A stretch of DNA of 64,000 nt, taken from the NCBI RefSeq assembly GCF_021032705.1, contig NZ_JAHVXI010000002.1, positions 558,001-622,000 of the forward strand. Reading direction: 5' to 3'. Each line of letters opens with the position of its first letter. Position 1 is the first letter of the stretch. Of the stretch, positions 1 through 64,000 are shown one piece after another. The translations under genes and the position numbers were made by a program. The notes under the pieces are model-generated. The model saw only the letters and a list, made by a program, of their open reading frames with translations, was not told the origin of the DNA and did not search any database. This DNA comes from Psychroserpens luteolus (GTDB lineage Bacteria > Bacteroidota > Bacteroidia > Flavobacteriales > Flavobacteriaceae).

Positions 1-8
1 AAATTGTG

Positions 9-614
9 TTATAAGTTACCTCCATAAGATACAACAGTAGAACACATAACTTCTACGGTTTCACCATTTTGGGTAGCAGGTTTCATAAGAGGTAGTTGTT
101 TTATCACTCTAATAACTTCAGCTTGAATGACCACATTAGCTTTTCTCACTTTAAGTTTTGACGTTTTTCCGTCTCTACCAATTTTAAAAAACACCTCAAC
201 GTCTTGTGGTTCTGTAATTCCTAGATTTTTTGAAATATCAGAATTAAATTGAGTACCAACAAATATGCTAATACTTTCAATAAAACACGCTTTTAATTCT
301 TGTTTAGAAAGACCTTCACAACCAGGATAAATAGGGCCATTTTCTACATCATCAAATTGAATGACATCTGTTATATCGCTTTTGTAATTAACAAAACTAT
401 CATCGGCGAAAAGACTAGCAAGACTCAATATTGCTTGTTTTTCTTCTTCAGTTACATTGCCTTGAATCATAATTTGTTCATGAACGGCATTAATTCTATG
501 TATCAGTTCACTGTCAGAAGATTTGGTGTTATCCTTACAAGACAATAAGATGAGTGCTATTAAAAATAGTAAATATCTAATATCTACTACCTTAAACTTT
601 GGTAAATACGTCAT
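9..614 (-). CDS. TonB C-terminal-domain-like lipoprotein
   Basis: A 201-residue protein. The N-terminus has a hydrophobic stretch (about residues 14-25) ending in the lipobox LLSC with Cys26, so it is probably a lipoprotein. The C-terminal half (about 120-200) resembles the TonB_C domain of small Bacteroidota 'energy transducer TonB' proteins. The features seen are a strand with VFFKIGRDGKTSKLKV, an 'AEVIRVIKQLPLMKPATQNGE' type helix-loop and a final beta strand. The preceding PIYPGCEG motif is also usual in such proteins. It lies 15 bp downstream of an ExbB/TolQ-like gene and looks cotranscribed with it and the upstream serine hydrolase. Classical TonB is anchored by an uncleaved helix, so a lipidated form cannot act as a normal TonB. 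The domain call is by pattern memory; the role is inference. Confidence 0.7.
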   Translation of the reverse strand: MTYLPKFKVVDIRYLLFLIALILLSCKDNTKSSDSELIHRINAVHEQIMIQGNVTEEEKQAILSLASLFADDSFVNYKSDITDVIQFDDVENGPIYPGCEGLSKQELKACFIESISIFVGTQFNSDISKNLGITEPQDVEVFFKIGRDGKTSKLKVRKANVVIQAEVIRVIKQLPLMKPATQNGETVEVMCSTVVSYGGNL

Positions 615-629
615 ACTGCTTTTTAATAA

Positions 630-1052
630 CTATTCTGAAATATCTTCCGATTTCAATTTTAATCTTAAAGCTATAATCCCGATTCTAGTAATGATAAACG
701 TGAGCAGTCCAAATGTCGCAGTTAATAATGATATTTTAAGTCCGGCAGCAAACATAGATGGTTCAGCATTTCCCATTGCCTCTAAAGTATCAAACGCAGA
801 GATCAACCCAATAATTGATGCAAAAAAGCCCATTACTAAGCCTAACAACCCAAAGTCAATAGCTAGTTTTAATGATTTATGAGCTGCAGATAATGATGTG
901 TTCGCTTTTAAAAACCCTCTTATTACAAAAGCTAATGAGGCTAGTAAACATATTAGAATGAGTGTCATAAACAATGGTCCACCATCTACATAAATATTTG
1001 CACCTATTGGCATAAAACAAAAGTTTTTAATTGTGAGTGTTAGTGTATTCAT
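630..1052 (-). CDS. MotA/TolQ/ExbB-family proton channel-like membrane protein
   Basis: A 140-residue membrane protein with three predicted hydrophobic helices at about residues 28-46, 66-88 and 104-128. The segment GLLGLVMGFFASIIGLISAF followed by an AAGLKISLLTATFG-like helix matches the small ExbB/TolQ-like proteins of Flavobacteriaceae, which are shorter than E. coli ExbB (about 240 residues). In that family the protein forms an ion-conducting inner-membrane channel that powers a TonB/TolR-type partner. The next gene downstream (15 bp away) encodes a TonB_C-like lipoprotein. The gene upstream (15 bp away) encodes a serine hydrolase, so the three form one minus-strand operon. No ExbD/TolR gene is present nearby. 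Confidence 0.72.
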   Translation of the reverse strand: MNTLTLTIKNFCFMPIGANIYVDGGPLFMTLILICLLASLAFVIRGFLKANTSLSAAHKSLKLAIDFGLLGLVMGFFASIIGLISAFDTLEAMGNAEPSMFAAGLKISLLTATFGLLTFIITRIGIIALRLKLKSEDISE

Positions 1053-1067
1053 AATGTATAAATTTAG

Positions 1068-2399
1068 TTATAGTTTTTTAAACAATAATGGTTTGTTATC
1101 GCCTCTTGTAAACCTTACGAGTCCAGTATCTGGATAAAAGTCAAGTACAACTCCTAAAGAATCAAAGGTGAATTGATGTTGTTTGGTAGGTGTTAATTCT
1201 TTTAGATTGCTTTGTTCTGGTGCTCCAAGTAATATATTGCCTTTGGCTTTAAAAATAAGTTTGTATGGTACATCATCACATGCATATTCACCTACATATA
1301 ATTTCACCTGTTCTTCAGTAAGGTCAATATGCGTAAAGTTTGGAAGTGTAATTGGTTGTCCATGACTAGACGCAAAAGCTGCGAGCATGATTCGCATTTT
1401 ACTAAAATCCAGACCATTACTCACCAGTGCAATAGTAGTTTTTGTTAGAGGCACATGCACTAACATAGATTGAAATCCGTCAATACCACCTTCACTTGCA
1501 TAGAGATCGACTCCATTCATATTAGCATAAAAAAGTCCATGACACACCTCCTTATTGTTACTTTTTTTCATGGCTTCCAAACTTGATTTAGATATGAGAT
1601 CACCATTAAAAAGCGCATCCATAAATTTTGTCAAATCACCAGATATAGACACTATAGCTCCTGCACCTCCAGGGTTAGACATATTGGTCTCTGGCTGAAT
1701 CGTCCACTCTTTATTCTCAATTTCGTATGAATTACTTTCATTGGCTTTAATATTTATTTCACCTCCATAATAGGTATGTTCCAAACCTATCTTCTTGACA
1801 ATTCTTCTATCCAGACATTGCGAATACATATCTTTATCTAAATCTTCAATGATATAACCTAGTAACAGATAATTGGTATTACTATATTCTGTCTTTTCTC
1901 CTGGCTCAAAATCTAAAGTGTATTTTTTAATTCTCGATAACATTTGTCCTTTAGTAGAGGGGTTCAACATCCATTCACCAAAATCAGGATCATTAGTAAT
2001 ATTATACAATCCACTACTATGATTTAACAGATTTGAGATTTTGATCTTTTCTGAACCAAGTACTTTTGGATAAAACATTGAGAGTGGTGTTTCTAAAGTG
2101 ATTTTTCCCTCATCTATGAGTTGAAAAACCATCACAGCCGTAAAAGCCTTAGTAATTGAGCCTATTCTAAATTTTGTGTTTGCACTATTTTTTATTTTGG
2201 TTGCTACTTCAGAAAAACCAACAGCCTTATTATAAATTTCTTGATTGTTTTTTGAGATAGTCATTGTTGCCATAAGTTTATTATTCTCCTCAAGAATATT
2301 AAAAAACTCATCTAATTGACTAAAATTTGATTCTTGCGCAAAGCAACCACTAGAGAGTAGTAAAATGATTAGTGCTAGCTTTTTAATTATTAACATCAT
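1068..2399 (-). CDS. Secreted serine hydrolase, class C beta-lactamase fold (hydrolase 1)
   Basis: A 443-residue exported protein. The N-terminus is a signal sequence with either a lipobox (SSGC) or a signal peptidase I site near CFAQ. The penicillin-binding/class C beta-lactamase hallmarks are present: the nucleophile motif SITK in FRIGSITKAF, the second motif YSN in TEYSNTNY, and a third-motif equivalent in EGGIDGFQS. The C-terminal 80 residues form an extra small domain as in many 'beta-lactamase family' esterases and peptidases. Substrate is unknown; most members are not antibiotic beta-lactamases. It is divergent from a LytS/LytTR pair and leads an operon with ExbB- and TonB_C-like genes. 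The GTG/TTG options upstream are weaker than the double ATG at 2394-2399. Confidence 0.85.
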   Translation of the reverse strand: MMLIIKKLALIILLLSSGCFAQESNFSQLDEFFNILEENNKLMATMTISKNNQEIYNKAVGFSEVATKIKNSANTKFRIGSITKAFTAVMVFQLIDEGKITLETPLSMFYPKVLGSEKIKISNLLNHSSGLYNITNDPDFGEWMLNPSTKGQMLSRIKKYTLDFEPGEKTEYSNTNYLLLGYIIEDLDKDMYSQCLDRRIVKKIGLEHTYYGGEINIKANESNSYEIENKEWTIQPETNMSNPGGAGAIVSISGDLTKFMDALFNGDLISKSSLEAMKKSNNKEVCHGLFYANMNGVDLYASEGGIDGFQSMLVHVPLTKTTIALVSNGLDFSKMRIMLAAFASSHGQPITLPNFTHIDLTEEQVKLYVGEYACDDVPYKLIFKAKGNILLGAPEQSNLKELTPTKQHQFTFDSLGVVLDFYPDTGLVRFTRGDNKPLLFKKL

Positions 2400-2421
2400 C
2401 TATTGTTTTTTGATTACTTAC

Positions 2422-2469
2422 CAAAACTAAGCACAAGATTCTATCGTGGTTATATTTTGCGACCAACAA
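2422..2469 (-). promoter_or_regulatory. Promoter and shared TTGTTGGTC motif upstream of hydrolase 1
   Basis: On the minus strand a TAGTTTTG box (2422-2429) fits the Bacteroidota -7 consensus TAnnTTTG, 22 nt before the hydrolase start. Exactly 31 nt further upstream is TTGTTGGTC (2461-2469). The same 9-mer sits 31 nt upstream of a TAnnTTTG box in front of the hydrolase at 19606-21024. No good TTG at the usual -33 spacing is visible, so activation by a bound regulator is plausible. A near-palindrome GACGTTAATGTC lies further out at 2490-2501. Confidence 0.5.
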
Positions 2470-2585
2470 CCATTTTAAAACCCGATATGACGTTAATGTC
2501 AAAACCCTTGCTAAATTGGTCGTTCATCTCTAATTATTGCTTATGCCTATAAAATTGTAGTATTATTGTATTGAGAATATTACAT

Positions 2586-3647
2586 ATGTTTACAAAACGG
2601 TTCATTCTAAAAAAAATCAGACAAGTTCTTTTACATCTTCTCTTTTGGATTGGTGTTCTATTTTTCTACACTTATTTTTTTGGAGTTAACAATTCCACGT
2701 TTGATGACACATTACAGTTTTCTCTTTTTCTAATGCCAATAACAATAGCAACAACTTATGTTGCTACCTATAAATTAATTCCAGAATATCTCATTACAAA
2801 ACAATATTGGCGTTTTACACTATACAGTATATATACAATTATCATTTCTGTTTATTTATTAATGGTGTCCATTTTTTTTAGTTTGATCTACCTATCTAAT
2901 TTTGAATATGACAACATGAATCCTGCAACTAAAAACATCATCTTCATTTGTACAGCAGTATATTTGGTTGTTATTGTTGTTAGTGCATTTAAGCTATTAA
3001 AACTTAATTTAGATCAAGCGTCTAGAACAAAGCAGCTAGAAACTAAAATATTGGACACCCAACTTAAATTAAAAGAGCAAGAACTTAACTATTTGAAGAT
3101 GCAAATTCATCCGCATTTTCTATTTAACACGTTAAACACCATGTACGGATTTGCATTAAAAAAAGCAGATCAAACACCAGATATGATATTAAAGTTATCT
3201 AACCTATTAGATTATCTTTTGTACCAAGCCGAGAAACCTTTTGTTTTACTTACTGAAGAAATCGCACACATAAAAGACTATATAGAATTGGAAAAAATGC
3301 GATTTAATAATACGTTAAATGTAGATATAAAAGTATCGTCAACTTCCGAAGCTATAACAATCGCTCCAATGCTATTAATACCTTTTATTGAAAACAGTTT
3401 CAAACACGGAAGCATTGTAAATGGTGTTTTAAATATTGATATTCAATTAACGGCAAGTTTGGAGCATATCCATTTCAGCATAAAAAATTCAAATTCTGAA
3501 AATAGCACGTCAAAACCAGGCATTGGATTAGAAAACATAAAAAAGCGGTTAGAGTTGCTATACCCTAAAAAACATAAGCTTTCTATACAGAATGAACCAC
3601 ATACTTTTGATGTCGAATTACAATTAAAAACCCCAAGCAATGTCTAA
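2586..3647 (+). CDS. LytS/YehU-type sensor histidine kinase (TCS1)
   Basis: About 353 residues. Four hydrophobic helices fill the N-terminal third, followed by a coiled coil (about residues 140-170). The His_kinase (PF06580) block follows, with PHFLFNTLN; the conserved His is residue 177 from the ATG at 2586. A C-terminal HATPase has the N-box IPFIENSFKHG and the G-box PGIGLENIKKRL. It senses an unknown signal at or in the inner membrane and phosphorylates the response regulator that overlaps its end by 8 bp. A TTG start five codons earlier (2571) is possible but the ATG is preferred. It is divergent from hydrolase 1. Confidence 0.9.
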   Translation: MFTKRFILKKIRQVLLHLLFWIGVLFFYTYFFGVNNSTFDDTLQFSLFLMPITIATTYVATYKLIPEYLITKQYWRFTLYSIYTIIISVYLLMVSIFFSLIYLSNFEYDNMNPATKNIIFICTAVYLVVIVVSAFKLLKLNLDQASRTKQLETKILDTQLKLKEQELNYLKMQIHPHFLFNTLNTMYGFALKKADQTPDMILKLSNLLDYLLYQAEKPFVLLTEEIAHIKDYIELEKMRFNNTLNVDIKVSSTSEAITIAPMLLIPFIENSFKHGSIVNGVLNIDIQLTASLEHIHFSIKNSNSENSTSKPGIGLENIKKRLELLYPKKHKLSIQNEPHTFDVELQLKTPSNV

Positions 3648-4356
3648 AACATATCCCATTAATTGTTTAATTGTAGATGATGAAGCCATTGCTAGAGAGA
3701 TTATTGAGACACATCTTTCTAACATTGAAAACATACATGTACTAGCCAGTTGTAGTAGTGCCATTGAGGCTTTTAATTATATAAGCAATCACACTATTGA
3801 TCTTGTTTTTTTAGACATTAATATGCCTGAAATTTCTGGTATATCATTCGCAAAATCAATTAATACTGATATAAAAGTCATTTTCACGACAGCCTATAGA
3901 GATTATGCCGTAGAAGGGTTTGAGCTTAAAGCTGTTGATTACTTATTAAAACCTATTTCATTTGGGCGCCTACAAAAAGCAATTCATAATTATTTTGAAA
4001 TCTATGGAAAGACGGAAGAAAAAACCGCTCCAACAGTTGAAGAATCTAACTTTATGTTTGTACGTTCTGAACGCAAAATGATAAAAATAAATTATGAGGA
4101 CATTGTGTTTATTGAAAGTTATAGTGACTACCTAAAAATTCATTTAGATGATAAAATCATAGTCACTAGAGAAACTATAAGTTCTATTGAAGCTAAGCTA
4201 CCAAAACTACAATTTTTAAGAATACACAGATCGTACATTATTTCTATAAATTCGATACAATCGTTTACAAACGAACACATTACAATTAGCAATCAATCTC
4301 TCCCCATTAGCAGAAGTTATAAGAAAGATGTCTTAGCGCATTTAGAAAAATTTTAG
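3640..4356 (+). CDS. LytTR-family response regulator (TCS1)
   Basis: A 238-residue response regulator. The receiver domain (about 7-120) has the acidic pair Asp13/Asp14, the phosphoacceptor Asp59 in VFLDINMPE, the TTAY segment and Lys104 in LLKP. A LytTR DNA-binding domain follows (about 140-238) with the typical VFIESYSDYLKI strand and FLRIHRSYIISI. It starts inside the kinase gene (8-bp overlap), indicating translational coupling. LytTR proteins bind short direct repeats near promoters; the likely local target is the divergent hydrolase operon. Confidence 0.93.
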   Translation: MSKTYPINCLIVDDEAIAREIIETHLSNIENIHVLASCSSAIEAFNYISNHTIDLVFLDINMPEISGISFAKSINTDIKVIFTTAYRDYAVEGFELKAVDYLLKPISFGRLQKAIHNYFEIYGKTEEKTAPTVEESNFMFVRSERKMIKINYEDIVFIESYSDYLKIHLDDKIIVTRETISSIEAKLPKLQFLRIHRSYIISINSIQSFTNEHITISNQSLPISRSYKKDVLAHLEKF

Positions 4357-4423
4357 AAGTTATTCAATAAAAACGTATATTAGACGTTGCCTTATAAATC
4401 ACTTTTTGTTAAAAGTCCGCTAA

Positions 4424-5014
4424 ATGAAAGAATACCTACACAAGACTATTCCTAATTTGAAGCCATTTGATTATGCACGTCATCACGATGATTTGTTTAT
4501 CAATCAGCAGTGGGTTCTAGTTAACGGTATTTCCAAAAAGAAATCAATATATACGTTTAGAAAAGACAATATTCTTGAGATCTCAAGAAAACAGTCTATT
4601 ATAGAAACCTCGTGGACTATTGATATTCAGAACGTGTTTTCTATTGAAACCGAAGATGGATTAATTACAGTTAAAGCCTATTTTAAAGACGATGATGTCT
4701 TAGTCCTTAATCACCAAAACAAGAAAGAATTTGCTTTGTTTATTAATACCGCTAATTATGATGAGGATGTAAATTCAATTGAAGACGTACAAGCTTTTTT
4801 AAAAGAAAAATATAAGCAAAAAGTGGCCAATTTAATTTACGGTCATGAGTTTTATTATATTGAAAAATCTGAAGAGTTTGGTCCCTTTACGGTTGAAGAG
4901 CTTGAAGAAAAGGCAAAAAAGGAAGAAATAAGTATGTATTGCTTTGTGAGAGATATTAACGAAAATGATTATAGTAAGCGCTTACGAATTTACGATCTCA
5001 TAAAAGAGCTTTAA
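4424..5014 (+). CDS. Hypothetical protein with C-terminal GYF_2-like domain
   Basis: A 196-residue soluble protein without signal peptide. The last 55 residues (FYYIEKSEEFGPFTVEELEE and on) resemble the GYF_2/DUF4339 domain, in which a 'GPFT.EEL' motif begins a small fold thought to bind proline-rich or other peptides. The N-terminal 130 residues are not recognised; they are beta-rich with several charged strands. It follows TCS1 by 67 bp on the same strand, so readthrough is possible, but nothing in the sequence links it to signalling. Confidence 0.6.
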   Translation: MKEYLHKTIPNLKPFDYARHHDDLFINQQWVLVNGISKKKSIYTFRKDNILEISRKQSIIETSWTIDIQNVFSIETEDGLITVKAYFKDDDVLVLNHQNKKEFALFINTANYDEDVNSIEDVQAFLKEKYKQKVANLIYGHEFYYIEKSEEFGPFTVEELEEKAKKEEISMYCFVRDINENDYSKRLRIYDLIKEL

Positions 5015-5020
5015 GATTCT

Positions 5021-5428
5021 TTATTTTTTCTTCAAATGACTTTCAATATCACTTAAATGTAAGCTCAGTGCTCGTGTAGATATTTGAATTTCTTTAACCA
5101 GCAGCGCCAAAGATAAAATCAATAGAATCAAAGCAATACCAAACACGTAAATGGCAAGCATGTGATAATCTATATAAATCAAGAACATTGTCAATACACA
5201 AAGTAGTAAACTTGTAATTCCTAATATTTGCATCCATCTGGTTAGGCTTAGTCTTAATTTTAAGTTCTTAATTTGTTCAATTAGCGACTCATCCATTTTC
5301 TCCAAATATTTGTCGTGTAAGTTTCTAATCACTGCAGCATAAGCCAAAAATCGGTTAGTATAAGCCAGCATAATCAATGAAATTGCCGAAAACAGTAATG
5401 CTGGTGTGGTGAGTGTTAATTCTTCCAT
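5021..5428 (-). CDS. DUF2721-like membrane protein
   Basis: A 135-residue membrane protein. The N-terminal segment TTPALLFSAISLIMLAYTNRFLAYAAVIR matches the start of DUF2721 proteins, where the 'NRFL..A..IR.L' element follows the first helix. Two more helices are at about residues 62-84 and 88-112, and a short charged tail follows. Function in the family is unknown. It lies 14 bp downstream of the TfoX-like gene on the same strand, so the two are probably cotranscribed, and its stop is only 6 bp from the convergent GYF_2-like gene. Confidence 0.72.
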   Translation of the reverse strand: MEELTLTTPALLFSAISLIMLAYTNRFLAYAAVIRNLHDKYLEKMDESLIEQIKNLKLRLSLTRWMQILGITSLLLCVLTMFLIYIDYHMLAIYVFGIALILLILSLALLVKEIQISTRALSLHLSDIESHLKKK

Positions 5429-5442
5429 ATGGGTTGTATAGA

Positions 5443-5766
5443 TTATTTAGGAGGCAAAGTCATGACGTAATTGTAACTTTCATTGAAATAGTCTACTAGC
5501 AGCTGTATTTCAGTGTATAAAGCCTCAGGAACTTTTACATAATCACGCATCACAGCACCATACGATCTGTATTCTGTAGCATTATATTTCTCTTTAAAGG
5601 CTTCCTGAGATGCTTTGGATAAACGAATACCTATTTCAGCATCTTTATTTAACAAAGTAAACATGTAGCCATTAGCAGAGGTGTAAATCATCTTCTTACC
5701 TTTTCGTTCAAAATCTGGACATTGCTCGACAATGCTATCATAAAATTTCAGTTGTTCTTCCCACAT
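5443..5766 (-). CDS. Small TfoX N-terminal-domain-like protein
   Basis: A 107-residue cytoplasmic protein. The arrangement 'GKKMIYTSANGYMFTLL', then 'EIGIRLSKASQEAFKEKY' and a late 'MRDYVKVPEALYTEI' helix resembles the TfoX_N domain: a short conserved core with a 'Y..VP..L' C-terminal helix. In proteobacteria TfoX/Sxy promotes competence, but stand-alone TfoX_N proteins in Bacteroidota have no established role. No DNA-binding or catalytic residues are obvious. Confidence 0.55.
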   Translation of the reverse strand: MWEEQLKFYDSIVEQCPDFERKGKKMIYTSANGYMFTLLNKDAEIGIRLSKASQEAFKEKYNATEYRSYGAVMRDYVKVPEALYTEIQLLVDYFNESYNYVMTLPPK

Positions 5767-5943
5767 GATTGCTTGTTTTGAATCTTAAATATAATAAAAC
5801 CAAATATATAAGTTGGTCTTTTAGTTCCAACTATCATTCATTTCATTCCAACCATACATAAGCGCTTGTAAATGAGCGAAACCATAGTTATTTTTAAAGT
5901 TCTTATATTAAGGGTAGAACTAATTTTAACTAAAACAACAAAG

Positions 5944-7671
5944 ATGAAAACCATATTTCTTTTTCTGCTTTGCCTCGCCTTATATTTTACATCCTGCAAA
6001 ACCGATAAAGCATCTAACGAAGAGGTTACCATTAAAACACCTCCGCTATCAAAATATACCTGTGCACCAAGAATTACAGATGCAGATTGGTATAAAATAG
6101 ACAATAAAGCCCCTTTGTTTGAAGGTCTTGGAACTCTTAATTATCCAATCACCACAACTAACGATTTGGCTCAAAAATATTTCAACCAAGGATTAACATT
6201 GGCTTATGCTTTTAATCATGCTGAAGCTGCTCGCTCATTTTTTTATGCGACCAAATTAGATCCAAACTGCGCTATGGCTTTTTGGGGTTATGCTTACGTA
6301 TTAGGACCAAATTACAATGCTGGTATGGAAGACAACCATTATGAGCGCGCTTATAATGCCATTCAAAAAGCAAAACAACTATCGCTTAACACTACTGAAA
6401 AAGAAAAGGCTATAATCGATGCTATGGCTGAGCGTTATTCGGCAACACCTCCAGAAGATCGCTCACAATTAGACCTTAATTACTCAAATGCTCTGAAAAC
6501 AGCTCATGAGGCGTATCCAGATGATTTAGAAATAGCAACGATGTATGCCGAATCTGTTATGAACCTGCATCCATGGGATTTAAATGAAAAAGACGGTACC
6601 GAAAAACCGTGGACACCAGAAATTGTAGCCCTTTTAGAAAACATTATAAAGGCTTATCCTACGCATCCTGGAGCTAATCATTTTTATATACATTCTGTTG
6701 AAGCCTCCAGTACGCCAGAACGTGCTTATGCTTCTGCAAAGGTCTTTGATGATGGTACCATTCCTGGCGCTGGACATCTTGTACATATGCCTTCACATGT
6801 CTACATACGTACAGGTGATTATCATAAAGGAACGGTTTCAAATATTAATGCTGTAAAAGCCGATAGTACTTATGTAACGCTGTGTCATGCGCAAGGCGCT
6901 TATCCACTCGCGTATTATCCGCATAACTACCATTTTATGGCAGCTACTGCAGCTTTAGAAGGCAATAAACATTGGGCAATGGTTGGCGCAAATAAAGTAT
7001 CAAAGCATGTACACCCAGATATAATGGCCGAACCAGGTTGGGGAACACTACAACACTATTATGTAATTCCCTACTATTCTATGGTAAAATTTGGGATGTG
7101 GGATGAGATTCTAGCTAAAAAAGAATTGAGTTCATTAAAATATCCACTAGCTATGCAACATTATGCCAATGGTATGGCTTACGTTGCTAAGAATGAATTG
7201 GAAAAAGCAAAGATCGAGTTAGAGGCATTAAAAGTGTATGCCAATGACGAAGGCATGAATGAAATTACCATATGGGACATCAATACGGTTGGTACCTTAA
7301 TTGGTTTGGCAGATATGGTCTTAGAGGCTGAATTACTGGCTGCTCAGGACGATTATGAAGCGAGTATTGCCCTACTCAAAGATGCGGTAGTTATAGAGGA
7401 TGCCTTAAACTACAACGAACCACCAGACTGGTTTTTCTCTATTCGTCATCATCTTGGTGATATTTTAATAAAAGACGGAAAATACCAAGAAGCTATTGCT
7501 GTTTACAACAATGATTTAGAGCGTTTACCTAAAAATGGTTGGGCACATCACGGACTTAAACTCGCCTATGAAAAATTAGGTGACACCGAAAATGCATCTA
7601 AAATGGAAACTGCTTTAAAAAGTAGTTGGGCAACTGCAGATATTGAATTAGTTGGATCTAAGGTGAAATAA
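5944..7671 (+). CDS. TPR-repeat lipoprotein
   Basis: A 575-residue protein. I chose ATG 5944 because it opens a clean lipoprotein signal (MKTIFLFLLCLALYFTSC, lipidated Cys18); an in-frame ATG 24 codons earlier would put an odd extension before it. The first third includes 'FNQGLTLAYAFNHAEAARSFFYATKLDPNCAMAFWGYAYV', a degenerate TPR pair also found in secreted TPR proteins of unknown role. Two better TPRs occur near the C-terminus. Conserved His-rich stretches (HPGANHFYIHSVEAS, HMPSHVYIRTGDYH) hint at metal binding or catalysis, but none is established. A strong hairpin terminator follows. Confidence 0.78.
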   Translation: MKTIFLFLLCLALYFTSCKTDKASNEEVTIKTPPLSKYTCAPRITDADWYKIDNKAPLFEGLGTLNYPITTTNDLAQKYFNQGLTLAYAFNHAEAARSFFYATKLDPNCAMAFWGYAYVLGPNYNAGMEDNHYERAYNAIQKAKQLSLNTTEKEKAIIDAMAERYSATPPEDRSQLDLNYSNALKTAHEAYPDDLEIATMYAESVMNLHPWDLNEKDGTEKPWTPEIVALLENIIKAYPTHPGANHFYIHSVEASSTPERAYASAKVFDDGTIPGAGHLVHMPSHVYIRTGDYHKGTVSNINAVKADSTYVTLCHAQGAYPLAYYPHNYHFMAATAALEGNKHWAMVGANKVSKHVHPDIMAEPGWGTLQHYYVIPYYSMVKFGMWDEILAKKELSSLKYPLAMQHYANGMAYVAKNELEKAKIELEALKVYANDEGMNEITIWDINTVGTLIGLADMVLEAELLAAQDDYEASIALLKDAVVIEDALNYNEPPDWFFSIRHHLGDILIKDGKYQEAIAVYNNDLERLPKNGWAHHGLKLAYEKLGDTENASKMETALKSSWATADIELVGSKVK

Positions 7672-7690
7672 AAAAGATAATATCTTAAAT

Positions 7691-7722
7691 ACAAAGAGCG
7701 AACCATTGGATTCGCTCTTTGT
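7691..7722. terminator. Bidirectional hairpin terminator
   Basis: A 12-bp perfect stem (ACAAAGAGCGAA, 7691-7702, with its complement at 7711-7722) and an 8-nt loop, between the convergent TPR lipoprotein and hydrolase 2. T-rich sequence follows on the plus strand. Its core (GCGAACC-ATTGG-TTCGC) is similar to the lpd terminator at 10077-10107. Confidence 0.8.
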
Positions 7723-7730
7723 ATTTTATT

Positions 7731-9518
7731 CTATTCCTTCAATTTAAGACCAAATGTTTCTCGCCCATTTTGGTTCAAGGTCATACTTTCAATATCTCCA
7801 TTTGCATTTCTATTAAAAGTGACTTCTGCTTTTACTTCTTCTACAAAAAATTTATCTTCAGACATTGGAACAAGCATAACCATACTTTGTCCTGTAGGCT
7901 TGGCTGTTAATTTATTATCTTCTCTTGCTATAGTAACTATAAACTCTGCTGCTAACTGATACTTACCAATGTAATCATCTAATTTAGTCGTATCAATTTC
8001 AAATACTTTTGGTAAGTCACTGATATCTACATTCAACTTTTTTAAAATAGCAATACCATTAGTATTCCCAGGATTGAGTTCTACAGATTTTTTGTAATTT
8101 ATAATTGCTTCTTCTTTATTACCATTGGCAAGCAGCGCTTCACCATAACTATCATAAACATTTGAAGATTCTGGAAATTGATCGACGTTTAATTTAAAAA
8201 TTGCCAAGGCCTTTGTGGTCTCTTTTTTACCCATATAATAGTAACCAAAACGGTTCAATATGTTTTCTGAAAAATTATAGGCATCGGCATGATTTAGCTT
8301 TAAGTCATTATACGTAGAGGCCAAATTATCTATGCCTTCAGTATCCATAATTGTTTTCAATTTTGCGGCAATCGATGGTTTGATCATACATCGATTCCCC
8401 ATAGACGCTCCCGTTTTCCATTGAATCCAATCACAAAATACTTGTCTGTAAATATTATGACCAGAACCACCATTGGTAATCATTATAAAACCATCATTGG
8501 TATCTGGGTTGACTCTAAAAAATGCATGCCAACCTGTATTAGCGCCTCCATGTCCTTTTAACGTATATGATACACCAGGAATACTTTGTACCTGATATCC
8601 TAAACCATAGCTATCATTTGAAGCTGGAGCCGGTTGCATCATGTCTTTAAGAGTGCTCGGCGTCAAAACACTATTGTATGTTTTGTTGTTTTTGTAGGCA
8701 AAAAGACTTGCATAAGCAAATCGTGTAAAATCTTCGATCGTTGTGTGCAATCCCGCTGCAGCTTGTGCTGTAAACAATTCAAAATCTATTCGTTCTCCAA
8801 AATTATCGTATTCAAAAGATGAGTTTTTAAGTATGGTTTCATCAATTTTATAGCTACTATTGGTCATGCCTAATGGTTTTAAAATTTGTGCTTGCATATA
8901 ATCTTCAAACTTTTGCCCTGTGACTTCTTCCACAATGAGTTGCAAGATGGTATATCCGCCTCCAGAATACTTCCATTTTGTTCCTGGTTCCATTATCATC
9001 TCTACTCTGCCTGGTCCATTATTGCGACCGTTTAAAGATTCTTCTATAGTCGATAAACGATCATCAGGTGTCCATCCAGGATAGCCATGTAGTGATAAAC
9101 CAGCTGTATGACTTAATAATCGTCTTACGGTTACTTGTTTAGAGTCAAACTCCGATTCTGGTAATTGCCAACGTGTTAAATAGTTTTCGGCAGGCGCGTC
9201 TAAGTCAATTTTACCTTCTTCTACTAACTTCATAATTCCCCAAGCAGCAACGGTTTTAGAAATTGAACCAATATTAAAGCCCGTTTGCGTTGTTACTTTT
9301 GTTTTTGTATCTACATTGGCATACCCATATGCTTTTTGTAATACCAATTCGCCATTTTCTATAATAGCAATTGCTGTTCCTGGTACTGTGAATTCTTGTA
9401 GTAATTTTGGGATACTTTGATCTAGATCTTTCGTAAAACTATTAATCTCTTGAGCGTTTTTTTGTCCGTAAAGCGCTAAAGACATTAAAAAAAAGAGCAA
9501 TGTGATTTTTTTTAACAT
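7731..9518 (-). CDS. Secreted serine hydrolase with C-terminal TPR segment (hydrolase 2)
   Basis: About 595 residues from ATG 9518, which opens the signal peptide MLKKITLLFFLMSLALYGQ; a 20-codon upstream extension is unlikely. The beta-lactamase/esterase fold domain (about 25-370) has the nucleophile motif SISK, a second motif YSG (YSGGGY) in place of YxN, and HGGANTGW as the third motif. A TPR-like pair (about 440-510, 'VYDSYGEALLANGNKEEAIINYKKSVELNPGN') follows, then a beta-rich C-terminal domain. The arrangement is common in Flavobacteriaceae; the substrate is unknown. It stands alone, without an adjacent LytTR pair. Confidence 0.87.
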   Translation of the reverse strand: MLKKITLLFFLMSLALYGQKNAQEINSFTKDLDQSIPKLLQEFTVPGTAIAIIENGELVLQKAYGYANVDTKTKVTTQTGFNIGSISKTVAAWGIMKLVEEGKIDLDAPAENYLTRWQLPESEFDSKQVTVRRLLSHTAGLSLHGYPGWTPDDRLSTIEESLNGRNNGPGRVEMIMEPGTKWKYSGGGYTILQLIVEEVTGQKFEDYMQAQILKPLGMTNSSYKIDETILKNSSFEYDNFGERIDFELFTAQAAAGLHTTIEDFTRFAYASLFAYKNNKTYNSVLTPSTLKDMMQPAPASNDSYGLGYQVQSIPGVSYTLKGHGGANTGWHAFFRVNPDTNDGFIMITNGGSGHNIYRQVFCDWIQWKTGASMGNRCMIKPSIAAKLKTIMDTEGIDNLASTYNDLKLNHADAYNFSENILNRFGYYYMGKKETTKALAIFKLNVDQFPESSNVYDSYGEALLANGNKEEAIINYKKSVELNPGNTNGIAILKKLNVDISDLPKVFEIDTTKLDDYIGKYQLAAEFIVTIAREDNKLTAKPTGQSMVMLVPMSEDKFFVEEVKAEVTFNRNANGDIESMTLNQNGRETFGLKLKE

Positions 9519-9637
9519 GTCAATTGGATTTAAATGATTAGTTATGAACTGTATGCCCTTACGACGACAGTATAACATTTTAGTTACAATAACTATCTGT
9601 CATTAAAGATAATATAATGTTACAGACCATAGAAATA

Positions 9638-9657
9638 TCCTATAAAAAAAGCGAACC
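9638..9657. repeat. Left copy of 20-bp direct repeat flanking the GIY-YIG cassette
   Basis: Identical over 20 bp to 10071-10090. The right copy is the T-tract side and one arm of the intact lpd terminator; here only that half is present and the other stem arm is missing. It reads as a duplicated target segment or recombination scar. Confidence 0.75.
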
Positions 9658-9660
9658 AAT

Positions 9661-9688
9661 TTGTCATTCCTGCGAAGGCAGGAATCCA
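9661..9688 (+). repeat. REP-like palindrome, left inverted repeat of cassette
   Basis: Contains GTCATTCCTGCGAAGGCAGG, a self-complementary element with a GAAG loop. It matches the repeat at 10041-10068 in inverted orientation with one mismatch, in the loop. Sequences of this 'CATTCCTGC..GCAGGAAT' form are known as dispersed intergenic repeats in many bacteria. Confidence 0.85.
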
Positions 9689-9705
9689 TTTCAATAAACA
9701 ATGGT

Positions 9706-10008
9706 TTACTTAATCCAGTCTTTTGATAAATCATTCCATTTAGGATTTTCTTTTTCGATTAAATTAATTTTCCATTGACGCTTCCATTTTTTCATATTCT
9801 TTTCTCTTTTAATAGCATCATTAACATATTGAAAAGTTTCAAAATAAATTAATCTATTTAAATTATATCGTTTACTAAACCCTTCAAACAATTTATTTTT
9901 ATGTTCAAACATTCTTCGTTCCAAATTGTTTGTAACACCAATATAAAGGGTACCATTATAGCCATTAGATAAAATGTAAAGATAATATTGATGTATTGTT
10001 TTGTACAT
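9706..10008 (-). CDS. Small GIY-YIG endonuclease domain protein (URI/UPF0213 type)
   Basis: A 100-residue protein made of one GIY-YIG domain. The first motif is YLYIL, followed by LYIGVTNNLERRMFEHK with the catalytic Tyr and Arg, and a IYFETF strand carrying the acidic residue; the tail NPKWNDLSKDW is usual for the family. Start chosen at ATG 10008: an ORF runs 20 codons further but those codons (SFLRRQES...) are just the translated palindromic repeat. Family members are structure- or sequence-dependent nucleases; small stand-alone ones are mostly uncharacterised. The gene ends 17 bp from one inverted repeat and begins 32 bp from the other. Confidence 0.88.
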   Translation of the reverse strand: MYKTIHQYYLYILSNGYNGTLYIGVTNNLERRMFEHKNKLFEGFSKRYNLNRLIYFETFQYVNDAIKREKNMKKWKRQWKINLIEKENPKWNDLSKDWIK

Positions 10009-10040
10009 TATTACTAAAATATAAAATTTAGCGACGCATG

Positions 10041-10068
10041 TGGATTCCTGCCTACGCAGGAATGACAA
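10041..10068 (-). repeat. REP-like palindrome, right inverted repeat of cassette
   Basis: Inverted copy of 9661-9688, differing at one loop position (GTAG in place of GAAG on the same strand sense). The 8-bp arms are intact. Confidence 0.85.
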
Positions 10069-10070
10069 TG

Positions 10071-10090
10071 TCCTATAAAAAAAGCGAACC
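10071..10090. repeat. Right copy of 20-bp direct repeat
   Basis: Identical to 9638-9657. It forms the U-tract and one stem arm of the lpd terminator, so this is the more likely original copy. Confidence 0.75.
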
Positions 10091-10107
10091 TATTGGTTCG
10101 CTTTAAA
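10077..10107 (-). terminator. Intrinsic terminator of lpd
   Basis: A 10-bp perfect stem AAAGCGAACC / GGTTCGCTTT with loop TATT. On the minus strand it is followed by a T run. It lies about 60 bp after the lpd stop codon. Confidence 0.85.
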
Positions 10108-10129
10108 TTGTTATGATGTTGACATGTGA

Positions 10130-10155
10130 GATTCCTCGACTACGCTCGGAATGAC
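10130..10155. repeat. Second-type REP-like palindromic repeat
   Basis: The stretch GATTCCTCGACTACGCTCGG and following AATGAC is an imperfect palindrome with ATTCC/GGAAT arms. It is related to, but distinct from, the repeats of the GIY-YIG cassette. This 'CATTCCGAGCGTAGTCGAGGAATC' type is recognised as a common dispersed repeat in flavobacterial genomes. It sits between the lpd stop and its terminator. Confidence 0.7.
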
Positions 10156-10167
10156 AGTCATGATGTT

Positions 10168-11568
10168 CTAAATATGCAATGGTCTATCATCTGTAGCAGC
10201 TAAAGCCGCTTCTTTAACCGCTTCTGCAAATGTTGGATGTGCATGAGACATACGCGAGATATCTTCGGCAGAGGCTCTGTATTCCATAGCTACAACAGCT
10301 TCGGCAATCAAATCGGCACAGCGAGCACCAATCATATGAATTCCTAAAACTTCATCTGTAGTTTTATCGGCTAATATCTTTACAAACCCATCGAGGTCTC
10401 CTCCTGCTCTAGCACGACCTAATGCTCTAAACGGAAATTGTCCAGCTTTATACGCTACTCCTGCTTCTTTCAATTCTTCTTCCGTTTTACCAACTGCTGC
10501 AACTTCTGGCCATGTATATACAACTCCAGGAATTAAATTGTAATTGATATGTGGTTTTTGTCCGGCTAAAGTTTCAGCAACAAACACACCTTCTTCTTCA
10601 GCTTTATGTGCTAACATAGCACCTTTAACTACATCACCAATCGCGTAGATATTAGACACATTGGTTTGTAAATGATCGTTAACTTCTACTTGACCTCTAT
10701 CATTGAGCTTCACACCTGCAGCTTCAGCGTTTAATCCATCAGTATATGGACGACGACCTACAGACACTAAACAGTAATCACCTTTAAACTCAACAACTTC
10801 ACCTTTTTTGTTTTCAGCTTTTACGATAACCTCATCACCGCTTCGTTCAACCGATTGCACTTTGTGAGACATCATCATTTTGAATTTTGCCTTTTTAAAG
10901 ACCTTATTCAATTCTTTTGAAAGTCCTGCATCCATTGTTGGAAGAATGCGATCCATATATTCTATAACGGTCACCTCAGCTCCTAAACGTCTGTAAACTT
11001 GTCCGAGTTCCAATCCAATAACACCACCACCAATTACGATCATATGCTTTGGGATTTCTTTAAGCTTCAGCGCTTCAGTAGATGTGATAATGCGTTCTTT
11101 ATCTAAAGTGATAAACGGTAAATTTGATGGTTTAGAACCTGTAGCAATGATGATATTCTTTGCTTCAATCTCGCCAGCGTCCTTTCCGTCAATCTTAATA
11201 TGCGTTGCATCTTTAAAGCTACCTAGACCTTCATAGACGTCAATCTTATTTTTTTTCATTAAGAAATCAATTCCACCTGTAGTTTGATCAACAACTGCTT
11301 GCTTGCGTCCGATCATTTTTTCTAGGTTGACTTTTATATCTCCAGGAATTTCGATTCCATGATCTTCAAAATGTTTTGTTGCTTCTTCATAATGATGAGA
11401 AGACGCTAAAAGCGCTTTACTCGGAATACAACCAACATTTAAACATGTACCTCCTAGTGTAGAATATTTCTCGATTATTGCAGTTTTCATGCCTAGTTGT
11501 GCACAACGAATTGCTGCTACATATCCACCAGGACCAGAACCTATTATCGCTACATCGTATGATTTCAT
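10168..11568 (-). CDS. lpdA: Dihydrolipoyl dehydrogenase
   Basis: A 466-residue flavoprotein, the usual family length. The FAD-binding motif GSGPGGYVAA (residues 10-19), the redox disulfide GGTCLNVGCIPSKALL (Cys42, Cys47), the NAD-binding motif VIGGGVIGLELG and the C-terminal HAHPTFAEAVKEA with the catalytic His-Glu dyad are all present. It reoxidises dihydrolipoamide in the E3 subunit of 2-oxoacid dehydrogenase complexes and the glycine cleavage system. It is not in an operon with E1/E2 subunits here; it is 69 bp from the preceding TPR gene on the same strand and has its own terminator. Confidence 0.97.
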   Translation of the reverse strand: MKSYDVAIIGSGPGGYVAAIRCAQLGMKTAIIEKYSTLGGTCLNVGCIPSKALLASSHHYEEATKHFEDHGIEIPGDIKVNLEKMIGRKQAVVDQTTGGIDFLMKKNKIDVYEGLGSFKDATHIKIDGKDAGEIEAKNIIIATGSKPSNLPFITLDKERIITSTEALKLKEIPKHMIVIGGGVIGLELGQVYRRLGAEVTVIEYMDRILPTMDAGLSKELNKVFKKAKFKMMMSHKVQSVERSGDEVIVKAENKKGEVVEFKGDYCLVSVGRRPYTDGLNAEAAGVKLNDRGQVEVNDHLQTNVSNIYAIGDVVKGAMLAHKAEEEGVFVAETLAGQKPHINYNLIPGVVYTWPEVAAVGKTEEELKEAGVAYKAGQFPFRALGRARAGGDLDGFVKILADKTTDEVLGIHMIGARCADLIAEAVVAMEYRASAEDISRMSHAHPTFAEAVKEAALAATDDRPLHI

Positions 11569-11637
11569 AAGAAAATATTTATCAGTTTTAATAAAATGAG
11601 TACAAAAATACGACTATTTTTAACTGATAGCAATAGA

Positions 11638-13584
11638 TTATTGGAGTAATGCTTTTGCCTTTTTTCTTACAATTGCCAAATTGATATTATTTCGATCATT
11701 TAAGGTCAATATTTTATTAAGATACGGCTTTGCTTCAGCCTTTTTATTTTGTTCTATTAACACTCGAGCTAACCAATATTGCGTTAACGGATCGTTAGTA
11801 TCGCATTCAAGCAATTGTTGAACAGCCATATCATAAGACGCTTTAGCAAATAACAATTTTGCTCTTAATAGTTTGGCAGCTTCTGTATCTTCTCCATGTG
11901 CCAAATTGAAGGCTTCTAGTTTACTCATAGCTCGATTAAAATCACCATCAATAAAAGCACTATAACTCTCATAATATAAGGCTAGATCTTGAATACGCTT
12001 CTTTGTTTTTTCATTTTTAATTGTATTCTGAACGTAAGTATTCCATTGTTGATACTCATTCCACCCTTCATCACTCTGACCATTCTCAAAATACAAGCGT
12101 GTTTTTCTTAGGAAACTATAATAGATATGAAATATAGGCTCTCGTTTATTCTTACCAGACAAACTTTCTTGTTTTTGGGTTTCTAAGGTTTTAAGTGCGT
12201 TCTTATAATCGCCTTCATCCAAATAAGACACTATCTCTGATCGCCAACGGTGTCTATATTCATAATCACTCAAGGCTGATATATCTAAATCCTTAAGAAT
12301 CTGTCTTGCCTCTTTATGCTTGTCTAAGAAATTGAGATTAGCCGCAATTCCCATAATAGCCCATGGAAATTTTGGGCCTATCTTCAGAACTCCTTGATAG
12401 TGTTCTATAGATTTTTGATATTCACCATTTCGCATAAAAATTTCGGCATACGTATCTAGCGGGTTCACCGAATTAGGCAGTAATCCAATATATGCCTTCG
12501 CAGTACCTTTTGCTTTTTCATAGTCTTTAACATCTATATATGCATAGGTTAATTCGTTATATGCAGCGGTGTATTGAGGATTAATATCTATTGCTTTTTT
12601 AAAGTGTTTAATTGCCAACTTAGGGTTATGACCTCCATGATGCACATTAACAAATCCAAATAAATAATTGGCTTCCTCATCTTCAGGATGCAATGCGACC
12701 AATTCTTTAAAGTAACTATACTCTTTTGACCCATCATATCCTAAAGAATAAAAATCTACGCGACCTTTAATTAAGAGTTGCTCTCCCTTAGAAATTAAAT
12801 CAATATATTTTAAAGCGTCATTTAGTTTTTCCCTTCGATAATCATAATTATCTCTTAGCATCGCCAAACGGAAATGTGCCATTGCAAACGTAGAATCTAA
12901 TTGCAAAGCATTTTGATATCGTGTTTCTGCTTTATCTAGATTCAAGTCATTTTCAAATGCTCTTGCTTGATTATAGTATCTAATAGCCTCAGTAGAATTC
13001 GATGTTATCGGGATTTTTGGCGATTGTCTAATTGCTGTAAAATCATCCCAACCTCGCTTAATCCATTTGCCATCAATTAATAATTCAGTGTCCCAGGTTA
13101 TGGCATTATTAGACTTAGGCGTAAATGTTTCACGAAAGGTTCTTACCCAGCCGTCTTCATCTGGAAACGGAATGGTACTATCTCCTTTAGGATAATACAC
13201 TTTGTACTCACGTCTTACCGTATTATCACCAAGCAATTGGTATTCACCTTCAAAAAGCAAAGCCCCATCAATTTGATATTCTATCCAAACAATCTTATCT
13301 GTAGTTGGATTATAAGTAATGAGACCTTCTGACATTATTTTCTTTTTAGTAGCCGAATAGAATCCTGTCTTAGAATGGATGACCTTCCTGTCTGTTCCCC
13401 ATTCAAAATCTATAACCTTTAGGTCTTTCATTTTCGGTTTCTTTTCTAACATTGGATGATCTGGAGAAGGTTGCCAAATGCCCATATAATAAGACAGCTC
13501 TTCTAGTTTGTTTTTAGAATTTTGAGCACACAATGTTGAAGCAATAAAGCAAACAAGTACGCCAATTAAAAATGTCTTTTTCAT
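11638..13584 (-). CDS. Exported TPR protein with N-terminal lipocalin-like domain
   Basis: About 648 residues. ATG 13584 starts the signal peptide MKKTFLIGVLVCFIASTLCAQ; an alternative ATG three codons earlier (13593) overlaps the stop of the upstream gene. Residues 30-180 form a beta-rich domain (YYMGIWQPSP..., EWGTDRKVIHSKTGFY..., GEYQLLGDNTVRREYKVYYP) resembling DUF1579-type or lipocalin-like folds. Residues 200-640 contain at least eight TPR-like helical pairs. It is the last gene of a four-gene operon beginning at 17707. Probably periplasmic; function unknown. Confidence 0.78.
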   Translation of the reverse strand: MKKTFLIGVLVCFIASTLCAQNSKNKLEELSYYMGIWQPSPDHPMLEKKPKMKDLKVIDFEWGTDRKVIHSKTGFYSATKKKIMSEGLITYNPTTDKIVWIEYQIDGALLFEGEYQLLGDNTVRREYKVYYPKGDSTIPFPDEDGWVRTFRETFTPKSNNAITWDTELLIDGKWIKRGWDDFTAIRQSPKIPITSNSTEAIRYYNQARAFENDLNLDKAETRYQNALQLDSTFAMAHFRLAMLRDNYDYRREKLNDALKYIDLISKGEQLLIKGRVDFYSLGYDGSKEYSYFKELVALHPEDEEANYLFGFVNVHHGGHNPKLAIKHFKKAIDINPQYTAAYNELTYAYIDVKDYEKAKGTAKAYIGLLPNSVNPLDTYAEIFMRNGEYQKSIEHYQGVLKIGPKFPWAIMGIAANLNFLDKHKEARQILKDLDISALSDYEYRHRWRSEIVSYLDEGDYKNALKTLETQKQESLSGKNKREPIFHIYYSFLRKTRLYFENGQSDEGWNEYQQWNTYVQNTIKNEKTKKRIQDLALYYESYSAFIDGDFNRAMSKLEAFNLAHGEDTEAAKLLRAKLLFAKASYDMAVQQLLECDTNDPLTQYWLARVLIEQNKKAEAKPYLNKILTLNDRNNINLAIVRKKAKALLQ

Positions 13585-13592
13585 AATTATCA

Positions 13593-15818
13593 TTAATTAA
13601 GAAATGTTTTAGAATACTTTAAAATAAAAACCTGATTGTCGGTAAAAGGTAATCTAGGGTTCAAACTATCTCGATTAATATTTGCATTGTGATTATAGAC
13701 AATATATAAATCGGTTCCTTCTATTGGATTATATCTAAACCGAAGATTTAAACCTAATTTTTCAGTTCTTGTGTCATACTGAAAAAATGAATTCAATGAA
13801 GATTTTGATGAGAAGTTAAACTTTAGTCTAGTAAAATAGCGACTTAGATTAATTTTTCTTGAAGTATCAATGGCGTAACTTTCAGGGAAGCGAAGTTGAT
13901 TATAAGTCCCTCCAATTTCGGCCTTGAATAGTTGACTAAAATCGTAAGACACATTAAGATTTGTTGTGAATTGGTTACCACCATAAAACTCTCCAACTTC
14001 TATGTCTAAGTTTGCACGATACGCTCTAGCTCTTCCTGTATCAAAAATGGGATTAATTTTCCACATCACGTACTGATTAGCAGGAATGGTAATACCTTCG
14101 GAAATATTCCAATCTTGATATAAGTTATCTTCTTGGTATATTGGAAAAAACATTGTAAAACGTGCACCTTTTTTATGAATTGCGGTGAGGTATATATTGG
14201 TTTGAAAAAATTCATGTTGACCAGTTGAGGACACCCAAAATTTATTGAAATAATGCCCTAAGGTTAAATATCTTAAAAACGTTGAATTTGTGTATGTTCT
14301 TCTCCAACCATTGTTTAATGTAAGTCGCTTTGTATCTGGTCTTGGCACAAAACCCAATTCGGGATTAAAATCTTTTGTGTATTCTCTAAACCTATAATTA
14401 ATCCCAAAGCCATTGGCTCTAAAAGTATTAATTTCGGTGCCATACATAGATTTCCAATCTCCAGTTACATCATCAAAGGTGGTGCCCACAGTAAAACGTG
14501 TTCTAATATTATCTGAAAATCTAATATTTGCATCAATAGCTACCAAATGATTACTCTTATCTCTATTCATTTTATTGGTGTTTATGATACCAATGTTGGA
14601 TCCAAAATTCCCAATGGTATGTCGCAATCTGGTTACACTCATATTGTTTGATAAAGCGACACCCTCAACTTTGTGTGTTTGCATACTTAGCAAACCATAT
14701 TGCCATTTTGATGAATTACCAGCATACCTCAAACCTGCTATAATTGGAATTGCTTGACCATCTTCAATACCAATACGTCGAGAATTAAATAAGCGATGTC
14801 CAAATAGATTAGAATTGAATAAGTCTGCATTTTCTAGAAAGAACAGACGCTTTTCGGGTAAAAAAATAGGGAACCTAGAAATATTAATTATTCTATCGTC
14901 TGCTTCAACTTCGGCAAAATCTGTATTGACACTAAAATCTATGGTTTGATTAGCATCGGGTTTATATTTAATATCTAAACCTAAATTACTCAATACTTTA
15001 TCAAGGATTTCATTTGAAGCATAGTTTTTTTCTTCTAAAAAAGTAGTCTCATTGTCATAGGCCGTTTCATCTACATTTAATTGATTTTGACTAATTACAT
15101 TTGCTTTTACATACGGTGTGATATATAATGGTTTGGATCTCGGTAAGTTTTTAAAACGTACTTCCTCAGAGTTACTAAAGTGGTATTGAGCTGAAGCTAA
15201 TTCGGTGTTGTTTTGAGGTGCTATAACACGTTCATTTTTTTGCTTATAATTAACTATTGCTTTAATTCGCATTATATTTTCTGAAGACACATTATAACGC
15301 AACGACGAAAAAGGAATACGCATTTCAGCACTCCAACCGTCATCATTTATTTTTGATTTAGCATCCCAAAATGTGTTCCAAGACAAGTTAAATACATCAC
15401 CATTTCTATTAACTTCAAAGTCTTGTCTTGCACTCAATGGGTTTGTTCTAAACACCAAAGTATTGAGCTTATCATTATAACTATCAATATGAACCTCAAC
15501 ATAATCATCATTATCAAGTGTTTTGTCACGTTCTAATGTTGCTGCAAAGATTTGATTTGGATCTTTGAAATAACAGTAAGCACCAACATATAAATATTGA
15601 TCGTCATACATGAATTTCACAATTACTTTTTCAGTAGTAATTGCACCAAGGTTTGGTTCTATCTGTTTAAAACCATTAAACTCAAATGCACTATCCCAAC
15701 TTGTCTCATTTAATACACCGTCAAGCTGAATGGGTGTATTAGATTTTGGTAGATCCTCTTGTGAAAATGCAAGAAAACTGATTAAAAAAAAGAAAATAAA
15801 CGTTTGTCTATAAAGCAT
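13593..15818 (-). CDS. CBM9-like / DUF5916 outer-membrane-type protein
   Basis: A 741-residue exported protein with signal peptide ending at LAFSQ. Residues 25-200 match the carbohydrate-binding family 9-like beta-sandwich: 'IQLDGVLNETSWDSA', 'YDDQYLYVGAYC', 'DDYVEVHIDSYNDKL', 'GWSAEMRIPFSSLRY'. The remainder matches DUF5916, with LPEKRLFFLENADLF, and repeated amphipathic strands typical of an outer membrane beta-barrel. In this family the pair is frequent next to peptidases and TPR proteins; no activity is established. Its stop overlaps the start region of the TPR gene. Confidence 0.88.
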   Translation of the reverse strand: MLYRQTFIFFFLISFLAFSQEDLPKSNTPIQLDGVLNETSWDSAFEFNGFKQIEPNLGAITTEKVIVKFMYDDQYLYVGAYCYFKDPNQIFAATLERDKTLDNDDYVEVHIDSYNDKLNTLVFRTNPLSARQDFEVNRNGDVFNLSWNTFWDAKSKINDDGWSAEMRIPFSSLRYNVSSENIMRIKAIVNYKQKNERVIAPQNNTELASAQYHFSNSEEVRFKNLPRSKPLYITPYVKANVISQNQLNVDETAYDNETTFLEEKNYASNEILDKVLSNLGLDIKYKPDANQTIDFSVNTDFAEVEADDRIINISRFPIFLPEKRLFFLENADLFNSNLFGHRLFNSRRIGIEDGQAIPIIAGLRYAGNSSKWQYGLLSMQTHKVEGVALSNNMSVTRLRHTIGNFGSNIGIINTNKMNRDKSNHLVAIDANIRFSDNIRTRFTVGTTFDDVTGDWKSMYGTEINTFRANGFGINYRFREYTKDFNPELGFVPRPDTKRLTLNNGWRRTYTNSTFLRYLTLGHYFNKFWVSSTGQHEFFQTNIYLTAIHKKGARFTMFFPIYQEDNLYQDWNISEGITIPANQYVMWKINPIFDTGRARAYRANLDIEVGEFYGGNQFTTNLNVSYDFSQLFKAEIGGTYNQLRFPESYAIDTSRKINLSRYFTRLKFNFSSKSSLNSFFQYDTRTEKLGLNLRFRYNPIEGTDLYIVYNHNANINRDSLNPRLPFTDNQVFILKYSKTFLN

Positions 15819-15858
15819 TTTACAGAAATATTTGATTGATTTAATTATGTCTATGAGG

Positions 15859-16710
15859 TTATACTTTCTTTGCTACAAGTACCAAATCGGGTTCATGAAT
15901 AGTCAATGATTTCACCTTATTGTTTTCAAGCTGAAATGTGATGTATACTGACGAAATACCATTGTACAAAAACTTGTGCTCTTCTATTCTAATTAAACCT
16001 CCCCCTGACTTTCCTAATTTTCCAAGAGAGATCATTTTTCTCATATTAAGTGAGATCGAAAACCCGTCATTCTCACCATCTCCATATCTATAATCGCCAA
16101 GATATTTCTGTTTTTCAGAATCACTTAATGCGGTATATGTTTTAGTATCTGGAGTTTTAAAAGACGTTAAAAAATCAATCAGTTTTTCAGAGTTTTTGAT
16201 ATTATCTTTAGACATGGTGTCCTTCATTCGCAAACCAGCTCGTGCATGTTGAAGTAAACTAATTCCATGAGGTCCAGGTTGTGACTCAACTCCAGGTGTC
16301 ATGGTTATCATGGCTTTTACAATATCAAATGCACCTAGCATGGCATAAGTATACATCGTTGGTCTAGCTCCTTTACTCATTAAGTACTGTACAATGTCTC
16401 TTCTTCCAACATGTGATGCTGCGCCTATGGCAGATTCCCAATCTCCAAAACTCCAATCCCAGCTTGCTCTTGCTAATTCTGGTCTTTTATCAACTAGCTT
16501 CTTAACGGTGTCAATATCAAAATGAGATTTACCAACAACCTCATTAACAACTTCATCATCAATTGAAGGATAACGATTGTTTGGTTGCGGGTTTAATTTA
16601 GTTTCAGAAACTATTGGTGATGCGTAAGTGACATTTGGGATAGATACAGCTAGAAGCCCAAAAATTGAACTTCCAACAAATTGACGTCTAGAACTTTTTA
16701 AATTATTCAT
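15859..16710 (-). CDS. Tat-exported ankyrin-repeat protein
   Basis: A 283-residue protein. The N-terminus SSRRQFVGSSIFGLLAVSIP is a twin-arginine signal, so it should be exported folded. Residues 50-170 have ankyrin-like helices (NEVVGKSHFDIDTVKKLVDKRPELA, GAASHVGRRDIVQYLMSKGARPTMYTYAMLGAFDIVKAMI). The C-terminal 90 residues form a beta-rich domain ending in TIHEPDLVLVAKK. Tat export suggests a cofactor or rapid cytoplasmic folding. It overlaps the SMP-30-like gene by 8 bp, so the two are translationally coupled. Confidence 0.8.
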   Translation of the reverse strand: MNNLKSSRRQFVGSSIFGLLAVSIPNVTYASPIVSETKLNPQPNNRYPSIDDEVVNEVVGKSHFDIDTVKKLVDKRPELARASWDWSFGDWESAIGAASHVGRRDIVQYLMSKGARPTMYTYAMLGAFDIVKAMITMTPGVESQPGPHGISLLQHARAGLRMKDTMSKDNIKNSEKLIDFLTSFKTPDTKTYTALSDSEKQKYLGDYRYGDGENDGFSISLNMRKMISLGKLGKSGGGLIRIEEHKFLYNGISSVYITFQLENNKVKSLTIHEPDLVLVAKKV

Positions 16711-17707
16711 CTAAGTTGATTTTTAATACTATGGGTTGATACAGTTTATTCATTGGAAATAAGTTGCCTTGTTCATCAAAACTTCCAAATTGAGCGTTAG
16801 CAATGTAATAAAGACTACTATCATAAAGCACTCCAGTTGTTGGGTTATTCATCATTGGATGATTAACCTCAAGTAATTTATTGCCAATTATGGTGTCCAA
16901 ATTTTCATTAAGTATCAGTTTTTGTACTGTTTTAATATCTGGATGTACACTAATTAGTGTATTCTTATAAAAATATACACCATCTATACTTTCTTTCTTA
17001 GCTATTTTTAATGCGTTTGGGTTCTTAATCTCTTGGAGTTTTTTAGAGTCAACTTCAATACGCATAATACCTTCAGAATGCGCTACAAATAAAAATCTAT
17101 CGTCATTTGTGATCGTAATCCCGTTTGGGTATTTAAGTCCGTTTGGATTTAAAAACAGCGTTAACGCATCATCTTTTTTCTGAATAGTATAAATTGAATG
17201 CTCATTGAACATATGCGTTATGTATACATTTCCTTCAGAATCTATAACGAGGTCATTAAAAAAATGCACCTCACCTCTTTTATCTAATACATACCTCTTG
17301 ATCAATTTACCTGTATCCAAATTGAATTTGAATACACCAGCTGGCCTTCCGTCTGCGTCGTCCTTTAAATTATAACCTACTAGATTATCTCCTCCAGAGC
17401 TACAAACCCAAAGCCAACGATTATTTGTATCTATTTTCATACCTATAACCATCCACAAACCACCTTGCTTTGGGCTAATAAACTCAGTTTCGTTTCCATT
17501 TTTATCTATTTTAACGACTTTTCCTTTTCTGGTACTTCCAACATAATAGGTGTCCGTTTTCGGGTCGTATGCTATATTTTCTGGAAGCAAGTCTTTTTCT
17601 TCAAGATTAAATGCTATCTCACTATTGTTAATCGCTTTTGGTTTCTCTTGTCCTATGAGTACTAATGGGAATGCTAGAAGCCAGAAAAAATAAAGATGTT
17701 CTCTCAT
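16703..17707 (-). CDS. Secreted SMP-30/NHL-type beta-propeller protein
   Basis: A 334-residue protein with an N-terminal signal (FFWLLAFPLVLIGQ). The propeller blades are visible as repeats such as 'LLPENIAYDPKTDTYYVGSTRKGKVVKIDKNG', 'FFNDLVIDSEGNVYITHMFNEHSIYTI' and 'KYPNGITITNDDRFLFVAHSEGIMRI'. These match the SMP-30/gluconolactonase-like family. Family members include calcium- or zinc-dependent lactonases; conserved ligands N, D and E are plausibly present (PNG, NDL, DPKTD), but I cannot confirm activity. It is the first gene of the operon 17707-11638 and is divergent from TCS2. Confidence 0.8.
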   Translation of the reverse strand: MREHLYFFWLLAFPLVLIGQEKPKAINNSEIAFNLEEKDLLPENIAYDPKTDTYYVGSTRKGKVVKIDKNGNETEFISPKQGGLWMVIGMKIDTNNRWLWVCSSGGDNLVGYNLKDDADGRPAGVFKFNLDTGKLIKRYVLDKRGEVHFFNDLVIDSEGNVYITHMFNEHSIYTIQKKDDALTLFLNPNGLKYPNGITITNDDRFLFVAHSEGIMRIEVDSKKLQEIKNPNALKIAKKESIDGVYFYKNTLISVHPDIKTVQKLILNENLDTIIGNKLLEVNHPMMNNPTTGVLYDSSLYYIANAQFGSFDEQGNLFPMNKLYQPIVLKINLDE

Positions 17708-17725
17708 ATGTTAATAGTATACCTT

Positions 17726-17733
17726 CAAATTTA
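17726..17733 (-). promoter_or_regulatory. TAnnTTTG -7 box of the SMP-30/Tat-ankyrin/DUF5916/TPR operon
   Basis: On the minus strand TAAATTTG matches the Bacteroidota -7 consensus 18 nt upstream of the start codon. No clear -33 TTG at standard spacing. Confidence 0.45.
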
Positions 17734-17782
17734 GAGTTAACTTAAAATCTCTTTATAAAATTTATCTCAAACACATTTTTAC

Positions 17783-17826
17783 TTATGTAAAACAATCCTT
17801 TTCCTCAAATCATCTTATTTACATAA
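17783..17826. promoter_or_regulatory. 9-bp inverted repeat in divergent promoter region
   Basis: TTATGTAAA (17783-17791) and TTTACATAA (17818-17826) are perfect complements 26 nt apart, between the SMP-30 operon and TCS2. The spacing would put both half-sites on one DNA face over about 3.3 turns. Candidate operator; which regulator binds is unknown. Confidence 0.35.
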
Positions 17827-17886
17827 AGAATTAAGAACTTCACATAAATTTTAAGGTAACCAATAAACAAACTATTATAAATCCAA

Positions 17887-17894
17887 TAGATTTG
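17887..17894 (+). promoter_or_regulatory. TAnnTTTG box immediately before the TCS2 kinase start
   Basis: TAGATTTG ends only 4 nt before the ATG at 17899. If used, the transcript would be leaderless or nearly so. No TTG is at the expected -33 position, so this may be a chance match. Confidence 0.3.
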
Positions 17895-17898
17895 TGCT

Positions 17899-18918
17899 AT
17901 GAAAAGTTTGAACATTTGGTTTCATATAGGATTTTGGATAGCCTATACTCTTATCTACACGTTAATTCAAGCGAGCTATAAAGGTGATTACGAAGGTGCT
18001 TTTATTTACGAGTTAATGAACCTTCCTTTACGATTAGCTGTTGTTTACTTTAATTATTTCTATTTATTACCCAAGTTTTTACTAAAAGGTAAGGTGGCAA
18101 ACTATTTTGTTTACACCATAATAACTTTATGTATTGCTGGCTTTTTTCAACGTATAATTAATTATGAACTACTAAATATTCTAAATCCTGAAATGCGAGA
18201 TTATGGCCTGTGGCTGCCATACAAATTTTTACAATCAACTGTTATTATAGCCTCTCCACTCATTTTTGTAATAGGGATTTCAGTAGTATGGAAAGTATCT
18301 CAGTTGCAGAAACGCACCAATGAATTAGAAAATGAAAAACTTCAGTCTGAATTAAAATATTTAAAGTCTCAGATCAACCCTCATTTTTTGTTCAACACTT
18401 TAAATAATATCTATGGATTATCGCTAGAGAACTCAAGAAAAACACCTGAGCTTATTTTAAAGCTTTCAGATTTTTTGAGCTTCTCTTTGTATGAAAGCAA
18501 TCAGAAGATGATTCCATTAGACAAGGAGATAGCTTTGATGACTGATTTCATAACACTAGAGAAAAGTCGGTTCGAAGATCGTGTTGCAATTGGTTTTAAT
18601 AAGCCAAAATCTACCGAGAATATTTCTATACCTCCACTAATCTTAGTACCTTTTGTTGAAAATGCATTTAAGCATAGTTTAAAAGATGAAACAAAAATCG
18701 CAGATATCTCAATTGACCTTAAAATAGATAAGGATATGTTACTATTTGAAGTAAAGAACTCAAAATCGAATGACATCACTGAATCGAATACTAAAAAAGG
18801 GCTTGGATTAGAAAACATAAAAAAACGATTAGATATCCTTTATGGAAATGACCATGAATTAACCATAAACGATAGTAAACATCTATTTACCATTTTACTT
18901 AAAATTAAGCATTTATGA
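17899..18918 (+). CDS. LytS-type sensor histidine kinase (TCS2)
   Basis: A 339-residue kinase. Four hydrophobic helices lie within the first 140 residues, followed by a coiled coil and the His_kinase block with PHFLFNTLNNIYGL, conserved His162. The HATPase has LVPFVENAFKHSL and KGLGLENIKKRLDIL. It overlaps the response regulator by 4 bp (ATGA). It is divergent from the SMP-30 operon, which is the most obvious target. Confidence 0.92.
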   Translation: MKSLNIWFHIGFWIAYTLIYTLIQASYKGDYEGAFIYELMNLPLRLAVVYFNYFYLLPKFLLKGKVANYFVYTIITLCIAGFFQRIINYELLNILNPEMRDYGLWLPYKFLQSTVIIASPLIFVIGISVVWKVSQLQKRTNELENEKLQSELKYLKSQINPHFLFNTLNNIYGLSLENSRKTPELILKLSDFLSFSLYESNQKMIPLDKEIALMTDFITLEKSRFEDRVAIGFNKPKSTENISIPPLILVPFVENAFKHSLKDETKIADISIDLKIDKDMLLFEVKNSKSNDITESNTKKGLGLENIKKRLDILYGNDHELTINDSKHLFTILLKIKHL

Positions 18919-19598
18919 ATATAAAGTGTGCTATAGTTGATGATGAACAAACGGCAAGAAATATATTGAGAAAATATGTTAATGACGTTCCTCGTTTAGA
19001 GGTTGTTAACGAATCTAAAAATGCACTTGAAGCTTTAGACTATATACAAAACAATGAGATAGACCTTATTTTTTTAGATATAGAAATGCCTAAACTATCT
19101 GGATTAAATTTTGCCAAACTCATCAATAAGAACACGAAAATTATATTCACAACAGCCCATAGAGAATTTGCTATTGAGAGTTATGAATTAAATGCCACAG
19201 ATTATCTACTCAAACCTTTTTCATTTGAACGTTTTCTAAAAGCTGTACAAAAAGTAGCTCAACCAGTTTCAAAAAATGTGGAGTCAAAAAACAGCACATA
19301 CATTTATGTAAAAGTTAATAAACAAATGGTAAAGGTGTCCTTTTTAGATTTATTGTATGTTGAAGGTATGAGCAATTATATCAAAGTACATACAAGTGCT
19401 GAAGTTTTAGTAGTCTATGAAAAGTTAAGTACGATCATTAACAGCTTGCCGTCGAGCATGTTTGCTAGAATACATAAATCTTATATTGTTAATATTTCTA
19501 AAATAAAACTCTACACTAAAGAATATGTAGAAATACAAAACAAGCATATTCCTATAAGCTCTACTTATAGAAATAGCCTGTTTGACATGCTTGGTTAA
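18915..19598 (+). CDS. LytTR-family response regulator (TCS2)
   Basis: A 227-residue regulator. The receiver has Asp9/Asp10, phosphoacceptor Asp55 in IFLDIEMPK, the TTAH segment and LLKP lysine. The LytTR domain runs from about residue 125, with LLYVEGMSNYIKVHT and FARIHKSYIVNISKI. Its stop is 7 bp from the stop of the convergent hydrolase 3 gene, leaving no room for a terminator, so antisense transcription across the pair is likely. Confidence 0.93.
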   Translation: MNIKCAIVDDEQTARNILRKYVNDVPRLEVVNESKNALEALDYIQNNEIDLIFLDIEMPKLSGLNFAKLINKNTKIIFTTAHREFAIESYELNATDYLLKPFSFERFLKAVQKVAQPVSKNVESKNSTYIYVKVNKQMVKVSFLDLLYVEGMSNYIKVHTSAEVLVVYEKLSTIINSLPSSMFARIHKSYIVNISKIKLYTKEYVEIQNKHIPISSTYRNSLFDMLG

Positions 19599-19605
19599 TC
19601 TAGAA

Positions 19606-21024
19606 CTAATCTAACATTAGTCCACCAATTTTAACTTTAGCATTCGGTTCTTTTTCCATACTTATGACTAAGGTATTCTCATCAAATTTTATTTCTATAT
19701 CATCATTTTCATTAAGCATTACGCCATTTACCGTTTGATTTTTTAACTCGTTATGCATTTTCTTGAACATTGCTAAATGCTCATCCATTGGCATAAAATC
19801 TATCATTTCTTTTGAAAAATTGTGCCTTATAAATGTTTCCCATCCAGTCGCATCATCTTTTTTAATGACATCTAAAAAGCTATCAAGAATTTGCTCCATT
19901 TGACGCTCAGATTGTGCATCGGCTTGAGATTGTCTTAATTCTGAATTTGGTTCAAAGTTTGGTTTCAGAATAATACCTGCCAATTGAGAGGTTAACATAT
20001 CATAACCTCGATTGGCATGATTGGTCATCATAATGATTGTAATATCTTCATCTAGATAGCGCCAAAAATCGGCAAAGAAAATTCCGTTTCCTCCATTGTG
20101 TGCAATAAGTTCGGTATTGCGTGGTGTTGGAAAAATAGCCCAACCATAACCATAATGTGATTGAGCACCTTGCCCCTCTTCAATATGCTTGGTATACATT
20201 TTAGATTTAGATGCTTGGGATAAAATAGTATTACCCAGTAAAGCTTGATGCCATTTATACATATCTTCAACAGTAGATAATATACCTCCATTTCCTTTTA
20301 AGTGCCATGAGATACCATCGTCCCATTTTTCATTAGGTTTTCCCCATTTACCAGAATCTCTATAACCAACTGCTACATTACTTTGATCAAATTTTGGCCT
20401 TATATATCCTGTTTGTTCCATTTGAGAAGGGTTCCATAAGTGATCATACAAAAAGTTCTCATAGGATTGCCCAGACACCTCCTCTATTACCATAGCCAAT
20501 AGCGTATAACCTACATTAGAATATTCGTAGCCTGTTCCTACAGTAAATAACAAATCTGACGATAAAGATTTATCTATAAAATCGGGTTTAGAAATTATAT
20601 GGTAATCATGTCCAATAGCTGGTGGCAATCCAGATGAATGTGTTAATAAATGATGTAAGGTTATATTTTCTTTTGATATTGGAACATTTTTAAAGTAGTT
20701 TGTGATTTTATCATTTACAGACAATTTTCCTTGCTCTTCTAATTTCAGTATTCCAGCTGCTGTAAACTGTTTAGTTATTGATCCAATGTCAAAAACAGTG
20801 GTTGACTTATTTTTAGTATTAGCAGACTTATCTGCGAATCCATAACCACCAGAAGTAATCACCTTACCTTTGTGTGCTACCAAAACACTTCCAGAAAATT
20901 GATTGTTCTCTAATTCTCCAAGATAATTTGTAAACTTCTTTTTTAACTCTTGATTATTTCCGGTTTGAGCTTGACAACTTACACATAAAAATAAGACGAC
21001 TGCTAGTTTTAAGATTGATTTCAT
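19606..21024 (-). CDS. Secreted serine hydrolase, class C beta-lactamase fold (hydrolase 3)
   Basis: A 472-residue exported protein. The N-terminus resembles a lipoprotein signal (VLFLCVSC). Motifs are the nucleophile SITK (FDIGSITKQF), YSN (YEYSNVGYTL) and HNGGNGIF. The last about 100 residues are a separate helical/beta domain (IKKDDATGWETFIRHNF...). It lies between TCS2 (convergent) and TCS3 (divergent). The promoter shares a motif and its spacing with hydrolase 1. Substrate unknown. Confidence 0.87.
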   Translation of the reverse strand: MKSILKLAVVLFLCVSCQAQTGNNQELKKKFTNYLGELENNQFSGSVLVAHKGKVITSGGYGFADKSANTKNKSTTVFDIGSITKQFTAAGILKLEEQGKLSVNDKITNYFKNVPISKENITLHHLLTHSSGLPPAIGHDYHIISKPDFIDKSLSSDLLFTVGTGYEYSNVGYTLLAMVIEEVSGQSYENFLYDHLWNPSQMEQTGYIRPKFDQSNVAVGYRDSGKWGKPNEKWDDGISWHLKGNGGILSTVEDMYKWHQALLGNTILSQASKSKMYTKHIEEGQGAQSHYGYGWAIFPTPRNTELIAHNGGNGIFFADFWRYLDEDITIIMMTNHANRGYDMLTSQLAGIILKPNFEPNSELRQSQADAQSERQMEQILDSFLDVIKKDDATGWETFIRHNFSKEMIDFMPMDEHLAMFKKMHNELKNQTVNGVMLNENDDIEIKFDENTLVISMEKEPNAKVKIGGLMLD

Positions 21025-21047
21025 AATTTAATGTTTAATGTTTTGCT

Positions 21048-21095
21048 CAAACTTAGCTGAGCTATCCGACTATTTAAAATAAAAGTGACCAACAA
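21048..21095 (-). promoter_or_regulatory. Promoter and shared TTGTTGGTC motif upstream of hydrolase 3
   Basis: On the minus strand TAAGTTTG (21048-21055) is a -7 box 23 nt before the ATG. TTGTTGGTC lies at 21087-21095, 31 nt further upstream. Geometry is identical to the hydrolase 1 promoter at 2422-2469. Confidence 0.5.
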
Positions 21096-21225
21096 GAGCG
21101 TAATGTTATTAGTGCATAGAATATGAAGAAACTAATAGTTTCATCACATAAAAATGAGTCTTTGTCACAAACTTTCTTTTACGTCCATCAGTTTAAAAAT
21201 TTCAATTTACTTTTACTTTCAAGTT

Positions 21226-22278
21226 ATGAAGCGATATATAGAAATAGTATTAAACATTCTGTTTTGGCTCATTTGTTTTTATTTAATTTTTTCAATTATT
21301 AGTCCAAAAAACAGAGAAGTCGAAATTATTAACGGTACCGAGATTGTAAAAATCTCCTATGATGGAATGAGTGTTCTAGGTACTATTATTGGATTTGTTT
21401 TAAAAATGGGGCTTTACTATTTTAATGTATATTTCTTATCCAAGTATTTCAACAAAAAACAGTTTAAGACATACTTTGTTTTTTTGTTTGTTGCTTCCAT
21501 AATTACAATTGGCATAGAATTACTAAAAAACAGGATAATATATGGTGAGGAATTTATCTTATTTGAAACATTTATTGCTACCATTTGGTTATATATGTTC
21601 TTTGTTGGTATTTCCTTTGTTCATATTATCATACTGAGATGGCAAAAAGAAGAAGCTCTAAAGCAAAAATTAAAGGAAGATAAACTCACTGCCGAATTGC
21701 AATTACTAAAATCGCAAATCAACCCGCACTTCTTGTTTAATGCGTTAAACAACTTATTATCGATTGCCGAAAAACACAAACAAACTGAAGTCTCTTCTGG
21801 CATAGCGCAGCTCTCAGAATTATTGCGCTTTCTATTGCATGATACATCAGATGAAACCATTCTTTTATCAAAAGAAATTGAGTTTATAGAACATTACATT
21901 CAACTCAACAAACTGAGATTTGATACGAATGACCCAATATCAATAGCATTTAAAAAAAAAGGTGATTTAAGCAACATAGATATTGCTCCTGCCCTATTAA
22001 TTCCATTTGTAGAAAATGCTTTTAAACATGGTATTGATATTTATAACAAGTCGTTTATAGATATAAATTTAATAGCGAATAACAATACCATACACTTTGT
22101 ATGCAGAAATTCATTAAAAGAAAAGAGTAACACAGATGCGATGTTAACTAAAAACTCTGGAATTGGCTTACAAAATGTGAAGCGAAGATTGGACATTTTA
22201 TATCCAAATAAACACGATTTAAATATTTCAGAAACTGATAATACTTATATTGTTGATCTTAAATTAGCTTATGATTGA
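21226..22278 (+). CDS. LytS-type sensor histidine kinase (TCS3)
   Basis: About 350 residues from ATG 21226; a longer ORF begins 24 codons earlier but its N-terminus is not family-like. Four hydrophobic helices are followed by a coiled coil (QKEEALKQKLKEDKLTAELQLLKSQ) and the block NPHFLFNALNNLL with conserved His168. The HATPase has LIPFVENAFKHGI and SGIGLQNVKRRLDIL. It overlaps its regulator by 8 bp and is divergent from hydrolase 3. Confidence 0.92.
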   Translation: MKRYIEIVLNILFWLICFYLIFSIISPKNREVEIINGTEIVKISYDGMSVLGTIIGFVLKMGLYYFNVYFLSKYFNKKQFKTYFVFLFVASIITIGIELLKNRIIYGEEFILFETFIATIWLYMFFVGISFVHIIILRWQKEEALKQKLKEDKLTAELQLLKSQINPHFLFNALNNLLSIAEKHKQTEVSSGIAQLSELLRFLLHDTSDETILLSKEIEFIEHYIQLNKLRFDTNDPISIAFKKKGDLSNIDIAPALLIPFVENAFKHGIDIYNKSFIDINLIANNNTIHFVCRNSLKEKSNTDAMLTKNSGIGLQNVKRRLDILYPNKHDLNISETDNTYIVDLKLAYD

Positions 22279-22957
22279 AGCCATAATCATAGACGATGAG
22301 CCAAAAGCCATTGAACTATTGGAAAATTACTGCAATAGATCCAGTGTGATTTTGTGTATTAAATCATTTAGAAATCCAATTGAAGCTTTACAATTTATAG
22401 AACAAAAAACACCTCAGGTCATATTTCTTGATATTAATATGCCTAAGTTGTCTGGTACGCAATTAGCCAAACTAATTCCGTCTAATTCTCATATTATATT
22501 TACGACTGCTTATCCAGAGTATGCTGTAGAAAGTTACAATTTAAACGCTACCGATTATTTGCTCAAACCCATAACATATCAACGGTTTTTTAAAGCTGTA
22601 GATAAGGTATCAATAGCTCTAAAAAAAGAGACAGAGCTTAAAAACAAAAGTACTAAGCCCACTATTATTGTGAAAAGCGGATATGAGAAATATCAAATTT
22701 CTATAGATGACATTTTGTATTTAGAAAAAGACGGTAACTATATGGTGTATCACACTCTCAAAAAGAAGATTTTGGCCAGAGAAACTGTAAGTGCTGCTCT
22801 TGAACGTTTACCTGAAACGTTTATTCAAACTCATAAATCTTTTATCGTATCTACAACACATATAGAAGTACTAAAATCAAAGCATGTACATATTAAAGGG
22901 GTAAAAATTCCTGTGAGTCACCGCTATAAAGTTAACTTGGAACAAAAACTATCTTAA
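22271..22957 (+). CDS. LytTR-family response regulator (TCS3)
   Basis: A 228-residue regulator with Asp8/Asp9, phosphoacceptor Asp54 in IFLDINMPK, TTAY and LLKP. The LytTR domain (about 130-228) includes ILYLEKDGNYMVYH and FIQTHKSFIVSTTHI. Its last 4 bp overlap the end of the convergent CPBP gene. Confidence 0.93.
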   Translation: MIEAIIIDDEPKAIELLENYCNRSSVILCIKSFRNPIEALQFIEQKTPQVIFLDINMPKLSGTQLAKLIPSNSHIIFTTAYPEYAVESYNLNATDYLLKPITYQRFFKAVDKVSIALKKETELKNKSTKPTIIVKSGYEKYQISIDDILYLEKDGNYMVYHTLKKKILARETVSAALERLPETFIQTHKSFIVSTTHIEVLKSKHVHIKGVKIPVSHRYKVNLEQKLS

Positions 22958-23580
22958 GACGGAAAGCCAAGCATTTCTCCCATTCCAACGGTAAATAACC
23001 AGCAGCCATATATGGCGTGTTCGATAGACACCAAAAGTGTTGACTTTGTTTTCTGAAACGTTAATGCAAAAAGAATTCCTCCTATAAAAGTCAATATCAT
23101 AACCAGTCCGTTTCTAAAAAAAATATGTGCTAATGAAAACAGTGCTGCATTGATAAACAAGAACAATACTTTACTTTTAAATAGTTTTCTATAACGCTGA
23201 AAAAAGAAGGTTCTATAGATTAATTCCTGCGGATATACCGAAAAAAAACTGTACACAAATAGAATCATTAACCATAATAGTGGTTTGTTAAAAAGTACCA
23301 CAAAGAGGTTCTCAACATCAACAAACCACATATAAAGTGTTGTCAAAACAGCAATACCTATCAACTGAATTATGGTACGTTTAAAAAAAGTATTCCAATC
23401 TAAAGTTGGGGACATTTTAAATTTTAATTTTTCAATTTTCAGTAAAATAAAAATCACATACAAGAAACCTAAAAGTCCGATGAGCATTTTTATCCATAAT
23501 GGATACTGTATGGCAAAACTCACTGGGATTAAAATGAAAATGATAAAAAACTCTGAAAGTTTATAGCGTGTTGATTGCAT
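22954..23580 (-). CDS. CPBP-family intramembrane protease-like protein
   Basis: A 208-residue polytopic membrane protein with about six helices. The CPBP (Abi/CAAX protease-like) motifs are present: motif 1 as QELIYR, with the second Glu and the Arg of EExxxR but Gln in place of the first Glu; motif 2 as FSLAH; motif 3 as HAIYGCW with a His. In active family members the paired glutamates help the metal-water catalysis, so the substitution may reduce or alter activity. Family roles include prenyl-protein processing and bacteriocin immunity; none can be assigned here. Confidence 0.75.
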   Translation of the reverse strand: MQSTRYKLSEFFIIFILIPVSFAIQYPLWIKMLIGLLGFLYVIFILLKIEKLKFKMSPTLDWNTFFKRTIIQLIGIAVLTTLYMWFVDVENLFVVLFNKPLLWLMILFVYSFFSVYPQELIYRTFFFQRYRKLFKSKVLFLFINAALFSLAHIFFRNGLVMILTFIGGILFALTFQKTKSTLLVSIEHAIYGCWLFTVGMGEMLGFPS

Positions 23581-23606
23581 GATCTAAATATAGGCAATTA
23601 TTAGTG

Positions 23607-24068
23607 TTAGATACTAATAGCTGTTGTATGTTTTACTTCATTGATCATGAAAGCGCTATGTGTACTTCCAATATGGCTAATACTGGTAAGCTTTTTCACC
23701 ATAAACTCTCTAAATTCGTCCATATCTGCAACCAAAACTTTTAATAAATAATCATAATCACCGCTAATATGATAACACTCTAATACTTCATCCAATTTAG
23801 TCACTTCCTTTTCAAAATCAACCACATAGTTTTTGGTATGCTGAAGCAACTTTATGCTACAAAAGGTCACAAACCCTTTATCTATGACTTTTTTATCGAT
23901 AAGTGCTACATATTTAGAAATAACGCCTTCCCGCTCTAATTTTTTAATTCGCTCATAGACTGCAGTTACAGAAAGGTTTAACTTATTAGATAATTCCTTA
24001 TTTGTTTGTTTGCTATCCTCTTGAAGAAAGTGCAGTAATTTTTTGTCAATACTATCCAATTGTATCAT
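23607..24068 (-). CDS. Lrp/AsnC-family transcriptional regulator
   Basis: A 153-residue regulator of usual length. An N-terminal winged-helix HTH (about 5-60: LDSIDKKLLHFLQEDSKQTNKELSNKLNLS) and a C-terminal RAM/ligand-binding domain with VLECYHISGDYDYLLKVLV are visible. It is divergent from a methionine gamma-lyase-like gene with a 187-bp shared promoter region, so it probably controls that gene in response to an amino acid, as Lrp-type proteins do. Confidence 0.92.
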   Translation of the reverse strand: MIQLDSIDKKLLHFLQEDSKQTNKELSNKLNLSVTAVYERIKKLEREGVISKYVALIDKKVIDKGFVTFCSIKLLQHTKNYVVDFEKEVTKLDEVLECYHISGDYDYLLKVLVADMDEFREFMVKKLTSISHIGSTHSAFMINEVKHTTAISI

Positions 24069-24255
24069 TTTGAAAAATTTTCAGTTTTGTAAATCGAAAC
24101 TCAATAACCTAAACAAAAATAACTATTAAATCACATTTATATAGTTTTATTTTCTAAATATGATTTTAATCATTGATATATAATCTAAATATAACGATTT
24201 TTGGTGTGATATTAACTAGGCTTAGATTGCACTTAGCCAACTAAACGATACTCTA

Positions 24256-25470
24256 ATGGCTTTTAAACCAGCTAACAACATTCAAGACTTACAATATTTT
24301 GGTGAATTTGGAGGTGTTAACCCTTCTATTTCAGATTCGTCTACGTATACATTTTTATCTGCAAAAACAATGTTCGATACTTTTGAAGGTAATGCAGATG
24401 GTTGTTATTTATATTCGCGTCACTCCTCACCATCAAATTTATACTTAGGAGAGGCTTTAGCTGCAATGGAAGGTACCGAAACTGCTAACGTTTCTGCTTC
24501 AGGGATGGGAGCTATAACACCTGTATTAATGCAGCTTTGTGGAGCCGGAGACCATATCGTATCAAGTAGAACAATTTATGGTGGCACGTATGCTTTTCTT
24601 AAAAATTTTGCACCTCGATTTGGTATTGAAACCTCTTTTGTAGACATCACAAAACTGGATATTGTAGAGTCTGCAATCACTAAAAACACGAAAGTATTAT
24701 ACTGCGAATCTGTAAGCAATCCATTATTGGAAGTTGCAGATATAAAAGGACTTTCAGAGATTGCTAAACGTCATAATTTAAAACTTGTAATCGATAACAC
24801 CTTTTCTCCTTTGTCTATTTCACCAGCAAAGTTAGGAGCAGATGTGGTGATACACAGTTTGACTAAATTTATTAATGGGTCTAGTGATACCGTTGGTGGA
24901 GTAGTATGTGGCACTCAAGAGTTTATCGATGATCTAAGAAATGTTAATGATGGTGCCTCAATGTTATTAGGGTCAACAATGGATAGTTTACGCGCATCTT
25001 CAGTATTAAAAAACTTAAGAACATTACATATTCGTATGCAACAACATAGCTATAATGCTACATATCTTGCCGAAAAGTTTGAACAAGATGGACTAAAAAC
25101 TGTATATCCTGGATTGTCTTCACATCCATCTCATGAGATATTTAAGTCAATGATGAATGAAAAATATGGTTATGGAGGTATGTTAACCATTGATGTTGGG
25201 AGCTTAGATAAAGCTAATGAACTCATGGAAATGATGCAAGAGAAGAACCTTGGTTATCTTGCTGTAAGCTTAGGGTTTTATAAAACACTATTCTCGGCTC
25301 CAGGAAGTTCAACATCTTCAGAAATTCCTGAAGAAGAGCAAAAGGAAATGGGATTAAGTGATGGATTAATACGCTTCTCAATTGGTTTAGATGCCGATAT
25401 TGAGCGTACTTACCAAATTATGAAGAATTGTATGATTGAACTAAACATTCTAATTCCTGAAGTAGTATAG
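24256..25470 (+). CDS. PLP-dependent Cys/Met-metabolism enzyme, methionine gamma-lyase-like
   Basis: A 404-residue fold-type I PLP enzyme. The Cys/Met metabolism signature is clear: ASGMGAITPVL, TIYGGTYAFL, ESVSNPLLEVAD, the VIDNTFSPL loop and the Schiff-base Lys204 in HSLTKFINGSSD. Family activities are methionine gamma-lyase, cystathionine gamma-lyase/beta-lyase or homocysteine synthase. The adjacent divergent Lrp regulator favours amino-acid catabolism. The residue equivalent to the Cys of true methionine gamma-lyase cannot be placed by eye, so substrate specificity is uncertain. Confidence 0.85.
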   Translation: MAFKPANNIQDLQYFGEFGGVNPSISDSSTYTFLSAKTMFDTFEGNADGCYLYSRHSSPSNLYLGEALAAMEGTETANVSASGMGAITPVLMQLCGAGDHIVSSRTIYGGTYAFLKNFAPRFGIETSFVDITKLDIVESAITKNTKVLYCESVSNPLLEVADIKGLSEIAKRHNLKLVIDNTFSPLSISPAKLGADVVIHSLTKFINGSSDTVGGVVCGTQEFIDDLRNVNDGASMLLGSTMDSLRASSVLKNLRTLHIRMQQHSYNATYLAEKFEQDGLKTVYPGLSSHPSHEIFKSMMNEKYGYGGMLTIDVGSLDKANELMEMMQEKNLGYLAVSLGFYKTLFSAPGSSTSSEIPEEEQKEMGLSDGLIRFSIGLDADIERTYQIMKNCMIELNILIPEVV

Positions 25471-25491
25471 TCTACTTCAATCCAGTCAATT

Positions 25492-25905
25492 TTAGGCACA
25501 TTTAATTTGTAACGATTTGTAGTGAGCTAATTCATTAGACAATTCTACTGTTTTACTTTGTACATCTTTCTTTAGGTCATAATATTCTTGAATAACTGAA
25601 GACAAAGTATTCTCTTCTTCATATCGAGATTCTAATTCTGAAAGAAATATCAATGTGTCTAAATTTTTTTTTAGTTTCCAATTTAATAGCCGTATTTGAG
25701 AATCATAATCGAATTGGCTAAAAGAACCATTTAGTTTTAAATCCTTTTGCTTTTCAGTATTAGACTGTAGCTTTTTTGAATTCGCACTAAATTGTATAAC
25801 CTTCGTTTTATAATCATACTCTGACACTGCAGAGGCAACTACTTCTTTGCGCATAAAAAAAAGAGTCATGATTGACAAAGAACCTAAATATAAAATGGGT
25901 AACAT
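25492..25905 (-). CDS. Hypothetical membrane-anchored coiled-coil protein
   Basis: A 137-residue protein not recognised. Residues 2-18 are hydrophobic and could be a single membrane anchor. The rest is charged and mostly helical, with a likely coiled coil toward the C-terminus (SELESRYEEENTLSSVIQEYYDLKKDVQSKTVELSNEL). There are no cysteines but the penultimate Cys136. It is convergent with the PLP enzyme gene and has no operon partner. Confidence 0.5.
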   Translation of the reverse strand: MLPILYLGSLSIMTLFFMRKEVVASAVSEYDYKTKVIQFSANSKKLQSNTEKQKDLKLNGSFSQFDYDSQIRLLNWKLKKNLDTLIFLSELESRYEEENTLSSVIQEYYDLKKDVQSKTVELSNELAHYKSLQIKCA

Positions 25906-26078
25906 ATTGATAGCTAATTAATTGTTGTTACTAATTGGACACCATAATTGATGAAGGTCACAACAATTCGATATAAAGTAAATTTCAATGTTTAAAGGAT
26001 AGGAAAATCCGACAAAGTGCTGATACTGAGTATAAATCTTTCGCCAAAGACTAATAAAAATGGTTTAATACATCGTAA

Positions 26079-27101
26079 TTATTTCCCTTTGAGTCGTTCC
26101 CAAAGCGCAGACATAGTAAAACTAAAATCTTCCATTTCTGGTTCAAAAGGTTTCATATCTAAACGCCCTTCAGACTCGTAAAGTTTTAAATTAAAAACAG
26201 ATTTATAACCTTCACGTGTTTTTACCAAAGGATATCTTAAGTCATTATATATAAACTCTCCATTGTCTAGTTCCTGAACATTATAATAATGATTACTAAA
26301 CCATGATAAACATTCTATATCACTAGCATAGCGTGTATTTAATAATCGTTTTTTAGGAATAGTTCTCCATTCTGAAAACTGATTGGATTTGTCCAATAAC
26401 GAATAGAAAGCTACTTGATAATCGGTTTCGGTTTCGGCTATGCCATACCATAAAATATTATTTAAAATAGAAGGTTGAGCACTGAAACGTTGATATGTAA
26501 TATTTTGCTCGGCCAAAGACGTCTCAAATACATTATCAATATGAAGTTTATTAAAAATCGTAAATATCATATAAGTCGAACTTATACCTATACCTAACTT
26601 AAGCCATAATCTGCGCGTATTATTTTGTCGGTTAAAAAACATCAAAATAATCATGCATAATAAAAACGGTGTTGTATACAGCAAATCGGCCACCGCAATA
26701 TTATTAAACGCTACACGGTAATTTGAAAATGGTGCGAAGAGCTGTGTGCCGTAAGGTGTGAAGCAATCCAAAATTGGATGCGTAAATAACGACCAGAAAA
26801 ATAATGATATCCAATCTTTTTGGGTTGTTGTATCCAATCGTTTTCCACGATCATATAATTTATGAACTAACCAACCCAACAGAAAAGCTGCCAAAACAGA
26901 AAACACTATAGAATGCATAAAGCCTCTATGAAACAACATGGCATCGATCTCATTGTTATGTAAAAGACTTCCAATAAATACGTCCAAATCGGGAATGGTT
27001 CCACCAATAGCACCAAACAATAAAGCTTTATTTCCAATTTTTTTACCTAAAACTGCCTCTCCACATGCAGCACCTAAAACAATCTGAGTTAATGAATCCA
27101 T
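26079..27101 (-). CDS. YdjM/YbcI-type metal-dependent hydrolase-like membrane protein
   Basis: A 340-residue protein. The start MDSLTQIVLGAACGEAV and the HRGFMHS and DxF/HP motifs (GTIPDLDVFIG, LFTHPILDCFTPYGTQ) are those of the LexA-binding inner-membrane YdjM/YbcI (DUF457) family. It has about five transmembrane helices in the first 170 residues, then a soluble C-terminal domain. The conserved His and Asp are compatible with a metal site but catalysis is not demonstrated in the family. Confidence 0.85.
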   Translation of the reverse strand: MDSLTQIVLGAACGEAVLGKKIGNKALLFGAIGGTIPDLDVFIGSLLHNNEIDAMLFHRGFMHSIVFSVLAAFLLGWLVHKLYDRGKRLDTTTQKDWISLFFWSLFTHPILDCFTPYGTQLFAPFSNYRVAFNNIAVADLLYTTPFLLCMIILMFFNRQNNTRRLWLKLGIGISSTYMIFTIFNKLHIDNVFETSLAEQNITYQRFSAQPSILNNILWYGIAETETDYQVAFYSLLDKSNQFSEWRTIPKKRLLNTRYASDIECLSWFSNHYYNVQELDNGEFIYNDLRYPLVKTREGYKSVFNLKLYESEGRLDMKPFEPEMEDFSFTMSALWERLKGK

Positions 27102-27203
27102 TTACATTTTGAGAATTGAAATGTAAAAGTACGGAACAATTATGATTTGCAGAATAGACAACATTATCGTAACATTACAAGCACAAATAGTCACTAAAAC
27201 CAA

Positions 27204-28880
27204 ATGAGCGAAGACAATAATATCTCAGAATTTAAAGCTAAAGATCAGAACATCGTTGAAAATAAGGAACTTAATTTCTATGAAGCTCTGATTCCTGTTG
27301 TTATACTAATGGCATTACTTGCTTACAACATCTTTTTTGTTGAGAGCCAAGAGTGGTTTGGCACTTACACCAATCAAATTATTTTATTGCTTGGAGGACT
27401 AGTTGCTGCAACAGTAGGCTTTTTTAATAAAGTGACTTTGGGAGGTATGATCAAAGAAATTTGGGAAAACCTCAAAAGTGTTTTTGTCCCTATCATGATC
27501 TTATTTTTAGTTGGAGCACTCGCAGGTACTTGGCTTATCAGTGGTGTTATTCCTGCTATGGTCTATTATGGTCTTCAAGTATTGAGTCCAGAAATATTCT
27601 TGCCAGCTTCAGTTGTGATTGCCGCTGTCATTTCGATTGCTACTGGAAGCTCATGGACAACCTCAGCAACCGTTGGTATTGCCCTTGTTGGTATTGGAAC
27701 AGCATTAGGTATTAATCCAGGAATGATTGCTGGTGCAGTTATTTCAGGTGCTTATTTTGGAGATAAAATGTCCCCTTTGAGTGATACTACAAACCTCGCT
27801 CCTGCTATGGCTGGAACAGATTTGTTTACACACATTAAATACATGGCTTTTACAACGGTTCCAACAATTATTGTGACATTGATTGTTTTTGGAATTATAA
27901 GCGTTTCTATTGAATCTACAGGAAGTTCAGACACAACATTTATATTAGGTACAATAGATAACTATTTCAATATTACGCCTTGGTTATTCTTGGTTCCCGT
28001 TGCTGTAGTTGGGTTAATTTTACTCAAAACAAAACCCTTAGTCGCGCTCGCTTCTGGTGTAGTTTTAGCTATTATTTTTGCTTTTATTTTTCAACCAAAA
28101 CTTATTGATACCATAACAGATTCTTCAACCAAAACTGTCGTGAATTCTGTATTTACAGATACGAATATTGAAATTTCTGATAAAGAATACTTAGCAGCCT
28201 TATCTGAAACCGATTTAGAAAGAATCAATAATGATGAAGGTCGACTAGCTAATCTTTTTTCAGATGATGACCTAAAAGGTCTTTATACCATTGAAAGTTT
28301 AAAAGAATTTTTCTCTTCTAATTATCAAGATGCTTCTATTATTCAAACCAAAGCTGAGAATTTAGAAAAGTTAATAACGATCAAGCGACTTAAAAAACTT
28401 TTTAGTTCTGGTGGAATGAATGGTATGATTTGGACCATTTTATTAATTGTTTGTGCTATGGTCTTTGGAGGTATTATGGATGCTATTGGAGCCTTAGCCA
28501 GAATTACCAAAGCTTTATTATCGGTTGCTACAACAGTATTTGGATTATTTGCAAGCACAGTTATTAGTTGCCTTGGGCTTAATGTTATTGCTTCAGACCA
28601 ATACCTTGCACTTGTTATACCTGGAAAAATGTTTAAGCAAGCCTATGAGGACAGAGGTTTAGCTCCTGAAAATTTAAGTAGAACTCTCGAAGATTCAGGA
28701 ACGGTAACTTCGGTATTAGTGCCATGGAACACCTGTGGTGCATACCAATCTGGAGTTTTAGGTGTAGATGTGAGTCAGTATTTTATGTATGCTATCTTCA
28801 ACTGGCTAAGTCCGTTCACGACATTATTATTTGCAGCTTTCCGAATAAAAATCAGACAAATTTCGGGTAAATTGAACTAA
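27204..28880 (+). CDS. nhaC: NhaC-type Na+/H+ antiporter with soluble insertion
   Basis: A 558-residue polytopic transporter. NhaC-family features are the ATGSSWTTSATVG segment, GAVISGAYFGDKMSPLSDTTNLAPA, and the C-terminal SGTVTSVLVPWNTCGAYQ. About 11-12 helices are predicted. An acidic, Leu-rich hydrophilic insertion (about residues 300-400) separates two membrane halves; many NhaC proteins are closer to 450-500 residues, so this may be a regulatory domain. Its physiological role would be Na+ export in exchange for protons. It stands alone, divergent from the YdjM-like gene. Confidence 0.92.
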   Translation: MSEDNNISEFKAKDQNIVENKELNFYEALIPVVILMALLAYNIFFVESQEWFGTYTNQIILLLGGLVAATVGFFNKVTLGGMIKEIWENLKSVFVPIMILFLVGALAGTWLISGVIPAMVYYGLQVLSPEIFLPASVVIAAVISIATGSSWTTSATVGIALVGIGTALGINPGMIAGAVISGAYFGDKMSPLSDTTNLAPAMAGTDLFTHIKYMAFTTVPTIIVTLIVFGIISVSIESTGSSDTTFILGTIDNYFNITPWLFLVPVAVVGLILLKTKPLVALASGVVLAIIFAFIFQPKLIDTITDSSTKTVVNSVFTDTNIEISDKEYLAALSETDLERINNDEGRLANLFSDDDLKGLYTIESLKEFFSSNYQDASIIQTKAENLEKLITIKRLKKLFSSGGMNGMIWTILLIVCAMVFGGIMDAIGALARITKALLSVATTVFGLFASTVISCLGLNVIASDQYLALVIPGKMFKQAYEDRGLAPENLSRTLEDSGTVTSVLVPWNTCGAYQSGVLGVDVSQYFMYAIFNWLSPFTTLLFAAFRIKIRQISGKLN

Positions 28881-28937
28881 ACTATAGTGAGATAAAATTA
28901 AATGATATGCATCATTTTTTTGAACGATTCGATTGAC

Positions 28938-28945
28938 TATATTTG
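28938..28945 (+). promoter_or_regulatory. TAnnTTTG -7 box of peroxiredoxin gene
   Basis: TATATTTG followed by CAGCC, 41 nt before the ATG. The same box-plus-CAGCC pattern precedes the SRP RNA gene. The nearest TTG is 15 nt upstream, slightly short of usual. Confidence 0.5.
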
Positions 28946-28986
28946 CAGCCAAATTTAAAATTTAACTCAAAAAAACATATTAAAAA

Positions 28987-29625
28987 ATGGCTGTATTAGT
29001 AGGAAAAAAAGCACCTCAATTTAATGCACAAGCGGTTGTAAACGGTCGCGAATTTGTAACTAACTTTTCTTTAGATCAATTCATTGGTAAAAAACACGTT
29101 GTATTATTCTTTTATCCAAAAGATTTCACATTTGTTTGTCCAACTGAACTACATGCATTCCAAGAAAAATTAGAAGAATTCAAATCTAGAAATACTGAAG
29201 TAATAGCTGTTTCAACAGATACAGAACAATCACACTATGGTTGGTTACAGATGGAAAAAAACAACGGAGGTATTAAAGGTATCACATATCCTCTAGTCGC
29301 AGATACGAACAAAACGATTTCTAAAAATTATGATGTTTTAGCTGGAGATTACTTCTATGATGAAGATGATATGCTTCAAGCTGAAGGCGAATTAATTGCT
29401 TATCGTGGATTATTCTTAATTGATAAGGAAGGGATTGTACGTCACCAGATCGTAAATGACTTACCTTTAGGTAGAAATGTTGATGAGGCTTTACGCATGG
29501 TAGATGCTTTACAATTTGTTGAAGAGAATGGTGAAGTTTGTCCAGCAAACTGGAATAAAGGAAAAACTGGAATGCAAGCCACTCATGAAGGTGTTGCAGA
29601 ATTTTTAGAAAAGCACGTTAACTAA
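28987..29625 (+). CDS. Typical 2-Cys peroxiredoxin (AhpC/Prx family)
   Basis: A 212-residue cytoplasmic peroxidase. The peroxidatic Cys51 is in FTFVCPTELHAF and the resolving Cys185 in GEVCPANW, matching the Prx1/AhpC subfamily. It reduces H2O2 and alkyl hydroperoxides with electrons from thioredoxin or AhpF. It is followed by a strong terminator and, on the opposite strand, by the katG operon, giving a cluster of two peroxide-detoxifying systems. Confidence 0.95.
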   Translation: MAVLVGKKAPQFNAQAVVNGREFVTNFSLDQFIGKKHVVLFFYPKDFTFVCPTELHAFQEKLEEFKSRNTEVIAVSTDTEQSHYGWLQMEKNNGGIKGITYPLVADTNKTISKNYDVLAGDYFYDEDDMLQAEGELIAYRGLFLIDKEGIVRHQIVNDLPLGRNVDEALRMVDALQFVEENGEVCPANWNKGKTGMQATHEGVAEFLEKHVN

Positions 29626-29642
29626 ATTGTGTTCTCACTTAT

Positions 29643-29675
29643 AAAAAAAGCCACTTAAATTAAGTGGCTTTTTTT
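29643..29675. terminator. Bidirectional terminator
   Basis: AAAAAAGCCACTTAA pairs with TTAAGTGGCTTTTTT around a very short loop. It serves the peroxiredoxin gene on plus and the ankyrin gene on minus. Confidence 0.9.
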
Positions 29676-29692
29676 ATTTATAAGAGGTCATA

Positions 29693-30160
29693 TTATAAAA
29701 GCTTGATTAGATTTTTAAATCCTTTCTCAACGGCATGATCATAAGCTGTTCGCCCTTCATTGTCTGCTATATTTTTATCAGCACCTATCTCCAATAGCAA
29801 TTTTATGATTCCTTCTTTATTATACATTGTCGCAAATATCAATGGTGTGGTTCCCATATTATTAACGGCATTAATATTAGCTCCATGTTGAATTAGAGTT
29901 TTTGCTAATTTTTCATTCCCTTTAAAACACACACCAATTAATGCTGTATTACCTGTAGCATCTTGGTCATCAATTTCTGCATTATTATCTAATAAAACTT
30001 TAGTGGCTTCTTCATTATCAAAATATGTTGCAAAAATTAATGGTGTAAAGCCACGTGAGTCTTTTGCATTGACCAACTGCGGATTGATATTTAAAAAGGC
30101 CTGAAGCCTATCTGGATCTCCAGCGCGTATAGTATCGAAAAACAAATCTGTATCTTTCAT
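29693..30160 (-). CDS. Ankyrin-repeat protein linked to katG
   Basis: A 155-residue protein built of four ankyrin repeats (NAKDSRGFTPLIFATYFDNEEATKVLLDNNAEI, DDQDATGNTALIGVCFKGNEKLAKTLIQHGANI, and so on) without signal peptide. It lies 73 bp downstream of katG on the same strand. An ankyrin protein (AnkB) is required for catalase KatB in Pseudomonas aeruginosa, so a catalase-supporting role is a reasonable inference. A weak terminator lies between the two genes, so expression may be partly uncoupled. Confidence 0.85.
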   Translation of the reverse strand: MKDTDLFFDTIRAGDPDRLQAFLNINPQLVNAKDSRGFTPLIFATYFDNEEATKVLLDNNAEIDDQDATGNTALIGVCFKGNEKLAKTLIQHGANINAVNNMGTTPLIFATMYNKEGIIKLLLEIGADKNIADNEGRTAYDHAVEKGFKNLIKLL

Positions 30161-30186
30161 TTTCGTTAATTTTAATTCAAAAAAAA

Positions 30187-30210
30187 GGATGAGTTAATAA
30201 GAACCCATCC
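30187..30210 (-). terminator. katG terminator, partial
   Basis: On the minus strand GGATGGGTT pairs with AACTCATCC (one G-U pair), followed by eight T. It lies between katG and the ankyrin gene and may attenuate the latter. Confidence 0.65.
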
Positions 30211-30233
30211 CTATTTTTATTTTAGTGTTATAA

Positions 30234-32860
<2,627 letters not shown>

Positions 32861-33097
32861 ATGTCTGATACAACCTATACAAAAATATTTTCAGGAAATT
32901 TCATTATTGTCCAATTAGCATTAGACAGATTAAAAAGCGCAGGTATTAACGCCATTATTAAAGACGAATCTGAATCTGGAAGATTAGCTGGGTTTGGTGC
33001 TTCAATACAAGGTTACCAAGAACTTTATGTCAGTGATGAAGAATTAGAACAAGCAAAAGCCATCATTGATAGCGTCAATGAAGAACTAAAATCTTAA
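32861..33097 (+). CDS. DUF2007 small protein
   Basis: A 78-residue protein. The pattern YTKIFSGNFIIVQLALDRLKSAGINAIIKDE and YQELYVSDEELEQAKAII is the DUF2007 ('putative signal transducing') fold, related to small ferredoxin-like ACT/PII-like domains. No function is established. It is convergent with the ABC-F gene (16 bp between stops). Confidence 0.85.
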   Translation: MSDTTYTKIFSGNFIIVQLALDRLKSAGINAIIKDESESGRLAGFGASIQGYQELYVSDEELEQAKAIIDSVNEELKS

Positions 33098-33113
33098 CAT
33101 AGATCGATATTAA

Positions 33114-34793
<1,680 letters not shown>

Positions 34794-34874
34794 CTAAAAG
34801 TCCTTAATTTTACGAGTTAATTCGTTTCATAATTACAGTAAAATCAACATTTAACAACGTATTAACAAGACTTA

Positions 34875-34906
34875 CTATTTGCAACGTTTATTTTTGTTGC
34901 AAATAG
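34875..34906 (+). promoter_or_regulatory. 11-bp perfect inverted repeat overlapping a promoter
   Basis: CTATTTGCAAC (34875-34885) and GTTGCAAATAG (34896-34906) are exact complements with a 10-nt spacer. The spacer and the second arm contain TATTTTTG, a TAnnTTTG match. It lies 26 nt before the lipoprotein gene at 34932. It could be an operator covering the promoter or a transcript hairpin. Confidence 0.5.
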
Positions 34907-34931
34907 ATAATGCCGACGATTTTAAATACTT

Positions 34932-36380
34932 ATGAAACTATATTTAGTTACATTCTTAATATCTTCTCTTTTTTTGGGTTGTAATTCTAATGCTGAAAAA
35001 GGAGATACAGCCTATTTTGGCGGTGAAATAATTAATCCAAACAACAACTATATTACGATTTACTGTAATGAAAAAGAGCGTGATACAATTTATTTGGATC
35101 GAAACAATCGATTTCTTCACAAAATAGAAAATCTACAAACTGGCATATATTCATTCACTCATGGCGGTGAGTATCAATCACTACTTATTGAACCTAATGA
35201 CAGTATTCTATTTAGATTGAATACTAACGATTTTGATGAGTCACTTGTATATACTGGAGAAGGTTCAAAAAAGAACAATTACTTTATCAAAGCATTTCTA
35301 CATGATGAAAATGAGAGTAAGAAATTTAGAAAACTTCAACATTTAGAGCCTGAAGAATTTGAAGTTCATATTAAAATGCAAAGGCAACAAAAAATTGAAA
35401 ATTTAGAGCAATTTCTAGCGTCTCATCAAACCTCATCTTTATTTGCTAAAATAGCAAGAGCGAGTATCAATTATGATTATTATGCTTATAAAGAGTTATA
35501 CCCGTTTGGTTACTTTGGTAATAATCAACTCATACACTTTAAAGATTTACCCGAAGGCTTTTACAGTTATCGCGCTGATGTTAATTTTAATGATGCCAGC
35601 CTTAGTGGAATGTACTCTTACAATCGCTTTTTACTTTGGTATTTTCAAAATATAGGACTTCAAAAATACTATGAAGATGGTTCACATCTAGCTTTTAATA
35701 GACATTCTTTAGACTATAATCTCGATAAACTTACAATGATTGATAGTGTTGTTCACAATGAGACCATCAAAAACTATCTCCTCATGTACGCTACTCGAGA
35801 GTTTGTTTTCAACAGTACAAATGCAGAAAAATCTAAAAGTATGTTAGATGCTTTTCTCGAAAAAAGCACAGACAATAAAAATGATGAATACTTAAGTGGT
35901 CTAGTCGCTTCTACTATAAATCTATTCCCTGGGAATACAATTCCTACCATAGAGATTGTAGATTTTAAAAACAATGTATTGGATTTACATTCGGTAATCA
36001 ATGGACCTACAGTTATTTATTGCTGGTCGTCAAATTTTAAATGGAGTTATAGAAATAATCATTACATGATGACAAAACTCAAAAAGGACTATCCAGAAAT
36101 GAATTTTATTGCCATCAACATCAATGATATGAATACGGCTTCTTGGAAGAAAACATTGGAACTTTTAAAATTTCCTACTGCAAATGAATATATGTTTAAA
36201 AATCCAAATGAAGCCAAAAAGACATTTGCTATTGTGTATTCTCAAAAAGTAATCATTGTTGGTAAAGACGGTACCATTGTAAAATCAAATGCCGACTTGT
36301 TAAATGATAAAATAGCCTATCATATAGAAAAGGCTTTAGCATCTGATAAAAAAACCGCAAAGAAATACACTTTGAAATAA
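34932..36380 (+). CDS. Thioredoxin-like lipoprotein lacking CxxC
   Basis: A 482-residue lipoprotein (lipobox SLFLGC). Residues 20-110 are a beta-sandwich domain and 110-330 are helical, as in TlpA/ResA-like Bacteroidota lipoproteins. Residues 335-480 have a thioredoxin-like fold (PTIEIVDFKNNVLDL, NGPTVIYCWSSNF, MNFIAININ, the late IIVGKDGTI strand). The active site reads CWSS, so the second cysteine of CxxC is lost and disulfide exchange should be impaired. The gene has its own regulated promoter. Function unknown. Confidence 0.8.
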   Translation: MKLYLVTFLISSLFLGCNSNAEKGDTAYFGGEIINPNNNYITIYCNEKERDTIYLDRNNRFLHKIENLQTGIYSFTHGGEYQSLLIEPNDSILFRLNTNDFDESLVYTGEGSKKNNYFIKAFLHDENESKKFRKLQHLEPEEFEVHIKMQRQQKIENLEQFLASHQTSSLFAKIARASINYDYYAYKELYPFGYFGNNQLIHFKDLPEGFYSYRADVNFNDASLSGMYSYNRFLLWYFQNIGLQKYYEDGSHLAFNRHSLDYNLDKLTMIDSVVHNETIKNYLLMYATREFVFNSTNAEKSKSMLDAFLEKSTDNKNDEYLSGLVASTINLFPGNTIPTIEIVDFKNNVLDLHSVINGPTVIYCWSSNFKWSYRNNHYMMTKLKKDYPEMNFIAININDMNTASWKKTLELLKFPTANEYMFKNPNEAKKTFAIVYSQKVIIVGKDGTIVKSNADLLNDKIAYHIEKALASDKKTAKKYTLK

Positions 36381-36385
36381 AAAAC

Positions 36386-36415
36386 TCCTGATTAATTCAA
36401 ATCAAGAGTTTCTTG
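36386..36415 (+). terminator. Weak hairpin terminator
   Basis: AAACTCCTGATT can pair imperfectly with AAATCAAGAGTTT just after the lipoprotein stop, followed by T-rich sequence. It could also act on the convergent aldolase gene. Confidence 0.5.
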
Positions 36416-36439
36416 TATTTTTTCTATTCTGAAATCTGT

Positions 36440-37093
36440 TTAGTTTCCTTTCTTATAATCTGCAAGAAACTTCTCTAAGCCTATATCTGTTAATGGATGT
36501 TTTAATAAACCCATTATTGAACTTAACGGTCCAGTCATAACATCAGCTCCTAATTTAGCACAATCGATTACATGCATTGTATGACGAACTGAGGCTGCTA
36601 ATATTTCGGTATCGAAACCATAATTATCGTAGATCATTCTAATTTCGGCTATAAGATTTAAGCCATCTGTAGAAATATCATCCAAACGACCAATAAAAGG
36701 AGACACATAGGTTGCACCTGCTTTTGCTGCCAATAGGGCTTGACCAGGAGAAAACACCAACGTTACATTGGTCTTAATACCTTTATCTGTAAAATATTTA
36801 CATGCTTTTACACCGTCTTTAATCATTGGTAATTTCACTACAATTTGGTCGTGAAGATCGGCTAGCGCTTCACCTTCTCTAATCATGCCTTCAAAATCGG
36901 TAGAAATCACCTCAGCAGAAACGTCGCCATCTACAATATTGCAAATATTAATGTAATGCTTCATAATATTATCATGACCTGTGATGCCTTCTTTGGCCAT
37001 TAATGACGGATTGGTAGTTACTCCATCCAAAATACCAAGGTCTTGCGCTTCTTTGATTTGATCTAAGTTCGCTGTATCAATAAAAAATTTCAT
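36440..37093 (-). CDS. Transaldolase / fructose-6-phosphate aldolase-like protein
   Basis: A 217-residue enzyme, the length of the short MipB/TalC/FSA subfamily. The start [36 protein letters not shown] is diagnostic. The Schiff-base Lys is in IVVKLPM. Further motifs are [28 protein letters not shown] and [12 protein letters not shown]. It transfers dihydroxyacetone in the non-oxidative pentose phosphate pathway, or cleaves fructose 6-phosphate; the two cannot be separated by eye. It stands alone. Confidence 0.93.
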
Positions 37094-37195
37094 GTGTAGT
37101 TATGTTATAGTTGTGATTAAAATTACGGGACGAATTTACAATTTTATCACACCTTTCTGAGAACATATTATCAAATGATATTAACAATACACCAT

Positions 37196-37615
37196 CTAAG
37201 GATTAATGCTTATCATATACTCTTTCGAAGTCGATTCAGAACATAAAGGATCATCATATTGATCTGTTTCGTAATCATAACTAACAGGTGGATCAACAAA
37301 CAGAAGTACAGTAAACCTATAAGTTCCAGGATTTGTAGGCAATCCTTCTATTGAGACCGTTCTGTAATTAACAAACATTTCTAAGCCTTCTGGTAATTCA
37401 CCATCAATTTCAAAGAAATAGCCATAATCATCATCGCGTGGTTCATTTTTAATTTCGGCTTTGAATTCTTCATAATAGTAAGTCTCTAATTCTCCTACAC
37501 CAAAAGATTTGTTAGGTAACTCAGGTCGTCGATTAATAATGCAGTCAAGGAAATCCTCGCAAGCGGATAGTGTAAATAAGCTTAAAACTAATAGTAAAGG
37601 TAATAGTCGTTTCAT
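37196..37615 (-). CDS. Small lipoprotein with Ig-like beta domain
   Basis: A 139-residue protein not recognised by name. The lipobox LSAC gives lipidated Cys19. The rest is a single beta-sandwich: FEIDGELPEGLEMFVNYRTVSIEGLPTNPGTYRFTV resembles a putative-Ig ('He_PIG'-like) domain. Two further cysteines (Cys25 and one near the end) could bond. No operon partner. Confidence 0.6.
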   Translation of the reverse strand: MKRLLPLLLVLSLFTLSACEDFLDCIINRRPELPNKSFGVGELETYYYEEFKAEIKNEPRDDDYGYFFEIDGELPEGLEMFVNYRTVSIEGLPTNPGTYRFTVLLFVDPPVSYDYETDQYDDPLCSESTSKEYMISINP

Positions 37616-37657
37616 GATGATGAGTTTTTCAATTCATATCAAAAAACATACCATAGA

Positions 37658-38461
37658 CTATAATTTATAATGATTCATAAGTAATTTTTCATAAATCTTA
37701 TCAGGAAGAATTCGTTTCAATACAATTGAAAATTTTTGCATAAAGGCACCAACCTTATAATGAATTTTTGGGTTTGGAGTATTAATAATTTTGTAGATCA
37801 TATGTGACACCATAATTGGATCATCTCCACTATCAACATGATCATCAATAGATTTTAAAACTGCTCCATATTGTTTTTCATAGGGAGAGCCAGCTACAAC
37901 TGGAGCATGATAACGACCAGCTGCAATATTTGTAGCAAAATCGCCAGGAGCAACATTGGTCATATTAATATTAAATGCTTTAATTTCCATTCTAAAGGCT
38001 TCAGTAATTAATTCGAGAGCGCCTTTACTTGCACTATAAATACCACGATATGGTAGTCCCATATACCCAGCAATAGAGGTGACGTTTATAATAAGCCCAT
38101 AATTTTGTTTACGCATTTGAGGCAAAACAGCTTTGATAACGTTTATTGGTCCGAAAAGATTAGTTTCAAAATTACGTTTGATCTCATCGTTAGGAACTTC
38201 TTCAATTGGACCTGTAATACCCGCACCTGCATTATTGATTACAACATCTATTTTACCAGAGCTTTCAATAACGGTTTTAATTGCGGCATCAATAGAACTC
38301 GTATTTGCAACATCTAAAGCGACTAACTTGATTTTAGAATCTGGATAACGTTCGGGAGACCGACTTGTGCCATAGACTGTAAATCCTTTTTGGGATAAAA
38401 ATTCTCCTATGGATTTACCAATTCCTGAAGATCCGCCTGTAATTAAAACAACTTTAGACAT
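37658..38461 (-). CDS. SDR-family oxidoreductase
   Basis: About 267 residues from ATG 38461 (MSKVVLITGGSSGIG); a 23-codon extension upstream is not family-like. Classical SDR motifs are present: TGGSSGIG for NAD(P), NNAGAG, and the catalytic Ser/Tyr/Lys in YSASKGALEL. The C-terminus is hydrophobic and basic (MQKFSIVLKRILPDKI). The subclass resembles general dehydrogenases acting on lipid or steroid-like substrates; substrate unknown. The SRP RNA gene lies upstream on the same strand. Confidence 0.9.
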   Translation of the reverse strand: MSKVVLITGGSSGIGKSIGEFLSQKGFTVYGTSRSPERYPDSKIKLVALDVANTSSIDAAIKTVIESSGKIDVVINNAGAGITGPIEEVPNDEIKRNFETNLFGPINVIKAVLPQMRKQNYGLIINVTSIAGYMGLPYRGIYSASKGALELITEAFRMEIKAFNINMTNVAPGDFATNIAAGRYHAPVVAGSPYEKQYGAVLKSIDDHVDSGDDPIMVSHMIYKIINTPNPKIHYKVGAFMQKFSIVLKRILPDKIYEKLLMNHYKL

Positions 38462-38525
38462 AAAATGATGGGCTAATTTGACTTTAAAAGTACAATAAAA
38501 TAGGAAAGTATTGGGTACAAAAAAA

Positions 38526-38620
38526 GGCAAGCTACCTACATCACACCGCTACGACCGCATACCTTTGCTTCGTTCCCGACCTGGAGGATTAAGCAGGAGC
38601 TGGTTGTGTAGGACTTGCCC
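38526..38620 (-). ncRNA. ffs: Bacterial small SRP RNA (4.5S)
   Basis: The minus strand carries the conserved SRP domain IV core CCAGGTCGGGAACGAAGCAA followed by AGGTA. This is the Ffh-binding apical loop with the GGAA-type tetraloop neighbourhood. The flanking arms pair: GGGCAAG at the 5' end with CTTGCC at the 3' end, and CCTACACA with TGTGATGTAGG. A T run follows as terminator. The RNA partners Ffh to target nascent membrane and secretory proteins. Ends are placed by helix closure (about 95 nt). Confidence 0.92.
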
Positions 38621-38625
38621 GGCTG

Positions 38626-38655
38626 CAAAGATACAATCTTTTAATACTTATGCAA
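38626..38655 (-). promoter_or_regulatory. Promoter of SRP RNA (TTG-N19-TATCTTTG)
   Basis: On the minus strand TTG (38653-38655), 19 nt, then TATCTTTG (38626-38633), the exact Bacteroidota -33/-7 consensus TTG-N19-TAnnTTTG. It ends 5 nt before the predicted RNA 5' end at 38620. Confidence 0.85.
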
Positions 38656-38708
38656 TGATTTTTTAAACTGAATTTTATTAAATAACTTGCATCAAAATCA
38701 AATAAAAA

Positions 38709-39740
38709 ATGCGCTCAATTAAAGCTTTCATAATCACTGTTTTAAGTGTGATATTAATCTCATGTGGAAATTCAGGTACCCAGAAAACGAGCTTATCTAT
38801 TGTTACAGATGCAAAAAAAAATGTAGCTAAACTTGGTGAGACAGTTAAATTATCGATTAAAAATCCTAAAGATCTTGAAATTTCTTCTGTTAATTACACA
38901 TTAAATGGGATAGCAGTAGATGAAACATTTACACTAGATGATGAGCGACTAGGTATTCAAACCATTACCGCTACAGTAACATATGGTGATGCTTCTGAAG
39001 ATATTAGCACCAAGCTCACTATTTTAAATAACCAAACACCAAAAGTATATGGCTATAATATTATTAACACCTACTCTCATGATATTACTTCTTATACTCA
39101 GGGTCTGGAGTTTCACAATGGCGAACTCTACGAAAGCACAGGTCAGTATGGTGAATCAAAATTGAGAAAAGTAGACTATAAAACTGGTGAGGTTTTGCAA
39201 AATATAGATTTAGCAGATCAATATTTTGGTGAGGGTCTTACTATTTTCAACAATACTATTTACCAATTAACTTGGCAAGAAGGCATTGGTTTTATTTATG
39301 ATGTTAATACGTTTGAAAAAACGGGTAGTTTCACCTACGGAAAAAGCAAAGAAGGTTGGGGGATTTGTAATGATGGAAAGCACATATATAAAACTGATGG
39401 TACTGAGCAAATCTGGTTTTTAAATCCCGACACCTTAGTCGAGGAAGGAAAACTCCAAGCATATACCAATAAAGGTAAAATTGTTGAACTTAACGAATTA
39501 GAATGGGTTAACGGAAAAATATATGCCAATCGCTACCAAAAAAATGGTGTGGCCATTATTAATCCGAAAAATGGTGCGATTGAAGGTGTAATCGATTTTT
39601 CCCCTTTAAAAAAATTAGTTAAGCAGCATAGTGGTTTAGATGTACTTAACGGGATTGCATACAATCCACAAACAAAAACCTTATTTGTTACTGGAAAACG
39701 CTGGGACAAATTATTTGAAGTAGAAGTTTTTGAAAAGTAG
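38709..39740 (+). CDS. Glutaminyl-peptide cyclotransferase (lipoprotein)
   Basis: A 343-residue protein. A lipobox (ILISC, Cys19) precedes an Ig-like domain (about 25-110). Residues 115-340 form the bacterial/plant-type glutamine cyclotransferase five-bladed propeller: SYTQGLEFHNGELYESTGQYGESKLRKVD, YFGEGLTIFNNTIYQLTWQE, ELEWVNGKIYANRYQ, and VLNGIAYNPQTKTLFVTGKRWDKLFEV. It converts N-terminal Gln of exported proteins to pyroglutamate. In Bacteroidota many mature exported proteins begin with Gln, fitting this location. Confidence 0.93.
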   Translation: MRSIKAFIITVLSVILISCGNSGTQKTSLSIVTDAKKNVAKLGETVKLSIKNPKDLEISSVNYTLNGIAVDETFTLDDERLGIQTITATVTYGDASEDISTKLTILNNQTPKVYGYNIINTYSHDITSYTQGLEFHNGELYESTGQYGESKLRKVDYKTGEVLQNIDLADQYFGEGLTIFNNTIYQLTWQEGIGFIYDVNTFEKTGSFTYGKSKEGWGICNDGKHIYKTDGTEQIWFLNPDTLVEEGKLQAYTNKGKIVELNELEWVNGKIYANRYQKNGVAIINPKNGAIEGVIDFSPLKKLVKQHSGLDVLNGIAYNPQTKTLFVTGKRWDKLFEVEVFEK

Positions 39741-39813
39741 GCTTCACTCATTCAAAGGACACGTTCACTCATTAACCATTTTATATTTCTAATTTCTTTT
39801 GGTTCTTTGAACC

Positions 39814-40647
39814 ATGAGAACATCAATACACGTCAATATTCCTGAGCCATGCCATGAAAGTTGGGATCAGATGACAGCTAATGAAAAAGGTCGTCATTGC
39901 AATTCATGCAACAAAACAGTTTTAGACTTCACGAGTAAAACTGACGAGCAAATCGTCAAAACATTTCAAACCGAAACAAATCTCTGCGGACGATTCAAAT
40001 CGTCACAACTAAAAAGAGAACTGGTATTAAATCGAAAAGAAAAAAACAACTACTTATCCTACATCGCCTCTACACTTTTTGCTTTTTTTACTTTAGGAAC
40101 TCAAGATGTTCAAGCACAAGGTAAGCCTCGAATGATAAAGGTTGATTCTTCACAGTACAATAGCCTGAGAGGTAAAGTAGGAGTTTCTGTTCTTAGAAAT
40201 AAGATGATTTCAATAACCATTTTTGGGAAATCTAAACACAGACTTCCAAATGCTTTTGTTTCATTAAAAGGAAGCTCTAATAAGAAAAAGACCAACATGG
40301 CTGGTGATGTTTCTCTAAAGTGCGGAATAGGAGATATATTAATTATTGAATGTCAAGGTTATGAAACAATGACTATTACGATTAAACAATCGAGTACTTA
40401 TAAAGTAACATTAATACCAGAAACTAAAGTAAATTCCAATTTAACTGGTATGGTTTCTTCAGTAAATCCTGAGGAAAGACAACCAAATGCCTCTAATATT
40501 TTAATTCTCGGAGGCATTCGCTCTATATCGCAAACAAATTCAAAAAGGAAAGAACGTCGAAAACTTATTAGAAAAGGAACTATTGAGCGCACTTCTATTG
40601 GAAACTTCCTATATAATATAAGTTCTATTTTCAGAAGGAAAGAATAA
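39814..40647 (+). CDS. Membrane protein with N-terminal Cys/His domain and CarboxypepD_reg-like domain
   Basis: A 277-residue protein of a Bacteroidota group. Residues 5-65 have IPEPCHESW..GRHCNSCNKTVLDF...LCGRF, with conserved Cys/His that look metal-binding. A single hydrophobic segment (about 72-92) follows, then an exported beta-domain (residues 110-205) resembling carboxypeptidase-D regulatory/plug-type folds (RLPNAFVSLKGSSNKKKTNMAGDVSLKCGIGDILIIECQGYE), and a basic tail. The order cytoplasmic metal domain - helix - periplasmic domain is anti-sigma-like but no sigma gene is nearby. Confidence 0.65.
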   Translation: MRTSIHVNIPEPCHESWDQMTANEKGRHCNSCNKTVLDFTSKTDEQIVKTFQTETNLCGRFKSSQLKRELVLNRKEKNNYLSYIASTLFAFFTLGTQDVQAQGKPRMIKVDSSQYNSLRGKVGVSVLRNKMISITIFGKSKHRLPNAFVSLKGSSNKKKTNMAGDVSLKCGIGDILIIECQGYETMTITIKQSSTYKVTLIPETKVNSNLTGMVSSVNPEERQPNASNILILGGIRSISQTNSKRKERRKLIRKGTIERTSIGNFLYNISSIFRRKE

Positions 40648-40683
40648 TATCTACTTTTAAGTTTTTATTTCAACAATGAAAGT

Positions 40684-41073
40684 ATGCAAATCCACGAGCA
40701 AAAACTTACGGTTACTAAAGATCATTTAGATGTACGCCAGCATGTTAACAATGTACATTATGTACAATGGGTTCAAGATATTGCCGAAGCACATTGGCTA
40801 TTAAAGTCTTCAGAAGTAATTAGAAGTGATTATTATTGGGTTATGGTAAGTCACCATATTCAATATAAAGCTCAAGCCATATTAGGTGATTTATTAGTAC
40901 TTAAAACCTTTGTCACAAAATCTCAAGGTGTGAGATCTACAAGGATAGTTGAGATCTATAATGCAACAACGAAGCAATTACTTACCTCTTCAGAAACTAT
41001 TTGGTGTTTTATGTCTCATGACACCAATAAACCAACACGAATTCCTGAAAGCATAAATACCTTATTTAGTTAA
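40684..41073 (+). CDS. 4HBT-family acyl-CoA thioesterase
   Basis: A 129-residue hotdog-fold protein. The signature VTKDHLDVRQHVNNVHYVQWVQDIAEAHW contains the Asp and HVNN of the 4-hydroxybenzoyl-CoA thioesterase/YbgC type. It hydrolyses acyl-CoA or acyl-ACP; the substrate is not inferable. It follows the preceding gene by 36 bp on the same strand. Confidence 0.92.
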   Translation: MQIHEQKLTVTKDHLDVRQHVNNVHYVQWVQDIAEAHWLLKSSEVIRSDYYWVMVSHHIQYKAQAILGDLLVLKTFVTKSQGVRSTRIVEIYNATTKQLLTSSETIWCFMSHDTNKPTRIPESINTLFS

Positions 41074-41167
41074 AAGAACATTAAAGTGGTTGTTAAAGTC
41101 TCTTAATAAGAATACACCTACGCATAAATTTCTCTTAATTTGAGATAACAACCATCAACAATTATTC

Positions 41168-41899
41168 TTGAAATCACTAAAATTATTCTTCTTTATACTT
41201 ATCCCTCTATGTTCTGGAGCTCAAACAATTAAAGGGATTATATATGATGCAGAGGCCACAATAAAAGGAGCTAAATTTGTCAATAAAACTCAAAATATTT
41301 TAACCTATTCTAACGGTAAAGGTCTATTTGAAATTCAAGCAAAACTTAATGATACAATTGTAGTAAGTTCCTATTTCCATCATGAGCAAAGTATTAAAGT
41401 GACACAAGAGTACTTTGGTCAAGATGTGGTTATCGAACTCAAAAAAATCACCAATGAGTTAGATGAAGTTGAAGTTACCAAAATCAAAGAAAAGAAAGTA
41501 GATACTTTGGCCTTATCAAGTACAACTGCAAAACAAGGACAAATAGCTTTTAAAAAGAGAGTCTTTGGTAGTGGAAAAAACCTCCAGCCCACTCTTGATT
41601 TGATTGGTTTAGCAAAAGCTATAGGCAAACTCTTTAAAAAGAAAACAGTAGAAGTAAAAGTTATTGAAGTTGAAGATCTTCTGAAGTTATTTGAAAAGGG
41701 CGCACTATTCAATATGGTTTTTTTACGCAACGAACTTAACATTCAAGAATCCTACGACTACTTGTTTTTTGAATATTGTAGTGCACAACAGCTGAGCCCT
41801 TCTCTACTCTTAAAAGACAATGAATTCATGTTATTAGACGAACTACTCAAACATAGTAAAGCTTTCAACATACTTCTCGAAGAACACAAAAAAGATTAA
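41168..41899 (+). CDS. Exported CarboxypepD_reg-like protein, TTG start
   Basis: A 243-residue protein with signal peptide (FFFILIPLCSGAQ) and an N-terminal carboxypeptidase-regulatory-like beta domain (QTIKGIIYDAEATIKGAKFVNKT...GLFEIQAKLNDTIVVSS). The C-terminal half is charged and helical and not recognised. The start is TTG at 41168: no in-frame ATG occurs within the signal peptide, and TTG gives the expected basic n-region MKSLK. Confidence 0.7.
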   Translation: MKSLKLFFFILIPLCSGAQTIKGIIYDAEATIKGAKFVNKTQNILTYSNGKGLFEIQAKLNDTIVVSSYFHHEQSIKVTQEYFGQDVVIELKKITNELDEVEVTKIKEKKVDTLALSSTTAKQGQIAFKKRVFGSGKNLQPTLDLIGLAKAIGKLFKKKTVEVKVIEVEDLLKLFEKGALFNMVFLRNELNIQESYDYLFFEYCSAQQLSPSLLLKDNEFMLLDELLKHSKAFNILLEEHKKD

Positions 41900-42013
41900 A
41901 TTTCGAATATTTTTTTACTATCTATACTAAAAGATGACTTCAAAAGTTATACTTTTAGCACATAATATGCATTAGTTTTTCTCACTCATGCGTTATAGAG
42001 ACAGAATACATTT

Positions 42014-43585
42014 ATGAAACGAATATTATACTTTCTTTTAACTATTTCTATATTGGTCTTTTGGAGTTCATGCCGCAAAGATTTTGATTTTTCTCCAAGC
42101 ACAGGGAATCTGACATTTTCTAAGGATACTATCTATTTGGATACGGTATTCACCAATATTGGATCGAGTACTTACAATTTAAAAGTCTACAATAGAAGCG
42201 ACGAAGATATTTCAATTCCAACCGTTCGTCTCAGTCAAGGAGAAGCCTCAAATTATAGACTGAATGTTGACGGGCTTCCAGGCAAAGAATTTCAAAATGT
42301 AGAACTTTTAGCTAATGATAGTCTATTTATTTTTGTTGAAACCACTGCAGACATCCAAACACTTGCTCAAAACAGCTTAGAGTTTTTATATACAGACGCC
42401 ATCGAATTTGATAGCGGAGTAAATCTTCAGAAAGTAGAATTAGTAACTTTAATAAAAGATGCGGTATTTATTTATCCCGATAGAGACAATACGACAGGTG
42501 TTATCGAGACTTTAACTTTTGACGCTAATGGAGACGGAACTCCAGATGAAACAACCCTTCAAGGTCGTTTTCTTGAAGACTCAGAACTGACGTTCACTAA
42601 TGAAAAACCTTATGTAATATATGGCTACGCGGCTGTAGACGAAGGCGATGTTCTTACAATTGAAGCTGGAGCACGTGTTCATTTTCATGCGAATTCAGGC
42701 TTGCTCATAACAAATAATGCCTCTCTCAAAGTTAATGGAGCGCCGAGTAATGATCAAGATTTGTTAGAAAATGAAGTTATTTTTGAAAGTGACCGACTAG
42801 AACCTGCATTTTCTGATGTCCCTGGGCAATGGGAAACCATCTGGTTATTTGATGGAAGTATTGATAATGATATTAATTATGCTACTATAAAAAATGGTAC
42901 TGTTGGCATTGTTTCTGATGGAAATGCTACAGCAATAGATGATAAATTAACAATCACCAACTCGCAGATCTATAACTCTAGTAATTATGGCATTCTGGCA
43001 AGAGCGAGTTCTGTTAGAGGTGAAAATCTAGTCATAAATAATTCTGGACAATCCTCATTTGCAGGTATTTTTGGGGGAAAGTATAATTTCACCCATTGTA
43101 CATTAGCGAATTACTGGAACAATAGTTTTAGACAATTTCCATCGGTATTGGTCAATAACTTCTTTACAGATGAAAATGGTATCGATAATGGCGTTGACTT
43201 GATAGAAGCTAATTTCAATAATTGCATCATCTTCGGAAATGATAATCCAGAGATTATTTTAGACGATATTGATAATGGTACATTGTTTAACTTCAAGTTT
43301 ACCAATTGTTTGATTCGCTTTCAGGATAGTAACAATAACTTTCCTCAAGATCAATATAACTTTAGTAATGAAGCCCTATATGACGATTGCATTTTCAATA
43401 GTGATCCCGATTTCAAATTACCCTTTGAAAATGAGCTTATGATTGGAGATAATTCTGCAGCAATCGATGAAGGTGACCCTTTATTTTTGATTGCCACTGA
43501 TATTTTAGGAACTAACCGAACATTTACTCCTGGTCAAGGTCCAGATTTAGGCGCTTATCAGCATGTGACCTTTGATGAGGATTAA
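42014..43585 (+). CDS. Right-handed parallel beta-helix lipoprotein
   Basis: A 523-residue lipoprotein (lipobox FWSSC, Cys20). Residues 25-150 are an Ig-like domain (LTFSKDTIYLDTVFTNIGSSTYNLKVYNRSDEDISI), and 190-500 contain the stacked short strands of a parallel beta-helix (TNSQIYNSSNYGILARASSVRGENLVINNSGQSSFAGIFGGKYNFTHCTLANY). The end GPDLGAYQ is a usual closing motif of the family. It is a surface or periplasmic protein, widespread in Bacteroidota, of unknown function; polysaccharide binding is possible. Confidence 0.82.
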   Translation: MKRILYFLLTISILVFWSSCRKDFDFSPSTGNLTFSKDTIYLDTVFTNIGSSTYNLKVYNRSDEDISIPTVRLSQGEASNYRLNVDGLPGKEFQNVELLANDSLFIFVETTADIQTLAQNSLEFLYTDAIEFDSGVNLQKVELVTLIKDAVFIYPDRDNTTGVIETLTFDANGDGTPDETTLQGRFLEDSELTFTNEKPYVIYGYAAVDEGDVLTIEAGARVHFHANSGLLITNNASLKVNGAPSNDQDLLENEVIFESDRLEPAFSDVPGQWETIWLFDGSIDNDINYATIKNGTVGIVSDGNATAIDDKLTITNSQIYNSSNYGILARASSVRGENLVINNSGQSSFAGIFGGKYNFTHCTLANYWNNSFRQFPSVLVNNFFTDENGIDNGVDLIEANFNNCIIFGNDNPEIILDDIDNGTLFNFKFTNCLIRFQDSNNNFPQDQYNFSNEALYDDCIFNSDPDFKLPFENELMIGDNSAAIDEGDPLFLIATDILGTNRTFTPGQGPDLGAYQHVTFDED

Positions 43586-43652
43586 CATGCACTTAACATC
43601 AATACATCATATAATTGAGTAATTTAGAGGCAACAACCAATCTCTTATAATT

Positions 43653-44108
43653 ATGAAACGACTATTATGCATTCTAACACTATGCTTGTTTAGCTACACA
43701 GCGCTTTCTCAATCTTCAGCATCTGGTGTTACTAAAGCCTGTATGAATTATCTTGAAGGTTTTTATGAAGGTGATACACTAAAACTTAAAGCTAGCTTAC
43801 AACCTACTCTTCATAAATTTGGCTTTTGGAAAGACAAAGGAAAGGATGATTACAGACAAGTAAATCACATGTCGTTCGAAGCGGCATTGGCGTTTGCAAA
43901 AGACGTTAAAGAGAATAAAAAGTTTCCTGCAAAAGATGCACCTAAAGAGGTGACCATATTAGATATTGGTGATACAATTGCCGCAGCTAGAGTTACTGCC
44001 TGGTGGGGAATTGACTTTATTCTTTTATCCAAAAGAGGAGACAAATGGATGATAGAACAAGTGCTTTGGGAAGGTCCATTAAAAAAGGAACATCAAGGAA
44101 AAAAATAA
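43653..44108 (+). CDS. Exported NTF2-like (putative lumazine-binding) protein
   Basis: A 151-residue protein with signal peptide (LFSYTALSQ). The mature part (YLEGFYEGDTLKLKASLQPTLHKFGFW ... VTAWWGIDFILLSKRGDKWMIEQVLWEG) matches the NTF2-like 'putative lumazine-binding' fold found in many Bacteroidota exported proteins. No catalytic residues are evident. Confidence 0.8.
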   Translation: MKRLLCILTLCLFSYTALSQSSASGVTKACMNYLEGFYEGDTLKLKASLQPTLHKFGFWKDKGKDDYRQVNHMSFEAALAFAKDVKENKKFPAKDAPKEVTILDIGDTIAAARVTAWWGIDFILLSKRGDKWMIEQVLWEGPLKKEHQGKK

Positions 44109-44110
44109 AT

Positions 44111-44142
44111 AAAAAACCCTTTCAAATTGAAAGGGTTTTTTA
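44111..44142. terminator. Bidirectional terminator
   Basis: AAAAAACCCTTTCAA pairs with TTGAAAGGGTTTTTT. It ends both the NTF2-like gene (plus) and glyA (minus). Confidence 0.9.
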
Positions 44143-44160
44143 TTTATAATTCCAAATACA

Positions 44161-45435
44161 TTACGATGTAAATAAAGGCTTACCACTCATCATGGCATTA
44201 ACTTGTTCTGCGATAGATTCTAGCTTAGCATCCTCTTGATAATTCATTATAGCTTCATCCATAAAACCAACAATGGTTTCCATATCTGTCTCTTTCAAGC
44301 CTCTAGTTGTAATAGCTGCTGTACCTACTCTAATTCCTGAAGTAACGAACGGACTCTTATCATCAAAAGGCACCATATTTTTATTTACAGTAATATCTGC
44401 CTTTCCTAATGCTTCTTCAGCATCTTTACCAGTGATATCCTTATTTCTTAGATCTATAAGCATCATATGGTTATCTGTTCCACCAGAAATAATATGATAA
44501 CCTCTATCTACAAATGCTTTGGCCATAGCCGCTGCATTTCGTTTCACTTGTAGCATATAATGCATAAACTCATCCGAAAGTGCTTCACCAAAAGCGATAG
44601 CCTTAGCTGCTATGATATGCTCTAAAGGCCCACCTTGATTCCCAGGGAACACTCCAGAATCTAATAAACCAGACATTTTTCTTAAATTTCCATTTTTAAG
44701 TCGTAAACCAAATGGGTTCTCAAAGTTCTCTCCCATCATAATCAAACCTCCACGAGGACCACGTAAGGTTTTATGCGTTGTAGTGGTCACAATATGACAA
44801 TGTGGTAATGGGTCGTTTAAGATGCCTTTAGCAATCAAACCCGAAGGATGAGAAATATCGGCAAGTAAAATGGCACCAACATTATCAGCCACTTCTCTAA
44901 ATTTAGCAAAGTCCATATCTCTAGAATAAGCCGATGCGCCAGCAATAATTAATTTTGGTTTTTCTTGCTCAGCAACATCAGACAACATATCATAATCGAT
45001 AAGTCCAGTATCTTTTTTTACACCATAAAATGTTGGATTATATAGTTTACCTGAGAAATTCACTGGAGAACCATGAGTTAAATGACCACCATGTGATAAA
45101 TCAAACCCTAAAATGGTGTCACCAGGTTTTAAGCAAGCAGCAAACACTGCAGTATTTGCCTGACTTCCAGAATGAGGTTGCACGTTGGCATAGGCTGCTC
45201 CAAACAGAGTCTTAGCTCTATCAATTGCAATTTGTTCAACTTCATCTACAACTTCACAACCTCCATAATAACGCTTTCCTGGATAACCTTCGGCGTATTT
45301 ATTGGTTAATACAGAACCCGCAGCTTCCATAACTTGGTCGCTTACAAAGTTTTCAGAAGCAATAAGCTCCAAACCATTTATTTGTCTATCTTTTTCAGCA
45401 TTGATGAGTTCGAAAATCTGTGAATCGCGTTGCAT
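44161..45435 (-). CDS. glyA: Serine hydroxymethyltransferase
   Basis: A 424-residue PLP enzyme, the standard length. Motifs are [57 protein letters not shown], the Schiff-base Lys in [15 protein letters not shown] and [19 protein letters not shown]. It interconverts serine and glycine, charging tetrahydrofolate with a one-carbon unit. It is divergent from fumarylacetoacetase. A TAnnTTTG match (CAAAAATA on plus, 45461-45468) may be its promoter. Confidence 0.98.
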
Positions 45436-45583
45436 ATATCAAGTTTAAATTAAATTTTACCAAAAATAAGAAATCATTGTCGCAAAAAGATTCAAAAAAT
45501 TCAGTTTAACGCTATCTTTTATGAGCATGTTATCAACAGGTAAAATTAGTTCGAATTTTTATGGTTTTATGCAATTAAATATG

Positions 45584-45591
45584 TAGGTTTG
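45584..45591 (+). promoter_or_regulatory. TAnnTTTG -7 box of fumarylacetoacetase gene
   Basis: TAGGTTTG, 34 nt before the ATG. No TTG at the -33 position, so moderate support. Confidence 0.35.
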
Positions 45592-45625
45592 AATAGAAAA
45601 CAAAAACATTTAAACTCTCTACAAT

Positions 45626-46918
45626 ATGCCTTTATCTGCAAATAATCCTGATCGCTCATCTTGGTTGCACGTTGGAAAAAACTCAGATTTCCCAATTCAA
45701 AACATTCCATTTGGTGTTTTTCTTACACGTGATGATATCATTACTATTGGAACTCGAATTGGAGATACAGCGATAGATCTTGGAGCACTACATCAACTAG
45801 GCTATTTTGATGGCATTCCATTAACTGATGATATTTTCCTTCAAGATACGCTGAATGATTTTATTGCTGATGGTAGAAAAACTTGGCGTTTGGTTCGTAA
45901 TCGTATAGCTGAAATTTTTGATGCTGAGAGTGATAAATTAAAAAATAACAATCCGCATAAAGAAATTGTATTGTTTCGTTTAGACGAAATTGAAATGCAA
46001 TTGCCAATTCAAATTGGTGATTATACAGACTTTTATGCAAGTAAAGAACATGCCACAAATGTAGGGACCATGTTTAGAGATCCAGACAATGCATTAATGC
46101 CAAACTGGTTGCATTTACCTGTAGGTTACCATGGTCGTAGTTCGTCTATTATTCCTTCTGGAATCCCAATTCACCGTCCGCAAGGTCAAACCATGCCAGA
46201 AGGCGCTAAAAAACCTGTTTTTGGTCCTTCAAAGCTTGTAGATTTTGAATTAGAAATGGCTTTTGTCACGACAGACGCTAATGATTTGGGAGAACCGATT
46301 CCTATTGAAGAAGCTGAAGAATATATCTTTGGATTGGTATTGTTTAATGATTGGTCTGCTCGTGATATTCAAAAATGGGAATATGTACCATTAGGTCCTT
46401 TCTTAGGAAAAAACTTTGCATCTTCTATGTCGCCATGGATTGTAACCCTTGATGCTTTAGAGCCTTTTAGAGTTGAGAGTCCGAAACAAGATCCAAAACC
46501 TTTAGAGTATTTACAGTCGAAGGGTAAAAAGAGTTTTGATATTCATTTAGAAGCAGCAATTCAACCAAAAGGTGCAAAAGAAACAACGGTTTGCAAATCT
46601 AACTTCAAATATATGTACTGGAATATGTCTCAGCAATTGGCGCACCATACAGTTAATGGCTGTCCTGTAAATTCTGGAGATATGATGGGAAGCGGTACCA
46701 TTTCTGGTCCAACAGAAGATTCGTACGGCTCAATGCTAGAGCTATCATGGAAAGGAACTAAACCATTAAAAATGAAAGATGGTAGCGAACGTAAATTTAT
46801 CAATGATTATGATACTGTTATCATGAGAGGATATTGTGAAAATGATGGAACCCGAATTGGATTTGGCTCTGTAAAAACACAATTGCTACCTGTTTTTAAT
46901 CCTAAGAAAAAGAAGTAA
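45626..46918 (+). CDS. fahA: Fumarylacetoacetase
   Basis: A 430-residue enzyme of the FAH family, near the usual length. The catalytic and metal motifs are present: DYTDFYASKEHATNVG, LPVGYHGRSSSI, EAEEYIFGLVLFNDWSARDIQKWEYVPLGPFLGKNF, and GSGTISGP. It hydrolyses fumarylacetoacetate to fumarate and acetoacetate, the last step of tyrosine catabolism through homogentisate. The other pathway genes are not in this window. A strong terminator follows. Confidence 0.95.
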   Translation: MPLSANNPDRSSWLHVGKNSDFPIQNIPFGVFLTRDDIITIGTRIGDTAIDLGALHQLGYFDGIPLTDDIFLQDTLNDFIADGRKTWRLVRNRIAEIFDAESDKLKNNNPHKEIVLFRLDEIEMQLPIQIGDYTDFYASKEHATNVGTMFRDPDNALMPNWLHLPVGYHGRSSSIIPSGIPIHRPQGQTMPEGAKKPVFGPSKLVDFELEMAFVTTDANDLGEPIPIEEAEEYIFGLVLFNDWSARDIQKWEYVPLGPFLGKNFASSMSPWIVTLDALEPFRVESPKQDPKPLEYLQSKGKKSFDIHLEAAIQPKGAKETTVCKSNFKYMYWNMSQQLAHHTVNGCPVNSGDMMGSGTISGPTEDSYGSMLELSWKGTKPLKMKDGSERKFINDYDTVIMRGYCENDGTRIGFGSVKTQLLPVFNPKKKK

Positions 46919-46940
46919 TATTCACCAAAATATTAATATC

Positions 46941-46967
46941 AAAACCTACCTCTTCGGGTAGGTTTTT
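46941..46967. terminator. Hairpin terminator after fumarylacetoacetase
   Basis: AAAACCTACC pairs with GGTAGGTTTT around TCTTCG, followed by T run. It precedes the NarL-type kinase gene by about 75 bp. Confidence 0.9.
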
Positions 46968-47041
46968 TGTTTAAGGTGATTTCGTATTTTTGAGGATAGT
47001 AATAATTGTGCATATTGACCTGTAACAAAACAAAAATCAAA

Positions 47042-48907
47042 ATGTTTATTAATCGCCTAGCTCTAAGCGCTTTTGTTTTAGCTAGCTTATCGGTAAATGC
47101 ACAAGATAATTGTGAATGCTCACTCTATCGAACACTCAGCAAAACAAAAAACACTAATCTTAGAGATTCAATTTCTGTTTTTAGAATGTCATCTAAACTT
47201 CAATCTTCTAAGGAACAAGCTTGTGTATTTCAAGCATTAAACAACAAATGTCATTACTACATATCACAAAAACAACCTTCAAGAGTTCAATTTTTAATTC
47301 AGGAACAAGAGAAACTAGTTCAAGATAGTCCATGCAAGACTGAATTTATTGCTGAAATTACCTTAAACAAAGCTAGATATTATCATTTAACAAATAATTT
47401 CGAATCATTGCAACACTACGCTTTGGAAGCTCTTAAAATATCAGAAAAATTAGATCGCAAGCATATAAAAATAGAAGCTTTAAAGGAACTGGTTTTTTTA
47501 TATACCAGAATGGATGAGGACGACAAAGCCTGGAACCACGCCAAACATGCCGAGCGATTGATTTTATCCAATAATAAGCATCAATCAACATCTAATTATA
47601 GATGGCTTGGATATCAATACGAACAAAAATATACCTTAACCAATAGAAAAACCTTGATTGACTCAGGATTATCCTATATAGAAAAAGCAAAAAACACGGT
47701 TATTAAAACTCGTGATTTTTATGAATTAACTCAAATATACCGTGCTTTAGAAGCCTTTTCTTACCATAAGGGTGAATTGGCACAAGGTCTTATCTATATT
47801 GACACAGCAATCTATTTTGGTAAAAAATTAAAAGGCAGCAAAAATTTAAGTGGTCTATATTTATCAAAAGCTTGGAATCATTATGACTTAAGAGAATTCA
47901 ACGAAGTTGAAAAATGGACAGACACCATGCTTTATGTTGATAATAAAAAAGATATTGCAGGATTCATGATGACCCTATTACAAGCTTCAGAACTCTATGA
48001 AGGAAGTGGAAATCTAAAAAAAGCTTACCATAGTTATAAATCCTACAGTAAGTTAAAAGATAGTTTGATTAGCACAGAAAGACTAAAAGCAATTAATGAT
48101 CTCGAAACCAAGTACCAAACTGAAATAAAGGATAACAAAATAAAACGGCTAACAACATTATTAACAATCGCCTCTCTAGGCATTGTAAGCTTATTATTAA
48201 TTGGCACTCTTTTAAGACTGAGACAATCGAAAAAACAGAATAAAGCATTACGCATTGCTTTTGAAAAGCAAATTCAGCTAGAAAAAGAATTGACAGATGT
48301 ACGTGATGAAATCGCACAAGATTTTCACGATGATCTCGGAAACAAATTGGCTAGAATTTCATTGCTTTCAAATCTAGTAAATGGTGAAATATCAATCGAT
48401 GACCCAAAAGTGAAATCAAAAATTAGGCAAATAACTGAAGATGCAAATGGGTTGTATCGAGGCACTCGGGATTTTGTGTTTTCTTTGAAATCCAATAGTG
48501 ATCGTATTGAAGAAATAGCCACTTATATTTCAGATTTCGGGGAAGATTTTTTTGAAAAAACAAAAGTAAAGTTTGTCGTAAAAAAGGACATTTCAGTAAA
48601 CGCCAAACTACCACATTATTGGAATAAGCAACTGGTTTTTATCTTTAAAGAAGCTTTAACGAATGCATTAAAACATTCAAAATGTGATAGTGTTTTACTT
48701 TCATTTGTTTACAAAAACAAGGAATTGACTATTGACTGTTCAGACAATGGCATAGGCATTTCTAATGAAGACATGGTATCTTCTAACGGTCTTTTAAATA
48801 TGAAAAATAGGGCTGAAAAAATTGGAGGGCAATTTCATATAGATTCACAAATCGGCAAAGGAACAACAATTAGATTTACTGGACATATTAAAAAAAATGA
48901 AATATAA
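47042..48907 (+). CDS. NarL-type sensor histidine kinase with TPR-like sensor
   Basis: About 621 residues from ATG 47042; a TTG start 12 codons earlier is unlikely because ATG opens the signal peptide (LALSAFVLASLSVNAQ). Residues 20-365 are periplasmic, helical and TPR-like (LDRKHIKIEALKELVFLYTRMDEDDKAWNHAKHAER). A transmembrane helix (about 380-402) leads to a coiled coil and the dimerisation block DEIAQDFHDDLGNKLARISLLSNL with His429. The HATPase has FKEALTNALKHSKC and DNGIGIS. The partner LuxR regulator overlaps it by 11 bp. Confidence 0.92.
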   Translation: MFINRLALSAFVLASLSVNAQDNCECSLYRTLSKTKNTNLRDSISVFRMSSKLQSSKEQACVFQALNNKCHYYISQKQPSRVQFLIQEQEKLVQDSPCKTEFIAEITLNKARYYHLTNNFESLQHYALEALKISEKLDRKHIKIEALKELVFLYTRMDEDDKAWNHAKHAERLILSNNKHQSTSNYRWLGYQYEQKYTLTNRKTLIDSGLSYIEKAKNTVIKTRDFYELTQIYRALEAFSYHKGELAQGLIYIDTAIYFGKKLKGSKNLSGLYLSKAWNHYDLREFNEVEKWTDTMLYVDNKKDIAGFMMTLLQASELYEGSGNLKKAYHSYKSYSKLKDSLISTERLKAINDLETKYQTEIKDNKIKRLTTLLTIASLGIVSLLLIGTLLRLRQSKKQNKALRIAFEKQIQLEKELTDVRDEIAQDFHDDLGNKLARISLLSNLVNGEISIDDPKVKSKIRQITEDANGLYRGTRDFVFSLKSNSDRIEEIATYISDFGEDFFEKTKVKFVVKKDISVNAKLPHYWNKQLVFIFKEALTNALKHSKCDSVLLSFVYKNKELTIDCSDNGIGISNEDMVSSNGLLNMKNRAEKIGGQFHIDSQIGKGTTIRFTGHIKKNEI

Positions 48908-49520
48908 AGTCGTCATAATTGAAGATAACATCCCTTTAAGCGAGGCCTTTGCTGAAGTCATAGATACTTCCAGTGATTTTGAAGTCGTGGCCATTTATAA
49001 CAACTGTGAGGATGCCATAAAAAATCTACGCAAAGATTACGCTAAACTATTTTTGATGGATATCGAATTACCAGGAATGAATGGTGTTGAAGGGACTAAG
49101 GAAATAAAGAAAGTATTTCCTAAAGCACACATTATAATGGTAACCGTCTATGAAAACTCAGAAGTAGTTTTTGATGCATTATGCGCTGGTGCTACCGGAT
49201 ATCTCACTAAAAATCTTGAACCAGAAGAGTTAATCGTAGCTCTTAAAGAATGTATTTCTGGAGGCGCACCAATGAGCATAAAAATTGCAAAAATGGTAGT
49301 GAGTTCATTTCAAAAGAAACCAAGTAAAATTGAACTTTCAAAAAGAGAAAAAGAAGTCCTTTCTCTACTTTCACAAGGAAACAGTTATGATAGCATTGCA
49401 GAACATTTATTCATTAGCAAAAACACAATTAAGTTCCATTTAAAAAATATTTACATCAAACTTCAAGTCAATTCTAATATAGAAGCAGTTCAAAAAGCAA
49501 GCAAAGAAAACTTACTTTAA
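48897..49520 (+). CDS. NarL/LuxR-family response regulator
   Basis: A 207-residue regulator. The receiver domain has acidic Glu9/Asp10, phosphoacceptor Asp55 in LFLMDIELPG, and the LTKN lysine. A LuxR-type HTH (about residues 143-205: LSKREKEVLSLLSQGNSYDSIAEHLFISKNTIKFHLKNIYIKL) follows. It starts inside the kinase gene, so translation is coupled. Its likely local targets are the two secreted-protein genes downstream, which are preceded by similar palindromes. Confidence 0.95.
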   Translation: MKYKVVIIEDNIPLSEAFAEVIDTSSDFEVVAIYNNCEDAIKNLRKDYAKLFLMDIELPGMNGVEGTKEIKKVFPKAHIIMVTVYENSEVVFDALCAGATGYLTKNLEPEELIVALKECISGGAPMSIKIAKMVVSSFQKKPSKIELSKREKEVLSLLSQGNSYDSIAEHLFISKNTIKFHLKNIYIKLQVNSNIEAVQKASKENLL

Positions 49521-49523
49521 AAC

Positions 49524-49537
49524 TACCCTTTTGGGTA
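49524..49537. promoter_or_regulatory. 14-bp palindrome TACCC-N4-GGGTA upstream of small secreted gene
   Basis: TACCCTTTTGGGTA lies 3 nt after the regulator's stop and 58 nt before the next start codon. It has no T-run and is not a terminator. A near copy is at 49997-50010. Candidate binding site of the LuxR-type regulator; it could also be a short transcript hairpin. Confidence 0.4.
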
Positions 49538-49595
49538 TCACAAGATCGGTATTTGCAAGCTAGTTTTACTTCATATTAATCAAAACTGAGCCTAT

Positions 49596-49931
49596 ATGAA
49601 AAAATTAATTGTACTGCCCGCATTATTAATATTAGGATGCTTACTGTTCTCTTTTACTGTCATTAGTACTAGTAAATTAGAAAAAAGGCTAGGTTATCTA
49701 CCAGCACATTGCGATGAACCAATTCATTTTCAAATCGAATCACAAGAACCATGTGCAGTTTTAGACGTAAACCAAGATACTGGTAAATTATCATTAGTAG
49801 ATGGAGGTAGCACCACAGGACTCTGTGGAAATTATGATAACGAAAGAATTAAAGTTAGATATTCTGTAACACAAGCAGATGGGACTAGAAAAGGACATTT
49901 CATCATTATTGATCTTGAAGGTGAAGAATAA
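49596..49931 (+). CDS. Small secreted protein of unknown function
   Basis: A 111-residue protein not recognised. It has a signal peptide or N-terminal anchor (ALLILGCLLFSFTV). Mature part has three cysteines (LPAHCDEP, EPCAVLD, GLCGNYD) and is predicted all-beta. It follows the LuxR-type pair and precedes a T9SS protein. Its stop codon lies inside a 19-bp palindrome. Confidence 0.55.
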   Translation: MKKLIVLPALLILGCLLFSFTVISTSKLEKRLGYLPAHCDEPIHFQIESQEPCAVLDVNQDTGKLSLVDGGSTTGLCGNYDNERIKVRYSVTQADGTRKGHFIIIDLEGEE

Positions 49932-49946
49932 CCTAAGTTAGGTTAT
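49928..49946. repeat. 19-bp perfect palindrome over a stop codon
   Basis: ATAACCTAA-G-TTAGGTTAT: 9-bp arms around one central base. It contains the TAA stop of the small secreted protein. A one-base loop is sterically poor for an RNA hairpin, so a DNA-protein site is at least as likely. Confidence 0.5.
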
Positions 49947-49958
49947 CAATTAGAGGGG

Positions 49959-49990
49959 AAAAGCATCAAGTTATATTTGATGCTTTTTTT
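49959..49990 (+). terminator. Hairpin terminator
   Basis: AAAAGCATCAA pairs with TTGATGCTTTT around a 7-nt loop with trailing T run. It ends the kinase/regulator/small-protein transcript before the T9SS gene. Confidence 0.88.
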
Positions 49991-49996
49991 AATTTC

Positions 49997-50010
49997 CACC
50001 CTATTGGGTA
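49997..50010. promoter_or_regulatory. 14-bp near-palindrome upstream of T9SS ELWxxDGT gene
   Basis: CACCCTATTGGGTA, matching 12 of 14 positions of 49524-49537. It lies 57 nt before the ATG at 50068. The 58/57-nt spacing to the next start codon is almost identical in the two cases. Confidence 0.4.
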
Positions 50011-50067
50011 GTACATCATTTTCATTCCAAATCTATTTTTACATCATAACCTTAAAACCTATTTATT

Positions 50068-51672
50068 ATGCAAAAATCATTACTTTTTTTGGCTGTTATT
50101 GCCTTTACAACTTTAAATGCTCAAGTGAGTATAGTTAAAGATATTAACCCTGGCCCTATTGATGGTGTATCTGATCAGTTTATTTCTTACAATAACAAAA
50201 TTTTGTTTTCAGCAAATGATGCAATAAATGGTTTTGAACTTTGGATGTCGGATGGAAGTAACGCAAACACTCAATTAGTAAATGATATTTTTATTGGAGC
50301 AAATGGATCTAATCCAACAGATTTTCACGTTAGGGCCGCCGATAATAAAGTTTATTTTACAGCCACAAGCCAATTTTCTTCAAGTACAAATCCTAGAAAA
50401 AGATTACTTACAACTCAAGGCACAACTAATACTCTAACTGACATTTCTACATCTCCTAACACTGATTCGTTTGCTTATGATTATTTAGAAGTCAATAACA
50501 ATTATATGCTTGCTGTAGTTAATCATCCAGTAACTACGACAGCAACAGCATTCTTTTTTCCTGCAACAACAGGAACTCAATATTTAGATGTGTTCTCTAA
50601 TCTTGGAATAACAGAATTATCAGATGGCATATTTTATAATGGCTCAGCCTTTTATAGATCTATAACAACTAATTTTGGTACAGAATTATGTAAAAGCACC
50701 ATACCTACTTCTGGTCCACCTATAAATGAGGTGATAGATATTAATTCTGGTTCTAGTTCTTCATTTCCAGGAGATATGACCGAATTTAATGGTTTACTAT
50801 ATTTCAGTGCCAACAGTGCTTCTGGCAGAGAGTTATGGCGAACAGATGGTACGCAAGCAGGTACTCAAATGATTATAGATTTATATCCAGGAACAACCGG
50901 TAGTAATCCTACAAACTTAACAGTTTATAATAATGCTTTATATTTTACAGCAAATAACCCTTCTCTAGGCATTGAGATTTTTAAAATGAATCTCGCAGAA
51001 AATGTCACTAGTTTAAGAAATATTAATCCGGGTTCAGCCAACAGCTCTCCTTTTGGATTAACCGTATATAATGGAAATCTATATTTTGCAGCTGATGATG
51101 GCACTAATGGCGTCGAATTATGGCAATCTGGCGGATTTCCATCAAATACTATACTATTAAAAAATATCAATACCACAAATGAAAGCACACCTCAAGGTTT
51201 TGTAGAATACTTTGGCGAGCTCTATTTCAACGCAGATGATGGCGTTAATGGAAGAGAATTATGGAAAACTGATGGCACAAACGCAGGAACTGTATTAGTA
51301 AGCGATATTAACACTGGAGCCTTAGATAGTGATCCATTAAATTTGACAGTAGCTGGAGATAATTTGTTCTTTTCTGCTACAACCTCAGCAACGGGACGTG
51401 AGTTATTTAGGTATATTGAACCTTCATTATCCAACGTAGATGTCGAAATACAAAACTTCACAATCTATCCAAATCCAACAAGCAAATATTTTTCAGTTGA
51501 TACAAACCAAACTATTAATAACATTTTAGTTTATGACATTCAAGGTAAAATGATAAAATCCTTTTCTGAAAGTAAAGATATCTATAATATCGAAGACTTA
51601 ACTAATGGTCTATATTTTGTAAGAATTAAAAGTAATAAAAGCGAATATGTTGTAAAACTCTTAAAGAAATAA
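50068..51672 (+). CDS. T9SS-sorted ELWxxDGT-repeat protein
   Basis: A 534-residue secreted protein. It has a signal peptide (LLFLAVIAFTTLNAQ) and multiple copies of the ELWxxDGT repeat (ELWMSDGS, ELWRTDGTQAGTQ, ELWQSGG, ELWKTDGTNAGT), each about 45-50 residues and propeller-like. The end (about 460-534) is a type A T9SS C-terminal domain: FTIYPNPTSKYFSV ... IYNIEDLTNGLYFVRIKSNKSEYVVKLLKK. It should be exported through the outer membrane and attached at the surface. Function of the repeat is unknown. Confidence 0.9.
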   Translation: MQKSLLFLAVIAFTTLNAQVSIVKDINPGPIDGVSDQFISYNNKILFSANDAINGFELWMSDGSNANTQLVNDIFIGANGSNPTDFHVRAADNKVYFTATSQFSSSTNPRKRLLTTQGTTNTLTDISTSPNTDSFAYDYLEVNNNYMLAVVNHPVTTTATAFFFPATTGTQYLDVFSNLGITELSDGIFYNGSAFYRSITTNFGTELCKSTIPTSGPPINEVIDINSGSSSSFPGDMTEFNGLLYFSANSASGRELWRTDGTQAGTQMIIDLYPGTTGSNPTNLTVYNNALYFTANNPSLGIEIFKMNLAENVTSLRNINPGSANSSPFGLTVYNGNLYFAADDGTNGVELWQSGGFPSNTILLKNINTTNESTPQGFVEYFGELYFNADDGVNGRELWKTDGTNAGTVLVSDINTGALDSDPLNLTVAGDNLFFSATTSATGRELFRYIEPSLSNVDVEIQNFTIYPNPTSKYFSVDTNQTINNILVYDIQGKMIKSFSESKDIYNIEDLTNGLYFVRIKSNKSEYVVKLLKK

Positions 51673-51780
51673 GATGGATTCTAAAGTTGATAAATATAAA
51701 TTAGAACTATTTCTATTCGTGTTTTACTTACTATTTATACGTAGTATTTGGTGGCTTTTTAGTTAGTATGTTTAGAGTTG

Positions 51781-51809
51781 AAAAAGCATCCTTTTAGGGT
51801 GCTTTTTTT
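51781..51809 (+). terminator. Hairpin terminator
   Basis: AAAAAGCATCC pairs with GGGTGCTTTTT (one G-U), followed by T run, after the T9SS gene. Confidence 0.85.
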
Positions 51810-51865
51810 AGTTTGGCACGATGATTGGAATTCTAAATTATAAATAATCAATAAAATCCAGAATT

Positions 51866-53050
51866 ATGAAGCAATTACTACTCACAACAGTACTTCTTCT
51901 GGTACTAACATCGTGTAGCGGAAGAAAACAAATTGAACAAGCAATTAGTCATGGTAATTATGACCAAGCAATCAATGATGCGTTACGAAAACTCGAAAAC
52001 AACAAAGACAAAAAACGTAAGCAAGACTATATTGTCATGCTCGAAGATGCGTATTACAAAGTTTTAGAGGAAGACCTACAAGACATCCAACATTTAAAAA
52101 AAGATGGCAACCCAGAACAATACAGAACCATCTATGAGATCTATTTAGATCTAGAGGCAAGACAGGACGCAATTAAACGTGTATTGCCATTGCAGATTAA
52201 TGGTAGAAACCTAAATTTAAAATTCAATGATTATACTTCGGAGATTGTTGATTATAGATACAAAACCTCTGAATATTTAATTGATGAAGGAATTACACTT
52301 TTAGATTCTGAAGACAAATACAATGCTAGAGAAGCGTATAAGATCTTTAAGTATATCGAAAACATTAATCCAAACTTTGAAGAGACTAGAAGTTTAATGA
52401 CTGAAGCACATCAAAAAGGAACGGATTATGTGATCGTGTCTATCGAAAATCAAACACGTCAAATCATTCCACAACAATTGGAAGCTGATCTTTTAAACTT
52501 TGACACATATGGATTGAATCAGTTTTGGACAGTATATCATGCAAATCAAGTATCAGATTTAAATTATGATTTTGCAATGCAATTGCAATTAAAACAAATT
52601 AATATTTCACCAGAACAGGTCAATACTGTTCAAAAGCTGAAGCAGAAAAATATTGTTGATGGTTGGGAATACCAAACAGATAATAATGGAAATGTGGTAG
52701 TGGATAGCCTAGGAAACAAAATAAAGGTGGACAAGATCGTAAATGTGAGAGCTCGTTACTTTGAAGTGAATCAGTTCAAATCAACTCAAGTGATTGCAGA
52801 TGTGGTCTACACCAACTTAAGAACAAGTCAGACCCTAGATGCTTTTCCAATTGACAGTGAGTTTGTATTCGAACACTTTTATGCAACGGTTAGAGGTGAT
52901 AAAAGAGCCTTAAATAGAAGAGAATATGACTTAACCAGAAATAGAAGAGTCCACTTCCCTACCGATGCTCAAATGGTTTATGATACAGGTGAGGATTTAA
53001 AACTGAAATTGAAAAACATCATTAACTCTTATCGTATGAGAAGAAGTTAA
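51866..53050 (+). CDS. Lipoprotein with TPR-like N-terminus
   Basis: A 394-residue lipoprotein (lipobox VLTSC, Cys17) not recognised by name. Residues 20-90 look like a helical repeat (QAISHGNYDQAINDALRKLENNKDKKRKQDYIVMLEDAYYKVLEEDL). The middle and C-terminal parts are alpha/beta and charged, with a conserved-looking YFEVNQFKSTQVIADVVY strand and a basic tail. Single-gene transcription unit with its own terminator. Confidence 0.7.
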   Translation: MKQLLLTTVLLLVLTSCSGRKQIEQAISHGNYDQAINDALRKLENNKDKKRKQDYIVMLEDAYYKVLEEDLQDIQHLKKDGNPEQYRTIYEIYLDLEARQDAIKRVLPLQINGRNLNLKFNDYTSEIVDYRYKTSEYLIDEGITLLDSEDKYNAREAYKIFKYIENINPNFEETRSLMTEAHQKGTDYVIVSIENQTRQIIPQQLEADLLNFDTYGLNQFWTVYHANQVSDLNYDFAMQLQLKQINISPEQVNTVQKLKQKNIVDGWEYQTDNNGNVVVDSLGNKIKVDKIVNVRARYFEVNQFKSTQVIADVVYTNLRTSQTLDAFPIDSEFVFEHFYATVRGDKRALNRREYDLTRNRRVHFPTDAQMVYDTGEDLKLKLKNIINSYRMRRS

Positions 53051-53065
53051 TTCATTTATATATCC

Positions 53066-53100
53066 AAAAAAACTCCCAAAGTGATGCTTTGGGAGTTTTT
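53066..53100. terminator. Hairpin terminator
   Basis: AAAAACTCCCAAA pairs with TTTGGGAGTTTTT around GTGATGC. It ends the lipoprotein gene. Confidence 0.92.
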
Positions 53101-53164
53101 GTTTATAATTTGACGCAACCTTTTGTAAGAAAGTTCATCTATTAAAAAAACTCTAACGTCAACT

Positions 53165-56100
53165 ATGAAAAAATTAGTTCTTCTTACACTTATCGCTTTA
53201 TCGTCTACTTTTTGCTTTTCACAAGACCCAACAGTTTATATTACAAATGGTGGTTTTAATTATGCTGTCATTGAAGGAAACACCTATACATTTTCAGTAA
53301 ACTTATATAGCGCAGCCGCAACAGATGTCATTGTTGATGTTATTACTATAGATGATTCAGCAGATACTTCAGATTATACACCTTTAAATACGACTGTTAC
53401 TATTCCTGCCGGACAATTGAGTAGTAACTTACTTACTATTCCAACAGGAAATGATTCAACTGTAGAAGATAATGAGTCTTTTACAATTGAAGCAACTGTT
53501 ACAAGTAATAATACAGAAAACACTGAAGTTAGTAGATTAATTTACATATTTGATAATGACGCTACTCCAACAATAAATATTTCAACTAGCCCTTATTTAA
53601 CTGAAGGACAAGGTTATAATTCTAATGTAAGTTTAAGCAATTATTTTAACTCAGATGTGACTATAGATTTCACAACATCGTCTGGAACAGCTGAGGCATC
53701 AGATTATATTGAAACCAACACCTCTGTAACTTTTTTAGCTGGAGAACGTTTTGCTCAATTTCCTATAACCTCAGCAGATGATGCTTTAATTGAACCCGAC
53801 GAAACCTATACCATAACTGCAACTGTAACATCTGCAAATGCCACGAATAATTTAATTTCTATTACGGTAACCATTATTGATAATGACACCACACCAACTC
53901 TAAATGTTTATACTTATGAAGTTAATGAGGGTAATACTATAAATGTTAGTACAAATTTAAACAGAACCTTTAGCAGCGATGTAATTGTTGAGCTAGTAAC
54001 CACAAATGGTACTGCAAGCAATGCTGATTATACAAATATCAACCAAACAAAAACCATTGTTGCTGGTGATTATGGTGTTAATTTTCAAATTCCTACGGCA
54101 GATGATAATTTAGATGAACCAATCGAATCAATCAATTATGCGATTACTGTCACATCTGCGAATACAACAAATACTTCGGAAACTGGAACCGTTGATATTA
54201 TTGATAATGATGGGTTACCTGATTTGCGCTTAAAACCAGTTTATAACTTTGATAACACCCAAAACTATGGTGATAGCATTGCCGTTGAAGAAGGCTTTCC
54301 TCTTAAATTTAGACCAGGACTCACACACCCAAGTCCGATAGATACAGAAATCACCATCACATCAACCAATGGAACTGCAGACGCCTCAGACTACACAACA
54401 TCTACTATAACAACAATTATTCCAGCTGGTCAATATTTTAATTATCAAGATCAATTAAGTTATCCTACTATTTTAGATCAATTGGACGAAGACGATGAGA
54501 ACCTCTTTATTACGGCTCAGGTAACATCTGGAAATACGTTCAATACAAGTACTACAGAAGAAGGCATTATTTTAGACAATTACAATATTAACGCCCAACC
54601 CGATGTAATCACTTCTATTTTAGAAGTTGGCGCTACGTTTCAAGTACTTGCTAATGATACATTTGAAGGGTTATCGGTCGACGCTTCCAGTTTAAATGTC
54701 ACCTTACTTGGAACAAATTCCGTCGGTATTACATTAAGTGCCACAGGTGTTTTAACTATTCCATCTACTGCTTCATTTGGTAATTATTTTTTATACTATG
54801 AAATCTGTGAATCTGCAAACCCAAATAGTTGTGATGTTGCTAGTCTAACGGTTAGAGTAGAATCTCCTCTAGAGGCAAGCTATACTGTTGCATATGTTGA
54901 TTTTAATGGTGACGGATTTACGAGCGTTGGTGACACCATCGAATATGAGTTTACAGTCACAAACAACGGAAATGCAGTCATATCTGATATTTACGCAGAC
55001 GTGTCCTTTCCAGATTTAAACATTGTCGGAGGTCCTTTGGTGAGTTTAGCATCTGGACAAACAGACAATACAACGTTCACGGCAACGCATATCATAACAC
55101 AGGATGATATTAATTTTGGATATTTTGACGGCGGTCTAGAAGGTGTAAACTTTTTTGGGACGTACTATGGCTATGAGGTTCAAGATAATGTGTACAATTC
55201 CAATGAGATCTTTCAATTACAACAATCTGATGGTCTAAAACTAAACGCTTTTGTAGATACCAATGGTAATGGAACGCAAGATGTTGGAGAAATCAACTTT
55301 CCGTTAGGTCAGTTTAATTATGAAGTGAACAATGATGGTATAGCGCATAATTTATATGTGTCACCACATTACTTATACGAATCTAATCCTAGTACTACTT
55401 ATAATCTAAGTTATACTGTAGATCCAGAATATGCAGCAAATAATACAACCACTGCTAGTTATTCCAATGTCACTGTTCCTGTAGGTTCTGGCATTACGAC
55501 TTATGATTTTCCAATTACAGTGACTCCTTATAACGATTTGTCGGTTAATATTTCGTCAAATTTGGAGGCTGCTGTTCCTGGTTTTAATTATTCTAATTAC
55601 ATCACATATACAAACAATTCTAATGTTACCGTCCCATCTGGAACTATTGATTTTACTATGGATAGTGCACTAAACTTACTTGGTGTATCTGAAAGTTGGC
55701 TTACGCTAAATTCTGCTAATATTACGACTACACCAACTGGTTTCTCATATACATTTTCAAATTTAGAACCCTATCAAACTCGCTATCTTTGGGTAAGAAT
55801 GGGCGTTCCTACACTTCCAACAGTAAGTCTGGGTCAATTAGTTACAAACTCTGTTGATATAACTATGCTTCCAGGAGATATTTTACCATTAAACAATTCA
55901 TCGAGTTTGACACAAACTATTGTAGGTTCATATGACCCAAATGATATTACCGAACGTCATGGTCCTGAGATTGTGTTTTCCGAATTTACAACAGATGATT
56001 ACTTGACCTATACCATACGATTTGAAAATACGGGAACTGCAAACGCAATCAATATAAGAGTTGAGGATGTTTTAGACGAACAACTGGACGAGTCCACACT

Positions 56101-56608
56101 TAGAATGGTGGATGCTAGTCATACCTATACCCTAGAGCGTGTAAATAAAGGTTTGGTGTGGAATTTCTTCGGAATTAATTTACCACCTTCAGAAGATGAT
56201 GACTCTACAACAGGACATGGTTATATCACTTTTAAAATAAAACCGTTCCCTGATTATGCTATTGGAGATATTATTCCTAATACAGCAGAAATTTACTTTG
56301 ATTTCAATCCAGCTATAGTTACCAATACTTGGATGACAGAATTTGTGGAAGAAAACTTAAGTACCGAAAAGGAAACATTTTCAAATCTATCTATCTACCC
56401 AAACCCAGTAAAAGATAAGCTGTTTCTATCAAATAATACACCAATTGAAACTGTAAAAATCACATCACTATTAGGGCGAGAAATTTTAACCAAAGACATT
56501 AATAGCCTTGATGGAAGTCTAGATTTAAAAGCTATGTCAAATGGTATATACTTAATCACAATTACGTCTAATGCACAAGAAAAAACAATAAAGATTATTA
56601 AGGAATAA
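53165..56608 (+). CDS. Large T9SS-sorted Calx-beta domain protein
   Basis: A 1147-residue secreted protein. After a signal peptide (LIALSSTFCFSQ) come four Calx-beta-type domains (about 20-460), each with TxDxxxEPxETxxITxTVTS-like strands and an IDND linker. A region with a 'DVGEINFPLGQFNYEVNN' fibronectin-like linker and DUF11-like repeats follows. A conserved block GSYDPNDITERHGPEI...FDFNPAIVTN (about 920-1060) is a Bacteroidota-specific domain. The C-terminus (1075-1147) is a type A T9SS domain (LSIYPNPVKDKLFLS ... SNGIYLITITSNAQEKTIKIIKE). Likely adhesin or surface scaffold. Confidence 0.88.
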   Translation: MKKLVLLTLIALSSTFCFSQDPTVYITNGGFNYAVIEGNTYTFSVNLYSAAATDVIVDVITIDDSADTSDYTPLNTTVTIPAGQLSSNLLTIPTGNDSTVEDNESFTIEATVTSNNTENTEVSRLIYIFDNDATPTINISTSPYLTEGQGYNSNVSLSNYFNSDVTIDFTTSSGTAEASDYIETNTSVTFLAGERFAQFPITSADDALIEPDETYTITATVTSANATNNLISITVTIIDNDTTPTLNVYTYEVNEGNTINVSTNLNRTFSSDVIVELVTTNGTASNADYTNINQTKTIVAGDYGVNFQIPTADDNLDEPIESINYAITVTSANTTNTSETGTVDIIDNDGLPDLRLKPVYNFDNTQNYGDSIAVEEGFPLKFRPGLTHPSPIDTEITITSTNGTADASDYTTSTITTIIPAGQYFNYQDQLSYPTILDQLDEDDENLFITAQVTSGNTFNTSTTEEGIILDNYNINAQPDVITSILEVGATFQVLANDTFEGLSVDASSLNVTLLGTNSVGITLSATGVLTIPSTASFGNYFLYYEICESANPNSCDVASLTVRVESPLEASYTVAYVDFNGDGFTSVGDTIEYEFTVTNNGNAVISDIYADVSFPDLNIVGGPLVSLASGQTDNTTFTATHIITQDDINFGYFDGGLEGVNFFGTYYGYEVQDNVYNSNEIFQLQQSDGLKLNAFVDTNGNGTQDVGEINFPLGQFNYEVNNDGIAHNLYVSPHYLYESNPSTTYNLSYTVDPEYAANNTTTASYSNVTVPVGSGITTYDFPITVTPYNDLSVNISSNLEAAVPGFNYSNYITYTNNSNVTVPSGTIDFTMDSALNLLGVSESWLTLNSANITTTPTGFSYTFSNLEPYQTRYLWVRMGVPTLPTVSLGQLVTNSVDITMLPGDILPLNNSSSLTQTIVGSYDPNDITERHGPEIVFSEFTTDDYLTYTIRFENTGTANAINIRVEDVLDEQLDESTLRMVDASHTYTLERVNKGLVWNFFGINLPPSEDDDSTTGHGYITFKIKPFPDYAIGDIIPNTAEIYFDFNPAIVTNTWMTEFVEENLSTEKETFSNLSIYPNPVKDKLFLSNNTPIETVKITSLLGREILTKDINSLDGSLDLKAMSNGIYLITITSNAQEKTIKIIKE

Positions 56609-56629
56609 ACTCAATGTAAATCACATATT

Positions 56630-57550
56630 TCAATTAAAGGTCTTTCTAAATTCTAATGGAGATTGTTCCGTTTTACTTTTGAAAAGCTTTGTAAATGATG
56701 CAGGACGTTCAAAACCCAAACCGTAAGCAATTTCACTAACTGAAAGCATAGATGTTGATAATTGCTCTTTCGCTTTTTCTATTAATTTATTATGAATGTG
56801 CTGCTGTGTGCTTTGCCCTGTAAGTGATTTAAGTATGCCGCTCAAATAGTTTGGTGACAAGTTAAGGTTTTCTGCAACCCACTGTACTGTAGGCAATCCT
56901 TTATCAATCAAATTATCATCTTCAAAATAATGTGATAATAGGGTTTCCAAACGCGATAAGATTCCATGATTTGTAATTTGTCGTGTAATAAACTGACGTT
57001 CATAAAAGCGTTCAGCATAATTAAGCAATAACTCCAATTGTGAAATAATAATATTCTGACTAAACTTATCAATATTAGATTGGTATTCTCGCTGTATATT
57101 TTTCAGAAGATCAACCATCATCTGCTCTTCTTTTTCAGAAAGAAACAAACCTTCGTTAATAGCATAACCAAAAAACTCATAGTCCTTAATGCGTTTGGCC
57201 AAAAATGTATGCCATAAAAAATCGGGATGCACCAACAACAACCAGCCTGAAGGTTTATCACTAGTTACATTGGGATTACTCCCCAAACTCATGACTTGAT
57301 GTGGTGCCACGAATGTCATGACACCTTCATCAAAATCATACTCTTGCTGACCATAAAAAAACTTATAAGGTATGTTGCGTTTTAATCCGATGGTATAGTA
57401 ATCCTGTTTCCATTTTAAAGTACTTATATGTTCTGGATACTGCACCTCACTGTAATCTACTAGACTAATCAACGGATGCTCTGGTGCTGCGATATTTGCC
57501 AATTTATGGTAATCTCCTATTTTTTTAAAATGTTTTAGATCTTTCATCAT
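56630..57550 (-). CDS. AraC-family transcriptional regulator
   Basis: A 306-residue regulator. The N-terminal part (1-190) is a cupin-type ligand domain (EGVMTFVAPHQVMSLGSNP). The AraC HTH pair is at about 205-305: LPTVQWVAENLNLSPNYLSGILKSLTGQSTQQHIHNKLIEKAKEQL and VSEIAYGLGFERPASFTKLFKSKTEQSPLEFR. Two adjacent ATG codons allow a start one residue later. It lies 21 bp downstream of the SDR gene on the same strand. Confidence 0.93.
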   Translation of the reverse strand: MMKDLKHFKKIGDYHKLANIAAPEHPLISLVDYSEVQYPEHISTLKWKQDYYTIGLKRNIPYKFFYGQQEYDFDEGVMTFVAPHQVMSLGSNPNVTSDKPSGWLLLVHPDFLWHTFLAKRIKDYEFFGYAINEGLFLSEKEEQMMVDLLKNIQREYQSNIDKFSQNIIISQLELLLNYAERFYERQFITRQITNHGILSRLETLLSHYFEDDNLIDKGLPTVQWVAENLNLSPNYLSGILKSLTGQSTQQHIHNKLIEKAKEQLSTSMLSVSEIAYGLGFERPASFTKLFKSKTEQSPLEFRKTFN

Positions 57551-57571
57551 TATAAATTTATGGAAAAGATC

Positions 57572-58327
57572 TTACACTAACATACCGCCAGAGACTTCAA
57601 TGCGTTGTCCGTTCACCCAACCCGCTCTATCCGAACATAAGAAAGCAACAGTGCCTCCAATGTCTTCGGCTTCACCTACACGTCCTAATGCAGTAATACT
57701 AGCTATCAAGGCTCCTTTTTCGGGATCACGATTACTACCTCCTGCAAAATCGGTTGCAATAGCTCCAGGAGCAATCACATTAGCTGTGATTTGTCTTGAC
57801 CCCAATTCTTTTGCCAAATAACGCGTAAATACTTCTAATCCACCTTTCATCATGGCATAAGCCGACATACCTGGTAAACTAAAACGTGCCAATCCACTAG
57901 AGATATTGATAATTCGGCCACCTTCGTTGATATGTGGTAATGCTACCTGTGTTAAAAAATAGATGCTTTTAAGGTGTACATTCATCATGGCGTCAAATTG
58001 TGCCACTGTAGTATCAGTAATGAGATTATACGTTCCTGTACCTGCATTATTAATCAAAAAATCGAAATTTGGGCTCCCATACTCTTCATTTAAATATGCA
58101 GTGGCCTTGCTAATGAATTCTTTTCCGCTATTGTAGTTATTCGCATCAAAAGGAAAAGCAATTGCTTTTTGTCCGAGCGATTCAATCTCTGAAATCACTT
58201 CCTTTGCTTTCGTTTTATTACTGTGGTATGAAAATATAATATTCACTCCATCTTTTGCGAGATTAAGTGCCATATCGCGACCCAATCCTCGGCTTGCTCC
58301 TGTAATAATTGCTGTTTTTTGTCTCAT
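57572..58327 (-). CDS. SDR-family oxidoreductase
   Basis: A 251-residue classical SDR. Motifs are GASRGLGRD for cofactor binding, NNAGTG, catalytic Ser in INISSGLARFS, Tyr/Lys in SAYAMMKGGLEV, and the C-terminal WVNGQRIEVSGG usual for 3-oxoacyl-ACP-reductase-like enzymes. The substrate is unknown. It is cotranscribed with the AraC regulator. A decayed NTF2-like gene lies just upstream on the same strand. Confidence 0.93.
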   Translation of the reverse strand: MRQKTAIITGASRGLGRDMALNLAKDGVNIIFSYHSNKTKAKEVISEIESLGQKAIAFPFDANNYNSGKEFISKATAYLNEEYGSPNFDFLINNAGTGTYNLITDTTVAQFDAMMNVHLKSIYFLTQVALPHINEGGRIINISSGLARFSLPGMSAYAMMKGGLEVFTRYLAKELGSRQITANVIAPGAIATDFAGGSNRDPEKGALIASITALGRVGEAEDIGGTVAFLCSDRAGWVNGQRIEVSGGMLV

Positions 58328-58449
58328 TTTTATATTGTTTTTTAATTACAATACAAAGTTGAGTCTATTACCTTTGCTATACTTTTCCAAATCTATGATT
58401 GTCTTATCCTAATCTCAGTTCTAGTGTTTTAATAGTGTTAATTAGCAAC

Positions 58450-58830
58450 TTACACGACTGGCATATCCAACGCCTCTTTAATCTTATCATTAACGATACG
58501 CCATACAGCAACTGCGTCAATCTCCAATTGATGGCGCTCCAATACCATCGTATCTTTCACATGATAATAACTAGTTCATCACCTATTGGTGTGATGGATA
58601 TGAGATTCACCTTAAAAGTACCATCTGTAGATCCTGCCATTTTTTGAAAAACCCATAAAACCTTCAATACTTAGGGAGTCTCCATGTAAGTCAGGTAGTT
58701 TTGGACTAAAATAATGTCAAACAAAATTCTATTCTAAAATGTCTGTGGCTGTAGCAATATTAGTTGGATTAAATCGCTTCAAAAGACTTACATTTAGGTG
58801 TTCTATTTTCGTTACACTAAACTCTATTGG
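58450..58830 (-). pseudogene. Decayed NTF2/SnoaL-like gene
   Basis: Not a single open frame. The minus strand, reading across frames, gives LLKRFNPTNIATATDILE, then stops, then HYFSPKLPDLHGDSLSIEGFMGF, then (frameshift) AGSTDGTFKVNLISITPIGDELVII, then (frameshift) HVKDTMVLERHQLEIDAVAVWRIVNDKIKEALDMPVV ending at TAA 58450. Joined, this is the pattern of 'nuclear transport factor 2 family' proteins. At least two internal stops and two frameshifts are needed. It is in the same orientation as the SDR and AraC genes and fills most of the 584-bp gap before the methyltransferase gene. Confidence 0.72.
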
Positions 58831-58911
58831 TTAAAATTCTTATTTAATGTTAATAGAACTTCAATCAAATACTATGATATTGGTGAATTGGCTATGAAGT
58901 TGATCTTTAAA

Positions 58912-59721
58912 TTAGTCTCTTATTTTTTTCAGAATTGCAAAATGCCCATATATGTTCTCTGGAATGAACACCTCATAGGCACTAGTATGCTGCTTGGTAA
59001 ATTCATCAACAGCAGTTTTTGCTCCCGTTGAAAAGAAATCATAATCATCAATCATAAAAATAGCACCTTTTTTAGAGGCCTTATGCAAAAAATCTAGAGC
59101 AATTTGAATTGGCTCGTAGAAATCGAAATCGACATAAGCAAATGATACACACTTTGGAAAGGATTCAAATTTGGTCTTTATTAATTCTTCAATAAATCCT
59201 TTATGAACCACAAACCTATCTTCTGGGAATTTTAATTTGTTTAGTCCGTTCCTTACTAAAGTTTCCGGATTACTAATAGTCCCAGCATAAGCTTTAATGT
59301 CTCCTAAATTAAAAATATCATCTTTAAGTACATCTTTCTCTGTAGGTTCAGGAAGACCTTCGAATGAATCAAATAAGTGGAGTTTTTTAGTCCAATCTCT
59401 TATTTCATTAGCGATGAGTTGAGAGGTTTTTCCTTGTGCCACACCAAACTCACAAACCTCCCCTTCAATAGTTTTGGTCTTGTGTAATGAGTTAATAATG
59501 AAATATGCTTCAGATGGTGGTGTTCCAGATAAATCTTTGATGAGTTCAGATCGTGTTTCATTTTCAGGAATCTCACCAAACTTTTGACCAAATAGGCTTT
59601 CAAAATTAGATACTAGGTTTTCGAAGTTTTTATTCAATGCATAAACATCTCCCTTGAAGCTGTTTGATCGTACAATGTCTAATCCAAATTTTCTCAAAAT
59701 AACTCGTATTAGTTTCTTCAT
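58912..59721 (-). CDS. TylF/MycF-like SAM-dependent O-methyltransferase
   Basis: A 269-residue enzyme. The Rossmann methyltransferase motif CEFGVAQGKTSQLIA, the LHLFDSFEGLPEP block with TylF-type conserved Phe-Asp-Ser-Phe-Glu-Gly-Leu-Pro, and YVDFDFYEPIQIALDFL with IDDYDFF are those of the macrocin O-methyltransferase (TylF) family. Members methylate sugar hydroxyls. The N-terminus (1-80) is not typical. No glycosyltransferase genes are adjacent. Substrate unknown. Confidence 0.88.
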   Translation of the reverse strand: MKKLIRVILRKFGLDIVRSNSFKGDVYALNKNFENLVSNFESLFGQKFGEIPENETRSELIKDLSGTPPSEAYFIINSLHKTKTIEGEVCEFGVAQGKTSQLIANEIRDWTKKLHLFDSFEGLPEPTEKDVLKDDIFNLGDIKAYAGTISNPETLVRNGLNKLKFPEDRFVVHKGFIEELIKTKFESFPKCVSFAYVDFDFYEPIQIALDFLHKASKKGAIFMIDDYDFFSTGAKTAVDEFTKQHTSAYEVFIPENIYGHFAILKKIRD

Positions 59722-59844
59722 AATTTAGTTTTAATAGAAGTATACTAATACGCTGTACTTTCAACTCAAATTTAAAGACCGATAGATGTATTGAACCAAA
59801 ATAAGTATTTATATTCAATTAGCACTATTCAACTCTTCAAAAAT

Positions 59845-60228
59845 TTAAGCAAACCGCTCTAAATCAATATCATTGATTGCTCCATGAGATGCATGTGCTA
59901 CAGTAGCGCCATTTTTAATGATCAATAATTGCGGTGATTGATGCATCACTTGAAACTTATAACCAACTTCATTAGACACGTCTCTATAACTTAAGAGATC
60001 TAAATAATACAAATCAAGATTAGCATCGACCTCATAAGCACTTACAAATTGGTTCATCACCATACTGCTAATTCCACAGCGTGTTGAGTGCTTAAATATA
60101 ACTTGTGTTTTCGTTCGTGATCGTTGTTCGATCTCAGTTAGTTGTGCAACATTAGTCAACGCTTGCCAAGGCAATACTTTCTCTTCTTTTGGTTCAGATG
60201 ACCCAAATATACTCTTTAAAAATCCCAT
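59845..60228 (-). CDS. ytxJ: YtxJ-type monothiol bacilliredoxin-like protein
   Basis: A 127-residue thioredoxin-fold protein. The family block VIFKHSTRCGISSMVMNQF contains the single active-site Cys51 (TRCxIS), followed by the DLYYLDLLSYRDVSNEV and QSPQLLIIKNG elements with a cis-Pro (SPQ). The family is annotated 'bacillithiol system redox-active protein YtxJ'. It implies that the host makes bacillithiol or a similar thiol. It lies divergent from clpB. Confidence 0.92.
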   Translation of the reverse strand: MGFLKSIFGSSEPKEEKVLPWQALTNVAQLTEIEQRSRTKTQVIFKHSTRCGISSMVMNQFVSAYEVDANLDLYYLDLLSYRDVSNEVGYKFQVMHQSPQLLIIKNGATVAHASHGAINDIDLERFA

Positions 60229-60308
60229 AGTTAATCTTTACATAAATTTCACATGCGCTAAGCACGTTTACATAGTATAAGTCGTACCTTTAGTATAAAC
60301 TTACAAAC

Positions 60309-60353
60309 TGACGAAAAGTCACGCTATCACACACTAAATCGGTCATTTTGTCG
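60309..60353. promoter_or_regulatory. Candidate heat-shock operator upstream of clpB
   Basis: TGACGAAAAGTCA (60309-60321) has TGAC/GTCA half-sites around 5 nt. A second GTCATTTTGTC lies at 60342-60352. Both are upstream of clpB, a heat-shock gene, in a region with no terminator. No CIRCE element is visible. Confidence 0.3.
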
Positions 60354-60434
60354 TTTAATTTTCACCTTTTATAATTGGTAAGGTTATTGACCTATAGCTA
60401 CCGAAAAATACTAATAAATAATAGTTTAAGATAT

Positions 60435-63044
60435 ATGAATTTTAATAATTATACCATAAAATCCCAAGAGGCGATCCAGCAGGCGCAACAGCTGGCACAA
60501 AGCATGGGACATCAGCAAATAGAAAATGAGCACATTATTAAGGCCATTTTCGATGTTGATGAGAATGTATTACCATTCATTTTGAAGAAACTGAATGTTA
60601 ATATAGACGTATTAAAGTTAGCCTTAGATAAGCAATTGGAAAGTTTTGCAAAAGTATCAGGAGCAGATCTCATGATCTCTCGTGAAGCTAGCAAAGCGCT
60701 TAACGAAGCATCTATCATTGCTAAAAAAATGAATGATGAGTTCGTTTCCGTAGAACATTTGATATTGGCAGTTTTTAAATCGAAAAGCAAAATTGCCCAA
60801 ATGCTCAAGGATCAAGGTGTCACTGAAAAGGCATTAAATGCAGCTATTGAAGAACTGCGTAAAGGCGATCGGGTGACTTCTCAAAGTCAGGAAGACACTT
60901 ATAATTCACTCAATAAATACGCGAAGAATCTCAATCAGTTAGCTAAAGACGGCAAACTCGATCCTGTGATTGGTCGTGATGAAGAAATACGACGCATTCT
61001 TCAAATTTTATCAAGACGTACTAAGAACAATCCGATTTTGGTTGGAGAACCAGGTACTGGTAAAACAGCTATAGCTGAAGGTTTAGCACATCGTATCGTT
61101 GATGGTGATATTCCAGAAAACTTGATTGATAAGCAAATCTACGCACTAGATATGGGTGCTTTAATTGCTGGTGCGAAATTTAAAGGCGAATTTGAAGAAC
61201 GTTTAAAAGCCGTGATTAAAGAAGTGACGACCAGCGATGGAGATATCGTTTTATTTATTGATGAGATCCACACATTGGTTGGTGCTGGAGGTGGACAAGG
61301 CGCTATGGATGCAGCAAATATCCTGAAGCCTGCTTTAGCTCGTGGTGAACTGCGTGCTGTTGGTGCTACCACACTAGACGAATACCAAAAATATTTTGAA
61401 AAGGATAAAGCTTTAGAGCGTCGTTTTCAGAAAGTCATGGTGAATGAGCCAGATACTGAAAGTGCAATCTCTATTCTTCGAGGCATTAAAGAAAAGTATG
61501 AGACCCATCATAAAGTACGTATTAAAGATGAAGCCATTATTGGTGCTGTAGAGCTTTCAGAACGTTATATCACAAATCGTTTTCTTCCAGATAAAGCTAT
61601 TGATCTTATGGATGAAGCTGCCTCTAAATTACGTATGGAGATCAATTCAAAACCTGAAGAACTGGATGTATTGGATCGAAAGATTATGCAACTGGAAATT
61701 GAAATTGAAGCCATTAAGCGAGAAAAAGATGAAGTGAAATTAAAATCTTTACGTTCAGATCTGGCAAACCTTAAGGAAGAGCGTAACGAGATTAATGCGA
61801 AATGGAAAAGTGAAAAGGAAGTGGTTGATAATATTCAAACTACAAAATCAAATATCGAAGAGTACAAACTAGAAGCCGAACGTGCAGAACGCGAAGGTGA
61901 CTATGGAAAAGTAGCTGAAATTCGCTACGGAAAAATTAAAGAGGCACAAGAGGCTCTTGAAGGCTTTCAGAAAGAATTACAAAAAAATCAGAGTGAAAGT
62001 TCACTAATCAAAGAGGAAGTCACTTACGATGATATAGCTGAAGTTGTAGCAAAATGGACAGGCATTCCTGTAACAAAGATGCTACAAAGTGAGCGCGATA
62101 AATTATTAAAACTTGAAGACGAATTACACAAACGTGTTGTTGGACAAGAAGAAGCTATAACTGCTGTTAGTGATGCTGTAAGACGCTCTAGGGCAGGCTT
62201 ACAAAATCCGCAAAAACCAGTAGGTACCTTTTTATTCTTGGGAACAACAGGTGTTGGTAAGACCGAATTAGCAAAAGCATTAGCAGAATACTTGTTTGAT
62301 GATGAGAATGCAATGACCAGAATTGACATGAGTGAATTTCAAGAAAGTCATAGTGTAAGTCGATTAGTTGGTGCGCCTCCAGGATATGTTGGTTATGATG
62401 AAGGCGGACAATTAACTGAAGCTGTTCGCAGGAAACCATATTCAGTAGTATTGCTAGATGAAATTGAAAAAGCACACCCAGATACATTCAATATTTTATT
62501 GCAAGTATTGGATGAAGGTCGATTAACAGACAATAAAGGTCGTGTGGCTGATTTCAAAAATACCATCATAATTATGACATCTAATTTAGGAAGTCATATT
62601 ATACAAGAACGATTTGAAGCAATAAAAGATATAGATTCAGCAATTGAAGCCGCAAAAATTGATGTCTTAGGCTTATTAAAGCAAAGTGTTCGTCCGGAAT
62701 TTTTAAACCGAATTGATGATACAATAATGTTTACACCGTTAAACAAAGCTAATATTAAAGACATTGTTGGTTTGCAGTTAAAAGGTGTTCAAAAAATGAT
62801 TGCAAAACAAGGTATTACTTTTGACGCAACTCCTGAGGCTATAGGGTATTTAGCTGAAAAAGGATTTAATCCAGAATATGGAGCAAGACCTGTAAAACGA
62901 GTGATTCAAAAAGAAGTATTAAATGCATTGAGCAAAGAAATTCTATCAGGAAAAATAACGACAGATAGTATTATTTTACTGGATTCGTTTGACGATAAAC
63001 TCGTATTTAGAAACGAAGCAAGTTTTGTTTCAGAAGAAATTTAA
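60435..63044 (+). CDS. clpB: ClpB disaggregase chaperone
   Basis: About 869 residues from ATG 60435 ([21 protein letters not shown]), the family start; a 20-codon upstream ORF extension is not family-like. Order: N domain, NBD1 with GEPGTGKT (about 203-210) and [14 protein letters not shown], the coiled-coil M domain (about 405-520, [24 protein letters not shown]), then NBD2 with GTTGVGKT (about 602-609) and [11 protein letters not shown]. With DnaK it rescues aggregated proteins. It has an own promoter region and a hairpin terminator. Confidence 0.98.
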
Positions 63045-63097
63045 ATATTCGTGTAACAAAATGATTATATAACAGTCTTTTAAGTGGTTGGTTAGTT

Positions 63098-63141
63098 GAA
63101 AAGCAACGTAAGTTTTAGAAATAAAACGAGCGTTGCTTTTC
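63098..63141. terminator. Bidirectional hairpin between clpB and OmpW-like gene
   Basis: GAAAAGCAACG pairs with CGTTGCTTTTC; within the loop GTTTTA pairs with TAAAAC. It lies between convergent genes. Confidence 0.8.
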
Positions 63142-63172
63142 CGTTATAAGTGTTATAGATAATTAATTTTTA

Positions 63173-63796
63173 TTAGAATTTCATACCTACTCCAAAACCA
63201 ATTATTAAAGGATCTATATCTACTTTAGCTTCAGTAGATGCATCATTATTTAAAGTCACATCTGTATTAAGAAATAACTTCTTGACATCTAGGTTCAAGA
63301 ACCATTTGTCGTTTAAGTTATAATCTAATCCTGCCTGTAGTGAAAAACCAATTGTATTTTCATAATCAATATCATCCAAATCACCTGCGTCTTCTGCATA
63401 GAATATGGTATAATTTATTCCTGCTCCAACATAAGGCTTAAACTCATCGGCATAAAAATGATATTGTAAATTTAGGGTTGGTGGTAATAACCATACATAT
63501 CCTAAATCTGGACCATTCTCTACCTCTACCTCGTGCTTTGTTGTTGCTAAAATCAACTCTGCAGCAAGATTTCTATTAAAGAAATATGTAAAATCCACCT
63601 CAGGAACTAAAGTTGTAGATATATCAACATCTGCACCATCGATATCATCATCAGGAGAAGGGATTACAGCAACCACTCTAAAGCGTGCTTGCCATCTATT
63701 AAAGCTTGTGTCATCAGTTGAATTTGTCTCTTGAGCATTGACATTGGTCATCGTAAAAAGACCAGTCATTAGTAATGCGAAAATTATTTTTTTCAT
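63173..63796 (-). CDS. OmpW-like outer membrane beta-barrel protein
   Basis: A 207-residue protein with signal peptide (ALLMTGLFTMTNVNAQ). FNRWQARFRVVAVIPSPDDD, DFTYFFNRNLAAELILATTKHEV, PPTLNLQYHFYADEFKPYVGAGINYTIFY and the C-terminal DPLIIGFGVGMKF (aromatic last residue) match OmpW. It should form an eight-stranded barrel for small hydrophobic molecules. A TAATTTTG -7 match (63821-63828 on plus) may be its promoter. Confidence 0.88.
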   Translation of the reverse strand: MKKIIFALLMTGLFTMTNVNAQETNSTDDTSFNRWQARFRVVAVIPSPDDDIDGADVDISTTLVPEVDFTYFFNRNLAAELILATTKHEVEVENGPDLGYVWLLPPTLNLQYHFYADEFKPYVGAGINYTIFYAEDAGDLDDIDYENTIGFSLQAGLDYNLNDKWFLNLDVKKLFLNTDVTLNNDASTEAKVDIDPLIIGFGVGMKF

Positions 63797-64000
63797 GTTA
63801 TATCTATTTAAGATTTACACAAAATTAGATTGAAAAAACATTAAGATTTATGACAAAAATCATAGTCTAAAAACTTTGTTTTAAAAGCTGTTTTAAACGC
63901 ACATATATAAATCTTTTTAGATTTAGAAATCACTGAAAAACAAATGGTTAGTATTTATTTCTAATAAAATGATTATTTTTAAAAGATGAATCTCAGTATA
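63797..64000. other. Intergenic end of window
   Basis: A 204-bp AT-rich stretch. It contains the putative TAATTTTG promoter box of the OmpW-like gene (63821-63828) and no other structure that I can support. Confidence 0.4.

Follow-up and report, generated by a model that had tools for sequence, protein, structure and literature searches.

A unit made of one GIY-YIG nuclease gene between two inverted hairpin palindromes was inserted in this DNA downstream of an lpd-type gene, duplicating 20 bp of the target, and among its relatives the sequence of the hairpins goes with the sequence of the nuclease. We consider it probable that this is a mobile unit of about 0.4 kb resembling a REPtron, with the GIY-YIG protein in the role of the RAYT, and that the nuclease cuts its cognate hairpin while the unit inserts by break repair. 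The features of the unit and its surroundings are given below, with positions counted along the window, that is, the whole stretch of 64,000 nucleotides that was analysed.

9638..9657, no strand: far-side copy of the direct repeat, 20 bp, half of the terminator plus the U-tract
9661..9688, plus strand: 3'-side palindrome, tag outward, stem identical to that of the 5'-side one (ATTCCTGC)
9706..10008, minus strand: GIY-YIG nuclease gene, 100 codons, ATG start at 10008 (PF01541)
10041..10068, minus strand: 5'-side palindrome, TTGTC tag outward, stem ATTCCTGC, 4-nt loop, CCA tail, CGTC-1 REP type
10071..10090, no strand: copy of the direct repeat adjoining lpd, 20 bp, overlapping the intact terminator
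10081..10104, minus strand: lpd terminator hairpin, intact (fold)
10168..11568, minus strand: lpd-type gene (dihydrolipoamide dehydrogenase), the host gene upstream of the insertion

We take the gene at 10168..11568 to be lpd, following the initial annotation. The 100-aa product of the gene inside the unit matches the GIY-YIG domain PF01541 over residues 7-82 (Pfam, E=1.5e-14). Across 29 aligned sequences, the window's included, Y11, Y22, G24, R32, H36 and E69 are invariant and N88 is kept in at least 90%. Regarding membership of the GIY-YIG superfamily, the protein has the domain with residues of catalytic type. A Pfam search of the unit gave GIY-YIG and T5orf172 only, with no transposase domain and no HUH tyrosine transposase. 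The domain is shared with UPF0213 and with the GIY-YIG domains of UvrC/Slx1 (PDB 1ywl, 1zg2, 1yd6, 6seh), to which the match is weak both in sequence (best E=0.002) and in fold. A structure model of moderate quality (pLDDT 75) had no strong neighbour in the PDB, the best fold match having an E of 6.1e-3 and a TM of 0.48.

The initial annotation had described a 100-codon GIY-YIG gene within 28-bp inverted repeats that match at 27 of 28 positions, each of them a hairpin, and both the coordinates and the folds agree with this. The single mismatch between the two complementary arms falls in the loop, and each arm folds on itself with an 8-bp stem and a 4-nt loop (-11.5 and -12.2 kcal/mol, with RNA parameters). 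From the outside inward, both ends read TTGTC-ATTCCTGC-loop-GCAGGAAT-CCA. The direct repeat TCCTATAAAAAAAGCGAACC is perfect over 20 bp (9638-9657 versus 10071-10090) and ends 4 and 5 bp from the two tags; as had been proposed, it consists of half of the lpd terminator with its U-tract, present as one intact and one truncated copy. Among 500 first-order Markov sequences for the 750-bp region, the longest direct repeat was 15, compared with 20 in the window. The mismatch in the loop limits the longest exact inverted run to 14, below the 15 reached by random Markov sequences; the case for the inverted repeat therefore depends on the 27/28 match and on its recurrence elsewhere rather than on this control. 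From the hallmarks of an insertion sequence, terminal inverted repeats and a target duplication are present, and a transposase gene is absent.

Upstream of the gene, the frame is open back through the palindrome (10009-10068) with a TTG start at 10068, so annotated homologs may bear a false N-terminus made of repeat. A second GTC-tagged palindrome, with the stem GTCATTCCGAGCGTAGTCGAGGAATC on the minus strand, lies at 10130-10155 between lpd and the terminator, and versions of it are present in the genomes G167 and G168 of the same genus.

To find the same site elsewhere, we used the C-terminal part of lpd as bait in the 23 genomes of the genus, the window's included, and its 149 aa were matched in all 23. 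In G167 (lpd fragment 100% identical) and G168 (97%) the site is uninterrupted: terminator, U-tract and downstream sequence are contiguous, and the alignment contains one copy of the 20-bp segment, point differences aside. The segment is single-copy in loci L116 and L117. According to these results, namely a single copy at uninterrupted sites in two genomes of the same genus, the unit was inserted downstream of lpd with a duplication of 20 bp of its target. The insertion into the terminator region put forward in the initial annotation is thereby borne out, and the observation that it had named as speaking against it, a doubled segment in relatives without the cassette, is not made in G167 and G168, which have one copy only. 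Regarding the GIY-YIG gene itself, G167 and G163 gave no match at E<=0.001, G168 gave two distant matches and the window's genome two more distant ones. Given the uninterrupted relatives and the absence of the gene, the unit is most simply a recent arrival in this lineage.

Similar units are found around many other GIY-YIG genes. A scan with one genome per species gave 128 relatives, of which we kept the best 80; the titles of these 80 name flavobacterial genera or MAGs called Flavobacteriaceae, Flavobacteriales or Bacteroidia. Window-type palindromes with outward tags were present on both sides of 56 of these best 80 relatives (57 counting the window; strict pattern), the recurrence that the initial annotation had expected of its repeats. 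Further homologs were taken from genomes of the family, order and phylum and from plasmid-collection records (12 of the 33 with a homolog were inspected). The total came to 153 loci, 146 of them with full flanks. Not counted among the 153 were repeats of other loci or of the window (L086, L087, L091, L093, L094, L157, L165 and L167) and the tRNA-linked genes L138, L140 and L141, while L092 was kept despite a protein identical to that of L040.

Our detector searched for GTC with a hairpin after it, allowing one mismatch in the hairpin. Tagged hairpins flanked the gene on both sides in 91 of the 146 loci, compared with 8 of 1091 control windows from the same DNA, and the tags pointed outward on both sides in 79 of 146 and 6 of 1091, respectively. 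In the remaining 55 loci a tagged hairpin was absent on at least one side, and some of these have other or imperfect palindromes. An extra control with flanks of 170 nt gave a hairpin 3' of lpd in 2 of 22 other genomes of the genus and 3' of a helicase gene in 1 of 20. One of the two lpd hairpins is an AT-rich match and the other is the GIY-YIG cassette of G158 (L129). Two of the three control-flank hairpins share the window's stem, one of these two being a cassette. The cassette of G158 (L129/L020) lies just beyond the same lpd terminator, at a different position from the window's unit and with no clear 3' palindrome.

Hairpins on both sides were found in A. caviae, A. lipoferum, N. gonorrhoeae, Shinella, Rhizobium sp. 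CIAT894, Novosphingobium and Sphingobium. Hairpins with a CTC variant of the tag flank the homolog on both sides in S. meliloti and on the 3' side only in R. tumorigenes, the Photobacterium homolog has one hairpin on the 3' side, and Planktothrix and Spirosoma have imperfect palindromes, visible by eye and missed by the exact-stem finder. The homologs of Neisseria, Azospirillum, Rhizobium and Sphingobium thus adjoin what are known as CGTC REPs. We rejected phages as the vehicle: the protein was unmatched in 50,697 phage records at E<=1e-5, and three stretches with the pattern in viral contigs included no relative of the protein. The many similar units suggest that the GIY-YIG nuclease fills the role of a partner that had been missing for a widespread class of hairpin repeats in bacteria.

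Different protein sequences come with different stems (ATTCCTGC, ATTCCGCA, ATCCTGAA, ATGCTGAA, ACTGCGCA and others). The upstream stem equals the downstream one in 63 of 92 loci (shuffled mean 23.4, maximum 33), and in 22 of 47 when the commonest stem is removed (shuffled mean 2.5, maximum 8). For the tree and the Mantel test we used the 120 of 153 loci with at least one hairpin, no stop and at least 80 residues. Protein identity correlates with stem identity (Mantel r=0.72, with 0 of 2000 permutations as high), and the nuclease tree, which is weakly resolved, needs 34 stem changes for 32 states, compared with at least 52 in each of 100 shuffles. One assembly holds two units with two stems (L027 and L074). 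The hairpin sequence therefore goes with the nuclease sequence, and part of this co-variation could come from linkage alone, because gene and hairpins travel as one piece.

We also counted palindromes across 149 genomes from 148 genera, taking as a close relative of the gene one with at least 68% identity. All 13 genomes with a close relative (one of these relatives has an internal stop) contained the window-type palindrome, versus 43 of 136 without, and at least three copies were present in 10 of 13 versus 16 of 136, these being hand counts, compared by Fisher test, that include the unit's own two hairpins. Five genomes (G006, G088, G110, G113 and G131) have 21-27 copies yet no close relative of the gene, and up to 46 copies occur in another genome of the family, G061. 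The repeats of the initial annotation are indeed in the window's genome as two full copies, but not as a populated class, since two more matches at two mismatches equal the number in the reversed control. The many copies per genome that characterize CGTC-1 REPs are thus not seen in this genome.

Flanking duplications were measured in 34 single-unit loci, with mismatched pairs as control. Of 57 loci, 23 with further repeats within 150 bp were left out, one of these being the window, because of the other palindrome near lpd. Duplications exceeded the control's 99% level in four of the 34 (L036, L049, L016 and L017), and none was found above that level in the other 30. The 20-bp length and the terminator target singled out by the initial annotation hold for the window, but are not supported more generally: elsewhere the duplications measure 26-55 bp, the 34-locus test rejects 20 bp as a trait of the family, and the other units sit at gene ends, gene starts and operon gaps. 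In L036, 55 bp from the end of a DEAD-box helicase gene are duplicated (50/55 identical), and a second copy of this target within 900 bp was found in 0 of 20 fetched relatives (best score 30 versus 85), at least two of which (L200 and L205) have a unit of their own further on. In L016, L017 and L049 it is the start of a DUF6090 gene that is duplicated; as these genes occur in tandem families, what looks like a duplication may be left over from a tandem paralog. L017 and L049 have flanks in common. In L036, L016, L049 and the window, no more than 10 bp separate the duplication from either tag, and in L017 the distances are 28 and 10 bp. The gene upstream of L016 had no match in 23 genomes, which makes it uninformative on an empty site. 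We also rejected the suf operon of Azospirillum as a further clean empty site: the three sequences that we aligned, out of 11 other Azospirillum matches listed, lack the gene, but their gap is scrambled and no clean duplication is readable.

Among the best 80 of 128 loci, the recurrent neighbours are a helicase gene (12 loci), DUF6090 (9), a DUF808-like gene (8) and trpB-trpA (5). The distance from the helicase gene to the unit varies from 69 to 606 bp, with the unit in two orientations, so no fixed insertion site is seen, and the single conserved insertion point in a target gene that marks a homing endonuclease was not found. High recent mobility was rejected as well. By blastn, homologous flanks surround every one of the 13 closest cassette pairs (at least 92.9% identical), a figure that repeats may inflate, and pairs with different flanks appear from 92.9% identity down and are common below 86%. 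As the closest pairs share their flanks, movement is slow; the shared sites, together with the usual lack of a flanking duplication, indicate that it is rare.

Six units (L147 of A. lipoferum, L032, L045, L065, L075 and L080) lie in operon gaps (sufB-sufC; trpB-trpA) and are oriented along the operon's own transcription, which could allow the nuclease gene to be transcribed with it.

Copies of the unit with internal deletions, bounded by same-type hairpins, were found in L028 (one), L030 (three) and L054 (two). In L008 and L013 the hairpins form arrays, and the inner parts of these show no match to the gene. The direct repeat of L048 was rejected as a target duplication, as it is a tandem copy of the unit. 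Palindrome arrays surround the gene in L008, L009, L012, L013 and L055, in fairly even steps of about 110-120 or 240-265 bp, and their inner parts, where tested, are unlike the gene.

REPs have been sorted into GTAG and CGTC types (Di Nocera, De Gregorio, Rocco 2013, PMC3733652). There, the CGTC-1 type has a C/TGTC tag, an 8-bp stem starting with AT, a 4-nt loop and usually a CCA tail, and dRS3 of Neisseria and RPE-6 of R. conorii are assigned to it. The window's palindrome is alike in tag, AT-first 8-bp stem, 4-nt loop and CCA tail, and CGTC-1 repeats form pairs in opposite orientation, as the window's palindromes do. The paper describes CGTC repeats as apparently without a dedicated transposase, and their links with transposase genes as few and fortuitous; in the main text 'GIY' is absent and 'nuclease' occurs once. 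Carriers of CGTC-1 named there (A. lipoferum, S. meliloti and Neisseria) have a GIY-YIG gene in our set. Evidence of these kinds also tied RAYTs to REPs (Nunvar et al. 2010, PMC2817692), and the RAYT or REPtron resembles our units in several respects: a single gene lies between two REPs in inverted orientation, co-evolves with them, correlates with the number of REPs and is surrounded by REP arrays. The differences lie in the enzyme, RAYTs being tyrosine enzymes of the IS200/IS605 group and the window's unit having a GIY-YIG domain, and in the tag, which is GTAG for RAYT REPs (PMC3733652) and GTC here. The deletion derivatives and hairpin arrays of the GIY-YIG units resemble the RAYT/REP pattern, and the RAYT-like behaviour suggested in the initial annotation is supported by paired inverted repeats, co-variation and derivatives.

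A widespread GIY-YIG family called Ssn, which Chenal et al. are said to have presented in Nature Communications in 2025, reportedly cuts ssDNA at repeated sites. Its members are said to be small enzymes with thousands of homologs and with cognate dispersed sequences, NTS in Neisseria, and the emphasis of that work is reportedly on ssDNA cleavage and transformation. Ssn is described as a GIY-YIG protein with a cognate repeat; in our set the gene is associated with a repeat, which its protein may recognise, and our Neisseria homolog stands beside CGTC-1 repeats. If these accounts of Ssn are right, the pairing of nuclease and repeat has probably been published already, and what is possibly new here is the evidence for a mobile element (uninterrupted sites, target duplications and deletion derivatives) and the identification with CGTC REPs. 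A link between GIY-YIG genes and these repeats was not found in titles and abstract openings among the matches listed (preprints and most subscription texts excepted), which does not imply its absence from print.

In the mechanism that we favour, the nuclease would recognise its cognate hairpin as single-stranded DNA and cut near the tag. The freed unit, or a copy of it, would be taken up by host repair at a staggered break, and repair of that break could produce long flanking duplications that differ in length. Units with internal deletions, as well as REP dimers, would be non-autonomous derivatives, and the whole would operate as a REPtron does (RAYT plus REPs), though through another enzyme. 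As the duplications vary in length and no known strand-transfer domain is present, insertion may proceed by hydrolytic cutting and repair of a staggered break. More tentatively, and with more doubt than confidence, we propose that CGTC REPs have their dedicated mobilising enzymes in this group of GIY-YIG nucleases. These would form a class of one-gene elements without a transposase, found in more than one phylum, that cut their own hairpins, insert elsewhere through break repair with long, variable duplications, and are the source of the dispersed CGTC repeats of Neisseria, alphaproteobacteria and Bacteroidota.

One could argue that the nuclease serves genome maintenance or DNA uptake by cutting dispersed hairpins, and that the unit spreads through ordinary recombination of taken-up DNA. 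We regard this as rather unlikely, although it accords with the slow mobility of the unit, with the many loci common to related species and with what is reported of Ssn in Neisseria. The recombination that it invokes fits poorly with the uninterrupted sites: G167 and G168 have a palindrome of another type upstream of the terminator and none with the window's stem at the junction, so REP-to-REP recombination does not explain the insertion. Besides, homologous recombination alone makes no target duplication, and next to the same helicase gene the unit is found facing either way. It is also conceivable, but very improbable, that the 20-bp repeat is an older duplication of the terminator and that the unit landed between the copies by chance. 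Half-copies of terminators can arise through slippage, but G167 and G168 have a single copy, and a chance landing would have to fall within a few bp of both ends of the repeat.

The other two alternatives concern the moving agent. The GIY-YIG gene might be a passenger, with a host transposase (e.g. of IS200/IS605 type) moving the unit in trans via its hairpins; the unit lacks a transposase domain, and short hairpin ends resemble those of IS200/IS605 elements in form. We hold this to be improbable, as one gene family stands between such hairpins in both Bacteroidota and Pseudomonadota, and beside imperfect ones in a cyanobacterium, and the links of CGTC repeats with transposases are few and fortuitous in PMC3733652. 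A free-standing homing endonuclease, which cleaves fixed conserved targets and enters them when repair copies its gene, seems slightly less probable still. It would account for the recurrent neighbours among the best 80 of 128 loci, but some of the shared sites are inherited, the varied distances and orientations give no fixed site, and matching palindromes at both ends are not predicted.

REPs belong to the repeats often met in bacterial genomes, and by the 2013 account no dedicated enzyme was apparent for the CGTC group. With a cognate nuclease located between the repeats, and with uninterrupted sites and deletion derivatives at hand, the origin and spread of CGTC repeats become directly testable. 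If the units move by the action of the nuclease alone, they would be very small autonomous mobile units, and such site-specific cutters could serve as tools for single-stranded DNA.

The window's genome (G000) contains other GIY-YIG genes in different settings. On contig 11, a gene 51% identical to the window's (L139) lies between nearly identical direct repeats of about 90 bp, each of which holds two palindromes of other types. L138, L140 (G168) and L141 (G000) are GIY-YIG genes with 33-34% identity located beside tRNA-Arg genes, with a partial tRNA copy on the other side, and in G168 they are in tandem. They are possibly another type of one-gene cassette that duplicates its target.
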